Shown here: positions 1 through 64,000 of the stretch, piece by piece
How positions within the stretch are numbered: the stretch's first letter is position 1
Layout of the letters: each line of letters begins with the position of its first letter
The notes under the pieces: generated by a model
Seen by the model: only the letters and a program-made list of their open reading frames with translations
Told to the model about the DNA's origin: nothing
Database searches by the model: none
Assembly (NCBI GenBank): GCA_905250025.1
Contig: CAJNOJ010000078.1
Location: 248,001-312,000 of the forward strand
DNA: 64,000 nt
Source: Adineta ricciae
Lineage: Eukaryota > Rotifera > Eurotatoria > Adinetida > Adinetidae
Reading direction: 5' to 3'
Position numbers and translations under genes: made by a program

Positions 1-273
1 CCTCGTATTGCATATGATTTGCTGTCAGCAGTCGGAGTAAATTATCAACTTTGCTTGACGTACTGGTGTCGAATAAAACGAAAAAAAGGAAAGAAAAATG
101 TCTAAGGACATAGAGAACAGAATAGAAAAACACTTATTTTAACTTTCATTTGCAACCTTCAGTAATAAAAAAGACCGATTTAAACTTTCTTTTGCTTTCT
201 GGTGCAGAAATGAAGTACAAACAATGTAAGTAATGCCGATATGATTGTTCGATCGAGTCATTTTCTTTCTTAG

Positions 274-1945
274 TATGTCCCAAATCCTTGCGACCAAATC
301 CATTGCTGCACAAAAGACACCAACGTTGTTCCTTATGCGATACACTATTGAAAACTCAACGTTACATGACAGTCGGTAAATCAGTCAATGAATCGTTCGC
401 TATCAAGGATGAGAAAGCGATTACCTACGCCGAATGTTGTCGACAGTATTTAAAAGAATCTTCTCTTGTGGATAAGCTACATATGATTTGTTTGAAATGC
501 TGCAATAATTTACAACGAGTACATGCATTGCATACGGATGCGGATGATTTAACTGAGAAACTACGGCGGACTTGTTCGAAAACGAAACGTTTACATCGTA
601 TTCGACATTCATCGTCGAAAAGCGAAACAGATATAAAAATTAAGATCGAATCATCGCCAGTGGATCATGTCAAAGATTTGGCAATTCCAACATCAGCGAT
701 TATTCCAAGTATTAATTCAGCTTTCATTCCTCCGCAAATCTTTTCACATGAACATGAATCTAATCAACCATATCTCTATCAACACAAGATAACGAATCCA
801 TCACCAGTATGAATCACTGCATTTTCGCATAACTATCACGAATATTCACTGATAATCTCTTAGATTCCATTCGCGCAATTCCTTATTGATTCTCCAATAG
901 CAACCAATCTCTCTCAGCGTGACAAACAACGAAATCTTTCCAACTGTGAACAAATATCGCCAGGTTTGTATTCAAATATGCATAGTCCACTAAGGACAGT
1001 CTTCCTTCTCACGAGATTAATCACGAAAGGACCTTCCTCGATAAATTTTTTTGCGACATATGTTTCGCATCACAATTCCTCGTCTTTTCAGAAGCATAGT
1101 TTTAATATTCATCATAGTCACATACTGCTTTACAGTCGTCATGTCTTTACCAAGAAAACATGAATGTTCTAATTCGACTATGAAAAAACATACTCCACAA
1201 ACCGTTTGTTCAGATCCGACTACGAACGATTATATTCGTGCATAGTTTTACACTATTTCCATAATAAATACAGCGAAGAAGAACTTTGCTACAAGCGATA
1301 AGTAATCGATAGTATTAATTGGATTATTTTCATCTAGATGATGATCATTCTATTTCGTCATATCCCAACGAGGATGAAAGCAATAGTAAAAATGCTCGTC
1401 TGTCTCGTCGGCAATATGATTTTCTTATTGAATTACCTGATCAACAGTCGTTAAATGCATTTATCGAAACATCAGCATCCGAATCCGGCTCACGATGGAC
1501 TTGGCGCCGAACATCATCGAACTCTCGCGGTTACAAAGTTTACTATGTATGCAATTTTTCTATGCGTCGTCATTATCATCCATGTCCAGCGGCCATGTAC
1601 GCCTTATTCAATCCCGCTGGTTCAATATCCGTATATTCATATGGTCAACATCGACACATTCCGAAAAATCATCTGCCATTGATAATCTCAGATCAAACCA
1701 AAGACGAAATATTCAAATGTTTACAAACAGATATGTCCGCGACGAGTATTCGTGAACATTTAATTCGCTTGAAGTTGCCATTCGGTGATACAAAGAAATT
1801 GAATAATTTCATAAAGTATCATCGAGAGTTATTACGGTTCGGGGCAGTAACAAATGTTCGAGTCAATGGAACTGCTTATCGACAGCCTCAATATTGGGCT
1901 ATTCGACGATCGTCACCAGTCAATACGAGCACGACAATATTGTAG
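274..1945 (+). CDS. ZAD-like plus FLYWCH/MULE-like zinc-binding protein, 5' end missing
   Basis: Three exons join in phase: 274-806, 864-963 and 1338-1945. The first begins at an acceptor (TTTCTTTCTTAG), in the middle of a codon, so at least one upstream exon lies before 274 or outside the window; no initiator ATG is in frame. Exon 1 carries paired cysteines (CSLC, later ICLKCC) spaced like an insect-type ZAD dimerisation domain, then a basic region. Exon 3 has a C-x10-C then HxH pattern (YYVC...HPC...GQHRH) inside a WRKY/GCM-like fold typical of FLYWCH domains and of N-terminal regions of MULE-derived proteins. No transposase catalytic core follows; the protein stops at 1945, with AATAAA at 2030. 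The 374-bp intron 2 is long for this window. Likely a nuclear DNA-binding protein, possibly of transposon origin. Domain calls are by pattern only. Confidence 0.55.
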
Positions 1946-2740
1946 ACAGTTTTATTTAAATTCAAATCAATTTGAGCATGGTGTTTTCGATTTTTTTTCT
2001 CTCTCTTTACAATTCTATTATGATAACCAAATAAAGATTTATTACTAATTTATTGAAAGATTTACTCGAAATTATGATCATGTTCTTGTCCATCATGAGA
2101 TAAACTGGCGCATAGAACAAACATAAAGCGACAGATTGGTTATTTTCTAGTATTTATATCAGCTTTTTGTTTGCATATATATATATAATCCTGCGTGACA
2201 AAATCCTAATCTAATAGGGATGAAGAATAATTAATAGAGCACTTTGTTCTATTAAAGAAAAAAATCAATATGTGCCATGGAGTTTTTCCTTAATGTCCAT
2301 GGTACGTTCTATTTCGTTTTTTTTTTGTCTGCTTTTCTATCAATTTCTTTTTCATTGTCAGAGGGATATATGAGATCGCGATCTCTTATCATTTTCTTCA
2401 ATGAAAAGGAACTTTAGTGAAGAGGAAAACTGTCGTTTAAGCGACGCGAGTACACAAATGCAAGCGTCTGAACATTTATTTTCTTTGCATGTTATTTCTT
2501 GGCGTTGCTTGATCGGAATGCTCAATAAAGGCGAACGAGACTGAGTGTCGAATAAAATTGAGTTGCTTCCAGTAATGAGAATGTATGTGTTCGCACGATT
2601 TCCTAACAACTTTTCCTCTTCTCTATTGATTGATTTAATAAGAGCATATATATATATATATGTACGTATGTATACATGAATCTCGAAAACTCTTCTTCTA
2701 GATGTTTTTCGCTTTCGTGTTTATTTCATAATGTGTTCGC
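1946..2740. other. Intergenic region with (AT)n tracts
   Basis: 3' UTR of the preceding gene (AATAAA at 2030-2035) followed by A+T-rich sequence with short (TA)n runs near 2174-2190 and 2645-2661. The longest open frame here (minus strand, 2358-2609) lacks an ATG and shows no recognisable domain. The last part probably contains the promoter of the receptor gene at 2741. Confidence 0.5.
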
Positions 2741-5700
2741 ATGCATTCGCAGTATTGGATATTTTCTATTATGATTGTTTTTCTCAATGCTAATGAAGAC
2801 AACAAACCAATTACGTTACACATTGGCGGTTTGTTCGATCATGAAAATCCGTTGATGAATCATGGTCAAAAGGATCTCTATGCTGCTCAGATGGCTATTA
2901 AAGAAATTAATTCGCGTTCCGATGAATTGTTCAATAATCGTTATGTCTTTGAATTAGCATCAAACAATTCGAAAGTCTCTTGAAAAAGAAGACTGATTGA
3001 GATGAGAGAAAATGAGTGTCGTGTTTTTGTTTTAGTGTGATCCAGTCTATGCTGTTGATGCCTTCTTTCATGCGATCTTTCGTGGCCGTCAGTTGTTATT
3101 TCTCATCGGAACATCGTGTTCGTCTGAAACAAAAGCTGTCGTTCAAGTTGCCGATTATTACAATCTTATTCTTGTGAGTAGTATCTTTGAAATTGATGGA
3201 CAAACATCCGATGGATTCAAGAACGGAAATGAATTCATTTATCTAATCTAGTTTTCCCATTCGACTTCATTTATTTCTCAAGCAAATCAAACATATTCCA
3301 CACTTGTACGTCTTTCTGTTTGGGATGAAAATTATAATGACGCACGTGTTGCATTCATTCAAGCTAATAATTGGTCTCGAGTAGCGATTATCCATCAAGA
3401 TTCAATCGAACATTCTCTTGTAATAAATCGTGCGTTTCTACACTGGATCTTTATTGAATTTGCTTTGTTCATTCGAAGATGATGGCCAAATTAGCTAAAC
3501 GTTTGAACGAATCGAATATCGAAGTCATTCTAACACAAAGTGCTTCAACAGCTAATCTCACGTCAGCACTTGTAACTCTTCAAGTAAACAGATCGTTGAC
3601 AATCGAGGCTTGTCTAGGTTTGGTTTGTTTCATTCCTAGGAAAAGAAAGCTCGAATTGTTTTCGTCAACTTCGACGTTTCGGCAAGAACGATTTTCTTCT
3701 GTGAAGTCTACCGATCATTTACGAAACAATTACGCGAACGTTATGTGTGGATCTTAACTGGCAATGATTATCATTTATGGAATTTTTCGATTAATGGTTG
3801 TTCACAGAAGGAAATCATCGATGCAGCTCGTAGCCACATCATTGTCGATAGTTCATATGAAGCAAAACCGAGTTCTATTAATCCAAAGATGGTTAGTTAA
3901 TTATCGCCAGAGAAAAACATGGAAAACGAATCCAGTTTGACTGTTTAGACACCAGAACAATTAGCAGAACATGTGCAATTGAATACACATCTGGATCGAC
4001 AAACTCTACATGCGTATGATGCGGTTTGGGTGATTGCACTGTTGATCCGAATGTCAATTGGACGAAAGTAAAGAGCAAGATTCAACGAGTTTCAATTTAG
4101 TTCTTCAATTCATTTTAGCATCTCAATTGAAAGTTTTACATATGAACGAACGGATATGAGAGATCAATGGTTGGGATTATTAGAAGAAATCTATTTCATA
4201 GGAGTTTCTGTAAGTTGATGATAAGTAGGATGAATGAAAGCGACGAGATTGTTTCTAGGGTCCGGTATCATTTCGAAATCGCCGCCGACGTGCTGAAACA
4301 CTCATTAGTCAATTCCAAACTGATTCCATAGGGCAATACATTGAAAAAATTGCTGAATATTCTCTGGCGACAGGTTTAAATACCAATTGCTCGATGTGTC
4401 GACCATTAATTTGGCCAGGTAGAATCTAAAGAAATGATACCAAACTGCTAAAACTCAAACAATTCGTTTAGGCTCGACTCCGGTTGATCGTCAACGCACT
4501 GAGATCCATCGACTTATCATGAGCGGAGTCGAAATTGCGCTAATAACAACTAGCTGTATACTAGGCCTTGCATTGGCAATCTTCTTCTTGACATTCAATA
4601 TCATCAAGCGTCATCAACGGTAATGAAATAAAAAGGAAACGGAGATTAGTGCTTCGAGTACAGTTTGACCCGATTGTTTTGAATGCACCAGCTCTAAAGA
4701 TTAGACTAGATAAAATTTCGCGTTTTCTTCTCAACGAAGAGAAAGAAGAACGATACTCTTCGCATCTATTGAGTATCTATTAGAATGAGATTAGTATTTC
4801 CAATTATTGAACTTGGCATTTTCATGTCAGCGAATCGAATGTGATCATCGAAAATTTGCTGCAAAATTGAAATTCATTTGTTTGCTTAAGTTATATCAAA
4901 TTATCCAGTCCAAAATTAAATAACATGATGATTTTGGGTGCCATGCATATCCATATATCCATTCTTCTCTACGCTCTGGATGAATGGTTTCTTGCTCGTC
5001 ATTTGTTAGGACATGCATGCATAGTAAGCATTCGATTGATTTGCTTTTCTGCGATTACACTACTTCTATTTTTAGTTACGCGTTTTTCTATTTTCTGGCG
5101 GATTCTCATTACTGTTCGGCTCAATGTTTCTGAAAACCCTACGTGTTCATCGGATATTCACGTCACGTGATCGACCCATACTTCAATCTAAAGTGAAAAA
5201 TTCTCTTGCAGCTAAAAATATGCTGACAAGCAAATATGCTTTCTCTAGTTGTTGCGAGATCATCATCTCCTTTTGGTGTGTCTATATCTGTACATTGTTG
5301 ATCTAATATTTGCTGTATTTTGGCAAACATTTGATCCAAATTCCGCCCAATTCACATACAAAACGGTGCGTAGAAAAACAAATTCTTGGAACAATTGATT
5401 TTTATTGTTTTTTCTCTGTTTATTTAGGCGAAAGGAGTCAATATGGATATAATCGTCTTAAATGAAATCTACTATTGTGATTCGCGCTATCGACATAAAA
5501 TCATTTCAGTTATTTATTTATATAAGTCGCTATTTCTCGTTCTGGGTGGTTATTTAGCTGCTAAGACACGGCATGTGCATATAGCTGCTTTGAATGATTC
5601 GAAATATATCGTGTGGAGTATTTATATTGTTGTCCTCACGAGTTTATTTTCCGTTATTGTGATGATTTCGATGAAGACTTTACGAACATATGTGGTCATA

Positions 5701-6587
5701 TGTTTAGTGGTGGTGTTGATGACAAGTTCAATCTTGTGTTTGATTTTTTTACCTAAAGTAAATCGAAGCAAGATGGTTTATCGTTGGTAAATTTAGTTTG
5801 ATTTAGATTATTAAATTGAAAAATCCAGGTCGAGGATCACATGATATCGTTTCGAAAGATTTAGTAGTCGATGTATCTCGAACAAGACGGCTGATCGTGA
5901 AAACAAGTTATTTCGAAAGTTATCGATATGCACAATTGCAGAATCGAGAATTGAAAGCAGAATTGGTTCGGGTAAGTTCTATTCGTATTGAGCTCACAGT
6001 ATTGTTTCTTCTCCCGAAATATAGTTGAACAATATTCTGCATGCACTAGAACAAAAGTTGGAACCATTGGCATCTACTGTAGCTCTGGCGCTTTTCCCAC
6101 TGGCCGTACGTTTAGCAGCAACATTCTCATGTAAACCAAAGATGCCGTATGCCAATCTTTTAAGTTAACTTCAATCTTTAATGTGATTTTCCACTCTAGA
6201 TCATCGCCCCGTTCAACCGAACATGAGATAAACATCAATCCAGTCGTATCTTCACCGGAGCACGAGGCTTTACTTCCAAATGATTCTTTCGAATCCAATG
6301 CTGATGTGTTCAATTGCAATCAACTCTTAGCATCCTCACCTTCGTCAGCATCTGAACTGAACCTTTCATTCATAACGCAGACCATAGATGAGACAAGCTC
6401 ATTACTGTTAAGTGCTTTAGACAATCAGCAATATGCAACAACCGATGATGAAACTAATACCAGTCAATCGTTAACACCAACTCAAATATTTAGTGATAAT
6501 GAATCGGTGCTTTACTCACGTTTATCAGATGAACTAAATATATATCAAGCAACATTGGATAGTGATTTAGAACGCATAGATCGATAG
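2741..6587 (+). CDS. GABA-B-type metabotropic receptor (class C GPCR)
   Basis: Sixteen exons (2741-2974, 3036-3173, 3252-3419, 3479-3583, 3640-3891, 3949-4067, 4119-4209, 4259-4418, 4472-4619, 4891-5023, 5076-5192, 5249-5365, 5428-5757, 5807-5971, 6025-6146, 6200-6587) join in phase to a 928-residue protein. A short signal peptide precedes a Venus-flytrap ligand-binding domain (THIGGLFD-like start, ARIVFVNF, YVWILTGND). TM1 follows with ALITTSCILGLALAIFF, then YIKLSSPKLNN and the TM3/loop motif FLKTLRVHRIF, which are GABA-B signatures. Later helices include YKSLFLVLGGYLAAKT. The tail has a heptad-like region (AQLQNRELKAELVR, LNNILHALEQKLEP) matching the GABA-B coiled coil used for heterodimerisation, then a Ser/Thr/Asp-rich end. 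Known family role: slow inhibitory Gi/o signalling. Whether it binds GABA and which subunit it resembles cannot be decided here. AATAAA at 6621. Confidence 0.88.
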
Positions 6588-6862
6588 TGTTGTCTTGTTA
6601 TGTTTCTGAAGATTGACATGAATAAATATTTTCTCATAGAACAGCGACATCCTTCGACGCTGCACTTGACTCATATTTTCTTTCACCAATCTTTCGATTT
6701 CTCTTCAGCAAGCAAATATCCAAGTACTAATCAATTAATTGTTTCGCAATAATTTTTCAATGACTGATATGACATAATTTCCTCTCAATATATAATCATT
6801 GGTCTCGTCTAGATTAGTTCATATTTGTCCGATTCATTTTTAGTACTTAATTTATTTCTTCC

Positions 6863-8246
6863 ATGTGTCCTCGACGTGATAAAGCCAATGCGAATACTCG
6901 GCCGAATTCATCGAAACGTGAAGAACGTGAAACTCGTCAGCAGGAGAAGCAAATTCGCGAGAAGAAAACATACTTGAGAAAAGATGAAAACGCTGGGGCA
7001 TTCAATACACAACTACGAGCATTCAATCTACAATTGAGAAATATTGTTGGCGACGGAAATTGCTTATTTCGAAGTTGTAAGTCACTATTTCCAATATCTG
7101 ACTTTTGCACAAGAAAGAAATCTCATCTGTGCATAGTTGCTGATCAAATGGATGGTGATCAACATCGACATGCTCGTTATCGACAGCAAATTTGCGAGTA
7201 TATGCGTGCGAATCGAGAAGATTTCGAACCATTCATTGTCGATCAACCGTTTGATGCATTCGTTCATTCACTTTCGAAAGATGGAACATTCGGAGGAAAC
7301 GAATGTCTTGTCGCGTTTTCTCGTCTTTTCGATGCCAAAATCTGTATACATCAAGTAATGCTTGACAAGAATTTGACGTACCGATGAAAGATAACTTTTA
7401 TCACTGATTTAGTTGAATCAACCTGTTTGGATTGTATGTTTCTCCGAACCTCCTAAACATGAAATTCATATTTCCTATCATAATTATGAACATTATTCTT
7501 CAGTAAGGAAACTAGGTGATCTCACATTGACATCCGCAAACGTTCGTCAAGCAATGACGACGTGCAATCCGACAGTTTTGAATGATAAGAAGAAAACAAC
7601 TACAAATGAGAACGGTCATGGTGCGTGTGCATTCGATCCTCCAGAATTGTTTAGTGAACACGACGTCGAATATATTTGTGCACAATTAGAAAATCCCGTT
7701 GATCGCCAGTTAATTCGCGATATATTAACCGATAGTCGCGGAGATATTGATGGAACAATCGCTCATTTTATGGCATTGGACGCATCGCCAGTATCTCTGC
7801 CAATTATTTCTCAAGAATCAATTGAAAGAATCATGACGATAACAGGAATTAACGATGTCGAACTGATCGAACAGTCCTACAAACATCATAATCTTGATGT
7901 AGAATCGACTGTTGAAGCATTATTGAAGTTAACAACAGATGACAAAGTTACCGAAACCATTTCCGAAGAAGATGTGTTGGAAAAAGAAGAATATGTGTCG
8001 GAAAAGGAAGAAGATGTTAAATCTAAAACTACATCAAAACCAAAATCTCGACCGGCATCTGGCCGTCAGGTGAAGGCCGACAAGAAAAAAGCGAAGAAAC
8101 AACGAGCAATTGAAAAGCATCGTGCACAAATCATCGCCACAACAGCCAAAGCCGAATCCAAACCAATGGAAAAGAAAGCGGAAGTAGCGGCTAATGCCCA
8201 ACAAGAAAACGTGCCACCAGCTAACATGGAATTTATTAGTATATAA
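6863..8246 (+). CDS. OTUD3: OTU-family deubiquitinase, OTUD3-like
   Basis: Three exons (6863-7076, 7137-7354, 7413-8246). The N-terminal half is an OTU cysteine protease domain. The motif GDGNCLFRS carries the catalytic Asp and Cys; FVHSLSKDGTFGGNECLVA and AKICIHQ follow; the catalytic His lies in the HISYHNYEHYSSVR segment. The order and wording match OTUD3, which cleaves K6/K11/K27-linked and other ubiquitin chains in the cytosol. A UBA-like helix block (ELIEQSYKHHNLDVESTVEALL) lies in the C-terminal part, as in OTUD3, followed by a Lys/Glu-rich tail. Start: first ATG of the exon, just after TTATTTCTTCC. Skipping intron 1 restores FRSFADQMDGDQHRHARYR, which aligns better with the family than the unspliced reading. 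AATAAA at 8282. Confidence 0.88.
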
Positions 8247-9097
8247 ATATTGTGATATAGCTTGCTGAGCTTTATTTTTGTAATAAAATGTCGATGAATG
8301 ATTCGGTTAACGATATGACTCGATAGCGATTCGATTTGTCATGACACTTTTCATCTTAGTGTCACGTAAAGGTCAGTGTAATCTATACTCTTGGCAACAA
8401 ATGAAATCACAATCATTTCATTAATAATGAACTATGCTATACTTCACTATCCACTTGAAAAATAATTATAAACCAATAATTAACCTCGCTACTAACGGCA
8501 ATTCAAGTGCAAACAATTGCTGCGTTTTTCATTCTTTTCACCGACATTGTACTCGTTCCATTAACGTTCATTCTTAGCAATAAAAGTTTTTTTTTCAATA
8601 GTTCAAGGTGAATTCAAATTACTTCTCTTGCGTTCTTCTTCTCCTGCGAGAAAGTTCAATTAATCATGACGGATGCTCGTTCTAGTCATCGACAATGAAC
8701 AACAACAAAAAAAGAAAGGGAAAGAAAAGACATTCATTGCAGCAATTGATCATAATCTGTTCTCTTTTTTTCATATTCTTTTCATTCATTCTTTACTCGC
8801 TCTCAGTTGACCTAGTAAACGCACACCTGTTGCTCGTTCATTGTGACACACATTAGCGCACCCTATCGATGTGTCAAATGTTTACCTGAATGAATAAAGG
8901 TAAATGTCATTCATCAATGAAAGTTGACCGATAGTAATTTTACCTGGAGTGAGTCATTCACCGCAGACAAACCGTTTCTTTTTCAATATATTTTAACGGT
9001 CAAAAGATCGTTTGATTGAATATTTTTCTGTGAGAAGAAAAACCGTACGCGTTCTCTCTTTATCGCGAGTGTGCTCGAGGCCATTCAACGGTAATGC
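8247..9097. promoter_or_regulatory. Intergenic region upstream of the Bark-like gene
   Basis: No coding frame. Contains a cluster of E-box-like words: CACCTG at 8824-8829, TTACCTG at 8882-8888, AGGTAAA at 8898-8904 and TTACCTG at 8940-8946. The middle two form an inverted repeat, TTTACCT/AGGTAAA, with a 10-base spacer. The stretch presumably includes the promoter and 5' UTR of the gene starting at 9098. No TATA box is evident. Regulatory meaning is inference. Confidence 0.3.
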
Positions 9098-12000
9098 ATG
9101 GCGTCGTTGCATCTCGTTATCATTTTCTGTTCATTTGCTCTGTTTCAAACGAGTATCTTACCAAATCTTGTTGGTGACGTTCTTTTAACACGTCTCGAGA
9201 GTCCCTATGATGCACCTGGAGATGCAGTTATTCCATTTGGCTCCACCGTTACGGTCGAAAGTGGAACGACTGTGCGATTCCCACGCGGTTCACAGCTTAT
9301 TGTTCGTGGAACACTTCTAGCCAAGGTAAAATTTCACTGATAGCATATGATCTCTTAATGTAATTGTTGATTAGGGTACACCTGATCGACGAATTATATT
9401 TACTAGCTCAACAAGTGCACTCTATCAGGATCAACAACAGATTCATCGAACATCGGGTGCTAATATACGATTTCGTCTTGTTGATGGGTCAAGTGTGCAG
9501 AATGGTCTTCTACAAATGTACTTCAAAAATCGTTGGCGTTACGTGTGCACAGAATTTTATCGGTAAGACACTTTTTCAAAGAACTCTCTTTTCCGATCAT
9601 GATTTCTTTTCCACAAAGATGGTTCGATTACGATGCGACATTGACCTGTCGAATGATGGGTTTTCGAAATGGAAGTGTTATACCATATCGCATTAATGGC
9701 AGCGAACCGCCTTGGTACGGTTTACAAATCGATCATCCTGCATGTCGACCCTTTGTTGATGAACATGTACTTGACTGTCCTGGAATCAGTGTACCGCCGC
9801 GCCTAGGCCTTCATATTTGTGGTAAATATTTCTTTTAGATTTTACAAGGGCGATTCTCCTCTTTAGCTACTAACTTAAACTATATATATATGTATACAAT
9901 CACGATTAACCTTAAGAACGCATCAGAGATTGTCACATACATTCATTTGTTGATAGACTTGATAAGTGTGTTTATTTTGAAATGAAATCAGTGATGGTGA
10001 AGATATGCATGAGAATTCTAGGGCGTCTGATTGATTTTTTTTCAGAAGGACTCGATGATGTAATTTTTCTTTGTCATGCATCATCAAAGCGAAATATATT
10101 AGATCTGACATAATATCAAATGTTTTGTTCGATTGGAAGTTCTTGACTAGATTTCAATAATACTTTGAGATCTTCTTTGACATGTCAAATAGCTTTTGAG
10201 TTCAAGGTCAATCCAAGGTTAGGAATCAATCAACATATTTCCAACTATGATGATGAATTTTTAAAAAAAGTTTTGTGACAAAATCTCTTCTAGCTTTTAA
10301 TATCTTCTTCTTCTTTTTATCTAATTAATTTAGATCAATTAACTCAGTAAGAATATATTCATCGTGCACTTTCTAATTTCTGCTATGTTTGTTGCTTGCA
10401 CACTGCTTTGCCTTTTCTACTTCTGCTTGCTTTTATTGTTGCACGGCTTATTTTGATAAGATTCCTTCGAATTTTCGTCTTCTCTAACATGAACTCATCC
10501 GTTTAGACGACAAACAGTATGTTCGTTTGCAATGTGATGGCTTTTTTGACCCATTGACTGTTCTCAATTGGGGCGGCATTGTATTCGAACGAAAATTCTC
10601 AACGATTAAATTAACTGATATTCCAGAAATATCAGATGCAGCTTCACCGCTGTACAACGATCTCAATCAACGACCATCAATATTGAATTATGTTGATATT
10701 CTCCATGCTGGTTTAAGACCAGAACTAACCATTCGATCGTACGCCGAACGCTTTGCCGCACTGACAGTATTCGATAATTTAGTCAATCCATTGTTTGACA
10801 ATATTACAGTACTTTACTCTGCATCAGATGGAATGAATTTTTCTAATGTTGGTAGTTCGGTCAAACTAAAAAACTCGGTGTCTGCCTATAATCGAGGTAT
10901 GAAAAAAGTTCAATCTGTTTTGTATGTACACTCTGTCGAACTTTTCAGGACATGGTATTGCTGTGACGAGTCGATATGGTAATGTAACTTTGGATAATGT
11001 TCATGTCTATGACAATGGTGGTGATGGTGTCTACTATGCAATGAATAATACAGAATGGTCAGAAAGAGAACAAGAAGAGAGTCCAAAGCGTTTGTACAAG
11101 TCATTTTGTGAAACAGCGAATACAGTCGAATTTCCAAGTTATTTCACGTACCGACCTCCGGCAGCTGGAACATGTTGTACACAGGTAATGAGTGCTAGTT
11201 TGATTTTATTGTAATCGATTGTTGTTGTTGTTGTATTCAGGCTTTTTCGTCGATGTATAACACGCGTTTAACTGTTCATTTTCAATCCGTGTTTCTTGGT
11301 GACTATCGTACACGATATCGAATCGAATTATACAATGGTCTCTTTGACATGATGCCTTTGTTAGCCAATGTCACATTCAATCGAACAATAGAAAGTTTAT
11401 CATCGTCATCAAATGAATTACTTGTACGTTTATGTCATTCCTGTGATGACGTACGAAGTTTGTCATGCTGGAATCAATCTGATCGAATACAATTGTATGT
11501 GGTCAATGATGATGGTTAGTATTTGTTGGGAAAATATGTAGATATCATTCTATTTGACTTCGTTTCTTTTTCAGGTCGTGATGCTGACATGCACATCTGG
11601 AATAGTCGTATCGTTAACAACTCACTTAATGGTGTTCGAGTGGTGAATTTGCGGAGTCTCATTGAAATTAATCAAACAATAATCAATCATAATCAACGTC
11701 ACGGCCTGGATATTGACTCAGGAGCTGGTGCTCTATGGACTTACCATTCGAAATTCAATTCCAATGGTGAGGACGGTATTCATATGATTTACGATGGAGG
11801 AGAACGTCGAATCTTTTATTCGGACATCTCGTTCAATCATCAACATGGTTTATCTGTTCGTCCGGATTCTGCACCGACTGGCTTTTTATTATCATCACTT
11901 ACTTTCCCAACATTTGCTTGTCGTCAACTGACGTTTGTCAATGGTTCATCGATACGTTCAAACGGTTTCTATGGTCTGTGGCACCGCGCAACATGTCATC

Positions 12001-15000
12001 CTTCATTATTCTACATCAATGGTTCACTATTCGAACGATCAGTGTACGATGCCATCCGATTCGATTCTTGTCAACATGAATGGCGTCCTCAAAAAGTGAT
12101 TGACTATCAATTTCGTAGTCCATTAGTTCCCCTGAATAGTCTATTACCACCTCCACCTCCACCCAGCATTATTTATCAAGCTCCACTTAATATCTATCCA
12201 GATTATCCACCATGGATACCAGTGGCATTGTTATACGCAAATGAGACCGGCAATACAGTGATGAATATAACATGGAATCGGTTTTTAAATAACAAACGCG
12301 TCGGTTTACGTTTTAATCCGATACAAAATGTTCTGGGCGATATAGCTAACAATTCGTTCATTGGACATGAAAATGGTGCTCTCTTAATTGTAGGAAATCA
12401 ATCCAATTGGATTGAAGACGTTTATTTACGAAATGTTACATTGAGAATATTGTTCAATAATTTCACAAATAATTTCGGCAAGAATTTCATTGTTTCACTT
12501 GATTTGAATGAACTTTCACCTTATCAAACAATCTTATTTATGTACAATCGCTTGATTAATAACAATGTAACATCAAAGATTAGTCAGTTCTTAAATGGAC
12601 GTTCACGAATGCCTGGCGTTTTAACGATCGGTTCGAGTCATATTCGAATAACCAGAAATGTCTTTGGAAACAATCAAAGTCAGTATGAAATTGTCAGTCA
12701 ACTGACTAATTCAAGTGCAACGATCAAAGCCGATATGAACTTTTTTACTTCAATCTACCCTCCACCAAGCACCTTAACACGAATACCACTTAGTCCATAC
12801 GAAAGAAACCAGCATATGCAAAATGCTGTGCATAATTATCGTCTTTATCAGCGGCAAGAAATTCCTCTACGACATATGTCACCGATTCATCGTATCCTTC
12901 ATAATCGAACACGTCGTCAACAGCAGATGGAAGTTCAGCCGGTTCCTCAAATAAGTTACACTTATCTAACGGAACCCTACGATCTCCGCACGGATTTCTT
13001 TCCACAAGATTCAGTTTTTCAACGTCCTTATGCGCCACCGCAAACAGTCCAATATTATCCACCTGAAGGTCAACAAGAAATTCTCTCTGTTCCATCAATT
13101 AATAAATCGGCTCTTCTCTCATCGATAAATAACGATTGGTCATACTACGCTTCACCTGCATCACCAACGCCATATTATTTCTCACTTTATTATGATCGTC
13201 CAGAACTATGTTTTTCCCAATGGCCGAAAATACGTGAACGAATATTCGATCAGCACAATCGTTCTAATCTCGCCATGATTGTTTGGTATCCGTTTCTGTG
13301 TAGTGATCGAAACTTAACAACAGAAATTTGGCGTTGTCAATTACCAAATTGCGGCTTTGAATCGACGAGTTTTCGTATTGATCCTCTTGCATCAACAATT
13401 GGTGGAATTATAGACATGGATTACAGTCTTTCGCCAGGTCGCTATATTGTTACTAATGATATTCTAATTAAACCTGATAAACGTTTGTTAATTCAAAGTA
13501 GCCAACTAGAATTTCTAAACGGAGTTGGTATGTTTGTGTACGGAGAATTAATTATCCAAGGTGTTGATGGTTCACCAACGCGATTTGGTTTATATGAAAA
13601 TAGAACTTCGACAAGTATCTTAGTCAATCAACAAAAACAACAAGAGCAAAGTCAACGCAACATCATGTTAATCGATGGTGCAAGCATCTACGAAGGTCGA
13701 TTATTTGTCACTAGTCTAAATGATGGATCGGGTACTGTCTGTAATCACGGTTGGACAAAAGAAAATTCCATGCTCGTTTGTATGTCCTTGGGTTTTATTC
13801 ACGACCCAAATGAATATCTGTATCCCATCATCAATCCGAATCAAACAATTACTAACGATCCGATCATTTGGAGCGAAGTCGATTGTGATCTGTATCAAGA
13901 TCAAACACTTGAACAATGCCGCAAAGAAACTGTTCATACGTGTGATCATTCTGATGATGTCTGGATTAAATGTTTACCATCGTCATGGGCTGGTGTACAT
14001 ATTTATCCAACATATAGTAAAACTCACATGGAATTTGTTCAATTCGATTCAGCAGGTCAATTTGATGTTCACAGAGATGAAATTCATGCTGCACTGCATA
14101 TTGATCTACTTTCCCATCCATCAAATCGCTTGAAAAACTTAACATTCACTGATAACGTCATTGGCTTGCAAATCAATCATATCCATCCGGCGAACTACGA
14201 TCATTCGATCATTCGTCATTCGACATTTAACCATAATTATCTTGCTGGTCTTCTACTTCGTTCAAGTTTTTTGAATGTTTCACATTGTACATTTACAAAT
14301 CATTTACATTCCGGTATGACATTCGACGCGTCATATCCTTATCATGAACTTGAACAACTACGTATCAATCTTCTCCGACCACGAACATCCGTTCATACCA
14401 TCGATTTATTGTATGAACAATCGTATGAACTCGAACGAAACAAATTCGCATTCATTACAACGACATTCGGTGGTTACAATGCCGATGATAATCTTCTCCT
14501 GAACACACTGAACATTCGTACAGACCCATCATTTATTTTAGTCATCGATCTCATTGACTACAATCCACTATCGAATTTAAATGAACAAATACTTATCTGC
14601 GAAGTGGAATGCTATCAACGAATGGGATTGATGCAAAGTTTATCATATAAGAAATGGTCATTAGCTAATGATCGAGATTTGTTTCCATTAATCACCTCGT
14701 ATTCGAGTTTGCAACTACATTATCGTTTGTATAAATATCGTTCCAGTCGTTTAACGTTCATAATCTATAGTATTCCTGCACCGATCTTTACTCAAGGAAA
14801 GTTTCTCTCGGATATTTCCATACGATTTCATCGTTGTCTCTTTTCGATGAATCAACATGATATCTTTTCGAATTTGAATGATCGAGAAAAGACAAACAAT
14901 CAGTATGCGCTGACCAATCAATTAAAAACGGACACCGAACGTTTAATTGAGCAATTATTAATGGGTCCACAATTGACAAACGATGATCCATCGTTGGATG

Positions 15001-18000
15001 TTATCATCCAAGAACATCAAAAGATTCGCGAAGAATTTCGAGATGAAAAACTCGAAGACGAACGATTAAAACGTCGTACTACGATGATCGATGTTAAACG
15101 TCGTTATAAAAACTCGACATTACAAATCAATGAATGTCTATTCGAATTGAATCAAAACCGAAGTATCTTAATTAATCACCAGTCGATTAAACACTCAGCG
15201 AGAAAAACCGAAGAAAATATTCGTATGCTAATGAACGATACTATTCAACAAAGGAAACAATTCATACCAATACAATTTACATGTCGAATTCATAAATCAA
15301 TTTTCATGAACAACAAGCAAGGTAAAGTCCTTTCAATAGAATCATCATTTACACATCTCTTGCTTTTGTTTCAGTGCTTAATCTCGATGCTCACCCACTG
15401 ATTTATTCGGATCGATTGGTCCGCTTCGAAATCACTCAAACGAATTTCACACATAATCATGATCTACTATTAAATTTGACATTTCCTCGATTGTATCCAT
15501 TCAATCGCACAAGCTTTGCAAGTCTATCGATATGGCCATATTTTCCCACCCGATCGATTTACACGCGTTCACCATTGATCTACTCGATTCCTTCACATGC
15601 TGTTCGAATTTATAAAAACGTTTTTATTGCCAATGAAGATTGTTCCATTCGTTTGACTGGTTTTCATGCATCATTCAATCTAACGCATTCATTATTTGAA
15701 AACAATCTCAATTATCGAACGTCGCTGGTTGATCTTCGACACACAGAAAAAGATTTTCTACTCGACGGCAACATCTTCCTACGTAACCAAGTGCATAACT
15801 TACTCTCGTTTGATTTCAATGGTCACGCACCATTTCATAACGATCTCTTATATCAATCTTCGATTATATTCAATCAGTTTGTGGATAATAAACCATCTTT
15901 ACTCACGAAATATCCATATCTACCATCATCGTGTTTACGTTTGGTTGGTTCACATAATGCGACGATTCAACGAAATTTATTTGAAAATGTTCATTATGAT
16001 TATGAACTCATTGCGGCACTTGTAATCGATACGATAAATACGACATTAGATGCCACTGTCAATTGGTGGGGCTCGGATGTTGGACAAGCGATACAGAATC
16101 GAATACTTGATTTTACTAAACGTTCCGATCATGCTTACGCTCAGTGGAATCCATTTCTGGCTTGTCGAGAGCCAACTTGCGCACAAACCAAATTACCTTT
16201 GCAAACAATGCTTCAACTGAATCGACCGTTACGAGGTTTAATCTCTACGAATACACTGATTCATAGACGACGAGAACCATACTTGATAAACGGGGACTTG
16301 ATTGTCATGCCTGGTGTTAAATTGACCATTGAGCCGGGCGTTGAACTTCATTTCGCACCAAATACGGGTCTTTTAGTTCTAGGTCATTTGAATGCTACAG
16401 GAACACCAAAAGATCCTATCGTCATGAAATTAGCCAACAAACAATTTGTTATGGAGCAAATTCAAAATGGACACAATCCTTTTCAATATCATTTTACCGA
16501 TGAAGTTCCTTTTTCAAAACATAAAGTAAGAAATTCTCCAATGATTATCTTAGAAATTCTCAATTTCCTTTAGTTCAATCCATTCGTTGATCGTTTGCAA
16601 ATTCGTCTCGATATTAGTCGAACGCCCAATGAAGGTTTTCTTCAAATTTATAATTTCACTCGTCGTGACTGGTCCTACGTATGTTATGATACATTCCGGC
16701 AACTGTCTTCCTATCGTTTACTATGCCATCAACTTGGTCTACCATGGAAAAATACTCTTGCACATCCTGACTCATTTTATCTCTTCGATTATCAAAAATT
16801 GCCGCTTTGGCAAGAAAAAATTGATTGTTCAGGAAACGAACCATCGATCTCATCATGCTCATTTACAAACGAACATAATAGTTCATGCACCAAACTGTTC
16901 TATCTATCATGTTATGATGACAATGTTTTCTATTCATTAAATTCAAAATTTCAACCTGAACTCGGCATCAACCTTGGTGGACATGTATCGCCCGATTCTT
17001 CCCCGTAAGTATTCGTATCTGATATGAATTATCGATTTTATTCTCACGTCGTCCTTTTCCTAGAACGTATGAAAGTCCACAGTCATGGAATGGCATTCGC
17101 TTTGCTAATAGTGAATATGAAGAAGATCTTTCGTCGTTGGATTATATGATTCGCGATCAATCATTGCTTCGCTATGTTTTGATATCGGAAACGAATGAAT
17201 ATCAACCAGCAATACAAACAATCTATCGTACACCGGCAATTGAACGCATTCATATCGAACATAGTCGTCAGATTGGTTTTGAATTTCTCGTACCGAAACA
17301 ATCAGTTCTATTCGGTTATAGTCAGATCACCAATTCATTAGATTTAGCAGTGAATGGTTTAGTTTATTACGGACAATCAACAGATGAAAAGTCAACATTT
17401 GAACTCTTGAATGAACAGAACATTCATGGACAACCATTCAGTTTACTGAATCTTTGCAATGCACATCGAATTGTTAATGTCAAATATCGTTTAATAATAT
17501 ATTTTAAATATGACTATGAATATCGAACCTGTTCGAAATTGTTCTGCTCAAATAACCCATATCAAATTGGTATACGATTTTTCCAGGTAAGGATCGATAC
17601 AGATCGTATCTTCTTGTTTCTAAATCTATACTTTTCTTCCAGGTTAACTTATTGAATAGTACATACCAAAATGATTGGATTGAAATTCATCGTGTAAACA
17701 ATGATCAAGATGGTAATGAACGAAATGAATTACTAACTTCGTTGACAAATGGTTCGAGTGAAACAGCATGGAGAAATCTCTACAGTATAGAGAAGGGTTG
17801 TCTAAGAGTGACAATACATGCATCGAGTGGAAGTAGAATAGATGGTTTTATGGCTGAAGTAACTCTCTTCCCTGTTACGCCATTTTGTAAGTAGACTTAA
17901 CACGAGCGATTTCGATTGCAATTGACAAATTTATTTTCTTTTAGCTACACAAGAGGTCGTTCATCAAATATCTTCTAATGTCTTCTTGGGCAATCAACAG

Positions 18001-20267
18001 GGTGTGCTCAGATACACGTCTGCAGGTGAACGTTCAGCGAACGTTTATTTTCAATCGAATACTCTTCTCTATAATGGCTATTATCGGTTTAACTCGTCGT
18101 CAGCGCCAATTAATTTCTTTCATTTTCAAAATGCTCAACGGTTCTACTTCGGAAATAATTGGTTAAGTCGAAATCTGGGTGGAACGTACATTCAATGTCA
18201 TAGTCAATCATTGTCGTCAATATTCAACGGACATCTGTTCAATAACGTGTTCTTTCGAAATAAGTAAGAACAATTCTTCAACTGTAAATTAAGCAATTGC
18301 TTGTAATTTGTTTAGTAATGATTCTGTATTGACATTTTATGGAATGGAAATGTCGGCATTTTGTAATCTATTCGCCATACAGAATGCTATGATGTTCAAT
18401 GATGCATATGATCGAAATCTAATTGAATTTGATTCTGTAGTAGCCAATTTCAGGTAGGATCTCCTAGTTTCATTTTGGATTTAGAATTGTATACCCCCAT
18501 TGTTTAGTCGAAATCAAGTATTTAATAATACAGGAATGAATATTCTATCGATGGTGGGCTTTGAAAAGATTACGGCACCATTTCCAGCGGTAGAAATGAA
18601 CGCTTTTCGAAATAATCGAGCGATGGGTAAATTGAATCAACAGTTATTTGATCGGTATGTTTGAGACTCCTCGCTTCCGTCAGTCTTCAATTCTAAGTTT
18701 TATTCGTTTTAGAACGGGCGCTGTCGTTGAAGTTGGAAATCCAAGACAGATTTATATGTTCAATACGTTCGATAATTGGGACAGTCGATACGAAATGCGA
18801 ACGAAATCGCGATTATAGTAAGATTGGAAAAGCGAGATTGACTTTTGATAATAAATTTCCTTGTTCTAGCGAGCCGAATCGGATGGAATCGAGGGCTGTT
18901 AATGCTTCATTGAATTTTTGGGGACGAATCGGTGATGTGGACGATATCGGTGCTCGAATCTATGATAAATTTGATAACAAATCTCTAATTGAAGTCAACT
19001 TTTACCCTCCGTATCTTGAGTCAACGCGATTACGACAAGGCAAATGTGATCCTGGTTGGACATTGGACGATACTATGTGCTATATCTACCTTGGTGCTAT
19101 AACAACATATCGTATTGCTCAAGAAATGTGTTCAAGTATCGATGCTCGAATAACACGTCGCGATGTGCCACTGAATCGGCTAGTTATTCTACGCTCATTA
19201 GCACGTACATCACAATATCAAGGCATCAATAGTGATGCTGTTCCACCGTCAGGTATTTGGCTGCAGAAAGACTATAATCAAGATTGTCGAATCTTCAATG
19301 ACATGCAAACGATGGACGTCAGTTGTAGTTCAACAGCTGGATTTATCTGTGAAAAAGGTAATGTTGACATAACTATCTTCTTTTCTCAATTAGGAAAGAT
19401 GTGCATCATTTAGAACAACAATTCGATGGAGCGAAATATATTATACGTGGTGATCTACTTCTTGCTATTGGTGGCTTGATTCTAATGATTCTATTTATCT
19501 TTATATTCATTTGTTGCTGGCTCTGCAAATCTCGTCAGCGAAAGAAAGATAATTTTCATCGTCAAAATTCTCTTCGTCGTAGCGTCAAACAAGAAATGAG
19601 CAAACAATCAACATTATCACTGCATAAGAGTAATGACAATACACTCGTAAAAAGCGCAACATTATCAACCCTTACAAATGGCACCACAAATAAACTACCA
19701 TTGTCAACTTTATCCTTATCCAGTCGTCCATTAAGCAGTGTAACGATGAATTCAGATCAAGATCTATCGACATCATCTCCTGCTCATCAAGACTTTTCCC
19801 TACTAAAACTAAATCATCACATACCGAAAGCATCAACTCCTGCTCTAAGCGACGACGCTGGTTCACAACGTGCACTTGTTCTCAATACACATACAGATCA
19901 GTCCAGTGTTTATTCAACAGCTACAGCTGATTCAGCAACATTATATCGAAGTCGGCGACGATTTGAACGGAATCAAACTCCTGTTATAACGCCATCCGCC
20001 CCGCCTGTGACACATCGACGTTCACGTCGAAATCTTAATCAACAAGATTCAAGTGCTAGTGTTTCTACTGGTTCTGTGTCTCCGCCTCCTGCCTATGTCT
20101 CTCCAGCACATCAACCGCGTCGTCACCGACCTGACCAACTCCATTTACTGACACCAAATACGACTTACAGTCGAAAAGCATACCTTATGACTGCGCAAAT
20201 CGATTCTCATTCACAAACAAGTAGTACGCGACATGAATTTCCGCCACCTCTTGAAACAGATATCTAA
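9098..20267 (+). CDS. bark: Bark beetle/Anakonda-like tricellular junction protein
   Basis: Seventeen exons sum to 9681 bp, 3226 residues, with all phases consistent (9098-9325, 9375-9562, 9619-9821, 10507-10896, 10949-11184, 11241-11514, 11575-15321, 15375-16525, 16574-17004, 17064-17586, 17643-17886, 17945-18263, 18316-18453, 18508-18654, 18713-18817, 18870-19357, 19399-20267). A signal peptide is followed by a large ectodomain with three SRCR-like cysteine modules (about 9440-9820, 13670-13970, 16590-16920) and many parallel beta-helix turns (N-rich, e.g. NNSLNGVRV, VNWWGS, VNASLNFWG). Then come a CUB-like stretch near 17640-17890, a C-type lectin domain (19030-19357), one TM helix (LLLAIGGLILMILFIFIFIC) and a Ser/Thr-rich cytoplasmic tail ending ETDI, a class I PDZ motif. 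Size and domain order match Drosophila Bark beetle, which organises tricellular septate junctions. Exon 7 is 3747 bp. The last acceptor must be GAAAG at 19398, because the nearer TTAG breaks the frame. Confidence 0.9.
9822..10506 (+). other. Long intron 3 of the Bark-like gene
   Basis: At 685 bp this is far longer than the 41-70 bp introns elsewhere in the gene. It has GT-AG borders and interrupts the end of the first SRCR module. A (TA)n run lies near 9882-9898. No open frame with coding character was seen. Such an outlier could hold an enhancer or a small RNA, but I see no positive evidence for either. Confidence 0.6.
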
Positions 20268-20592
20268 TTTCATTGTATTTTTTATTCGTTCTCATTTTAA
20301 TCTCAGGAATTCGAAGGTGCTAGACATCAGCTTGCCATGCATAGAAGCAAACATGTACAGAGAAAAGTTTAATGAAAGAATAGAGAAAGAAGTATTTTTT
20401 TTGATGTTGTTTTAGCGACTATCATGTAATTTTTTTTTCTGTTTTACTGTGTTCTAGCTTCCCTTTGTAAGTATATTGCGTTCGAATGCTATTATTTGTT
20501 TTTTTTTTGTTTCAATCTATCAGACTAATAAATCAAAGTTAGACTTGAATGTCTCAGATAACTGAATCCAATCAGAAATCTTTTCAGATCGT

Positions 20593-21414
20593 ATGACTTC
20601 GACAAATATAGATCTTGCATTGGTCCAATCATTTGTCGACAAGCATCGGACAGCTAATCGACCTATTGTTCTAGTCACGTCTGGTGGTACAACAGTACCA
20701 CTCGAAAAAAATACTGTTCGTTTTATTGATAATTTCAGTACGGGTCAACGTGGTGCTGCATCAGTCGAATATTTCTTAGAACGAAATTATATCGTTCTCT
20801 TCTTTCATCGTCTATCATCCACTTTACCATATCAACGTCATCTGAAGAGTATTTTCGATGAATCACAATCCAATCAAAGTTACCATCTTGATCAATATCA
20901 TAAATTCAAAACTTCTCTTCTATTGATTCCTTTTCAAACAGTCACTGATTATCTAACAGGTCTCGAACAACTCTGCTCTTTATTGAAGTCGTTCAAACGA
21001 TCTGCATTAATCTATGCATGTGCTGCGGTGTCGGATTATTATATTCCCAATGATGAATTAACCGAACACAAAATTCCTTCTGGACAAAATGAATTGATTA
21101 TTCGTTTGAAGCCGGTGCCGAAATTATTAGGTTCAATCAAGGGTGAATACGCTCCTGAAGCATTTGTTGTGTCGTTTAAATTAGAGACTGACGAGAAGAT
21201 TCTCGAAGAGAAATGTTTACAATCCGCAGATAAATACAATCAGGATGTTATTATTGGAAATATGTTGAAAACGCGAACAAATCAAGTTCGAATCTATGAA
21301 CGATTCGACAAACTTTGGACAACTATCAATCGCATGCCAGAGAAAGAAATTGAATATCAAATTATTGAGTTACTAAGCGAGAAACATCGAATCTATCAAA
21401 TGAATATGAACTAA
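20593..21414 (+). CDS. PPCS: Phosphopantothenate-cysteine ligase
   Basis: Single-exon gene of 273 residues. It joins 4'-phosphopantothenate to cysteine, the second step of coenzyme A synthesis, in the cytosol. Visible hallmarks: the nucleotide-binding start [14 protein letters not shown], then [21 protein letters not shown], and [11 protein letters not shown] in the C-terminal half, all as in animal PPCS. Slightly shorter than the human enzyme (311) but no core segment is missing. The chosen ATG at 20593 is the first in frame after an upstream stop. It converges with TRNT1, leaving only about 110 bp between the stop codons. Confidence 0.93.
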
Positions 21415-21522
21415 ATCTTTCATTTTTTATCCGATAGTCTCGAAACAACATAGAGGATCATGTGCATTTTTTTAAACAAATAACTTTATTTTTAACAGAA
21501 ACAAATTGGTTTTCTATCACAT

Positions 21523-23326
21523 TTAAGTAGCTTTTGTAGTACTCGCGGATGTAGGTTCTTTCTTTTTACGTTTCTTCGGAATTGTATATACTGGTGGGAT
21601 CATATTCTTATTCTCTTGACTAGCCATTGTAGCAATAGTAGTTGGCAAAGTCTTCAAAATGATGGGTAATGTTTCATCGAGCAATTGTTTTTCCGTTGCT
21701 TGAAAATCTGACTTCTTCCATGCCTCTCGAAGTTCATTCATAATTATCTTGTAATTACCATCTTGTTTGACGCGCTTCAATGCAAGCATTCCTGCAGAGA
21801 TGGGAAAATGTGGTAAAGTCCAATCAGCAAGCTGTTGAGCTTCTTTTAGATGATGTTGATATTTGAGTAGTTCTAGTATTTTCTCTTTGACATCTGGATC
21901 GAATACAGACAAGTCAGCAAGAAGATCTTTGTATGGTTTCAAAGAATCAGCCGATGTTGAATTGAGCGGAAATATGGAATCACGAAATGCGACTAATAGT
22001 TGAGCTAAACGACGACAATCATTCGAATACCGCATACGCTTTTCAAATGTGACTAACTAAACAAGAGAAAAAAAGTAGGAATTTACTATATCTAAGCGGA
22101 ATCAGATGTCAACAACTATATTAAATTTAACTTTCGATTATTCACCTCATCCATATTACGAAAAAGTTTTGTCAATATAGTTAACGCATGTGGATTCGCT
22201 TGATAGCACTTTCTCCAATGTTCTTCTAACTGATTCAAATTGCAATTAGTGGGTATACCTAAATAAGACAGTCAGCAATATTATCCTGTTTAACATAAAA
22301 TTTAAAAAAAGAAATGTACCAAGATATTGACCAGTATTCTGTTCAAGCATCGCTTTCAAAACTGGACCTGCATTTCGTCCTTCCGCAATACGTTTTAATT
22401 CGATCCAAAGACGTTCACCAGAAATATCTGAAATAGGATCATCATTGATTGTATGAATATCTCCTATTCTGTGTCATACTATTTAATCCATCGACGTTAT
22501 CTCGAATAGCTTTCAATGTTTCTTCATCATGTACGGCATTATCATTGGCAAGTCGACCAAAAAACCTGTTGATTGAAATCAATGAAAAGTTCTTCATCAA
22601 TCAAATGAAATCCACGTACCGAAAGTATCGAATTATACGAAGATAATCTTCTCGTATACGTTTGACTGGATCGCCAACAAACCGAATGCGACGATGTTTT
22701 AGATCATCGATACCATTGAAATAATCATAAACAATTCCTTCCAAATCTAAAACCTAATTCGAATAGTTCCAAACGATTTTAAATGAAAACAAACCGAGAA
22801 AAAGAGCGTTGATAGTGAGATCTCTTCGGCTAGCATCCAGTTGCCAATCTTTAGTATATTCGACCACGGCATGTCGTCCATCTGTGACAACATCGACTCT
22901 CAATGTTGTCACTTCAAAATTTTCTTTATCATCAAGACGAGCTGTGATTGTTCCATGCTTTTCACCATTGGAATTAATCATTCGAATATCCGCATCGGAT
23001 AGCATTTGTTTTACTTGATCAGGTGTAGCTGTCGTGGCAAAGTCTATATCATGTGGACGAATACCCATTAGAAGATCTCGTACAGCACCGCCAGCCATGC
23101 GCAATTCATATTGATTCGCTTTGAATAAGTCAGCTAATTTCAATAAAGATGGTGTCAATAAAGTTTTATATTCGGGTGAATCGATCTTTTGTGTGACTAA
23201 AGTTTTAGATTGTGCTCGGTAACGAACAATCGATGGTATACGAGAGTAGTATTTGAATGAGATAAACCCATTATAACAAATAGACTTGAATAAATACAAG
23301 CGATTCGAATGAAAACATGTTACCAT
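21523..23326 (-). CDS. TRNT1: CCA tRNA nucleotidyltransferase, mitochondrial/nuclear
   Basis: Multi-exon gene on the minus strand. TRNT1 adds and repairs the CCA end of tRNAs. The first exon (to about 22797) encodes a basic, hydroxylated N-terminus like a mitochondrial presequence. The class II nucleotidyltransferase core follows: [14 protein letters not shown] and [11 protein letters not shown] (the metal-binding DxD), then ITARLDD and [10 protein letters not shown]. Later exons give the neck: [21 protein letters not shown] with [14 protein letters not shown]. The helical body continues through about 22020, and the last exon ends with a Lys/Ser/Thr-rich tail. Exon borders inside 22020-22800 are approximate. 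A candidate poly(A) signal (TTTATT on the plus strand) lies at 21485-21490, beyond the stop. Its start lies 230 bp from the divergent gene at 23558, suggesting a shared promoter region. Confidence 0.92.
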
Positions 23327-23557
23327 CTAAAAAACATGTCACAAATCATCGAGGGTGCTTATCGTTTATACTTCAAATTCGTTCGTTTCACAAATGTTAT
23401 TTTTGACAAGTAATAATAACATTTGTGAGGATTCCTATTTGACTGGAGCAATGACACTTATTCTCGATATTATTAGAATCTTAATAAGTCAGAAAAATGA
23501 TGCATTTCTGTTTTTCTCGTTCCGAACAATTTTTTCTTTTTTTGAAACTATGTCAAA

Positions 23558-24286
23558 ATGAGACGATCCGTCGAACAGTTAAAATATCTTGATCGAATGT
23601 CACGGCATATTCGCCATCATCAAACGACTCTATATCATCGATGTAATCAACTGCTGTCGCATGATTTGGATGCTTTAACGCATGAGTATGCACAAAATCT
23701 GAAACATTCAAAAAAACAATATCAAATCGAGCAACAACGAAAAGAAATTCTCGATTATACAATTCAACAAATCGCGAACGAACAAAACCATCATTCATTA
23801 CCATCGATAGACACAGTAGAAATGAATAAAGAAAATGTAATAATACCATCAGAAAATGTTAAATTACCTCCGATACAATCTCATTGTCATCTTTCACCAT
23901 GTCACTGCTCGCTGTATCCTTGTCAACCAATCTATCATTATACGAGTTTTATGAGCAAAGATCGCGATCAAACATTGCAACAACGAAATTCTACACAAGA
24001 ATACGGATCTGAAATAAACCATTTTCAAAATTTACTCGCACAACTAGAGAAAAAAGAGTATCATCCAAAGCGTCGACAAATGACAATAGCGATGGGAAAT
24101 CAACGTCGTTCAGCCAATCGACATGCGTATATGATGGATATAAAAACACGTCTGGATGAACAGAGCCGTTTATTACAAGAGCAGTTAGTTGGTAAAAGAA
24201 CGTTTGGGTATAAAAAAGAACAACAGAATGAATTACATCGAGCGATTAAACGTCACTTAGAAATTTCGGCAAAATTTTGTGCGTGA
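23558..24286 (+). CDS. Unknown coiled-coil protein
   Basis: Intronless gene of 242 residues with an ATG directly after an A/T-rich leader. I do not recognise it. The first 80 residues are strongly helical and charged (MRRSVEQLKYLDRMSRHIRH; later KKQYQIEQQRKEILDYTIQQ). A short Cys/His/Pro-rich middle (CHLSPCHCSLYPCQP) is followed by a second helical, basic C-terminal half (MDIKTRLDEQSRLLQEQLVG). It reads through without stops in a genome where stops are frequent, so it is probably real. The compact all-helical form suggests a cytoskeletal or ciliary accessory protein, but that is only a guess. Confidence 0.6.
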   Translation: MRRSVEQLKYLDRMSRHIRHHQTTLYHRCNQLLSHDLDALTHEYAQNLKHSKKQYQIEQQRKEILDYTIQQIANEQNHHSLPSIDTVEMNKENVIIPSENVKLPPIQSHCHLSPCHCSLYPCQPIYHYTSFMSKDRDQTLQQRNSTQEYGSEINHFQNLLAQLEKKEYHPKRRQMTIAMGNQRRSANRHAYMMDIKTRLDEQSRLLQEQLVGKRTFGYKKEQQNELHRAIKRHLEISAKFCA

Positions 24287-24320
24287 GACAAGAAAGATAC
24301 TTAATTTAGTTGCATTTTTC

Positions 24321-25589
24321 TGTTAAATATCCTCAAATTCGGCGCCATCGGATGCATCTTTGTTACTTTTGTCTTTCGATACGGACGCAGCCATGACATT
24401 TTTAATGATATCTTCTGTAAGCAACATTCCACTATTCCATGTACTCTAAACAAATTTGAACAAAACATATTCTCGAGTAGATCATCTTCTTTTCATCGGA
24501 CATACCACAAAAGAAAAGTTATCGTCAACTGTATGATCACGAGCATAATTCAAATTGATTTTGGAACCTTGGACAGCGACAGGACTCTTACGAGCTATAA
24601 CACTTGCTAGTGATACAGCAGCTTCGAGAAGAGCATCACGAGTGTCGAATACACGGCTAAAATATTGTTTTCATTTCGTCTGAATTCCTATCTTAATTGA
24701 TTACCTAATCAGACCGATTTGTTGTGCTTCTTCTGTTCTGAATAGTCGCGACGTAAATACAAGCTCGCGAAATAGACTGTGATCAATAACTTGTTTTGGA
24801 AAGATTTGAAGAGTACCAACATCGGCTGCCAAGCCCATGTCGACTTCCTAGAAGAATGCAAACTGAGTGTTCGAGAACCTTGTTTGGAGAAATCTGTTTA
24901 CTTTGACGGAAAATGATGCATCACGTGAACTGTAACGAATATCACAGCAAGCTGTTAGATCAACACCTGCACCAATGCAATGCCCGTGAACGGCAGCAAT
25001 CACTGGTTTTTCACACTAAATATTGCAATTTATCTATTCGGATGAGAGAATAAGTCTGTGTGATTTACTTTATCGACTGCTCGTAGCGATGCTTGCGTTC
25101 TTTGAATCATTCGTCGTGTGTGTAATGCTTTGCGAGCAACATCATCGATCTGACTGAGTTCATTAACAGTCGTGTTTGATAAATATTTCAAATCAATACC
25201 TGTATAGAAATGATTTATTTGGAAACTCGTGAAACATTTGGGAAAGAAAGAATTTTACCAGCACAAAATGCTTTGCCTGTACCAGTTAACACTATTGCAC
25301 GGCATGACTTTTCCGTATTTAAATGTTCAAAACATGTTTTCAATTCACTGTGGAAAGAATTTAGATAGTTTTATTGTTATTGATGAAAGTAGAATAAGAC
25401 AACGTACTCGAATAGTTGCTTATCCATTGCATTAAGCTTCGTTGGTCGATTTAATTCAACAAGAATCACATGAGATTTAGGTTGACTTAATTTTAAAGTT
25501 TCATATGTGGGTAAAGAAGACAGAAATCGACAAGTCGATCGAACTGACGACGGATCTATATTACGAATTGAAGAAAATGTGTACCACAT
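24321..25589 (-). CDS. ECH1: Delta3,5-delta2,4-dienoyl-CoA isomerase
   Basis: Crotonase-fold enzyme of unsaturated fatty acid beta-oxidation, encoded in about six to seven short exons. In order: an N-terminal extension rich in Ser/Arg (likely mitochondrial presequence), VILVELNRPTKLNAMD, RAIVLTGTGKAFCAG (oxyanion loop), IDLKYL, KPVIAAVHGHCIGAGVDL, DIRYSSRDASFSVK, then EVDMGLAADVGTLQ. The Asp of GVDL, the Glu of KEVD and the Asp of AADVG match the three acidic residues used by ECH1 and separate it from ordinary enoyl-CoA hydratases. The C-terminus is AEFEDI, so the peroxisomal SKL-type signal of mammalian ECH1 is absent and a purely mitochondrial location is likely. Exon borders are approximate. 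Confidence 0.9.
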
Positions 25590-25947
25590 TTTAATATCTT
25601 ACTTAAATAAGATCGAAACATTTTGAATCAACCAAATCAGTAGAATATCTATATGTGTTTTCAAAGATGAGGAAAACTGGCTGTACGAAATACGTTACTA
25701 TTGGGTAAAACGAAACTACGTTTCATTAGTTAGTACAGTACAACTATTTCATTGGTTAAAACGTTTTCGTGAATCACGTCATCCTTTTCTCACACAGAAT
25801 CAACGCAACGAAAGTTGTAAAACGTAAATCAAATCGAAAACTTACCGTCAGTCGAACTCCTATATACAGTTCATGTGTTTTCACGGCATATGATGGTACA
25901 TATCTCGTTTATCTAGCAATGTGACAACTTTGTGACAGATCATAATA

Positions 25948-26366
25948 TCATCGTCTCTTTACTAAATATCTTGTGAAGTAGAATCCGGTATGATATTTAA
26001 CTGCTTCACACAGTTCTTGTAACAAGACTCGTTCCTTTCGTATACTGTAGTCAAGCTGTTCGTGTGTGAGCACGTACAAAGTACGCTTATTTGTAAATGA
26101 ATAACTGTCTATTTTCATGATCATATTGATCCAAGAAATAAATATTGGCATACTCGTATATCGGGTCAGATTGCTGGACCGGCTATTTATCTCACTAGAA
26201 GTATTTCGGTACAGATACGAATAAATGATGATAATATTCATTGGAAAAAGTTTCATTCTTGTAGATAATACGAGTATTACTCTAGTGGAAGTCGTTTACA
26301 TATGCGATAGTGAATAGCTTCACAAAATTTCAGAATTGATGGCATTGATTCCGAATGCGACGAAAA
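25948..26366 (-). pseudogene. Two related C-terminal coding fragments, unknown family
   Basis: On the minus strand an exon-like piece at about 26280-26366 begins after an acceptor (TATATTATAG) and reads PSILKFCEAIHYRICKRLPL, then stop. Just downstream, a 102-residue frame (25948-26256, true ATG) ends with LLQELCEAVKYHTGFYFTRY before its stop. The two ends share the pattern L-(x)-F/L-CEA-h-x-Y, suggesting tandem copies of a terminal exon. No complete gene can be built around them and I do not recognise the family. They may be decayed duplicates, or the ends of genes with exons I could not find. Confidence 0.3.
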
Positions 26367-26563
26367 TCTATAATATAGCAAAGTATAGCTGAACTGAAAC
26401 TCTATTCAAATGAGTGCCATGATTTATTTCTGTTTTCCAATTGGCAACTTTAAACGGGGAAAAAGTATCTCTTAATGATTTAGTTCATAAAAAAGATCAT
26501 AAATAACAATAGAACGTTTGTCCTTTTACTCCGTAAACTTATGTTTTTTTTTCTTGTTCTCAA

Positions 26564-27523
26564 ATGTATCAAAGTGAAACGAATTATACTATCGACTTAT
26601 TGATTAATATATCAGATCAAATTAACCGCTACTTCGCTATATTCATCTTTATCTTCGGTACTTGTGGCAATATTTTGAACATAGTCATTCTCTCCGATCG
26701 AACACTTCGTCACATTCCATGTGTTTTCTTGTTTTTAATTGCGTCTATTTCAAGTTTGATCTCGATTGATCTCGGTCTTATTACCCGAATGTTAGCTGGT
26801 TGGGCATCGGATCCAACTTATACAATAGGATGGATCTGTAAGCTGCGAACATTTCTTGTATTTGCAACACGTCTGATCGTATTTTGGCTTTTCGTTCTTT
26901 CAACTATCGACAGATGGTTGTCATCCTCTGTATACAATCATCAGCGTAGATTAAATACAATGAAAAATGTTCGATATGCAACACTTACTGTTATATTAAT
27001 GTCAGTAATAATGTATGCTCAGCTATTTTATTGTTACGAAGCTAATCTCGTACGAGCACCATTTCCATGCTATACGAAATCATCATTATGTCAAATTGTA
27101 ACCGATCTGACATTTGCATTATTCACAATTATCATACCTTTACTTTTAATGTCGATGTTTAGTTTAATGACAATTTTCAATTTTCATCAAAGTCAACAGC
27201 GAATATTTCGAACAGGAGAACAACGATCGAAAAGAACTGAACGGTATCTTTTACGAATGCTTTGTACACAAATTATTGCTCTTGGTTTGCTAACTCTTCC
27301 ACAAGCAATTATAAGACTATATGCCGCATTTGTTGACATGCATCATTCTGAACTACAGACGACTATTGATATGTTTGTCTACAATATTCTCTTATTATTA
27401 ACATATCTAGCAAGTGCAATGCCATTCTATATTTATACATTAACTGGTGGAAGTCTTTTTCGTAGACCATTGTCAAATTTGAAACAGCGAATTGTTCAAT
27501 TTTTCCTACGACAGACAGAATAA
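26564..27523 (+). CDS. Rhodopsin-like 7TM receptor, orphan
   Basis: Intronless gene of 319 residues with seven hydrophobic helices: about residues 20-45 (IFIFGTCGNILNIVIL, the GN of TM1), 55-75, 95-120, 135-155, 180-205, 230-255 and 265-290. Short N-terminus with NYT and NIS glycosylation sites. The usual DRY at the end of TM3 is DRW (LSTIDRWLSSS), and TM7 lacks NPxxY (LASAMPFYIYTLTG). Conserved cysteines CKL at TM3 and one in loop 2 (FPCYTK or SLCQI) could form the usual disulphide. The ligand is unknown; it resembles the peptide-receptor-like intronless GPCR sets seen in rotifers, but that is recollection, not a match. It is the only intact gene between 25.6 and 31.6 kb. Confidence 0.82.
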   Translation: MYQSETNYTIDLLINISDQINRYFAIFIFIFGTCGNILNIVILSDRTLRHIPCVFLFLIASISSLISIDLGLITRMLAGWASDPTYTIGWICKLRTFLVFATRLIVFWLFVLSTIDRWLSSSVYNHQRRLNTMKNVRYATLTVILMSVIMYAQLFYCYEANLVRAPFPCYTKSSLCQIVTDLTFALFTIIIPLLLMSMFSLMTIFNFHQSQQRIFRTGEQRSKRTERYLLRMLCTQIIALGLLTLPQAIIRLYAAFVDMHHSELQTTIDMFVYNILLLLTYLASAMPFYIYTLTGGSLFRRPLSNLKQRIVQFFLRQTE

Positions 27524-27542
27524 AAAAGAAAAGTCACCTTGT

Positions 27543-28330
27543 CTGTAAAGAAAGAGATTCAAGCAAATATTGCGCTACTATCACAGATTTCTGGCTCATA
27601 ACTGGTAAGTACAGCAATTGTACATGCATTATTCACATTTGTCATTATTGGACCTGCAGTTTCGCTAAATCCAGCACGAAACTGTTGATCAATTCCGAAC
27701 GATAACGTACAGATTGATGACGTGTGTAGAACTCGAAGAACAACTTGTTCTAATGTATTTCATTCGGAAGTATTCCTCTATCGAATTGTCACTGCGTTTT
27801 CGGTGATACTCTGACATGACAAGCAAGACTAACACTACGAGTCTCTGCAAAATCTGACGATAAGTTTCGTCATACTGATGTTGTCAGTTGTAGTGATTTG
27901 ATTGTAATTCGAATGATACATATGGAAGACACACTGCGACTTTGACTTGAGATCCTGTCAGAAAGTGTCTGCATGCCACAATTCCAAATGATAATTATAA
28001 CTTACCTAATTTTACTCATGCAAATACGGCAAAGATCAAGTTGAGATTTAAAATGATTAGTCAAGTTCGTATTTTAAAAGGCTCATGTAAATGTTTGATT
28101 CTCCCACTCTTGTGGAAAGCACAGTTTCAAATACAACAGACAAACGAAGGCTGACATTCGAGAAATCGTTTTTAATAGTTCACACCTCTACATAAATACT
28201 TTCATCAATGATAATAGATTGTAAAATCTCAAAATCATGTCGGTCTTGCCGTAATTCTTCAGCAATAAACGTCTAATACGTTGTCGTTCCTATTGAATAA
28301 ATCACCGAGAATATTTAATAATAAATGAAC
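27543..28330 (-). pseudogene. Broken coding-like stretch, possible decayed or very short-exon gene
   Basis: No frame here reaches 60 codons, yet the minus strand shows several protein-like pieces in different frames: AEELRQDRHDFEILQSIII near 28220-28265, VSLRLSVVFETVLSTRVGES near 28100-28160, and QVVLRVLHTSSICTLSFGID leading to a stop at about 27552. The last piece continues with alternating hydrophobic residues (FRAGFSETAGPIMTNV; ACTIAVLTSYEPEIC), as in a beta sandwich. Several candidate GT-AG introns of 35-47 bp could link parts, but no phase-consistent model covers all of it. Either a decayed gene or one with many tiny introns. Family not recognised. Confidence 0.3.
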
Positions 28331-31300
28331 TTCCGCACAGCATTGTTGATCGTCAGATTTGATATATAAATAACCAACATGACGTTTTCTTTTTTTTTTC
28401 TCTTCTTATTGATACTCAGCAATTAATTTTGTTGATCTTATCAATGTTGATTAGATACAAGTCAAGGTTATTATCTCGCCAAAAAAAAAAGACTGTCATT
28501 GATCGGAATATTACATGTCATTTATAAAAATGCAATCAAACGCCATCGATGAGCTTATCCGAAATGTAAACAACAAAATTTTGATTGACATCATTCAAAG
28601 AGTTCAACTTTTCATCATTGTCAATATCATTGATTAACCTTTATCAAACACATAACTATCATCGACGTATTATTAAAAGAGTGAAATATTGTCAAAAAAA
28701 AGTGACAAATCTGCTGTCGAAGATAGTTGATGACTTTCCTTTTATGCAACATCATGCACAATTCAAAGCTAAACTTCTTTTCTTTCTAGTGCTCTTCAAT
28801 ATTTTCCTAGATAATCAATGAATGAGAATAATATAAAGTCATAACTTCATTAGAACTGATAATTATTCTTCATGGTCTTCGGAAGAGACTTGTTATGTAT
28901 CGTCAATTGGATAGAATAACAACATTCATCTAATTGATATGATGTCATAGACAGAATTTATCCTTCCATAGTCTCATTCTCTTGTCAAGATCGAGATTTG
29001 TTTTCCAGTCGAGTGAACAAGATCAGAGAAAATGAAAATATAAATCATGTCCATACGAGAATATCAGATTGATTATAGCTCCAAGCCTAACCGACTTGAT
29101 TTTTATGAGCTCGCTCTTAACACGATGTACATCGAAATGGACAGCGGGCAAACACGTTCCATTTCCCGCTTCTATGCATTTTTGATATAGATCAAGAAGA
29201 AAATAGTCTGCTTGAGGACAATGAACGAAAGAATGATTCGTATTCATTCTTTTACAATCAGATAGTACGCTCCCTCTCTTTCTCTTCTGTTCACATGGTA
29301 TCAATGACATTCATTCACTCGTTTACACTTTGTTTCCTTATCTCATCTTCATCATCAACAGTAGCAGCATTATGCTACTCTCAAAAGTAGGTAAATGGCA
29401 AGGTCATGTCACTGAAAGATTTACGACAGATGTCAATTCTTCTCTTTTTTTTTTTGGAGTCGCTTCCTCAAGAATATTCATGTTGTTAATTTAATACATC
29501 GTACGTAGAGTATTTCTGTGTTTGTATTCGATACGTATCGGCAATTTTTCTTTTCTCATTGAGACACTCTGTTCTAATTTATGGATCGTGTCGCGACATT
29601 AATTACATCGATTAGAGTGAGACTGTCCATCTGTCTGTGAAGGCGATGAAGAGCGGAGAATAGAGAAAGAAATGGTCAGATTGACTTTCATCTATATACC
29701 AAACAGAAGAACGACTTTTCTTTTCTATTTCATCGGACGCTTACATTTAGACATTAAATTTCATGTTTCAACAATTTCTCACATGTGTTTTACATGCACG
29801 AGCTATCCGACAGGTGTTTGTTCCATTTTGTTGTTATTAATCTAAATCTTCAATTTTACTTTTATTCAACTTAGCACGCAAAGTTAGATTTGTTGAAGAT
29901 TAGTTTCTTTTGTTCTTACCGAGTGTGTGGCTTGTAACGAGTGTTCATCATTTTCCTCGGCGAGAAAAGACAGACAAAACGTTGCTCTTTCTCGTTCACT
30001 TCCGACTTAAACAGGTAAGAGAAACGAGAGACTATTCTTCATATTAAATATTTGCATCTTCGACTCCAAGGTGAACAGATTTCTGGCAAATATTCTCTTC
30101 CCCTCTGTTACATTTTTTTTTTGGACAAGTAACTACTCAAGCACCACTTTGAGATAGTTCTTTCAACATAATTAAAGTCTAACATTGTTCTATTCTTCTC
30201 TTTCGAGAAAATAGCAACATGTACGAAGAGTCTTGTCTGTCTCTTTCTTTCTTTTGTCATATTAGTATGTTTGTATTTATAGACAGTTCTGCCATTGATG
30301 TAAGTCAAACGTAAATAGACAAATTCTCCTTTCTCTTCAGATAACATCTCGAGTTTACCTTGAGAATGTCTGTCTGATCGATAATTGTTCTATGAACTCA
30401 TGAAGATTTCAAGTGTAGAACAAACATTTCGTTCAGTTTTGTTTGTGTTATCTATTTCGTCGTATTATTCTTTCTTTTATTTCGAACATCATTAAAGAGA
30501 AAGAGAAATCGCATACACACTTGATTATACAAGAACAAAATTTGACAGCACTATTTTCTTCTTGAATTTCAAATAGAACTGATTGTGAATGAACAGACAT
30601 ACAAGATATAATTGTTTCATTCTATTGTATCCCATTGTACAAGAGAACGACACAGACAGACAGACAGAATTTGTACAAGTGCACAGTCAGTAAGTAAACG
30701 TTCAGTGCGAGTTTGAAACACGAATTCGGTATGTCTAATTAGACTATCTATCATTCTTCTCTGTTCCTTCACTTCGTGTCAAGGTTAATCTTCTCATCAG
30801 GCTTAAAATATTCTACACGAATCAATATTCTTAATGTTCAATTATCTTTGTCTTTTTTTTTTGATAAGCTAAGAAACTTTTTCGGTTAATTACAATAACG
30901 CGCTCGCTCATCACATAAAGGCCACTTTTCGAATGGCTCATCAATCATTCGATGCCTGCTGTGCATCGGTCATCAAGGCTATTCATTGACCAGCACATCG
31001 CAAAACATTCTCTACTTGAAAAGAATAAGATATGAGTGAAACCTACATTTGCTTTTCTTCTGTGTTCACAATGCATTGGATAAGATGTATGCATGCACTC
31101 GATTCTCGTTTTTTTCGTCTTCTCTCCCTTTCTCCCTAATCTTGTTCACTTACGTATACATCACGAAATGAAATCATTTATCAAGACTTGAACTTCATTT
31201 GCGTAACATGACGAGTAGTTCGTTCTCATAAGACATATGAAGCCCATATACAAGCATAATTTCATTTTAAACGTTTCTCCACCCCCTTGTCCCGTCTAAA

Positions 31301-31665
31301 CTAATCCAATCAGCATGTCATTGTTACTCAGTAGGATATCAGTTTGATTAGCATTTTATTCAATCAGATGTTGATACAGGATGATTCTTTTTTTTTTATC
31401 AGAAATGCCATCTTTACACAAACAACGTCCAAATTTTACACTTGATATCAACAGTGATAAATGGTTGAATATCAAATCTTCAACATCTGACTCGATTCAT
31501 TTCGTATTCTAACAGACACCTGTTAATATAGACAATTGATTGGACTTCTTCGTTCTCTTTTCCCATACGTTCATGTAGAGATACATATATAAATAACGAT
31601 CGATGTGATATTCTAGATACATATTGATTTTCCTCTTCCCTGCAAGTGAACAGACACACGAAATA
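28331..31665. other. Gene-poor 3.3 kb between orphan GPCR region and DDR-like gene
   Basis: A+T-rich with many T-runs, CT-rich patches and frequent CATTCATT-like words; no recognisable coding domain. One ATG-started minus-strand frame of 95 codons is listed separately. It is the longest gene-poor block of the window and ends at the promoter of a receptor gene, so it may carry cis-regulatory elements; nothing specific identifies them. Confidence 0.5.
29023..29310 (-). CDS. Possible small ORF, 95 residues
   Basis: A true ATG-started frame with five cysteines (starts MSLIPCEQKRKRGSVLSD) and a mixed, plausible composition, ending in a hydrophobic stretch (AIINLIFSYG). No signal peptide, domain or neighbour supports it. 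It sits alone in a long gene-poor block and may be a chance frame. Confidence 0.15.
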   Translation of the reverse strand: MSLIPCEQKRKRGSVLSDCKRMNTNHSFVHCPQADYFLLDLYQKCIEAGNGTCLPAVHFDVHRVKSELIKIKSVRLGAIINLIFSYGHDLYFHFL

Positions 31666-34268
31666 TGCGGAGAATCATATTACTTCTGGTATTCAACTGT
31701 GGAATGATGGCTAACTCCATGGAATTAAGTAAGTATTTCAAATGAATGACAAATTCGTCAACTTTGTCGAACTTTAGAGAGTCTTAATTCCTGTCAAACT
31801 CCTCTACTATCAGCATCGAAAATTCTCACAAGTAGTACCGATTTTACATCAAACACTTGGTGTCCTTCGTCATCCGATCATGACCGATACTTAATTTTTT
31901 CATTATCAAATCTAACATATCTTACACGTTTGACTGCCAAAGCCGAAATATCGGATATGCATTATTATCTCGAATATACACGTGATAATTCGATTGATGA
32001 GCATACGGCATGGCGTTCGTATCCTTTAATGAATCACAAAGATGAAAAAATGCATCTGAATCCACCTATCATAGCAAAATACATTCGCATACAAGTGAAA
32101 CAAACAAAAGTAAATCTTTGTATCGAAATCGAATTGTTTGGATGTGTGTTTACTGATGGTGTGATTTCGTACAATATGTTACAAGGTGCTAGACAACTGG
32201 AAGATGATACATACGATGGACAATATGATGAGAACCGTCGTTTTTTACATGGTAAAAGACGAGTTCGATTGTAGAAACAAGTTTATATTCATATTTATTT
32301 AGATGGTTTGGGACAATTGTCCGATGGTCAGACGGGACCTGACAATCATGAAGATCTTGGTGGACTTCAATGGGTAAGAATGTTTATTTTTTCCTATTCG
32401 AGAAACAAATCTTGAATATCTGTTGTGCTGTCAAGGTTGGATGGCGTCGACCACGTTCTGCTAAGCAGAATTATTCAATTGGAATTTTGTTCAAATTTGA
32501 TACACTACGCAATTTTTCACGTTTAACGATCCATGCGAATAATTACTTTCCAAAGAAGATCTATGTCTTTCGTTCAGTAGCCCTCGAATTTGTTCACGAT
32601 GAAAATTCGACATTTCTAACCTATCATCATCAACGCGATGATCAATTTGAAATGGCTCGACCAATTATGATTGATTTAAAAAATCAAATCGCTTCGCAAT
32701 TAAAAATTCACTTCTATTTCGATAGTAGTTGGATATTAATCAGTGAAATGACATTCGATTCATTTGTTGTTTCAACGGAAACGCCAATTAAAACAGAACA
32801 AACATCACAATCGGTTTTAATTCTTATTGGCATATTAATCATGATTATGATTGTCATATTAATCATTATCATTTGTTTAATTCGATCCCTAACCAAGAAC
32901 TATTCGGATCGAAAGAAATCTTACCTTTCACCAATGCACAATCAAACAGATTCATCTGCATCGACAACATCAAGCGAAATAGATGCGACTTCTTCGCATC
33001 ATCGTTATGCCACCATTGGACCAATGAGTCCGTACTCACTTTCAACGAAAGGAGGAAACCTCGTATGTCCTTCATACGCAAAATTGATTCCAACAACTTT
33101 AATACGATCACCATCCTTAACTCAACAGTATCACATTGAAGGCGTCTGTGGTAATAGTACCTACGGATCACAACGAGTATTTACATTTGATACAGATCAG
33201 CATCAATTTATACCAAGTCATCATATTACTATAACACAACGATTTGAAAATCGACATCAAATCCTTGGAGGAGGAGAGGTAAAAGTCGATTTCTAAGGAG
33301 TTAAACATCTTGTAGATCATTGCTCGTTTCGATTCAGATCTGTCATGGAACACTGCAAGTGAATCAATCATTACTACCGATCACCATCCGTCGTTTACTT
33401 TCGAATGCATCCGTACAATCAAAGTATATCATTTGGTCCGATCGAGACGATTTCATTCTGTTGATCTTTCCGTTTTAGAATTTCTTTCTACAACGAAATT
33501 AGCCTGCTGACATCTCTCTGCCATCCAAATATTGTCCATGCTTACGGCTTTTGCTCTGAACCCACCATATCTCTCTTAACTGAATCATTTGATAGTTCAT
33601 CAGTGGATCTCTATCAATATCTCCAACATCACAAACATGAACAACCCGAAGATTCAGCACTATACACCACCACCGTTTTCTTTGCTTCACAAGTCTCGTC
33701 AGCTTTAGCTTATTTAGAATCTTTACGTATCTGCCATCGAGATGTAGCGGCACGAAATTGTTTAGTTTCATTAAATCTTAACATAAAACTCTACGATCTC
33801 GCCATGTGTAATGAAATGTATGCCGATGATTATGTTCTGGTATCGTCCGTTGGCACTGACAGTACACACACACGAAGACCGATACGATGGTGTGCTTGGG
33901 AGACAATCTGTTTGGTAAGAAGGCACAGTTTGTTTTGACAAGTGAACGTTAATTTCGGAATTTTCTTTTAGAATCAATTCACTTCAAAATCTGATGTCTT
34001 TTCGTTTGGAGTTCTTCTCTGGGAAATGTTAACATTAGTCGAACGACCACATAGTTTATTAGATGATGAACAAGTTCTTTATAATTTACAACATTCATGT
34101 CATTCTTTAACAATCCCGTCTTGTGCGAACGATTTAACAGATTTAATTTTATCATGTTGGCAGAAATACGATTACGATCGACCTGCATTCTATCAATTGA
34201 ATCATGCATTAAATCAACTACAACAAGCACTATCAATAAAATCGGACAGCTATCAACAGATTGATTGA
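31666..34268 (+). CDS. Discoidin domain receptor-like protein with degenerate kinase domain
   Basis: Seven exons (31666-31729, 31778-32251, 32303-32373, 32436-33278, 33338-33423, 33479-33914, 33972-34268) give 756 residues in phase. A signal peptide leads into a discoidin domain (SNTWCPSSS; IEIELFGC) and the DDR-specific second module (STYDGQ-like TYDGQYDE, DGLGQLSDGQTG, VGWRRP, FKFDTLRNFSRLTIHANN, ISEMTFDS). TM: SVLILIGILIMIMIVILIII. The kinase region keeps the alpha-C Glu (FYNEISLL), HRDVAARNCLV and the WCAWE substrate loop. However, the beta3 lysine is Arg (ITIRRL), the glycine loop is poor (LGGGEICHG), and DFG reads DLA (LYDLAMCNE). DDRs are collagen receptors; this one may signal as a pseudokinase. 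AATAAA at 34344. Its stop converges on the carnitine acyltransferase gene. Confidence 0.87.
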
Positions 34269-34447
34269 ATTGGACTGTAATTACTGAACATTTAATTTCT
34301 TACCCGGTTGTGATCTTTTTCTTTCTTACTCTGCGTGTTTTTAAATAAATCTAATGGTTGAGAGGAGTTACCGCAAAAGATAGTGAATGTACTTGATTCT
34401 ATTTAAAAATCAACGGAGAATCATATTCGATTAACTGGAATGTTTAT

Positions 34448-36730
34448 CTATAAATTAGATGTCATAAACGAATTTTTCACTTCGATTAAAGTATGTTTGA
34501 TTGAATCTGCCAGTATTTGAGCATTCGTATCCGGACAATTTCGATAAGCTGTGACCACGAATGTTGTTCTATAGTGCATAGACAGTTGATAATAATCTAA
34601 CTGATCCGATATTTTCAACTTACGCCTCTTTGCCAAATCGATAGAAAACGCCATAACCATTCCAACACATTGCCATTGTTCCACCAGTAGTCGTACTGAA
34701 ACCAATACAACTCGTTGACAATATAAAATTACCACTGCCACCACTAGAAAGCACACCGGTTACAGAACTCATGAAATCTGGATTTCTTTTCTTATACCTT
34801 TTTGTCCACGAGGGATCTTTACTCAGTTCGAAAGGCTGTCCGGTCATATATGCGATCATACTTAAACCAAATAAATGCCGGTCACAACCTTGATTCTCTG
34901 AGGCTTCACTCATCAGTTCCTGATGACGTTTAGCAGCAAGATGAAACAATTTTCTCCGATCTTTGTCCTATCAATCAATTGATACATGACAATAATAGAT
35001 ACAGAACTGTCAACATTACGGTATATCGATCGTGTTGATTAGTCATTGCTCGACACCATGCAAGCGCCTCCACTGTACATGTTCGCAATGTTTCTGTTCT
35101 ACCACGAAAAAATTTTCGTGTAGCTGCAGTTTCATACGTCGCTGCGGGTTTATAGTTATGCGTTTTAAAATAAGCTAATTGAAGGCATAATTGAAAGAAT
35201 GTATCAGGATGCATGCGGACATACTGCTTTATGTCTTCTTTTGAACATTCGGTTACATTGACTACTAGAAGATCGATATCGGCAACTGAACGGCTGAATA
35301 GGTTGACTGCACGATCAATAGAAGTTGTGATCGAGTCATCGTATGTAAAGATCAATTCTTGAACTACATTTTGGTCATAGGGAACAGCAGATACTGGACA
35401 GGAAGTTCTTTGCTCAAGTGAATCTATATGCTGTTGAATAAGGTCACCGATTTGCAATGGAATAATGCCTTCGTAAGCGGAATGCTGTAATGTAGAAGAT
35501 ATCTAATATGAACAATCGATAATAAAATGATCTTTACATCACTATTTGTCACAACAAGACCATTACGAGTGACCACATACAGCATCGATCGATCGAACCA
35601 GCGTGATTGAGGATTTTTCAACATACCAATGCCGGCAGCCTAACCGATTTCTATACTTTACTATGGAAATTTTCATGGACAAACTTTACCTCGGTTAAAT
35701 TTTCCACATTCTCATTATCAAATGCATAAACACCTAATGCTTGCTCAATAGTTTGTAGATTTCTTCGATTCCGTTCATCTAAATGACATAGATGATCACG
35801 CACATCCGCCCAATCATCACGTGGCAATGCTGTCAATGCACCTAAACCAAGTCCGGACTTATGTTCGCTTCGTCCCATGATATCTTCTAACCTTCGTAGA
35901 ATTTCTGGTGGTGATAAAAGTTCGCCCGCTTGATAGAGATCGAACGTATACATGAGACCATTACGGATGACCACAACATGGGTGGGTGGTGAGTTCTCAT
36001 CTTCTGAGACTATAGGATAAAAACGAACATGATAAAACTTTCCTTTTATCTCCACTATCCTGTCCGAAAGTGCGTCGATAGTTCATCGCACCCTCGATGT
36101 GGAATTCGACACGTATTAAAATAATGCTTATATTGATACATCGTCAACGGATATTTACCCATGTATGATATCGGGTAGCGTTCTCTTAAAAAGAAAACTT
36201 GGTTTTACTCTTGATTTATCCTGTATACCATTTTTTCAAATGTACTCGCGAATATTTTGGAAAACAAGAGCGCATGCATGCATGTGTACACATGTTCGTT
36301 CAAGTTGAGAACCGGCTTTTGGTGGTATCAAACAACTGAAACCTATCATGTTTATAGTCGGTGCTATGGGTAAACGCCATTTAAAGTAGATTTCTTCATC
36401 CCACCATTTTGCTAACTAATGACATCAACACATATGTAATTTCCATTTTCATACATAATCCTACCCAATTTCTTCCATTTTCCGCCTTGCTTCTGGCTTT
36501 CAATTGTTCGTGTAACTCTCGTCCAACTCCTTTCGCAAATTGTTCAACGATTTCCTTTGTTTTAGCATAATCATTCTCATCAACAACGGCTCGTACTAAA
36601 GATAAGATATAGAATTTCGCGATGCTTTTTCTTTCTATGTACCAGAATCAAGATAACGTTCAAGTGTATGTTCCAATGTTGGCAATGGCAATGATGGTAG
36701 ATTATTATCGTATTCGAATGTCTTCTTCAT
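34448..36730 (-). CDS. Carnitine O-acyltransferase (CRAT/CROT type)
   Basis: Choline/carnitine acyltransferase family; transfers acyl groups between CoA and carnitine. The first exon starts at 36730 with MKKTFEYDNNLPSLPLPTLE, the family N-terminus. Further on: a PPEILRRLEDIM and GLGALTALPRDDWADVRDHL segment, RWFDRSMLYVVTRNGLVV, then HSAYEG, which holds the catalytic His. YETAATRKFFRGRTETLRTC and ALAWCRAMT bind carnitine/CoA. The end has TTTGGTMAMCWNGYGVFYRF and AYRNCPDTNAQIL. GYGVFYRF and the CPDTNA ending look closer to peroxisomal carnitine octanoyltransferase than to acetyltransferase, but I cannot settle this. The C-terminus SNL is at best a weak variant of a peroxisomal signal. Seven or more exons; borders 36060-36650 are approximate. 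Confidence 0.86.
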
Positions 36731-37243
36731 TGTTCTTTCATGACTTCAACAAGTATGTGTTTATTTGTCTTGAAAGGAGAAAACAATCAGCTTATAGATA
36801 ACAAAAAAAAAGAAAGATATGATCTTGCACACATGCACATCAAACGCTATCGAGATATTTGTTCGGATCATTCGCATTGGAAATCGATTTGTAATGATAA
36901 AAATTTTCGTTAAGTCTTGTCTTTGACAGTTATTTATTTTTGAAAACCAATGAAAAGATTTTCGCCGAAAACGTAACCTTCACTAGCGCCATCAGAATTC
37001 TTTCTTGATTGGCCCTCTCTCGTCAACGATGGACAGCCAGACAGTCGAAGCAGAAGAAAAAGAAAACGGAGAACTCAAACTGAGCAAGATAGCAAACAGC
37101 TAAAGAAAAAAAGCTTTTATCATACATTCATTTTTGTTTTGGTGCGAATCTATTTTAGATCATGATTTAAAAGTATGCAAATGGTCATTTTATTAAAATA
37201 TGTGATTTAAATCTGGTGTTTTTCTTGCTTTCTTCTCTTCAAT
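36731..37243. other. Divergent intergenic region
   Basis: About 510 bp between the starts of the carnitine acyltransferase (-) and ceramide synthase (+). No coding frame. It must hold both promoters; no TATA box or other motif stands out. Confidence 0.5.
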
Positions 37244-38514
37244 ATGTGGAATGAACATTTCTGGCTGCCAAGAAATACAACTTGGAGAGATTTCGTCGAA
37301 CTCGAACAACAGGGTATTCGCGTACCACGTTTTCAGGACCTTTTGTACGTCTATCCATTGGCCGGTGTACTTTATATTCTAAGACTTTTATTTGAACGAT
37401 ATATTGCTCAACCAATTGGACGATCGCTTTCTATACGAGAGTTTTCCAAACGTTTGAAACATGATACACCTCCCTTAGCAAAATTTAGTGAATCATTTTG
37501 GCGTTTTATTTTCTATCTAAGCGTGTTTATCTACGGACTTGTAATTCTGAACGATGTAAACATGTGCACATGTCTCAAAAGTCTTTCCAAGAAGTTTTTT
37601 TCTTTTTTAGAAATCATGGATTTGGGACACTCGTCACTGCTGGTTAAATTATCCTAATCATCGTTTAACAAACGATGTGTTTTGGTATTACATGATTGAA
37701 CTTGCATTCTATTGGTCACTAGTCTTTTCACAATTTATCGATGTTAAACGAAAAGATTTCTGGCAAATGTTTCTTCATCATATCGCTACAATAGCACTAC
37801 TTTCATTTTCTTACATTGTCAATTTTGTTCGTATTGGAGCGCTGGTACTCGTCATACACGACTGCGGAGATTACTGGTTGGAGGTAAATGCTTACATTCG
37901 ATACTAAAAATAGATAAACTCTTTCATATATGTGTTATTTTTCCAGTGTGCAAAAATGGCGAAATATGCTAAAGCACAAAAAATATGTGATACATCATTC
38001 GGAGTATTTGCACTAGTATGGTTTATAACACGTCTTTGTTACTATCCATACAAGTACGTATCGATTAACAAATATGTATGAGTTATAAAAGATAACAGTG
38101 TCTGGTAATATGTGCACTTCGATTGCATCGGACACGTTTCACACTTCAAGGTTACACTAACAGACGTGACCGAATTTTCTTCTTTGTTGTTTAGATTGAA
38201 AATCGTAGAAATTTGTTTCGTTTAGAGTGCTGTATACTACAACATTTGAGGAATTAAATATCCTTGGCTTGTTTCCTGCTTATTATGTATTCAATGGTCT
38301 TTTAATTCTTCTTCAAATTCTTCATTATTTCTGGTTTTATCTTATTTGTCAAGTGGCAATATCGGCGCTGAAAGCCGGCAAAGTATGCACATATTCTTAC
38401 GTTCGTCTTCATCTGATATTCGTTTCGTTTTTGTCCTAGGTCAGAAAAGATGAAAGAAGTGACAGTGAAGATAGTGATGGTGAAACCACAACTGATGCTC
38501 GCAAAGACAAGTGA
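37244..38514 (+). CDS. Ceramide synthase (TLC/Lag1 domain)
   Basis: Five exons (37244-37555, 37611-37883, 37947-38053, 38226-38382, 38440-38514), 307 residues. It N-acylates sphingoid bases in the endoplasmic reticulum. The N-terminus (MWNEHFWLP) and TM1 (LYVYPLAGVLYILRLLFE) precede the TLC domain: FYLSVFIYGLVIL, WYYMIELAFYWSLVF, and the Lag1 motif FLHHIATIALLSFSYIVN followed by VLVIHDCGDYWLE, keeping the catalytic HH and the HD. Only a short IREFSKR remnant stands where CerS2-6 carry a homeobox-like domain. The tail RKDERSDSEDSDGE is an acidic Ser cluster like the CK2 sites of mammalian ceramide synthases. Acyl-chain preference cannot be read from sequence alone. Confidence 0.92.
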
Positions 38515-39678
38515 TCTAGTTTATCTTTCTCTTGCTAAATCATATTTCTTGTTGATCGTTTTTTTTTCTCTTTTTTATTGTAAACAAACTTGCCGAAAAC
38601 AACCTACATTTTCTCTTTCTTTCAACAAACGCCGCCTCTTGTTACTAAAGCCAACAAATAACATTTTCTAACTCGTACCGATGAGCTTCTTCACTTACAT
38701 GTGAAATGACAAGGCGACGTTTTTCGATGATAAATACTCTTATTCTCTTTGTTTTTATTTCGATTGATTTGTTAGCAAAAAAAGTTTCGTTCTGGTTGTT
38801 CTTTTTTTGGAAAACTTTATATACATATATGTTGCTGTTCGGAGAATGCCAAGAATATACACGGACGCATATAGTGAATCTGCTTTTGTGCGATATTGAA
38901 TAATTTTACAATTAAATTCATTTGAGAATATTCACTTTAAGTGAACAAGAATGATTTTCTTTGAATGTAGGGCATAGATTTCTTTCGTAACTTCAGTGCT
39001 ACTGAGACTTATATTCATTAATATTTCTTTCGGAAATCTATGTCGAACAAGAGCGATATGATAAATCTTATTTCATTATTAATAGAACTAGTCCTTTTGG
39101 TGTGGTTAATGTCTGGCTTTTTTTCTGTGGAGGAGGTGGCTAAAAACAGCAATCAATGGATTTTTATTACATAGATGTCATTGTCTAAAGAAAGACATAC
39201 TTCATTCTATTCGAATACAGGTTAAAGAATAGCATCGAAATATTTATTAATATATGCAGATGGCGAACAATTGTGGGTAGTATAAATGATTCTGCTCATA
39301 ATAGATCTTTCCATCGTACCAATAACTTTTCTCCTTGTTAAATAATACAAAAGAGAATTGTTCTACTCTCATTTATGAAATATTCATTTCGATATTACAA
39401 CACACATTTCTCGAGCTTTTATATAAAAAAAAAGAAATCTTGGAAAGAAGAAGTGTCATACGTGAAGGTAGATCTATTTCTAACTTGAACAAAGAAGGTG
39501 GGTGTCAATCGCTAAGGATCAACACGCATATTATGGCAAGATTATCTGCTATTTAATTACCTACATAACGCATGCTTTAGATATATATAATCGAGTAAGC
39601 ACGCAGATCTAACTGAAATCACTTGTGTTTTTTTTTCATCGATAAACTTCACCCTTCTCTCGGAATCCAAATAATTTC
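38515..39678. other. Intergenic, ceramide synthase 3' side to neuropeptide gene
   Basis: No convincing coding frame. There is a 15-base odd palindrome, TTCACTTTAAGTGAA, near 38930-38945, and poly-T runs. The sequence just before 39679 is the likely promoter and 5' UTR of the neuropeptide gene. Confidence 0.45.
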
Positions 39679-40035
39679 ATGGCAAATCAACAATTACTAT
39701 CATTTGTTATCATATTCACTTTATCGATGTATCAAATCGATCTTACATTCACATATACTTTACAATACTCACCAGATTCACTCATATCAAATTATCGTTT
39801 AGCTTTGATCAGCGACCATCTAAGACAGGTACTAAAAGACAAAACAAAATTCATTTTGAAATTATCTTTTATTCAGATCGAACGACAACAAATATCTCCA
39901 TCCAGTCATATACTTCAATCAGATTATAGTGAAAAACTTCCTCATATAGATTGGCCTAAACGCGATATACACACATCGGTTAAAACCAAACGACGTATGC
40001 TTTGTTTTTTTAATACTGTCACTTGTTTTGGTTAA
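39679..40035 (+). CDS. Allatostatin-C/somatostatin-like neuropeptide precursor
   Basis: Two exons (39679-39828, 39877-40035) split by a 48-bp GT-AG intron give a 102-residue precursor; the unspliced frame also stays open because the intron is a multiple of three without stops. It has a clear signal peptide (MANQQLLSFVIIFTLSMYQI), a polar spacer, then basic sites: KR in DIDWPKR-like context and KTKRR. The last 12 residues are MLCFFNTVTCFG, then stop. C-x6-C with aromatic residues, an Asn and a C-terminal F matches the allatostatin-C core (CYFNPISCF; CCC type CAFNAVSCF-amide), and the final Gly would give an amide. A disulphide ring would form between the two Cys. AATAAA at 40043. The next gene on the same strand is an M13 peptidase. 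Confidence 0.8.
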   Translation: MANQQLLSFVIIFTLSMYQIDLTFTYTLQYSPDSLISNYRLALISDHLRQVLKDKTKFILKLSFIQIERQQISPSSHILQSDYSEKLPHIDWPKRDIHTSVKTKRRMLCFFNTVTCFG

Positions 40036-40756
40036 GTATACAAATAAAAACTGCAACGTGAACATCAATCATTGGATTCTTAATTCGACTCGTTTTACTC
40101 TCTTATAAATATACGTTGACATTTGATGTTAGTAAAACTGAATAAAACTTTGTTGATACTATGTAAATTTTACAAAGGTGAACGTCGATTGGTAAGATGC
40201 AACGTTAATCATACTTCTCTCATCGTACTGTCTTCACCAAGAAGCGATTTTGACATCGAGATTTAGGTATTGCAAGGCTATAATGAAAATACACATCAAG
40301 ACGCTTCTCGAACTTAAACTCAGTCATTAATGTCATAATAAATATCTACTTAATCATATATGATGGATTGTTGACATATTGAAAAAGTTGTTTTTTTGCA
40401 GTAGTTTTATGGTAGCATTGAAAAGATTTTTATTGTTCGTTATCAACGGTATAAAAACGTTGTCTTCTGTGATAAAAGATTCAAAATTTAGCTTTTAACC
40501 ATCGTTGATCTCAAAGACTATGAATTTGAATAGGTTTGTAGTACGGTCTGGGACGTGTCGGACAAGAAAGTCATCGTTTTTCTGTCTAATTTGCGCGTCG
40601 GAGCGAAAATATTTCTCATCCGGAATACAGATGTTAAATTCTTTCGATTTGATAATTATGAATATTTATATGATCAAGGAATGAGAGAAGAAAATGTCAT
40701 TATGAGTTTTCTGACAAAAACAAGAAGAATAAGGCATAGAGGCTCTATCGGTTATT
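40036..40756. other. Intergenic, neuropeptide to M13 peptidase
   Basis: AATAAA at 40043 ends the neuropeptide transcript. The remainder shows only short open stretches without protein character. The promoter of the peptidase should lie close to 40757. Confidence 0.45.
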
Positions 40757-43700
40757 ATGTTAAGAGAGTTGTTTTATAGAAATCCGACGAAAATGTACGT
40801 AGGAGAATCGATAGGAGTTTTCTTTTTCAAAGTGGAAAGTATATTCATTCTGTTATTGAATAGGAAAGTGTTTATTGCTCTTGGTGTACTTGTCGGAGCA
40901 CTTCTCATTTCAACCATTGTCCTAGCTGCTCTGTTAGGCAATGCAAAGAAAAGTACACCATCAACTACAATAGGTAAGCAACATTTCTTTAGCAAAATAT
41001 TGGACTAAAACTCTCGAATTCATGTTAGCAACAAATGATGAGTTATGTTTAACACCCTATTGTGTGAAAGCAGGTGAGATGTTTGTGAATAAGAGACGAC
41101 GTCGAAACGATTTTGAATCATTTTTTCTAGCGAATTATATTTTGGAAAGTATTGACGAAACAGTTGATCCCTGTGAAAATTTCTTTGAGTTTGCTTGTGG
41201 AACATGGTTGAAAAACAATCGTATACCTGACGATGGTAAGACGAGAAATGAATGTATGACATTGAAATGAATTTGATTGGTTTCTAGCGGAATCACAAGA
41301 CACGTTCAACGTCCTACGAAATCAATTGGACAATGATATCGTTGGTATGAAAAGATAGTATCTAATAATTAAAAAAAAAACGTTGATGCTTTGATGACAC
41401 CTTTTCGAGGTTAAACATGTCTTTTGACAATCTATTCGTCATTCTTCATTTGACATGACTTAAGAGCTTAATTTACGATCATGAATGTCATTACTCATGT
41501 CGAAAAAAGATGACTTAATCGATGTACTTTTGATTTTTTTTTCAAGAGCTTTGATTCTCTACCGATTTGCACTTAGATATCTTGACCCTACCACTTCCAA
41601 CTGACATGACGAATATTCAATGTATCAACAATACTCGTGTTCTCTATGATTCGTGCGTTGATGAAGCGACCATTGAAACAATCGGTGTCAATACGTTGCT
41701 CTCTACAATCAACACCGAGTTTGGCGGTTGGCCAATACTTCAGAATTCCGCGTGGAATGCTTCGACGTATAATCTAAGTGTTTTACTACAAAAATTACGT
41801 GAATACAATCAAAATATAATCTACAGTTTTGGAACGTCTATCGATGATCAGAATTCTACTGTTTATTTCGTTCGAGTAAGATTAGCTTTCGCGTTGAATT
41901 ATTTCTCATTTGAGTTTTGAACAAATAAAGGTTTCGCAAAGTGATCTCGCTTTGGAACAAAGAACACGATATGATAATGAAACAAGTGTCACTAATGCTT
42001 ATCGACAATTTATTTATGATTTAGCATCTTTGTTGACGAATGTTACAAACACGACTCAGTTGCAGCAAGATGTGGATGACATTTTCGCATTTGAAAAGGA
42101 TATTTCACGAGTAAAATCTAACGTTTTGTTTCATTAATCTTTCCTATGTCAAGCATATTTAGTATCATCTAACACCGGCAGAACAACGTGCTAAACAAAA
42201 TGAAACTGTTCGTACAACGATCGGTAATCTCTCGCAAACTTTCACCACCGATGTAAACTATTGCTCTTCTTGTTCATCATACTACTTTTCTCGTATGAAT
42301 TTAGTTTGAATTCACCAATTATTTACGACAAGTTTACCTATCAGCAAATGTCACATTGAATGACAGTGACATTGTTTCAATCAGTGATTTGGATTTTCTA
42401 CGAAATGCATCGGAAGTCGTATCACAATCGCAAACTCGCGTTATACAGAACTATGCTATATGGCGTTTTGTCATGAATCGTGTTTCGGATTTGCCCAAAC
42501 GTTATCGTTTGACGCGAGAAGCATTTGATCGAGAATTTCGAGGTACCAGTTCACAGCGCGCACGTTCAATCGTCTGTGGAAGTTTTGTTAATAACAACAT
42601 GGGATTTGCCGTATCGAAAGTTTATGTCGCTCGATATTTTGATGAAAATGCAAAAAATCAGGTAGAGCATTCTTCCTCAAAACAAAAAAAAAGTGATGAA
42701 CTTCTTGTCGATATTTGATTTAGTCATCGGAAATGATTAGCAACATTCGAAATGCTTTTATTGAAATGGTCCAAAACTCAACATGGATGGATGATGATTC
42801 GAAAGAGAAAGCTATAGAAAAAGTATCACGCACATTCCGTTTCCCGATTGATTTTGCTAAGATTTCTTCTGTTCAAGGCCAGGGCAATCGATGAACAGAT
42901 TGGTTATCCAAAATATGTTGGCGATAGTAATACAACTGAATTGGAACGGATATACTCTGCCGTAAGAAAGAGTTTAACATGTTCATCTAGCAGTCATCTT
43001 TTTGTATATTTACAGTATACTTTCAATGGATCATATATCTCCAATGTATTGAAACTATTACAAATCAAATCTCGAGAAAGTCTTCAACGACTTCGTGAAA
43101 CGGTAGATCGAAAAGCGTGGGGTACAAGTCCACCGACTGTTGTCAATGCTTTTTACACTCCATCAAGAAATCAGATCAGTAAGTAGTGATTTGTTTGCTT
43201 CTCATATCACCGATGTAATTATGTTATTCACAGGTTTCCCCGCTGGTATATTACAGACACCATTTTTCCATAAGGACGCACCCAAGTGAGTGTCTTTGTT
43301 TTGATGATCTTTAATTGATGAAAATTATTCATTTATTTCATATAGATATCTTAACTATGGTGGTAAGTTTATGTCAGATCGACAAACTTTCGATAGAAAA
43401 TGAAGCATATTATTAGGAATTGGAGCAGTTATTGGCCATGAAATCACTCATGGTTTCGATGATAATGGTCGTCAGTTTGATAAAGACGGAAACCGTGTGC
43501 CTTGGTGGTCACAAGAGACTATCGATAAGTTTATTGAGCGTAAAGCATGTATAGTTGATCAATACAGTAATTATACTGTCGCTCAAATTAATAAAACAGT
43601 AAGGAATTTGTGACCATTTTCTTCATCAGGCAATTCGGTATCGTTTCAGGTGAATGGTAGTCAAACTCAAGGAGAAAATATAGCGGATAATGGTGGAATA

Positions 43701-44472
43701 AAAGAAGCATTTTATGTAAGTTATGATTTGAAGTCGATCTCGTATGAAAACAAAATGCTAATATTGATAATTTAATTCGAAACAATAATTTGTTTCACGT
43801 CTAGGCATATAAAAAATTATCCTTGACAACAAATGATATAAATCTCCCTGGATTGAAAAAATATACGAGCGAACAATTGTTTTTTATCTGGTTTGCTCGC
43901 ATACGTTGTTATGCAGAATACACTGATTACGTAGCGTATGTAAAGCGATTGGCGAAAAAGCAATCGACTGGTCATGCCATTGATGAATATCGGTAGTTCG
44001 ATTTGTATTTTATGTCTTGATGTTTGATGTGTTTGCTTTTTTTATTCGTTTGCTATTTCGTTTGTATATTCATTGCATGTGCATGCTTGTTTGTTTGTTT
44101 TTATAGTCTTACCGAAATTGGACGAAAGCGAATGGAAATGTCGATAGACGACTACCCGGTTTGACTAATTATACAAGTGAACAGTTGTTTTTTATTAACT
44201 ACGGACAAGTCTGGTGTTCGAAAATGACAGATGCCAATGCATTGAATAGAGTTCTCATAGGCGTCCATTCACCTGGCCAATTCAGGTATTCTCACGTCCT
44301 GACAGAAGGTTGATGTGTTGTGAATTTTGTTCGATGTTATGAGCAAACGATATATTCCACTGTTTCCTTTAGAGTTATCGGTCCAACATCGAATTTTGAA
44401 GAATTTGAGAAAGTGTTCAGTTGTACATCTGGTCAAAACAATAGTCCAGCGAAAAGATGTAGTGTTTGGTAA
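40757..44472 (+). CDS. M13 (neprilysin/ECE-like) zinc metallopeptidase
   Basis: Type II membrane peptidase in about 18 short exons. Exon 1 (40757-40794, [12 protein letters not shown]) splices at GTACGT to 40864, which encodes the signal anchor [20 protein letters not shown]. The ectodomain begins [10 protein letters not shown], then [21 protein letters not shown]. Later come [28 protein letters not shown], the active-site helix [19 protein letters not shown] (HExxH) and [14 protein letters not shown] (third zinc ligand Glu). The end is [15 protein letters not shown] and the family C-terminus CSVW. Many NxS/T sites. The penultimate coding exon is present twice in tandem (see separate entries). 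M13 enzymes cut small secreted peptides, including neuropeptides. The neighbouring neuropeptide gene is suggestive, not proof, of a link. Confidence 0.9.
43805..43992 (+). other. M13 gene alternative penultimate exon, copy A
   Basis: 188 bp, starts in phase 0 (GCA TAT AAA) after CTAG and ends in phase 2 before GTAGTT. Its product includes [20 protein letters not shown], then Cys (IRC) and HAIDEYR. It aligns along its whole length with copy B and keeps the conserved Cys plus the His and the Arg six residues later that in neprilysin-family enzymes contact substrate. Confidence 0.8.
44074..44085 (+). promoter_or_regulatory. Tandem TGCATG element between alternative exons
   Basis: Two adjacent copies of TGCATG (44074-44079 and 44080-44085) sit in the 114-bp intron between exon copies A and B, about 20 bases before the copy B acceptor, followed by GTTTGTTTGTTTTT. 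UGCAUG in RNA is the binding site of Rbfox-family splicing factors, and position upstream of an exon usually promotes its skipping. The function here is inferred. Confidence 0.4.
44107..44285 (+). other. M13 gene alternative penultimate exon, copy B
   Basis: 179 bp, starts in phase 0 (TCT TAC CGA) after TTATAG and ends in phase 2 before GTATTC. Product includes [20 protein letters not shown], then WC and VHSPGQFR, the canonical M13 wording. Joining copy A to copy B would shift the frame and hit a TGA 19 codons into B, so a full-length protein can use only one of the two. Confidence 0.85.
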
Positions 44473-45055
44473 TCAATCACAAGAACAAGAAAGTTTTTTT
44501 TTTCACCTTCGTCGAATTTCCAAAAGAACGAAAAACACCGTAATCTTTTACAGCTTGACAAAAATCTTTTTTTTTATTACGGTTTGAAATTATGTCAATC
44601 TAATAAATGATAAGAAGTACACTCTAAGCACAATTATCTTCTCTTGTCTTTTCATTTATTATATATCAATAGAATAAAACCATCGTACAACATTTCGATG
44701 ATATTCATCTCGTTGAAAGAAAGTCGATTTGGAAGTCGGAACTATTCGATCATTTTCTAAAAAGACGAAAAATATCAATTGAATCAATAGACAATCGACT
44801 TGCTAGAAGATATACGAGAATTAGAAGTGCAATGCAAAAAATATAATAACATGCTAAGGAATTTGATAATCAAAGAAAAGAAATAATCAAATCGTTTTTT
44901 CCGGGAAATATATGTATGTATTGATATATAATAGCGTTAAGAGCAATTTTCTTACATGAAAGTGTCTGAAAAAATTTAGCCGACATTTCTGTCGACACGT
45001 TATTCCTAATTGAAGTTACTCATTGACAACAGATGCGACAAGACAAGCGGTAAAC
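44473..45055. other. Convergent intergenic region
   Basis: Lies between the 3' ends of the M13 gene (AATAAA at 44602) and the TBC-like gene. A short plus-strand coiled-coil-like run (LLEDIRELEVQCKKY, near 44795-44845) is open only briefly and has no start or splice support. Nothing else is seen. Confidence 0.45.
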
Positions 45056-48000
45056 TTACTGGCTAAAGTGCTGTTCAGCTTTAGGATCAAAAATAGTTAA
45101 AGAAACCGTTGATCCGGGACCGATTTTATCTAAAGAAAAAGCGATCGTTTGTATGCAAGAGAAAACATTTCTACGAAATAACTCACCCGTTGCGAATACT
45201 TTTGGTATATCAGGAATCATGTCGATCGAAACGGGAGGCATGCCGGGATGAAGAGTACGTATGACAGGTCCATATGTAACATCCCATGTGTCCAAATTAC
45301 CAATTTTCTGAGGTATGTATAATGGAAAACGACAATGGCCGAGTGTATCTAAAGTTCAGAAGTGAAAGTCAAGAATAGACTGTCATTAGTAGTACCATTC
45401 GAACGTTGTCGAACGATAACCAGTGCTTGAATACGTGTGGGCATGAATGACTGGCGAGTTTCTCTCATGGCTAGAATCAATTTCTCATGAGGAATATCGA
45501 TGATAAATCGTTGCCAGTTTTGTACAGCTGCTTCTCTGTCTCCTAAAGTTCATATCGAATTCATTATTTTCGAGATTGTTGAATCAAATACACGTACGAA
45601 GATGTGGTACTGATCCGGTTGTCACATCACATATTTTTTCTCCTGTCCCATAAACTTGAATTTCTACAGTGATTGATTTGATATCGAAATCATTTTGTAA
45701 TCCGCCACTCTATGCAAATCCCGTTCGATTTACTTTGTCATCAAAATCGCTACTTACAGCCGACGAATTCACAGGTAAAGCTAATGTCAACGATATATCT
45801 TTCACACCAATTGTTTCTAGATAAGCTTTTTTTCGATTGACAATTTGCTGATAATTACTGTTCTGCGGTAGGGTTTGTTTCGTTGGATATAAACGTTGGT
45901 TCATTGCAGGTATATATTTCGGATCTTCATTCTTCAAAGCCAAATGAACAAATGCAGCTTGAACATCCAATGTATGCAAAAGACAAGGTTCGTCGAGAAA
46001 AACTTTGCGCATCTCATCGTAGTCAGTAGCATACATAAAACGATCACGGAGCAAATAGAGAATAGCTTTTGCCGCATGTTCGATATATTGCGTATTCCAT
46101 TTGATCATAAAGAACTGATCCCATAGATACAGAGCTGAATTTGAATTAAGAATACCAAAAAATAACTATGTGAATACAAAGTAGAACGAGTATGACAATC
46201 CGTATGTGTTAATGTTTGTTTTTACTTCTCCGATCCATTTTCGAAGGAAGATGACTGGATCAGCCATGAGATCTCGGGAATATTGCGATGCACTTCCACT
46301 TTGTTTGCTTTCCAATGAAATAATTTCTGCCACGAAATCCTGTTTGAATAGGAAAAAGCAAACATGTCGTGATGTGATCGATCGACTCGATTCGTTTACT
46401 TTCGGATTAATCTTTGTTCGAACTTTCGATATCGTCTTCAAGTGATCATAGAATTCGGGATCATTTGTTGATAAATCTGTCATGATTTTGCTAGCAATTG
46501 AGAAAACATTTGTCCATTCGGGAAAACAATGACGAACAAATAAATCCAAGTGCATAGCAATCACATAGATTTCCTCCTCTAAATCAGTCGAATGATAATT
46601 GGAGATATCAATAATCTTTCTACCTTTATTTGCTTCATCACGATACGACAACTGGAATGGTAACAGCCAATAGATAAAATACGGCTCGTAGTCTTTTCTA
46701 TATGTATAGAGAACGTTGAGAATTCTGATCGTGAACCTCAGATGATGCTCTTCAAGAAATGGCTGGAGCGCATGAACTTTGCTGTATGTCTAGAAATCAA
46801 TATTCAAAGCTACAAGAGAAGATTTTGGTGTCTACGAAGGTATCGTACTTCTATAACTGCATTTTCGATAAGATTTGTAACGGGAGTATTGGATGGATTA
46901 GTTAATTTCAGATCAGTTTTACCACGTGCGATACCAGCTGCAAATTCACGTCGAACTTGAAGTTCAACAAGACTCTAGTGAACAGATAAAGAACAAACTT
47001 CTTCTTTTAAAAGTGAAAATCGTTGTACTAGATCATAATCATGTGGTTTCTTTTCTACACGGAGTAAACATTCAGTCCAGATAAATTGACGAAGCGAAAG
47101 TGGAATTTGTTGACCGAACAATTTTTCCGTGATAAAGATCACACGACGTGGATCGCGTTTGAGTAAAGCCACAACCGAATTCGAAACGATATCGCTATAT
47201 TCCGATGTCATTGGATACGGTACTGTCGGTAATTCTACAATGAAAACAATTTGAACATCATCACTTTCCATGGTCTTGTACAAACCAGTAATCATTGGTA
47301 ACTTCTTTGAGTTCGTTTTCGAATCTCGCAGAATCGATCGTAATTTCGAACCGCCATTCAAATCATCTAAATGTTTTCTTCGATTCGTTTCATTCAATTT
47401 CTGTTCTTCTTGTTTGTTATTTTCTTTCTCTTGCACTTGATACAGATAACGTTCTAAAGCTTTGCGAACGATTTGATAGGTATGTTCGAGAAAGTTCTTC
47501 ATATCATTGGATAATTTATTAATACTAAAACAAAATGATCTTTTGAAGGGAAATTTTTCAATTGTTATTCAATATTCACTCTTCATCTTCCGTGACCGCT
47601 AAAGAAAACAAGGGAATAATCATATGAAGTGGAGAACTGAATGTTTGTTTTCATACCTGCGCCGATCTCGAGTGCCGATTTATGCGTTTGGATTTGCAAC
47701 CATGATTTAGCTTCGTTTTCTAGTTTACGGCGATGCTCGTCTGACATTACTGGCGGTTGCTAAACGATATCGAAGGAATCTCATTTTGTTTCTATACTCA
47801 AAGCTGTTTATACGAACTAATGAATTCGGATGGAACATTTCTGATCGAAGTAGTTTGATATGAAAAAGTCTACCGAGTAATTCAATCAAGATTTGTCGTC
47901 GTTCGGGATTATTGAATTGCTGACGAACTTTGTTGGCTAATGCAGGTTCCAAATCATCGAGTATCTATTACAGAATCGAGCTCAACTCAATGAACTACAT

Positions 48001-48153
48001 CCTAAGGTATTTTACTTTTTGCCAAGGACTGTCCGGCAACAGTGTTTGTTGATAACTCGAGTCAAGCCATTGAATATTAAATGGAAGATACTTTATATTA
48101 TGCTCGTCTTCTTCTTTAATTGATTTTTGTCGATTAGTAGTTTTGTTTGCCAT
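45056..48153 (-). CDS. Large protein with degenerate TBC (Rab-GAP-like) region
   Basis: About ten exons on the minus strand, beginning MANKTTNRQKSIKEEDEHN (ATG at 48153) and ending DPKAEQHFSQ. I do not know a name for it. A Lys/Glu-rich helical part (about 47350-47500) precedes LSLRQFIWTECLLR, then FTIRILNVLYTYRKDYEPYF, EEIYVIAMHLDLFVRHCFPE and a WDQFF element before IEHAAKAILYLLRDRF. That order (R..IW, a helix ending in Y, W-D-Q) resembles a TBC domain. However, the catalytic arginine and glutamine finger motifs (IxxDxxR, YxQ) are not visible and the QGM motif is replaced by FIYW. A beta-rich C-terminal part could be C2-like. Exon borders are approximate. Probably a membrane-traffic or ciliary scaffold without GAP activity. 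Confidence 0.5.
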
Positions 48154-48717
48154 TGCTTATCACATACAATAACAAATGAGAACGGAAAAAGCAAATGATT
48201 TTTTGACAAACACTTCACGAAAGATATCGTTAGTAAATGTTGAAGAGCTTCCGTTGCTATGGTGACCGATAGGAACGACATCGAATAGAAAATTATATAA
48301 CATGAGAAACGCGTCATTTTCTTTAAATAATGCAAATTGTAAATAGTTCAATTTTATCCGTCAGCGCTCCTTTCTGATTGGTGCATTCGTTGTCCAACAT
48401 GATCGGATAAGATATTCACGAATTGATTTATTGATTTCCTTTCAAAATAACTCTGCGTAGTAAAAAAAAAGAAACAAAAAAGAACTAGAAATATTCTTCT
48501 ACATATACACACGCACACATAAACACACATGTATAAAGAAAATTCGATTTATTGCATCGTTCAAAGTCGTGTGTTTGTTTGTTTGTTTCGCAAGATTATT
48601 GAATAAGAAAGAATAATGTGCTATAGAAATATTTGCAATAAACATACAGTGTCTATGGAATGATACTACTTTCACAAAAAAAATAGACTTTTTTTTGATC
48701 AATCACCGGCGTACTCA
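48154..48717. other. Intergenic, same-strand gap
   Basis: Between the start of the TBC-like gene and the end of the AAK1-like gene. CA-rich stretch near 48505-48535 (ACACGCACACATAAACACAC). No coding frame with protein character. Confidence 0.45.
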
Positions 48718-51476
48718 TCAGAAATAATTGTCTTGAACAGCATCGGTAAATGATAAATTCGAATATCCTTGTTGTTCAGGATTGTTATTCATGTCGTCGT
48801 CTTTATTCGGTGTTATTGGACGCTGTTTGTTCTTGGATTTTGCTTTGAAGGGAGCAGCTGTAAAGACGTTGCTTGAAGATAACGATTTATCTGAAGGAAA
48901 GGCTTCGGAATGAGGTAATTTCGACATCGATGTACTCAAAAGACTTGTAACATCATTCACTACAATCAAATAAAGTTGAAATTCTTTTACGGATTGAAAG
49001 ATGAGTTACATACTAGTATTGTTAGCATGAATTGGCTGCTTTTGATAAGGAGTAAACGCACTTGCTTTCTTTCCAATGACGATACTGTTTGGATCGAATG
49101 CAACCGAATTAGTAGTAGTTATTATTCGATCACTGTTGATCGATGATGAGGTTAATGTTTGCTTACTACCAGATGAACGATTAAATGGTGCACGAAGAAA
49201 TGGATTGTTCACATCAGCAAAAGAATTATTGGATGCATTTGCATAGTTATTTGATGAAGTCGAATGATGATAGGATTCCGCGTTTGAATCATCGTCGACA
49301 AGTCGGTTGAATCCGTTGTCAGTGTTATTTCGTAGGTCATGTTCATTTGAATGGTTCTGAAAATCTGATTTGGATTGGTTGTGCTGTACGATGAAATAAT
49401 CAAATGAATTGGGAAAAAAGGTTTTATTTTCCGCCTCCTCCGTTGATGGATGATGACTGATGGATTTTGTACTAGACTTCTATAGACAAAAAAAAACAAA
49501 TCACAATACTGTACCTATGAAACGTACAAAACGAAAGACTCACTTGATTGTCCGCTAGAAATACTTGATCATCATCCGCATGTAAATCTGAAATATTGAG
49601 GACTTTGAATTTGGAAAAATTTGTTGTGATTTCTTCAGCATCATTATCGTCATTTGATGCTTCTTGCGAATTAGATAAATCAGCGGAGGAGGCGATTGGG
49701 AAAGACGACTGGATATTCGTTGGACTGAATGTTTGCGATGAACTACGTCGATGCGCATGAAGATTAGAAGCTGAGAGTGAAGACGCGGTCGGTGGTGGTG
49801 GAAGAGGGAAGAGTTGTTGCTGTAAAGAGAAACCAGATGCAGTGGACACAGTCGCTGGTGGTGGTGACGGTCGCACGCGAGATATATTTTGTTCGTTTGC
49901 CGCGCTTGATGTTGCTGCTGTGGAAATACTCGTTAAACTGATTGCATGGGATGGAATTTTAGAAAAATCATCATCGAACATCAATTGAGCTGCGGAACCC
50001 GATCGTGATGGATTTGCTGAAGATGATGATGGAGGTGGTTGGACAGAAAGAGTAGGAGCTTGGTGAGGAGTTTGATTAAAATTGATCAATGAAGTTGAAG
50101 GTGCCATCATTCCTCGGGGACGTTCACGTGGATTAACCGCTGTGCCCAGAGGTAATGATTCATCCAGAACATTAGTCGAAGTTGATTTTATCTTTGATAG
50201 AGCGTTTGTTCGCCGATATCGAGCTTCACTGTCGGTCAATGGCATCGATACGCCTTTCAGATCAGGAATCTTTGATTGACACCGATTAGGAATAGGACAT
50301 TCAGTGCCAAGTAATTTATATGTCAAATAAGAAACCTAAGGAGACGGGATGATCATGACAGAAAAAGCAAAATGATGATTCTCACCTGCCAAATATCTGG
50401 TCGTTTGTTGATGTCAATTTCTAATATGTACCGAACGAGTAAGTTCAATTCTCGTCTATATGTCTGTGCCATATCATCCGGTATAACAAATGCTCCGTTT
50501 TGTATAGCTAAAATACTATCGCCGAATGGCATTGTGTTGTACATCAATTTATAAAGTAGACAACCCATCGCCCAAATATCAGCTTTTAAAGTGATTGGTA
50601 ATCGACTATACAGATCAATCATTTCCGGTGCACGATAGGACAATGTTGTATAACGTTGAACTTCTTCTTCAAGCTGTTGAATGATATTAGTTGTCAATTG
50701 ATTCACAGGATATTGTTGAAAATCATTGTTTGTTGATGCTGATAGCAAAATAGCTGAACCGAAATCACAGAGAACATAGTTTTGAAGAGAGTTAATCAGA
50801 ATATTTTCTAATTTAATATCACGATGCAAAATTGGTTGAGGACGCCGAAAATGACATGCGCTCACAGCATGACATACATCAGCAAATATACGTAAAATTT
50901 GATGTTCATTTAATGTTAAACCAACACTATGCTGTTCATTAAGACGAGTCTGAAAGGAGAAAAATTTTAAATAGACCTTAGGCTTTGACATTGATCAAAG
51001 AAATGCGAACTTACAACCAATGCCCCGTTGGCACAATATTCTGTTAGCAAGAGAATTTCATAAATAGCATCATCTTCATCATTTCCATTATCGTTTTCAC
51101 CTGGATAGTATTGCCGTCGTTGAACATTTGTTGACGGCAATCGATTTATCGAGGAATCGATGTATTTGATTATGTTTGGATGCGTTGAAAATTCTTTGAT
51201 CAACGAAATTTCACGTTGACAAACGTGTAAATCGCGTTGGTTGTTAACATACATGCGTTTGAGTGCATATCTTTGTTGATTATATGCTCGAACAAGAAAG
51301 ACAAACGCAAAACCACCTTGGCCAAGAATATTTTCCACGACTACTTGATGATGATTGATTATTAAAATCTTTCCAATATATGACGTGATATCCCCAGCAT
51401 TTGTCGATGATGAATTGGTCTCATTCGATGATTGATTGTGTACATAACGTCCCGGAACTCGTTGTGGACGTATCAT
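48718..51476 (-). CDS. NAK-family Ser/Thr kinase (AAK1/BMP2K-like)
   Basis: Minus-strand gene. The kinase domain comes first: glycine loop ENILGQGGFAFVFLV, VAIK Lys in RYALKRMYV, alpha-C Glu in CQREISLI, HRD loop ILHRDIKLENILI, DFG in VLCDFGSA, then YRAPEMIDLYSRLPI and KADIWAMGCLLYKLM. These are hallmarks of AAK1/BIKE, which phosphorylate the mu2 subunit of AP-2 in clathrin-mediated endocytosis. The long tail is Ser/Pro/Gln-rich and disordered, with candidate endocytic motifs: NNPFLRAPF (NPF for EH domains) and FDPN-type pieces, ending TDAVQDNYF. The C-terminal helix conserved in AAK1/BIKE is not obvious. An acidic insert (GENDNGNDEDD) splits the N-lobe. Five or more exons. Confidence 0.88.
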
Positions 51477-51704
51477 TGACTAAGCAATGCTTAGTGAAGT
51501 AAACTTGCATATATATACATAAATTTTACATCTAGAAGAAAATGATTGAAATCGTAATGTGCGTTACTTTTTATTTGAACTATACATATTTTTAAATTTT
51601 TATGTATGAGAAAGATTTGTTTGTTATTTCTGCTTGGAGGATGGAGGCAAAATGAAAAAAAAAAGAGGAAGAAAGATACAATAAATGAGACTGATCGGAC
51701 AAAG

Positions 51705-51729
51705 AGAAGAAGAAGAAGAAGAAGAAGAG
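51705..51729. repeat. (GAA)n microsatellite next to RAD6 stop codon
   Basis: About eight consecutive GAA/AGA units immediately 3' of the RAD6-like stop codon, in its 3' UTR when transcribed (TTC repeats in the mRNA). Simple sequence, likely length-variable. Confidence 0.8.
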
Positions 51730-51734
51730 AATGG

Positions 51735-52537
51735 TTATTGATTTGATGATGCTGTGGCTTGTCCTTCTTGATTATTATTGTCATTATTATTATTTTCAGT
51801 ATTTGCATTAGTCGATGCAGATGATGACGATGTTTTATCACTGGACTTTTTATTTTCATCATCATTGTCATCACTTATTTTTAAATCATTGCTTATTTGA
51901 TCAGCCATGATCGACTCTTCAACTAATTTACGTACTTTTGATTCATAGAGACGTCGATTTTCTAGAAATAACTTCGCTGCTTCATTGTTCGCCGGCGAAT
52001 TCGGATTCGGATCGTTTAACAATGAGCGAATGGATGTTAATATAGCACACACATCATATGTCGGACTCCAGTTTCGTTGTAAAATATCTAGACAAATACT
52101 TCCATCGGCATATACTAGAGTAAGAAAAAAGTCAACATTGACGAAGTGTGACAATGTCCTACAAAGTTATTCACCATTAGGATGAAACATTTTACAAGTA
52201 AATCGAACGCTTGGTGGTGTTAATGGATAAGTATCTGAAAGAGATCAGCAGATGTTGATGAATAATTAATCACTTGTTTTGCTATTCCTACCTGTGAATT
52301 CCATTCGAAGTGTGAATAGTCCGTCTTCGTAGCACGTATCAACAGGTCCATCTATTAAAGCATTCCATACACGCATATCATTATCGACAGGAGTTGCGTT
52401 AATACCTGGAAAGAATCCAGAACAAGGAAATGTGCAAAGAATTTGGCGAGTTTTAGCAATTAACCTGGCAATTCTTCACTTTGGATTTTTTGTAAATCTT
52501 TAAATAAACGTCTTTGACTGGTATTTGAATTCGACAT
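51735..52537 (-). CDS. UBE2B: RAD6-type ubiquitin-conjugating enzyme with long acidic tail
   Basis: Four exons. The N-terminus ([19 protein letters not shown]) and the core are those of UBE2A/UBE2[30 protein letters not shown] (HPN motif), [12 protein letters not shown] with the catalytic Cys, [20 protein letters not shown] and [16 protein letters not shown]6 works with RAD18 on PCNA in DNA damage tolerance and with BRE1 on histone H2B. Unlike the roughly 150-residue animal enzymes, this one carries some 60 extra residues: an acidic stretch ([10 protein letters not shown]) then Ser/Asn/Gln low complexity ([20 protein letters not shown]). Yeast Rad6 also has an acidic tail. A DNA-repair role is from family knowledge. 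N-terminal exon borders are approximate. Confidence 0.92.
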
Positions 52538-53065
52538 TTTACATCCGTTCGATTTATGTTTCAATCTAAACGATAAATATGTTATTTATGAAAAGTGCAC
52601 AACTATACATATGACTTGTGTAGGCGAAAGAAAAAAAAACAACAAAAAAAAAAACAATCGACTTGTACAACTGACTGAGTTTAGATAAATGTTATTACAT
52701 AAACTCCTCGCAACCCGTCGGGTCATGGCAATAGAATGAATAAGAAGGATGAAAGATAGAATACAATAAATAAGAATATTCTATTTTGATGATATGTCTG
52801 TAGAGTTTGTTAAACGATAGAGAGCAGTAGATGTTGAAGTAAAAAAGTGAATGGACAAAATGAATGAAGCAATAGAAATGATTGGTATAGAAATAAAAAT
52901 AAATAAAGACTCGATAGAGGTTTACAGCGCTATCTATCGGAATTTCTCCCATGTCGAAAGAGTTCCTTTCTTAGACTATATTTCTCAGTCAGAGACAAGC
53001 GATCCGACAATGTTCAAGCTGTTTACGATGAAATCACATCTTTCCAGATATTTTTTCAATTCAAT
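52538..53065. other. Divergent intergenic region
   Basis: Between the starts of RAD6 (-) and the small membrane protein gene (+). A-rich runs near 52628-52655. Short AT-rich frames only. Both promoters should lie here. Confidence 0.45.
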
Positions 53066-53455
53066 ATGCTTGCACGAATAGTAACACCAAGTACAACAAT
53101 CATGACTGTACAACATGTCAATGGCGTCTATTTCAGCAATTCTCGACGAAATTCAAGTCAAATCGGCAATGAAATCGATCCATATCGCGCACGTTATGAA
53201 CGTTTATGGCGGCAAAAGGCTACTCTAGACTGGTTACCGAAAGCTGAAGGTGATTGGAACGAAAGTAATGGCAAAAAGCAAACGTATTACAATAAGATTC
53301 TTGCCACTGGCATCATCTCTTTTGTTCTATCAGTCATCTATTTACGAACAGTCATTATAACTCGATCCGGTGCATTAACATCGCCGCCATATCATCTGAT
53401 CGGCGAGGAGAACTTTCCTGGTTCAAAATATGATGATACAATCGAACTGAAATAG
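53066..53455 (+). CDS. Small single-pass membrane protein, probably mitochondrial
   Basis: Intronless, 129 residues. The N-terminus MLARIVTPSTTIMTVQHVNG is basic and hydroxylated without acidic residues, like a mitochondrial presequence. A central motif LPKAEGDWNES followed by YYNKILATGIISFVLSVIYL forms one TM helix; a short C-terminal tail (SPPYHLIGEENFPGSKYDD) follows. The P-x-x-G-x-W ... YN-x-x-L-A-x-G pattern recalls small inner-membrane proteins such as the deltamethrin-resistance/COX7-like group, but I cannot confirm membership. AATAAA at 53465. Confidence 0.65.
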   Translation: MLARIVTPSTTIMTVQHVNGVYFSNSRRNSSQIGNEIDPYRARYERLWRQKATLDWLPKAEGDWNESNGKKQTYYNKILATGIISFVLSVIYLRTVIITRSGALTSPPYHLIGEENFPGSKYDDTIELK

Positions 53456-55495
53456 TAAACCAACAATAAATGTACATTTCCATGTTTTCTATTTTGTTAT
53501 GAAAAAAAAACTCCTTTTCATTTTTGTATGAAGAAAAAAGATTTATCAATTAATTTACTAATTTTGTTCTCCAATGGACTTTTACCATTTGATGACAGTT
53601 TACCTTTTGATTAATATCTACAATCATTTCGTCTTTTATTTCATCTGATCAATGATATCTATTGTACACAAAAAGTATAAATAATGACAATAATACGAAA
53701 TGCGAATTGTACTTTGCTCGACAATATTATTAATCGAATTTTGTCATGACTGCAATTTTCATATGACCTCGCCTACTTCTAGTTCGAATATAAACGAACT
53801 AAATCTTCTCGGAAAAAAATGAATAGAATGAAAATAAAAACTGTCATAGATCTCAAGACTAGTGGTGGTTTTTATTTGATCGATTTATAACTCATCTGTA
53901 CGTTCTTTTGTAAAAAGTGAAATTTTCGGATGAGATTTATTTTTGAAATGTTCGTTCATGAATTAGGTAGCTATACACAATTATAATGTTTCATTTCGTA
54001 TCTATGAAGATGTTTTCAGCGACGATTTCAAACATCAATCGCTAGTCAGGAAAACCTGATATAAATGTCCTTTTACTTTTGTTTGTATTGTAAAAACCTA
54101 TCATAAATATTGAAAAGATACAATCTATTGTGTTTAAATCGTCACATTGTTGATGATACGTTTTGTCACATTTGCTTTTAAATAGTGAATCGACTTCATG
54201 AAAATATCAAACCATCAATACATGTCAAAACAATACACGATTTAACGAACAAAATACAAGGACATTCATACCTTTTTTCGATACGTTCGACTGGTGTATA
54301 TCTATAGATTACCACGTGTTATTTCGAGCCGAGTCCTTAGAGACGAAGGCCTTGAACATATGATTCGGAGCTTTTTTCTGATGTCCATGAACATACTGAT
54401 GTTTTTATATATTTAAGTATTCGAGTAAAACGTATGATAAGATTTTGAAATAGAAATAAAATACAATTTGTGGGCGAAGATTAATTAGGCAGTAATCTTC
54501 GTTTTTCTTTTATGCATGAATGCCCTTGATTTATTTGTATTGATGTTAAAAATATTGGAGAAGGTCTGGCGAATTATCATAAAAAATCACCGAATCGATT
54601 TGAGAAGAGAGAAATTATATGATTTTTACGCCTCGCCATGATTTGAAAGAAAGAACGTATGAAAATCACGAAATAAACATATATTAAATATCTATCATCG
54701 CTTTTTTTTTGTATCGAACGTTTGATGTACCCAAAAAGAAAAATTCATCTGATCAACAACTAACCAAAAGAAATGTACGGATCCACGTCAAATCGGATAT
54801 AACTATCTTCCGAGATTTTACTTGTACCTTAGTTTCGTCGATCTATTTATGATGTCAGGATAAATTCCGAGTTAACCAGTAGAACAATTGTATACAGACA
54901 CAAAGCACATATTTTCTCATTCAAATCTCAGGTGTGTTTCGAAACAATTCATAATGAAATTGACAATATATCATCAATATTGGTTTATCATTGACGAAAT
55001 AAACAAACGAGAAATTTCGAATCAATCGGTTAACGAGTGTATGATGATTTAAATTTAATCCATTCTTTTGCAGGTATACATGATCATATTAGAGAAAGAT
55101 ATATGTTTACATAAACACAATCAATCTGACGAGATTTCTCTCTTTCGCTTAAGTTGCCTGCTATACTGCCGTCATAGTTTGATGATTTCGTTTTTCGAAA
55201 TATCTGTGCGGTAGGCTTACCCAATGAGATAATTTAATGACTAATGATTCGGATCAATGGCGAGAGAAAAATATGAATGATAGAGAGACTAGTGAGAAAA
55301 AACGGTAGTAACCAATAAAATTGATTTGTTCAAGGTTTTTAGCTAAAAACAAAAGAGAGAGAGAGAAAAAAGTGATGGGCATCCCCGAAAAAAAATAAAG
55401 CGTGAAAAAAACGTATATAAACCGATGATATTCGTGCCACAAATGAATATTTTTCTCATTCACCATCTGAAATCCAAATCGTTGCTGTAGCGAAG
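53456..55495. other. 2 kb intergenic region, no gene seen
   Basis: A+T-rich sequence without a protein-like frame on either strand. AATAAA at 53465 belongs to the preceding gene. A GA-rich run (AGAGAGAGAGAG, near 55350) lies upstream of the gene at 55496. Nothing else stands out. Confidence 0.5.
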
Positions 55496-56388
55496 ATGTA
55501 CGCTCCTCCTCCAGCTGTTGCCGCCGGTGGTGCTCGTCGGTGAGTAGATAAATTCTTCATAGTTGAGCAATCTAATCTTGATCTTCTATAGCTCTGGTTT
55601 AGCTGCTAGTGGTCCACTTTTGGCCATATGCTGTCTTCTCTTTATTCTCTTTCTTATTGCATCAACTATCGTTCTGGCATTGATTCCAGTTTATCTTTCA
55701 ACACGAGATAGCAACTCCAGTAATTACACGATTCAGTTTTTTGATTTGTCATTAGGTTTTGTTTATTTAAGGCACTTACTCTCCAACTTATTTAATGACA
55801 ATGACACCTACAAACGGAAGCTTCGGTGGAGAAGGTACGCTGAGCTCAGATTCACTTAGCACCATTGCCTCTGCTGTTAGTATATCTATGACTAGAAACT
55901 GAACATATTTGTTATATAACTGATTTATTTTCACAGTCAGAAACAGCTACAGGCATACCGTCCGGCTCATTTTCTGTAAACTCTGGCACATCAACTGCGA
56001 ACAGTTCAGGCCGACGTAAACGACGAGGATTGTAAGTTTTAAAAACGATCAAAAAGGATACAATTCACTGTTTGGATTTTTTTTCAGTGGTCTTATACGA
56101 CACCGCCGTGCTATAAGCATAGTTTACTGCCCATTCGCGTTCAATCGAAAACGATGTGGTGCACGATGTGATGGCAGCGCTTTCCGAGCAAAGATTAAAA
56201 CATTCACCATTATTGTCACTGTCATTGTTAGTGGTACAACTTACACGAACGTCATCTTTACTGTGGTCATCACTTATTCATCAAGTAAGTGGAATATTCT
56301 ACAAAGAAGAACATCATTTTCATCTCTGTTCTTTATAGATTACGTTATTCCAACACCCAGTTCATCAACTGGCTCCGTTGTGGGTTAA
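55496..56388 (+). CDS. Type II membrane protein with furin-like site, unknown
   Basis: Six exons spliced in phase (first 55496-55539; stop 56386-56388). After a short Ala/Pro/Arg cytoplasmic start (MYAPPPAVAAGGARR) comes one TM helix (LLAICCLLFILFLIASTIVL). A Ser/Thr-rich stalk follows (SPTYLMTMTPTNGSF; GTSTANSSG). Then a strongly basic furin-type site, GRRKRRGFG, and a C-terminal globular part with Cys (YCPFAFNRKRCGARCDG) and beta-like hydrophobic strands (FTIIVTVIVSG; VIFTVVITYSS). I do not recognise the family. The layout is that of membrane-anchored proteins whose ectodomain may be shed by proprotein convertases. Function unknown. Confidence 0.65.
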
Positions 56389-57687
56389 TCCTATGCAACG
56401 CACACTCCAAAAAACTTTTCTTTTTTTCCACAATTTTCTGTATTAATTCTCCTTACTCTCATGCAGAACCCAAAACAATCCGTTTTATCTCTCGATTAAA
56501 CATTTCGTTAATAAACCTGGTAATTTCCATAAATCTTCCACATTCCACTATGCTGGCTCTTTCGATCATAACTAACCCTCTAAACCTCGTTTTTCTTCAT
56601 TTTTTTTCTTCACTAATAAATTATTCATCTGGCTTCTCATATTTAGTAAAACGTCATAGTCATTGATTTGCTTGAATAATTTTCTCATCGTGACAGGCTT
56701 CAGATTGAATACTATATTAGTTGTCTATATTTTCAAATGATCGATACGGTGTACCTTGGTTTCGACGGGTGAAGTATGAATGTCGAAAAATGAAAGCTAT
56801 GCATGAATGTTTTCATCATTTGACTACCGAATGAAAGAAAAATACAAAATCTATTTTGCTTTTGTACATCTGTACAATCATGTTGTTGATCTGTTTCGGC
56901 TATTTTATCGTAACTAATTATCATTTTTATGCGCATATATGAAAATTTGTACACTAAACTTTAGAAAGCTGTTTTCAATTGTACAGATAACTAATGAACA
57001 TAAGTAGATAGCCGTTTGGAGGCTAGAATTTTCTCATTTACAAAAGTAAGTTGTATATCGCCATCTGGTCAACGTTAAGATCAGTAAAAAAGTGTGATAA
57101 ACCATACTGATCGGAAGGCAATAGAATATTTTTGAGTAAAATGTTGCAATCGATTAGATGGAATTGGTCACTAGACTAGTTTCAGTCGTTTCTAGAGTGA
57201 GTAATAATGTTGATTCTCTTTGTATATAGATCGAATGGCTTTAATGTCATAATAATCATTATCATTTGCCCTAATTAAGTTCGTTTATAATCATAAAATA
57301 TTTCAGTAGATTGAAGAAAATAATTGCATTTTCAGGTATGGAAAGCAATTAACATATAGTCATAATATGAAAAAACAACAATGTTGTTTACACGAGTACA
57401 CAAAGTTCGAACAACATTGAGCTGTGTAGGTGCGTGTCGTATCTAATTGAACAAACGAAAACAAATACGGAGTTAAATATGATGTCATCAAGAAACAATC
57501 TTTCCTATTTTACATTTATTTGACATGAATCTCTTTCGTTTATTGCTTTCTGACACTAGTTTACGGATAAAATACATAAAAAGAAAGGAAAAAATAGTTT
57601 ACAAAAGATCGAATCAGAAAGAAAGAAAGCGTAAATTTGTAAAAAGTATAAAATGTAGAAAGAGATGATGATTGTTCGGATATAAAA
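56389..57687. other. Convergent intergenic region, no gene seen
   Basis: 1.3 kb between two 3' ends. Short frames only; none starts with ATG and shows protein character. TA- and T-rich stretches. Nothing to report beyond that. Confidence 0.5.
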
Positions 57688-59789
57688 TTAGTTTATCAGA
57701 CTTTTGGTTAATGTTTCATAATCAGCTGTTTCTTTATCATGCTCAAAAATTCGTTCAGCAACACACGCTACCATTGCAGCACCTTTGCCACTGCCTAGAA
57801 AGTAGAAATAGATCGTAGGATTTGTTAGGAAATAGAGAACACATTTACCATCATCGGATAGTGTCAATTTGAACTAGAAAATCGAATGATATAGTTCAAA
57901 AAAGTTAGAATATCGATTAAGTAACTTCATACCTTGATGTCTTTGTTCACTAATGTTTCCATACATCGTTCCATATTACGTTTGAATCGTGGATGGAATC
58001 GATAGAGTGATCCGTCGACACCGGCGGTAATATTGCTTTTACCAATACGATTAATCAATACCGCTAAGCCTATTCATCATCATCAAAATCGGAGTTATTC
58101 AGATAGTTCGCTAGTAAATGGATTACATACCAGCACCAGCTAATCGTGCAGCTCGTTTTGATACTTGTCGACAGATATGTTGAACGATAGCACAATCATC
58201 ATATGTGGGATTTTGAATACCAATATCTTCGAGCACTCGTCGTGTATTTGAAAATTTAATACCTACGAAAAGAGACGTCTTTGTAGTGCCGTTAATTCAA
58301 TTAAATCTAGAGATTACCTTCATCAGTTTCCACAGTGGATACAAATTTGGTATAGAAACCACCACGATTGTAGAGTGCAGCCTTGTAATCACTGTATGTA
58401 TCTCGATGGCCGAGGAAAAGTAATTCATGTTGCAATAGATCTAAAATAATCAGTCGCACGATTTCGCCCATGTACATTCCTGAGATCATTTTTTCGAAAC
58501 TAAAGAAAAAGAGAGAAGAAGAAAACTCACAGAAATACGAAATCAATTATTTACATCTGTTTGCCCGGATTAATTGATGAAATATCAATTTCTTCGTCGT
58601 ACTTTGTTCGGAGGTGTTTTAAACGACCATTATCACCAAAAGCACCCCATTCCGTATTGATAATCACTTGTTTGGGTTCGTTATAGTCGCCGTTCCATGT
58701 TCCTACTCTATCTAAGCTTTCGATATAACATGCGTTTGTTCCTGTGCCTAATATAAGACCGATTGCTGTCGATGGATCTTTATACGCACATGCCATTAGT
58801 GTTCCAACAGTATCATTGACTAAGGACACACATTTCGCGTTGATACCCTATGAGAAAATAACATGTATTGTAAAGAGTGTCTACGTAATTTGTAGTGCGA
58901 ATGTCGAAAGCTACCTTTTCATTGATTGCTTCTTGTAAAAGTTTCACAACATCTTCATTAACAACACCCGAACAACTAAAACCTTTCGTCCATGCTGTTA
59001 ATCGAGCAGACGCTAAACTTTCCTGTTGACACGGAAATGAAAAGGTAAAACCTAAAGAAGTCGTTGAAACAAATCTCGAAATAACCATTATATTCGATAA
59101 TCCTACCTAATGGATAACATGTTCCTGAGTTTAATATATTTTCTTTTTGCATAAATTCTTCTAAACATTCAGCCAGATGTCGAAATAACTAAATCAACAA
59201 AAACGATTTCGATAACTTCCTCCGTCAATAGAATAAGCATAAATTACATGTTTGCCATCTCCGATCATAGTGGATTGCGGAATAACGAAAATCTTTGATG
59301 TTAGTTCAATCTTGGAATTACCATGTAAATCGATCAAAAGTACACGAAAATTCGTTCCACCCAAATCAAGTGCAAGAACTTGACCAACTTCAGTACCATT
59401 TGGAATGTTTCGGACATATGTTGGAAACATTTTCACACTGGCTTTTTTATGCGTTACAGGAGAAAGACCAGCGTTCATTTCTTCTTCTAAGATATGCATC
59501 ATATGTATCAATTGTTCATCAGAGATTTTCAATGAGTCCAGCACTTTTTCGATCTAAGTTTAAATAAAAAACAAAGTACAGAATGCTCTATTCCGTTCGT
59601 TTCGCGTACTTGATCATTGAGTTCAGGATGTCGATGGCGTTTTATAAGGTGTTTCTCTGGTAAAGCCACACGATATCCAGCATACACTGCAGTACCGAGT
59701 ATACATGTTGTGACGAGACCGTAAGCAGCTTTTCGAACTAATGATGTGATGGAATCATATGGTAGTGTACTGACGAGATCAAGCGACAT
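57688..59789 (-). CDS. Hexokinase with N-terminal membrane-anchor-like helix
   Basis: Single-unit (about 50 kDa type) hexokinase in some nine exons; phosphorylates glucose with ATP. Order: N-terminal hydrophobic segment LVTTCILGTAVYAGYRVAL, KVLDSLKISDEQL, MFPTYVRNIPNG, phosphate-1 loop LALDLGGTNFRVLL, GFTFSFPCQQESL, LTAWTKGFSCSG, SLVNDTVGTLMACAY with the catalytic Asp, GLILGTGTNACYIE, NTEWGAFGDNG with the glucose-binding Glu, PGKQMFEKMISGMYMGEIVR, and near the end SNITAGVDGSLYRFHP and LTLSDDGSGKGAAMVA. Mammalian HK1/HK2 bind mitochondria with a short hydrophobic N-terminus; this longer helix could anchor the enzyme to a membrane (inference). Exon borders are approximate. Confidence 0.92.
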
Positions 59790-60454
59790 GTTCGAAAGCT
59801 AAAACGTAGAAAAATAAGTTTAGTCAATAAGATCTTCATGTAGTTGATTTATTATCAAAAGGGCGTGGAATAACATCGGAGTTATCCTTTTATATGAGAA
59901 CGAGAAATCCACGTGACTAAGTAAAGCGAAATCGACGAACCTAACTGACGAACGAATCGTACATAGTCAAGTAAAATTTTATCTCTTTCTGCTATTTTAG
60001 TCATTTAAGTATACAAAATGTACAAGAAGTTGATAGAAAGGGGTGTGGACGTACGCAAATCCGACATGTTTATTCTATTTAGACAAGCCTTTGTTGTTAT
60101 ACATTCGTGTTAACATGTTTAAAAGAGAAAAAGCAAGTTCCATCACACCTCCGTCAAGAATATTTTATTACGCAGTTTAATTTTATCACACAACCGGAAT
60201 GCGTACTTATGCACTTACTATAGTCCTCGATGAGACATGACAAAATACATTTGTTATACGTAGTTATCGTTTCACAAATGCTTTCCAAGTTGATAGTCAA
60301 CAAAGAACTGAAACATCGTAGGTAGTTTCTTGACTTTTATGATGATGTTTATTAGATAATTTATTTCGATTAAAAGTAAAATGCACTGGAAAAGGAAGAA
60401 GAACGACAACAACAATAAATGATCATTGTATTCACAATAAATCGTAAAAGTCAA
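59790..60454. other. Intergenic, HD-PTP 3' end to hexokinase promoter
   Basis: Both neighbours are on the minus strand. The part near 59790-59990 is the likely hexokinase promoter; the part near 60270-60454 is the HD-PTP 3' UTR. No coding frame of note. Confidence 0.45.
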
Positions 60455-63400
60455 TTAACGAAATGTCCATAATGGATCTAATTGATTAAATGGATCCGAT
60501 AGATCTTTCATTGTTGATGGTTTTGTTCGGAAGAAATCTTCGCGTGTTGTTTTAGGTTTGATATGGCTCTCCTCGGGACGTAGATTAAAGTTTGCTTCGA
60601 TCGGTGTCAATTGTTTCGCTGGTGGTTTTTCTTCCAAGATGGTTGACGTTGGAGTGGATGAAAGAATCGGACCAACATCATAATTTGGCGTAGATTGCAC
60701 CACAGGTTTGGCTTTGTCCATTATTGTTTGCATTTCCTCAGCGAGTAGGACAGTTTTTGTATTTGGCGAAATTGATTTCATATTCGACGATGTGGATTGA
60801 TCGTGAATAATCGAACCAACATTTAACAATCCAGCTTAACAAAGAGCAATTAAATTCGAAAATAGATCAAAATGAAATCTTACCTTTCACTAGACGTTCC
60901 TGTACATAGCGAAGTAAAGCTTCGTATACGAATTTCAATTGATTCATGTCCTGTATCATATTGCGACGTTTTGTACGAAGCAAACGTATTATTTTGTTCA
61001 AATCGGGAAACGAGCGACCTTCATCAATATCTTGAATGCTTGTGAATATAGTCAAAAATGGGCCTGTACGAGACACTCCACTCCTAAAAGCTCGTATTTC
61101 TATCATTTAGGTTCTAGCAAATGAAACTTACATGCATGTCACTAAGATTGTACTTCGTGGGTTTCGTGTTTGAGTAAGAAAGTGTTGTACCTCTTGAGTG
61201 AATTTCAACAATTCACCTGGATTATCTGGCATTTCTCTAGAAGTAACAGGTAATGACTGATGTTCAATGAAATACAACGTACTTTGGTGGCCAACCGAAA
61301 TGCTCGAGCCATACAACAGTTCTTGACTGATTCGTCTGTTTGTGGAAAAGAAAGTTAGTGAGAATGTACCATCGATAATAAATAGAACATACTTGTGAAT
61401 GGTGCACACGTATGATTCGGTGATTTGTTAATTGATTAGGGCTCTTCGTACTGAGTAAAGTAATGGTGAACAACGAAATTTGAAGCTCTTCTCCGACTTT
61501 TTGTGGATAAACATCCTAAAAATCAGATTATTAACAATGGATCGAAAAGGAATTTTCCTACAATCGATTGCATTTCATCTGGCCTGAGAAGAACAGCAAC
61601 AATAGCAACGTGTTGATCGTAGATCATCGACCAAAATTGACCAACCGTACTTTGTAATGGATATTGAGCAGTAATGAATGAAGCATCACGAATTTTCTGC
61701 AATCGTACATAGAGAAATCATGCGAAAATAAAGAAACATTTCTCTTCGAATTCCTTACTCCGATCAATGTTGCGTTGATGTAATCATTGAAATGCTTCTG
61801 CGAGTTGTGGTTGGATTGAACGAGTCGAACACGTGAATTATCATCTATAGAATTCTTAAATGTTTTCTATTGAATCGAACAGTAAAACTCACAAGGAATT
61901 AGATCTTGAAAACGATTCAGTTTTGGATTGCATTTACCAATTGCACATGTTTGTGTGTGAACATCCTTTTCTTGTAAATCTGATAATTCCTACAAATTAG
62001 TATTCATGACTAGATCTAAGTAACAAATTCGAAGGTTTGTATCTTACTTTCCATTCGACTTCGAGCGGTACGGTACCATTTAACGTTTTCTTTGTCATTG
62101 TACTCACGTGTTTTTCGAAACGTTGAACGTCAGCTATTAATTGATCTAATTTATCTTTCTCATCGTGTGAATCTTGTGATTGTTGCGAAGTTAAAGTAGG
62201 CATTGGCGTGACAGGTGATTGCACTGGCTGTTTTTCTTCTGTACTGATTGATAGTGGTTGGATACAAGCGATGGGTTTGCCATTACTTTTCAATTGTAAT
62301 TCATCATCAATTGGACTGAGACATTCAGGTTCAGGAGTGCGAGTAGTTGGTTTTGGATTAGACATTGATACTGTTGTTTCTAATTGTTGCTCAAGTGCTA
62401 TTGACAGAAGATCATCGTCAATCTTAGGTATCGAGGATTGAGTTGACACTGGGTCTACTTGTGCTTTAGCGCTGGATGGCGAAGGAACAAGTGGTGGGGG
62501 TGGAGATGGTACAGGAGCAGGAGGTGATGGAATCAAAGGAGTTACTGGTGGAGGTAGTGGAGGAGTTGGAGTAGGTACAAATTGTACGAATTGGTTCGTA
62601 TTGTAATTATTACTAGTGCTGTTGTTATTTATATTTGCTGCTGGGGGTATTTGTGGTGAACTAGTTGAAAGTAGACCACCAGGTCGGTAAACATCTTGAG
62701 GTTGAAGACGGGCAGTAGGTGGCATCATATTTTGCTGTTGCTGCTGTTGAGATGGTGGGATTATTTGTGGTACGAATGGTGTATTTTGCGATTTAGGAAT
62801 ATCATAGGCTCCTACTGGTTGTGGACGATAAGGATCAAATTTTGTTGGTGGCGGAACTTGTTGAGCAGAACGATTTGGATCAGTGAGACTTTGATTTTGA
62901 TACATCGTTGGTTGTTGAGTTGGTAGTGTGGTCGTTGGCAGTTGTGGTTGCGATTGTGGTATCTGATAATGATTTGGTTGATGCGAAAATGGTGGCTGTG
63001 CTGGCTGTTGAAACGAAGACGGTTGATGGAATTGTTGTTGTTGTTGTTGTACTGGCGGTGGTTGATACATCGGTTGTTGTGGTATCGAGTGTGACGAGTA
63101 AAATTGTGGTTGCGGTGGTAACTGTTGCGGAATGGGTTGCTGTTGTGGCAATTGTGATTGATGATAGATCGGCTGAGTAGGAGGTGGCTGATGATAGATT
63201 GGCTGAGTAGGTGGTGGCTGATGATAGATTGGCTGAGTAGGAGGTGGTTGAGGAACGGAATGTTGAAACATTTGTTGAGTTGGTACTGGTTGATGAAATA
63301 TAGGCTGATTCGGAGGAGGTGGCTGCTGGATTGTTTGTTGTGGCGGTGCTGGCTGATGAAATGTTGGCTGGGGTGCAATATTGGGTTGATGACTAGCAGG

Positions 63401-64000
63401 TTGTGAAGGGTAAAATTGTTGTTGATAGGACACTTGAGATTGATTACCGAAGCTTTGTGCAGGTAAAGTTGGATGAGAATTTACTGGATAAGACTGGTTA
63501 TATTTCGGCTGCTCGTACGCTAAAGGCTGCGCGGGTAGGGGTGCGTGAGGCATGGATGGTCTTTCAAAATGTGTTGCAGATTCAATTTGATATGAATGTC
63601 GATTAAATGCAGGCAACGATGTCGGTGATGGCATTGAAGCATTGGAAAGATCGTTACCATCGCCTATATTAGACATTGGTGGAGGTATATACAAATTATC
63701 ATCACGGCTAGTAGCAGATGATCGCTTAGATGAACGAGTAGTCGTCGAACCCCAAGTGTCCGGTTTCATAGCAGCTAAATAGTCTTTCAAACGAGGTCGA
63801 TCGGATGTTGTCGGCGGTAAACTAGGTGTTGGAAATTGAGGTTCAGGAACATCTTGAGCGTACCGAGTAGGCAATGGACTCTGACGTGAAGGTCTCGCTG
63901 ATGGTATTTGACGATGTAAAGATGATCTCGACGGTATGGCTGGTATTGTTGGTGATTGGTATTTCGGTTGTAATGACGTAAGACGCTCATTTAGTTTAAC
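60455..64000 (-). CDS. PTPN23: HD-PTP/PTPN23-like protein, C-terminal half (truncated by window)
   Basis: The gene enters from the right edge, so the BRO1 and coiled-coil N-terminal parts are not visible. From about 64000 to 61997 runs a Pro/Gln/Tyr-rich linker (QQPIYHQ-type repeats, polyQ) like the proline-rich region of HD-PTP. A tyrosine phosphatase domain follows: NRFQDLIPYDNSRVRL, DYINATLI, FITAQYPLQSTVGQFWSMIY, RTVVWLEHFGWPPK joined to EMPDNPGELLKFTQEV, then ILVTCMSGVSRTGPF. The P-loop keeps Cys and Arg, but the His before Cys is Thr. The WPD loop reads WPP, so the general acid is missing; human HD-PTP is also a weak or inactive phosphatase. HD-PTP sorts receptors with ESCRT at endosomes. 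Ends at PFNQLDPLWTFR. Confidence 0.88.
63159..63248 (-). repeat. Tandem 30-bp coding repeat in HD-PTP linker
   Basis: Three near-identical 30-bp units encode PPPTQPIYHQ repeats, with degenerate relatives on both sides. In-frame, so copy number may vary without breaking the protein. A (CAA/CAG)n polyglutamine run lies nearby at about 63028-63050. Confidence 0.85.

Follow-up and report, generated by a model that had tools for sequence, protein, structure and literature searches.

The window analysed here, a stretch of 64,000 nucleotides from Adineta ricciae (contig CAJNOJ010000078.1, hereafter C78), carries on its forward strand a gene of the M13 (neprilysin-like) peptidase family. In our splice model this gene spans positions 40757 to 44472 and comprises 19 exons when both members of the exon pair described below, A and B, are counted; its introns are mostly 51–62 nt long. 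A start at 40793 was dropped because the same first exon reads ATG TAA on a homologous copy of the locus (contig C51), and the start position was therefore taken from the public model of that copy (P0122). With this start, the spliced reading frame spans 743 residues with exon A (form A) and 740 residues with exon B (form B). The product presents an N-terminal hydrophobic anchor and the motifs VNAFY, HEITH, GENIAD and a C-terminal CSVW, such that the M13 domains, HExxH, GENIAD and the C-terminal CxxW were all found. It matched neprilysin across query residues 63–751 (E = 6.9e-142) as well as 14 solved M13 chains. The Pfam domains PF05649 and PF01431 were identified on P0122 and on P0123, a Rotaria protein; exon A on its own scored under the Pfam cut-off (19 vs 24.5 bits). 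Elsewhere in the window, we take an open frame at 34975–36082 (reverse strand) to resemble carnitine acyltransferase, and another at 37211–37657 (forward strand) presumably resembles ceramide synthase. The genome contains 42 matches to PF01431, several of them in close contig pairs, as expected of a degenerate tetraploid. At another M13 gene (C497:36500–43500), the B-type exon and the last exon have been recently duplicated locally (2873–3172, 3095–3394 and 5273–5572), with a 98% identical copy about 2.4 kb further on and a partial copy adjoining the first; this duplication is either real or an assembly fault.

The exons of interest lie between a shared upstream exon (43650..43715), which carries GENIADNGG and exits in phase 0, and a shared last exon (44373..44472), which encodes CSVW followed by the stop. 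An earlier note on this DNA had set the end of the upstream exon at 43716; the exon in fact ends at 43715, and 43716 is the first base of its donor, GTAAGT. Exon A (43805..43992, 188 nt) encodes WxARxRC ... HAIDEYR, and exon B (44107..44285, 179 nt) encodes the canonical QVWC ... HSPGQFR. Each begins in phase 0, ends in phase 2 and has AG/GT borders. The proposal that they are tandem homologous exons was borne out by a two-sequence BLASTP, in which 21 of 47 aligned residues were identical (E = 4e-11); at the DNA level, the two exons share a 53-nt repeat at 75%. Either exon, joined to the last exon, remains open to the CSVW end. Joining A and B at their full borders leads, as had been claimed, to a TGA within B (44162..44164); it lies 121 nt 5' of the junction between B and the last exon, and a message lacking both exons also meets an early stop. 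The one exception to this frame locking is an internal donor of exon A, whose use stays in frame with B.

The homologous copy on C51 differs from the window by about 7% and presents the same layout, with A and B intact: on both copies the two exons are open, have equal phases and retain their splice sites. Across exons 1–15, dS between the copies is 0.135. This equals the mean dS between homologs given in the consulted portion of the A. ricciae genome paper (PMC5916493), and C51 was therefore taken to be the homologous haplotype. Exon A has accumulated 7 silent and 2 replacement changes between haplotypes (dN/dS = 0.07, p = 3.8e-4 against neutrality); exons 1–15 have a dN/dS of 0.21. Since exon B has 8 replacement changes to 3 silent ones, no constraint is visible on it between haplotypes, and its dN/dS of 0.75 cannot be distinguished from neutral. 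The last exon is similarly rich in replacements (6 to 2 silent; dN/dS = 0.74), and exon A is not, although the contrast in substitutions between A and B does not reach significance (Fisher p = 0.07). Judged by its sequence, exon A is coding.

Exon A was also found in proteins of two other bdelloids, Rotaria sp. Silwood2 (P0123) and Rotaria sp. Silwood1 (P0005). The window copy is identical to P0123 at 43 of 63 residues, a level similar to that of the shared part of the protein (426 of 641). In a tree of this segment built from 18 sequences, a single clade with support 1.00, set on a long branch, unites the four A exons. Because Rotaria species carry exon A and all A exons fall into a single clade, the A/B duplication predates the Adineta–Rotaria split, and the presence of the exon in two Rotaria species indicates that exon A is old as well as coding. 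The earlier note had raised the prospect of copy A being broken in relatives; it is intact on the second haplotype and present in both Rotaria species. Nevertheless, both Rotaria A-type proteins stop directly after A, which counts against reading the two exons as an exclusive pair. The pair of A and B is known from A. ricciae alone, and the evidence from Rotaria consists of proteins with A only. The B-type protein of Silwood2 (P0003) comes from a separate locus; it is 78% identical to P0123 and matches exon B at 39 of 60 residues. By summed bits, P0123 fits C51 and C78 best (855 and 785; next 761). For P0005, C164 exceeds C78 in bits (174 vs 155), whereas C78 has the larger number of identities (86 vs 73); C78 is lower in bits despite these identities because introns break the match. 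The orthology of P0005 to the window gene is thus likely, but not certain. A second genomic pair with exon A was sought and discarded: of 17 genome matches, just two are exon A (C78 and C51). The remaining 15 are 40–54% identical; 14 of these lie in inspected loci at B-type positions, and the match on C9 lies outside these loci.

Residues of the active site were numbered by carrying neprilysin numbering across by alignment. Exon A retains Cys694 and Arg717, and in a structural model the Arg of form A aligns with residue 717 of 1dmt. The earlier note had claimed that the conserved Cys and a His-x5-Arg pair are kept by both copies. This holds for the two copies in the window, but His-x5-Arg is not general: His711 is kept in three of the four A copies (window, C51 and P0123) and is Tyr in the Silwood1 exon (P0005). 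Exon A further replaces Asn688 by Trp, Gln691 by Arg, Trp693 by Arg and Gly714 by Asp, and has a few additional residues ahead of His711. Across 121 aligned relatives (P0001–P0120 and P0123), position 693 is Trp in 114 and Arg in three: both Rotaria A exons, and P0004, a B-type M13 protein of Adineta steineri that reads YAYTRC at this point. The same pocket change therefore arose outside exon A. PHEX likewise carries Arg at this position. The interpretation that one gene yields two specificities is partly supported by the exclusive arrangement together with the Trp693 to Arg and Gly714 to Asp changes. In the sections consulted of work on M13 enzymes, Trp693 is described as moving upon filling of the S1' pocket and Gly714 as adjoining Trp693 (PMC4908401), and the P1' preference as hydrophobic in M13 enzymes generally and acidic in PHEX (PMC2259306). 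Arg693 of form A might instead pair with its own Asp714.

The donors of A and B are weak on both haplotypes (1.8 and 3.3 for A; 3.2 and 2.8 for B) relative to 32 other donors, which have a median of 8.3 (3.4–10.6) and also served to train the score. Such weakness fits regulated exons. Several other splicing schemes must be considered. The public model P0122 annotates the C51 copy with the internal donor of A (TAT/GTAAAG, 43938..43946; exon end at 43939), so that a shortened A of 45 residues would be joined in frame to B within one longer protein. The 135 nt of the shortened exon do preserve the frame and, on the window copy, the internal donor scores above the full one (3.9 vs 1.8). An excerpt of PMC7943196 states that RNA-seq and BRAKER were used for gene prediction in A. 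ricciae, which would add weight to this scheme if P0122 belongs to the same annotation. However, both Rotaria A exons encode Leu where the codon must start with GT, so the donor is impossible there and this splice cannot be general. Moreover, the 18 residues past the internal donor are kept at 11 and 10 positions in the two Rotaria proteins, as expected of coding sequence, and the longer protein would carry the LPGL...Cys segment twice consecutively. We therefore regard an in-frame insertion of shortened A as unlikely.

The stops of the Rotaria proteins raise another possibility, in which A is an alternative last exon ending at an adjacent stop and yielding a short protein without the CxxW end. 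Both Rotaria A proteins terminate exactly at this place, and in the window the first bases of the A–B intron complete a TAG stop upon read-through of A. Yet any phase-2 donor reading GTAA, GTAG or GTGA creates such a stop automatically, and the 3' border of A corresponds to the junction between B and the last exon in both place and phase. None of the nine poly(A) hexamers that we sought occurs in 43993–44486, AATAAA being found only after the real last exon (44602 and 44673), and the truncated product would be missing the final Cys and the final Trp of the fold. This makes termination after A improbable, too. Finally, the premature stop of the A+B message lies at a distance ahead of the last junction that is a usual trigger of decay, as would suit a poison exon whose inclusion with B destroys the message; A might also be a decaying relic. 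Neither idea sits well with the low dN/dS of exon A between haplotypes or with its persistence in Rotaria, where it is about as well conserved as the remainder of the protein, and a poison exon would need no protein conservation. We give such a role very little credence. The reading that we favor, and consider reasonably probable on the sequence evidence, is that A and B form a mutually exclusive pair within a single gene for a membrane M13 peptidase, whose cleavage preference they change.

The intron between A and B (43993..44106) is 114 nt long, contains 66 T and includes six GTTTG, a motif that occurs once in each of two other introns of the gene. It also contains a tandem UGCAUG UGCAUG (44074..44085), 22–33 nt 5' of B; both copies are kept on C51, and the gene's 17 remaining introns have none. 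Simulated introns of 114 nt contained at least two UGCAUG in 9 of 20,000 cases and at least one in 637 of 20,000, and sliding windows of the real sequence contained at least two in 208 of 63,886. Across the 64-kb window the motif is not rare (44 found vs 36.5 expected). Because it is not rare overall and the pair was spotted by reading rather than by a planned test, the evidence for the UGCAUG pair as a regulatory signal is only suggestive. At six paralogous places (six of the eight listed were covered), the 110 nt preceding the B-type exon contained no UGCAUG. Overlapping UGCAUG motifs on both strands occur at 36273–36284, the sole other dense cluster in the window apart from 5012–5021. RRMs of the RBFOX type are encoded on C36 and C4, with 62–86% identity to the RBFOX query, depending on the piece. 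Two other ways of selecting between the exons were rejected. Base pairing between introns had duplex energies that were not below those of shuffled sequences (of the 200 shuffled versions of each of the three intron pairs, 180, 25 and 154 reached the observed energy), and steric exclusion across a short intron was dismissed because the A–B intron exceeds most other introns of the gene.

Under mutually exclusive splicing, a single gene would probably give rise to two enzymes differing in the peptides they cleave. Each exon would provide the segment from just past the GENIAD zinc helix to Arg717, and the choice of exon would swap one wall of the S1' pocket and leave the zinc site unchanged. Form B would be a neprilysin-like enzyme with Trp693 and a hydrophobic P1'. 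Form A, with Arg693, Asp714 and a longer helix-loop before His711, would have a different P1' preference, probably polar or acidic. Frame locking would eliminate the double and empty products, and an RBFOX protein bound to the UGCAUG pair could block the acceptor of B and thereby favor A. The anatomy, conservation, residue changes, motif pair and presence of an RBFOX gene are observed; from them we infer the expression, exclusivity, specificity and regulation of the two forms. A more elaborate version, which we hold only tentatively, is that of an ancient RBFOX-driven pair which, according to tissue or state, alternates between a hydrophobic P1' preference as in neprilysin and an acidic one as in PHEX; Rotaria may split the two exons between gene copies.

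The closest regulatory parallels lie outside the M13 family. Exons 8 and 9 (IIIb/IIIc) of FGFR2 are mutually exclusive and regulated by Fox and ESRP and, according to the portion of PMC2880598 consulted, resemble A and B in having UGCAUG between the exons near the downstream acceptor, GU-rich surroundings, a frame kept with either exon and the same order; UGCAUG in the intron preceding exon 9 lets Fox2 repress that exon and thus favor exon 8. In contrast to A and B, these exons encode a receptor ligand domain rather than a catalytic pocket, and for A and B regulation is deduced only from motifs. Similarly, RBFOX represses one of the exclusive exons 5A/5B of egl-15 in C. elegans via UGCAUG in the upstream intron (excerpts of PMC3585155 and PMC2880598), in a different gene and domain and with the partner factor SUP-12. 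Within the family, the rotifer gene shares with human NEP and ECE-1 the zinc site, VNAFY, GENIAD, Arg717, the disulphide Cys and CxxW, and form B also shares Trp693. PHEX differs from form A in being a separate vertebrate gene rather than a splice form, and their likeness would amount to convergence at a single residue. A further parallel to exon A is the engineered neprilysin G399V/G714K, in which a change at Gly714 alters cleavage sites, but the residue is Lys rather than Asp and, in the text consulted, the authors assign the larger role to G399 (PMC4121237). Among the listed word matches for neprilysin/M13, bdelloids and metallopeptidases in the open-licence literature, no M13 gene with such an exon pair came up. 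Both exclusive exons and control by RBFOX are already known, and swapping the pocket of an M13 enzyme in this way appears to be new.

Peptide hormones are usually paired with peptidases through many genes. If our reading is correct, splicing rather than gene number would alter what a signalling peptidase cuts, and the gene would exemplify exon switching by RBFOX in a rotifer. Both the pocket residue and the splicing factor are named, which would make the proposal testable. The two forms would constitute a natural system for probing the determinants of P1' preference in the neprilysin family, and the locus would offer a case for tracing whether genome duplication divides an exclusive exon pair between copies.
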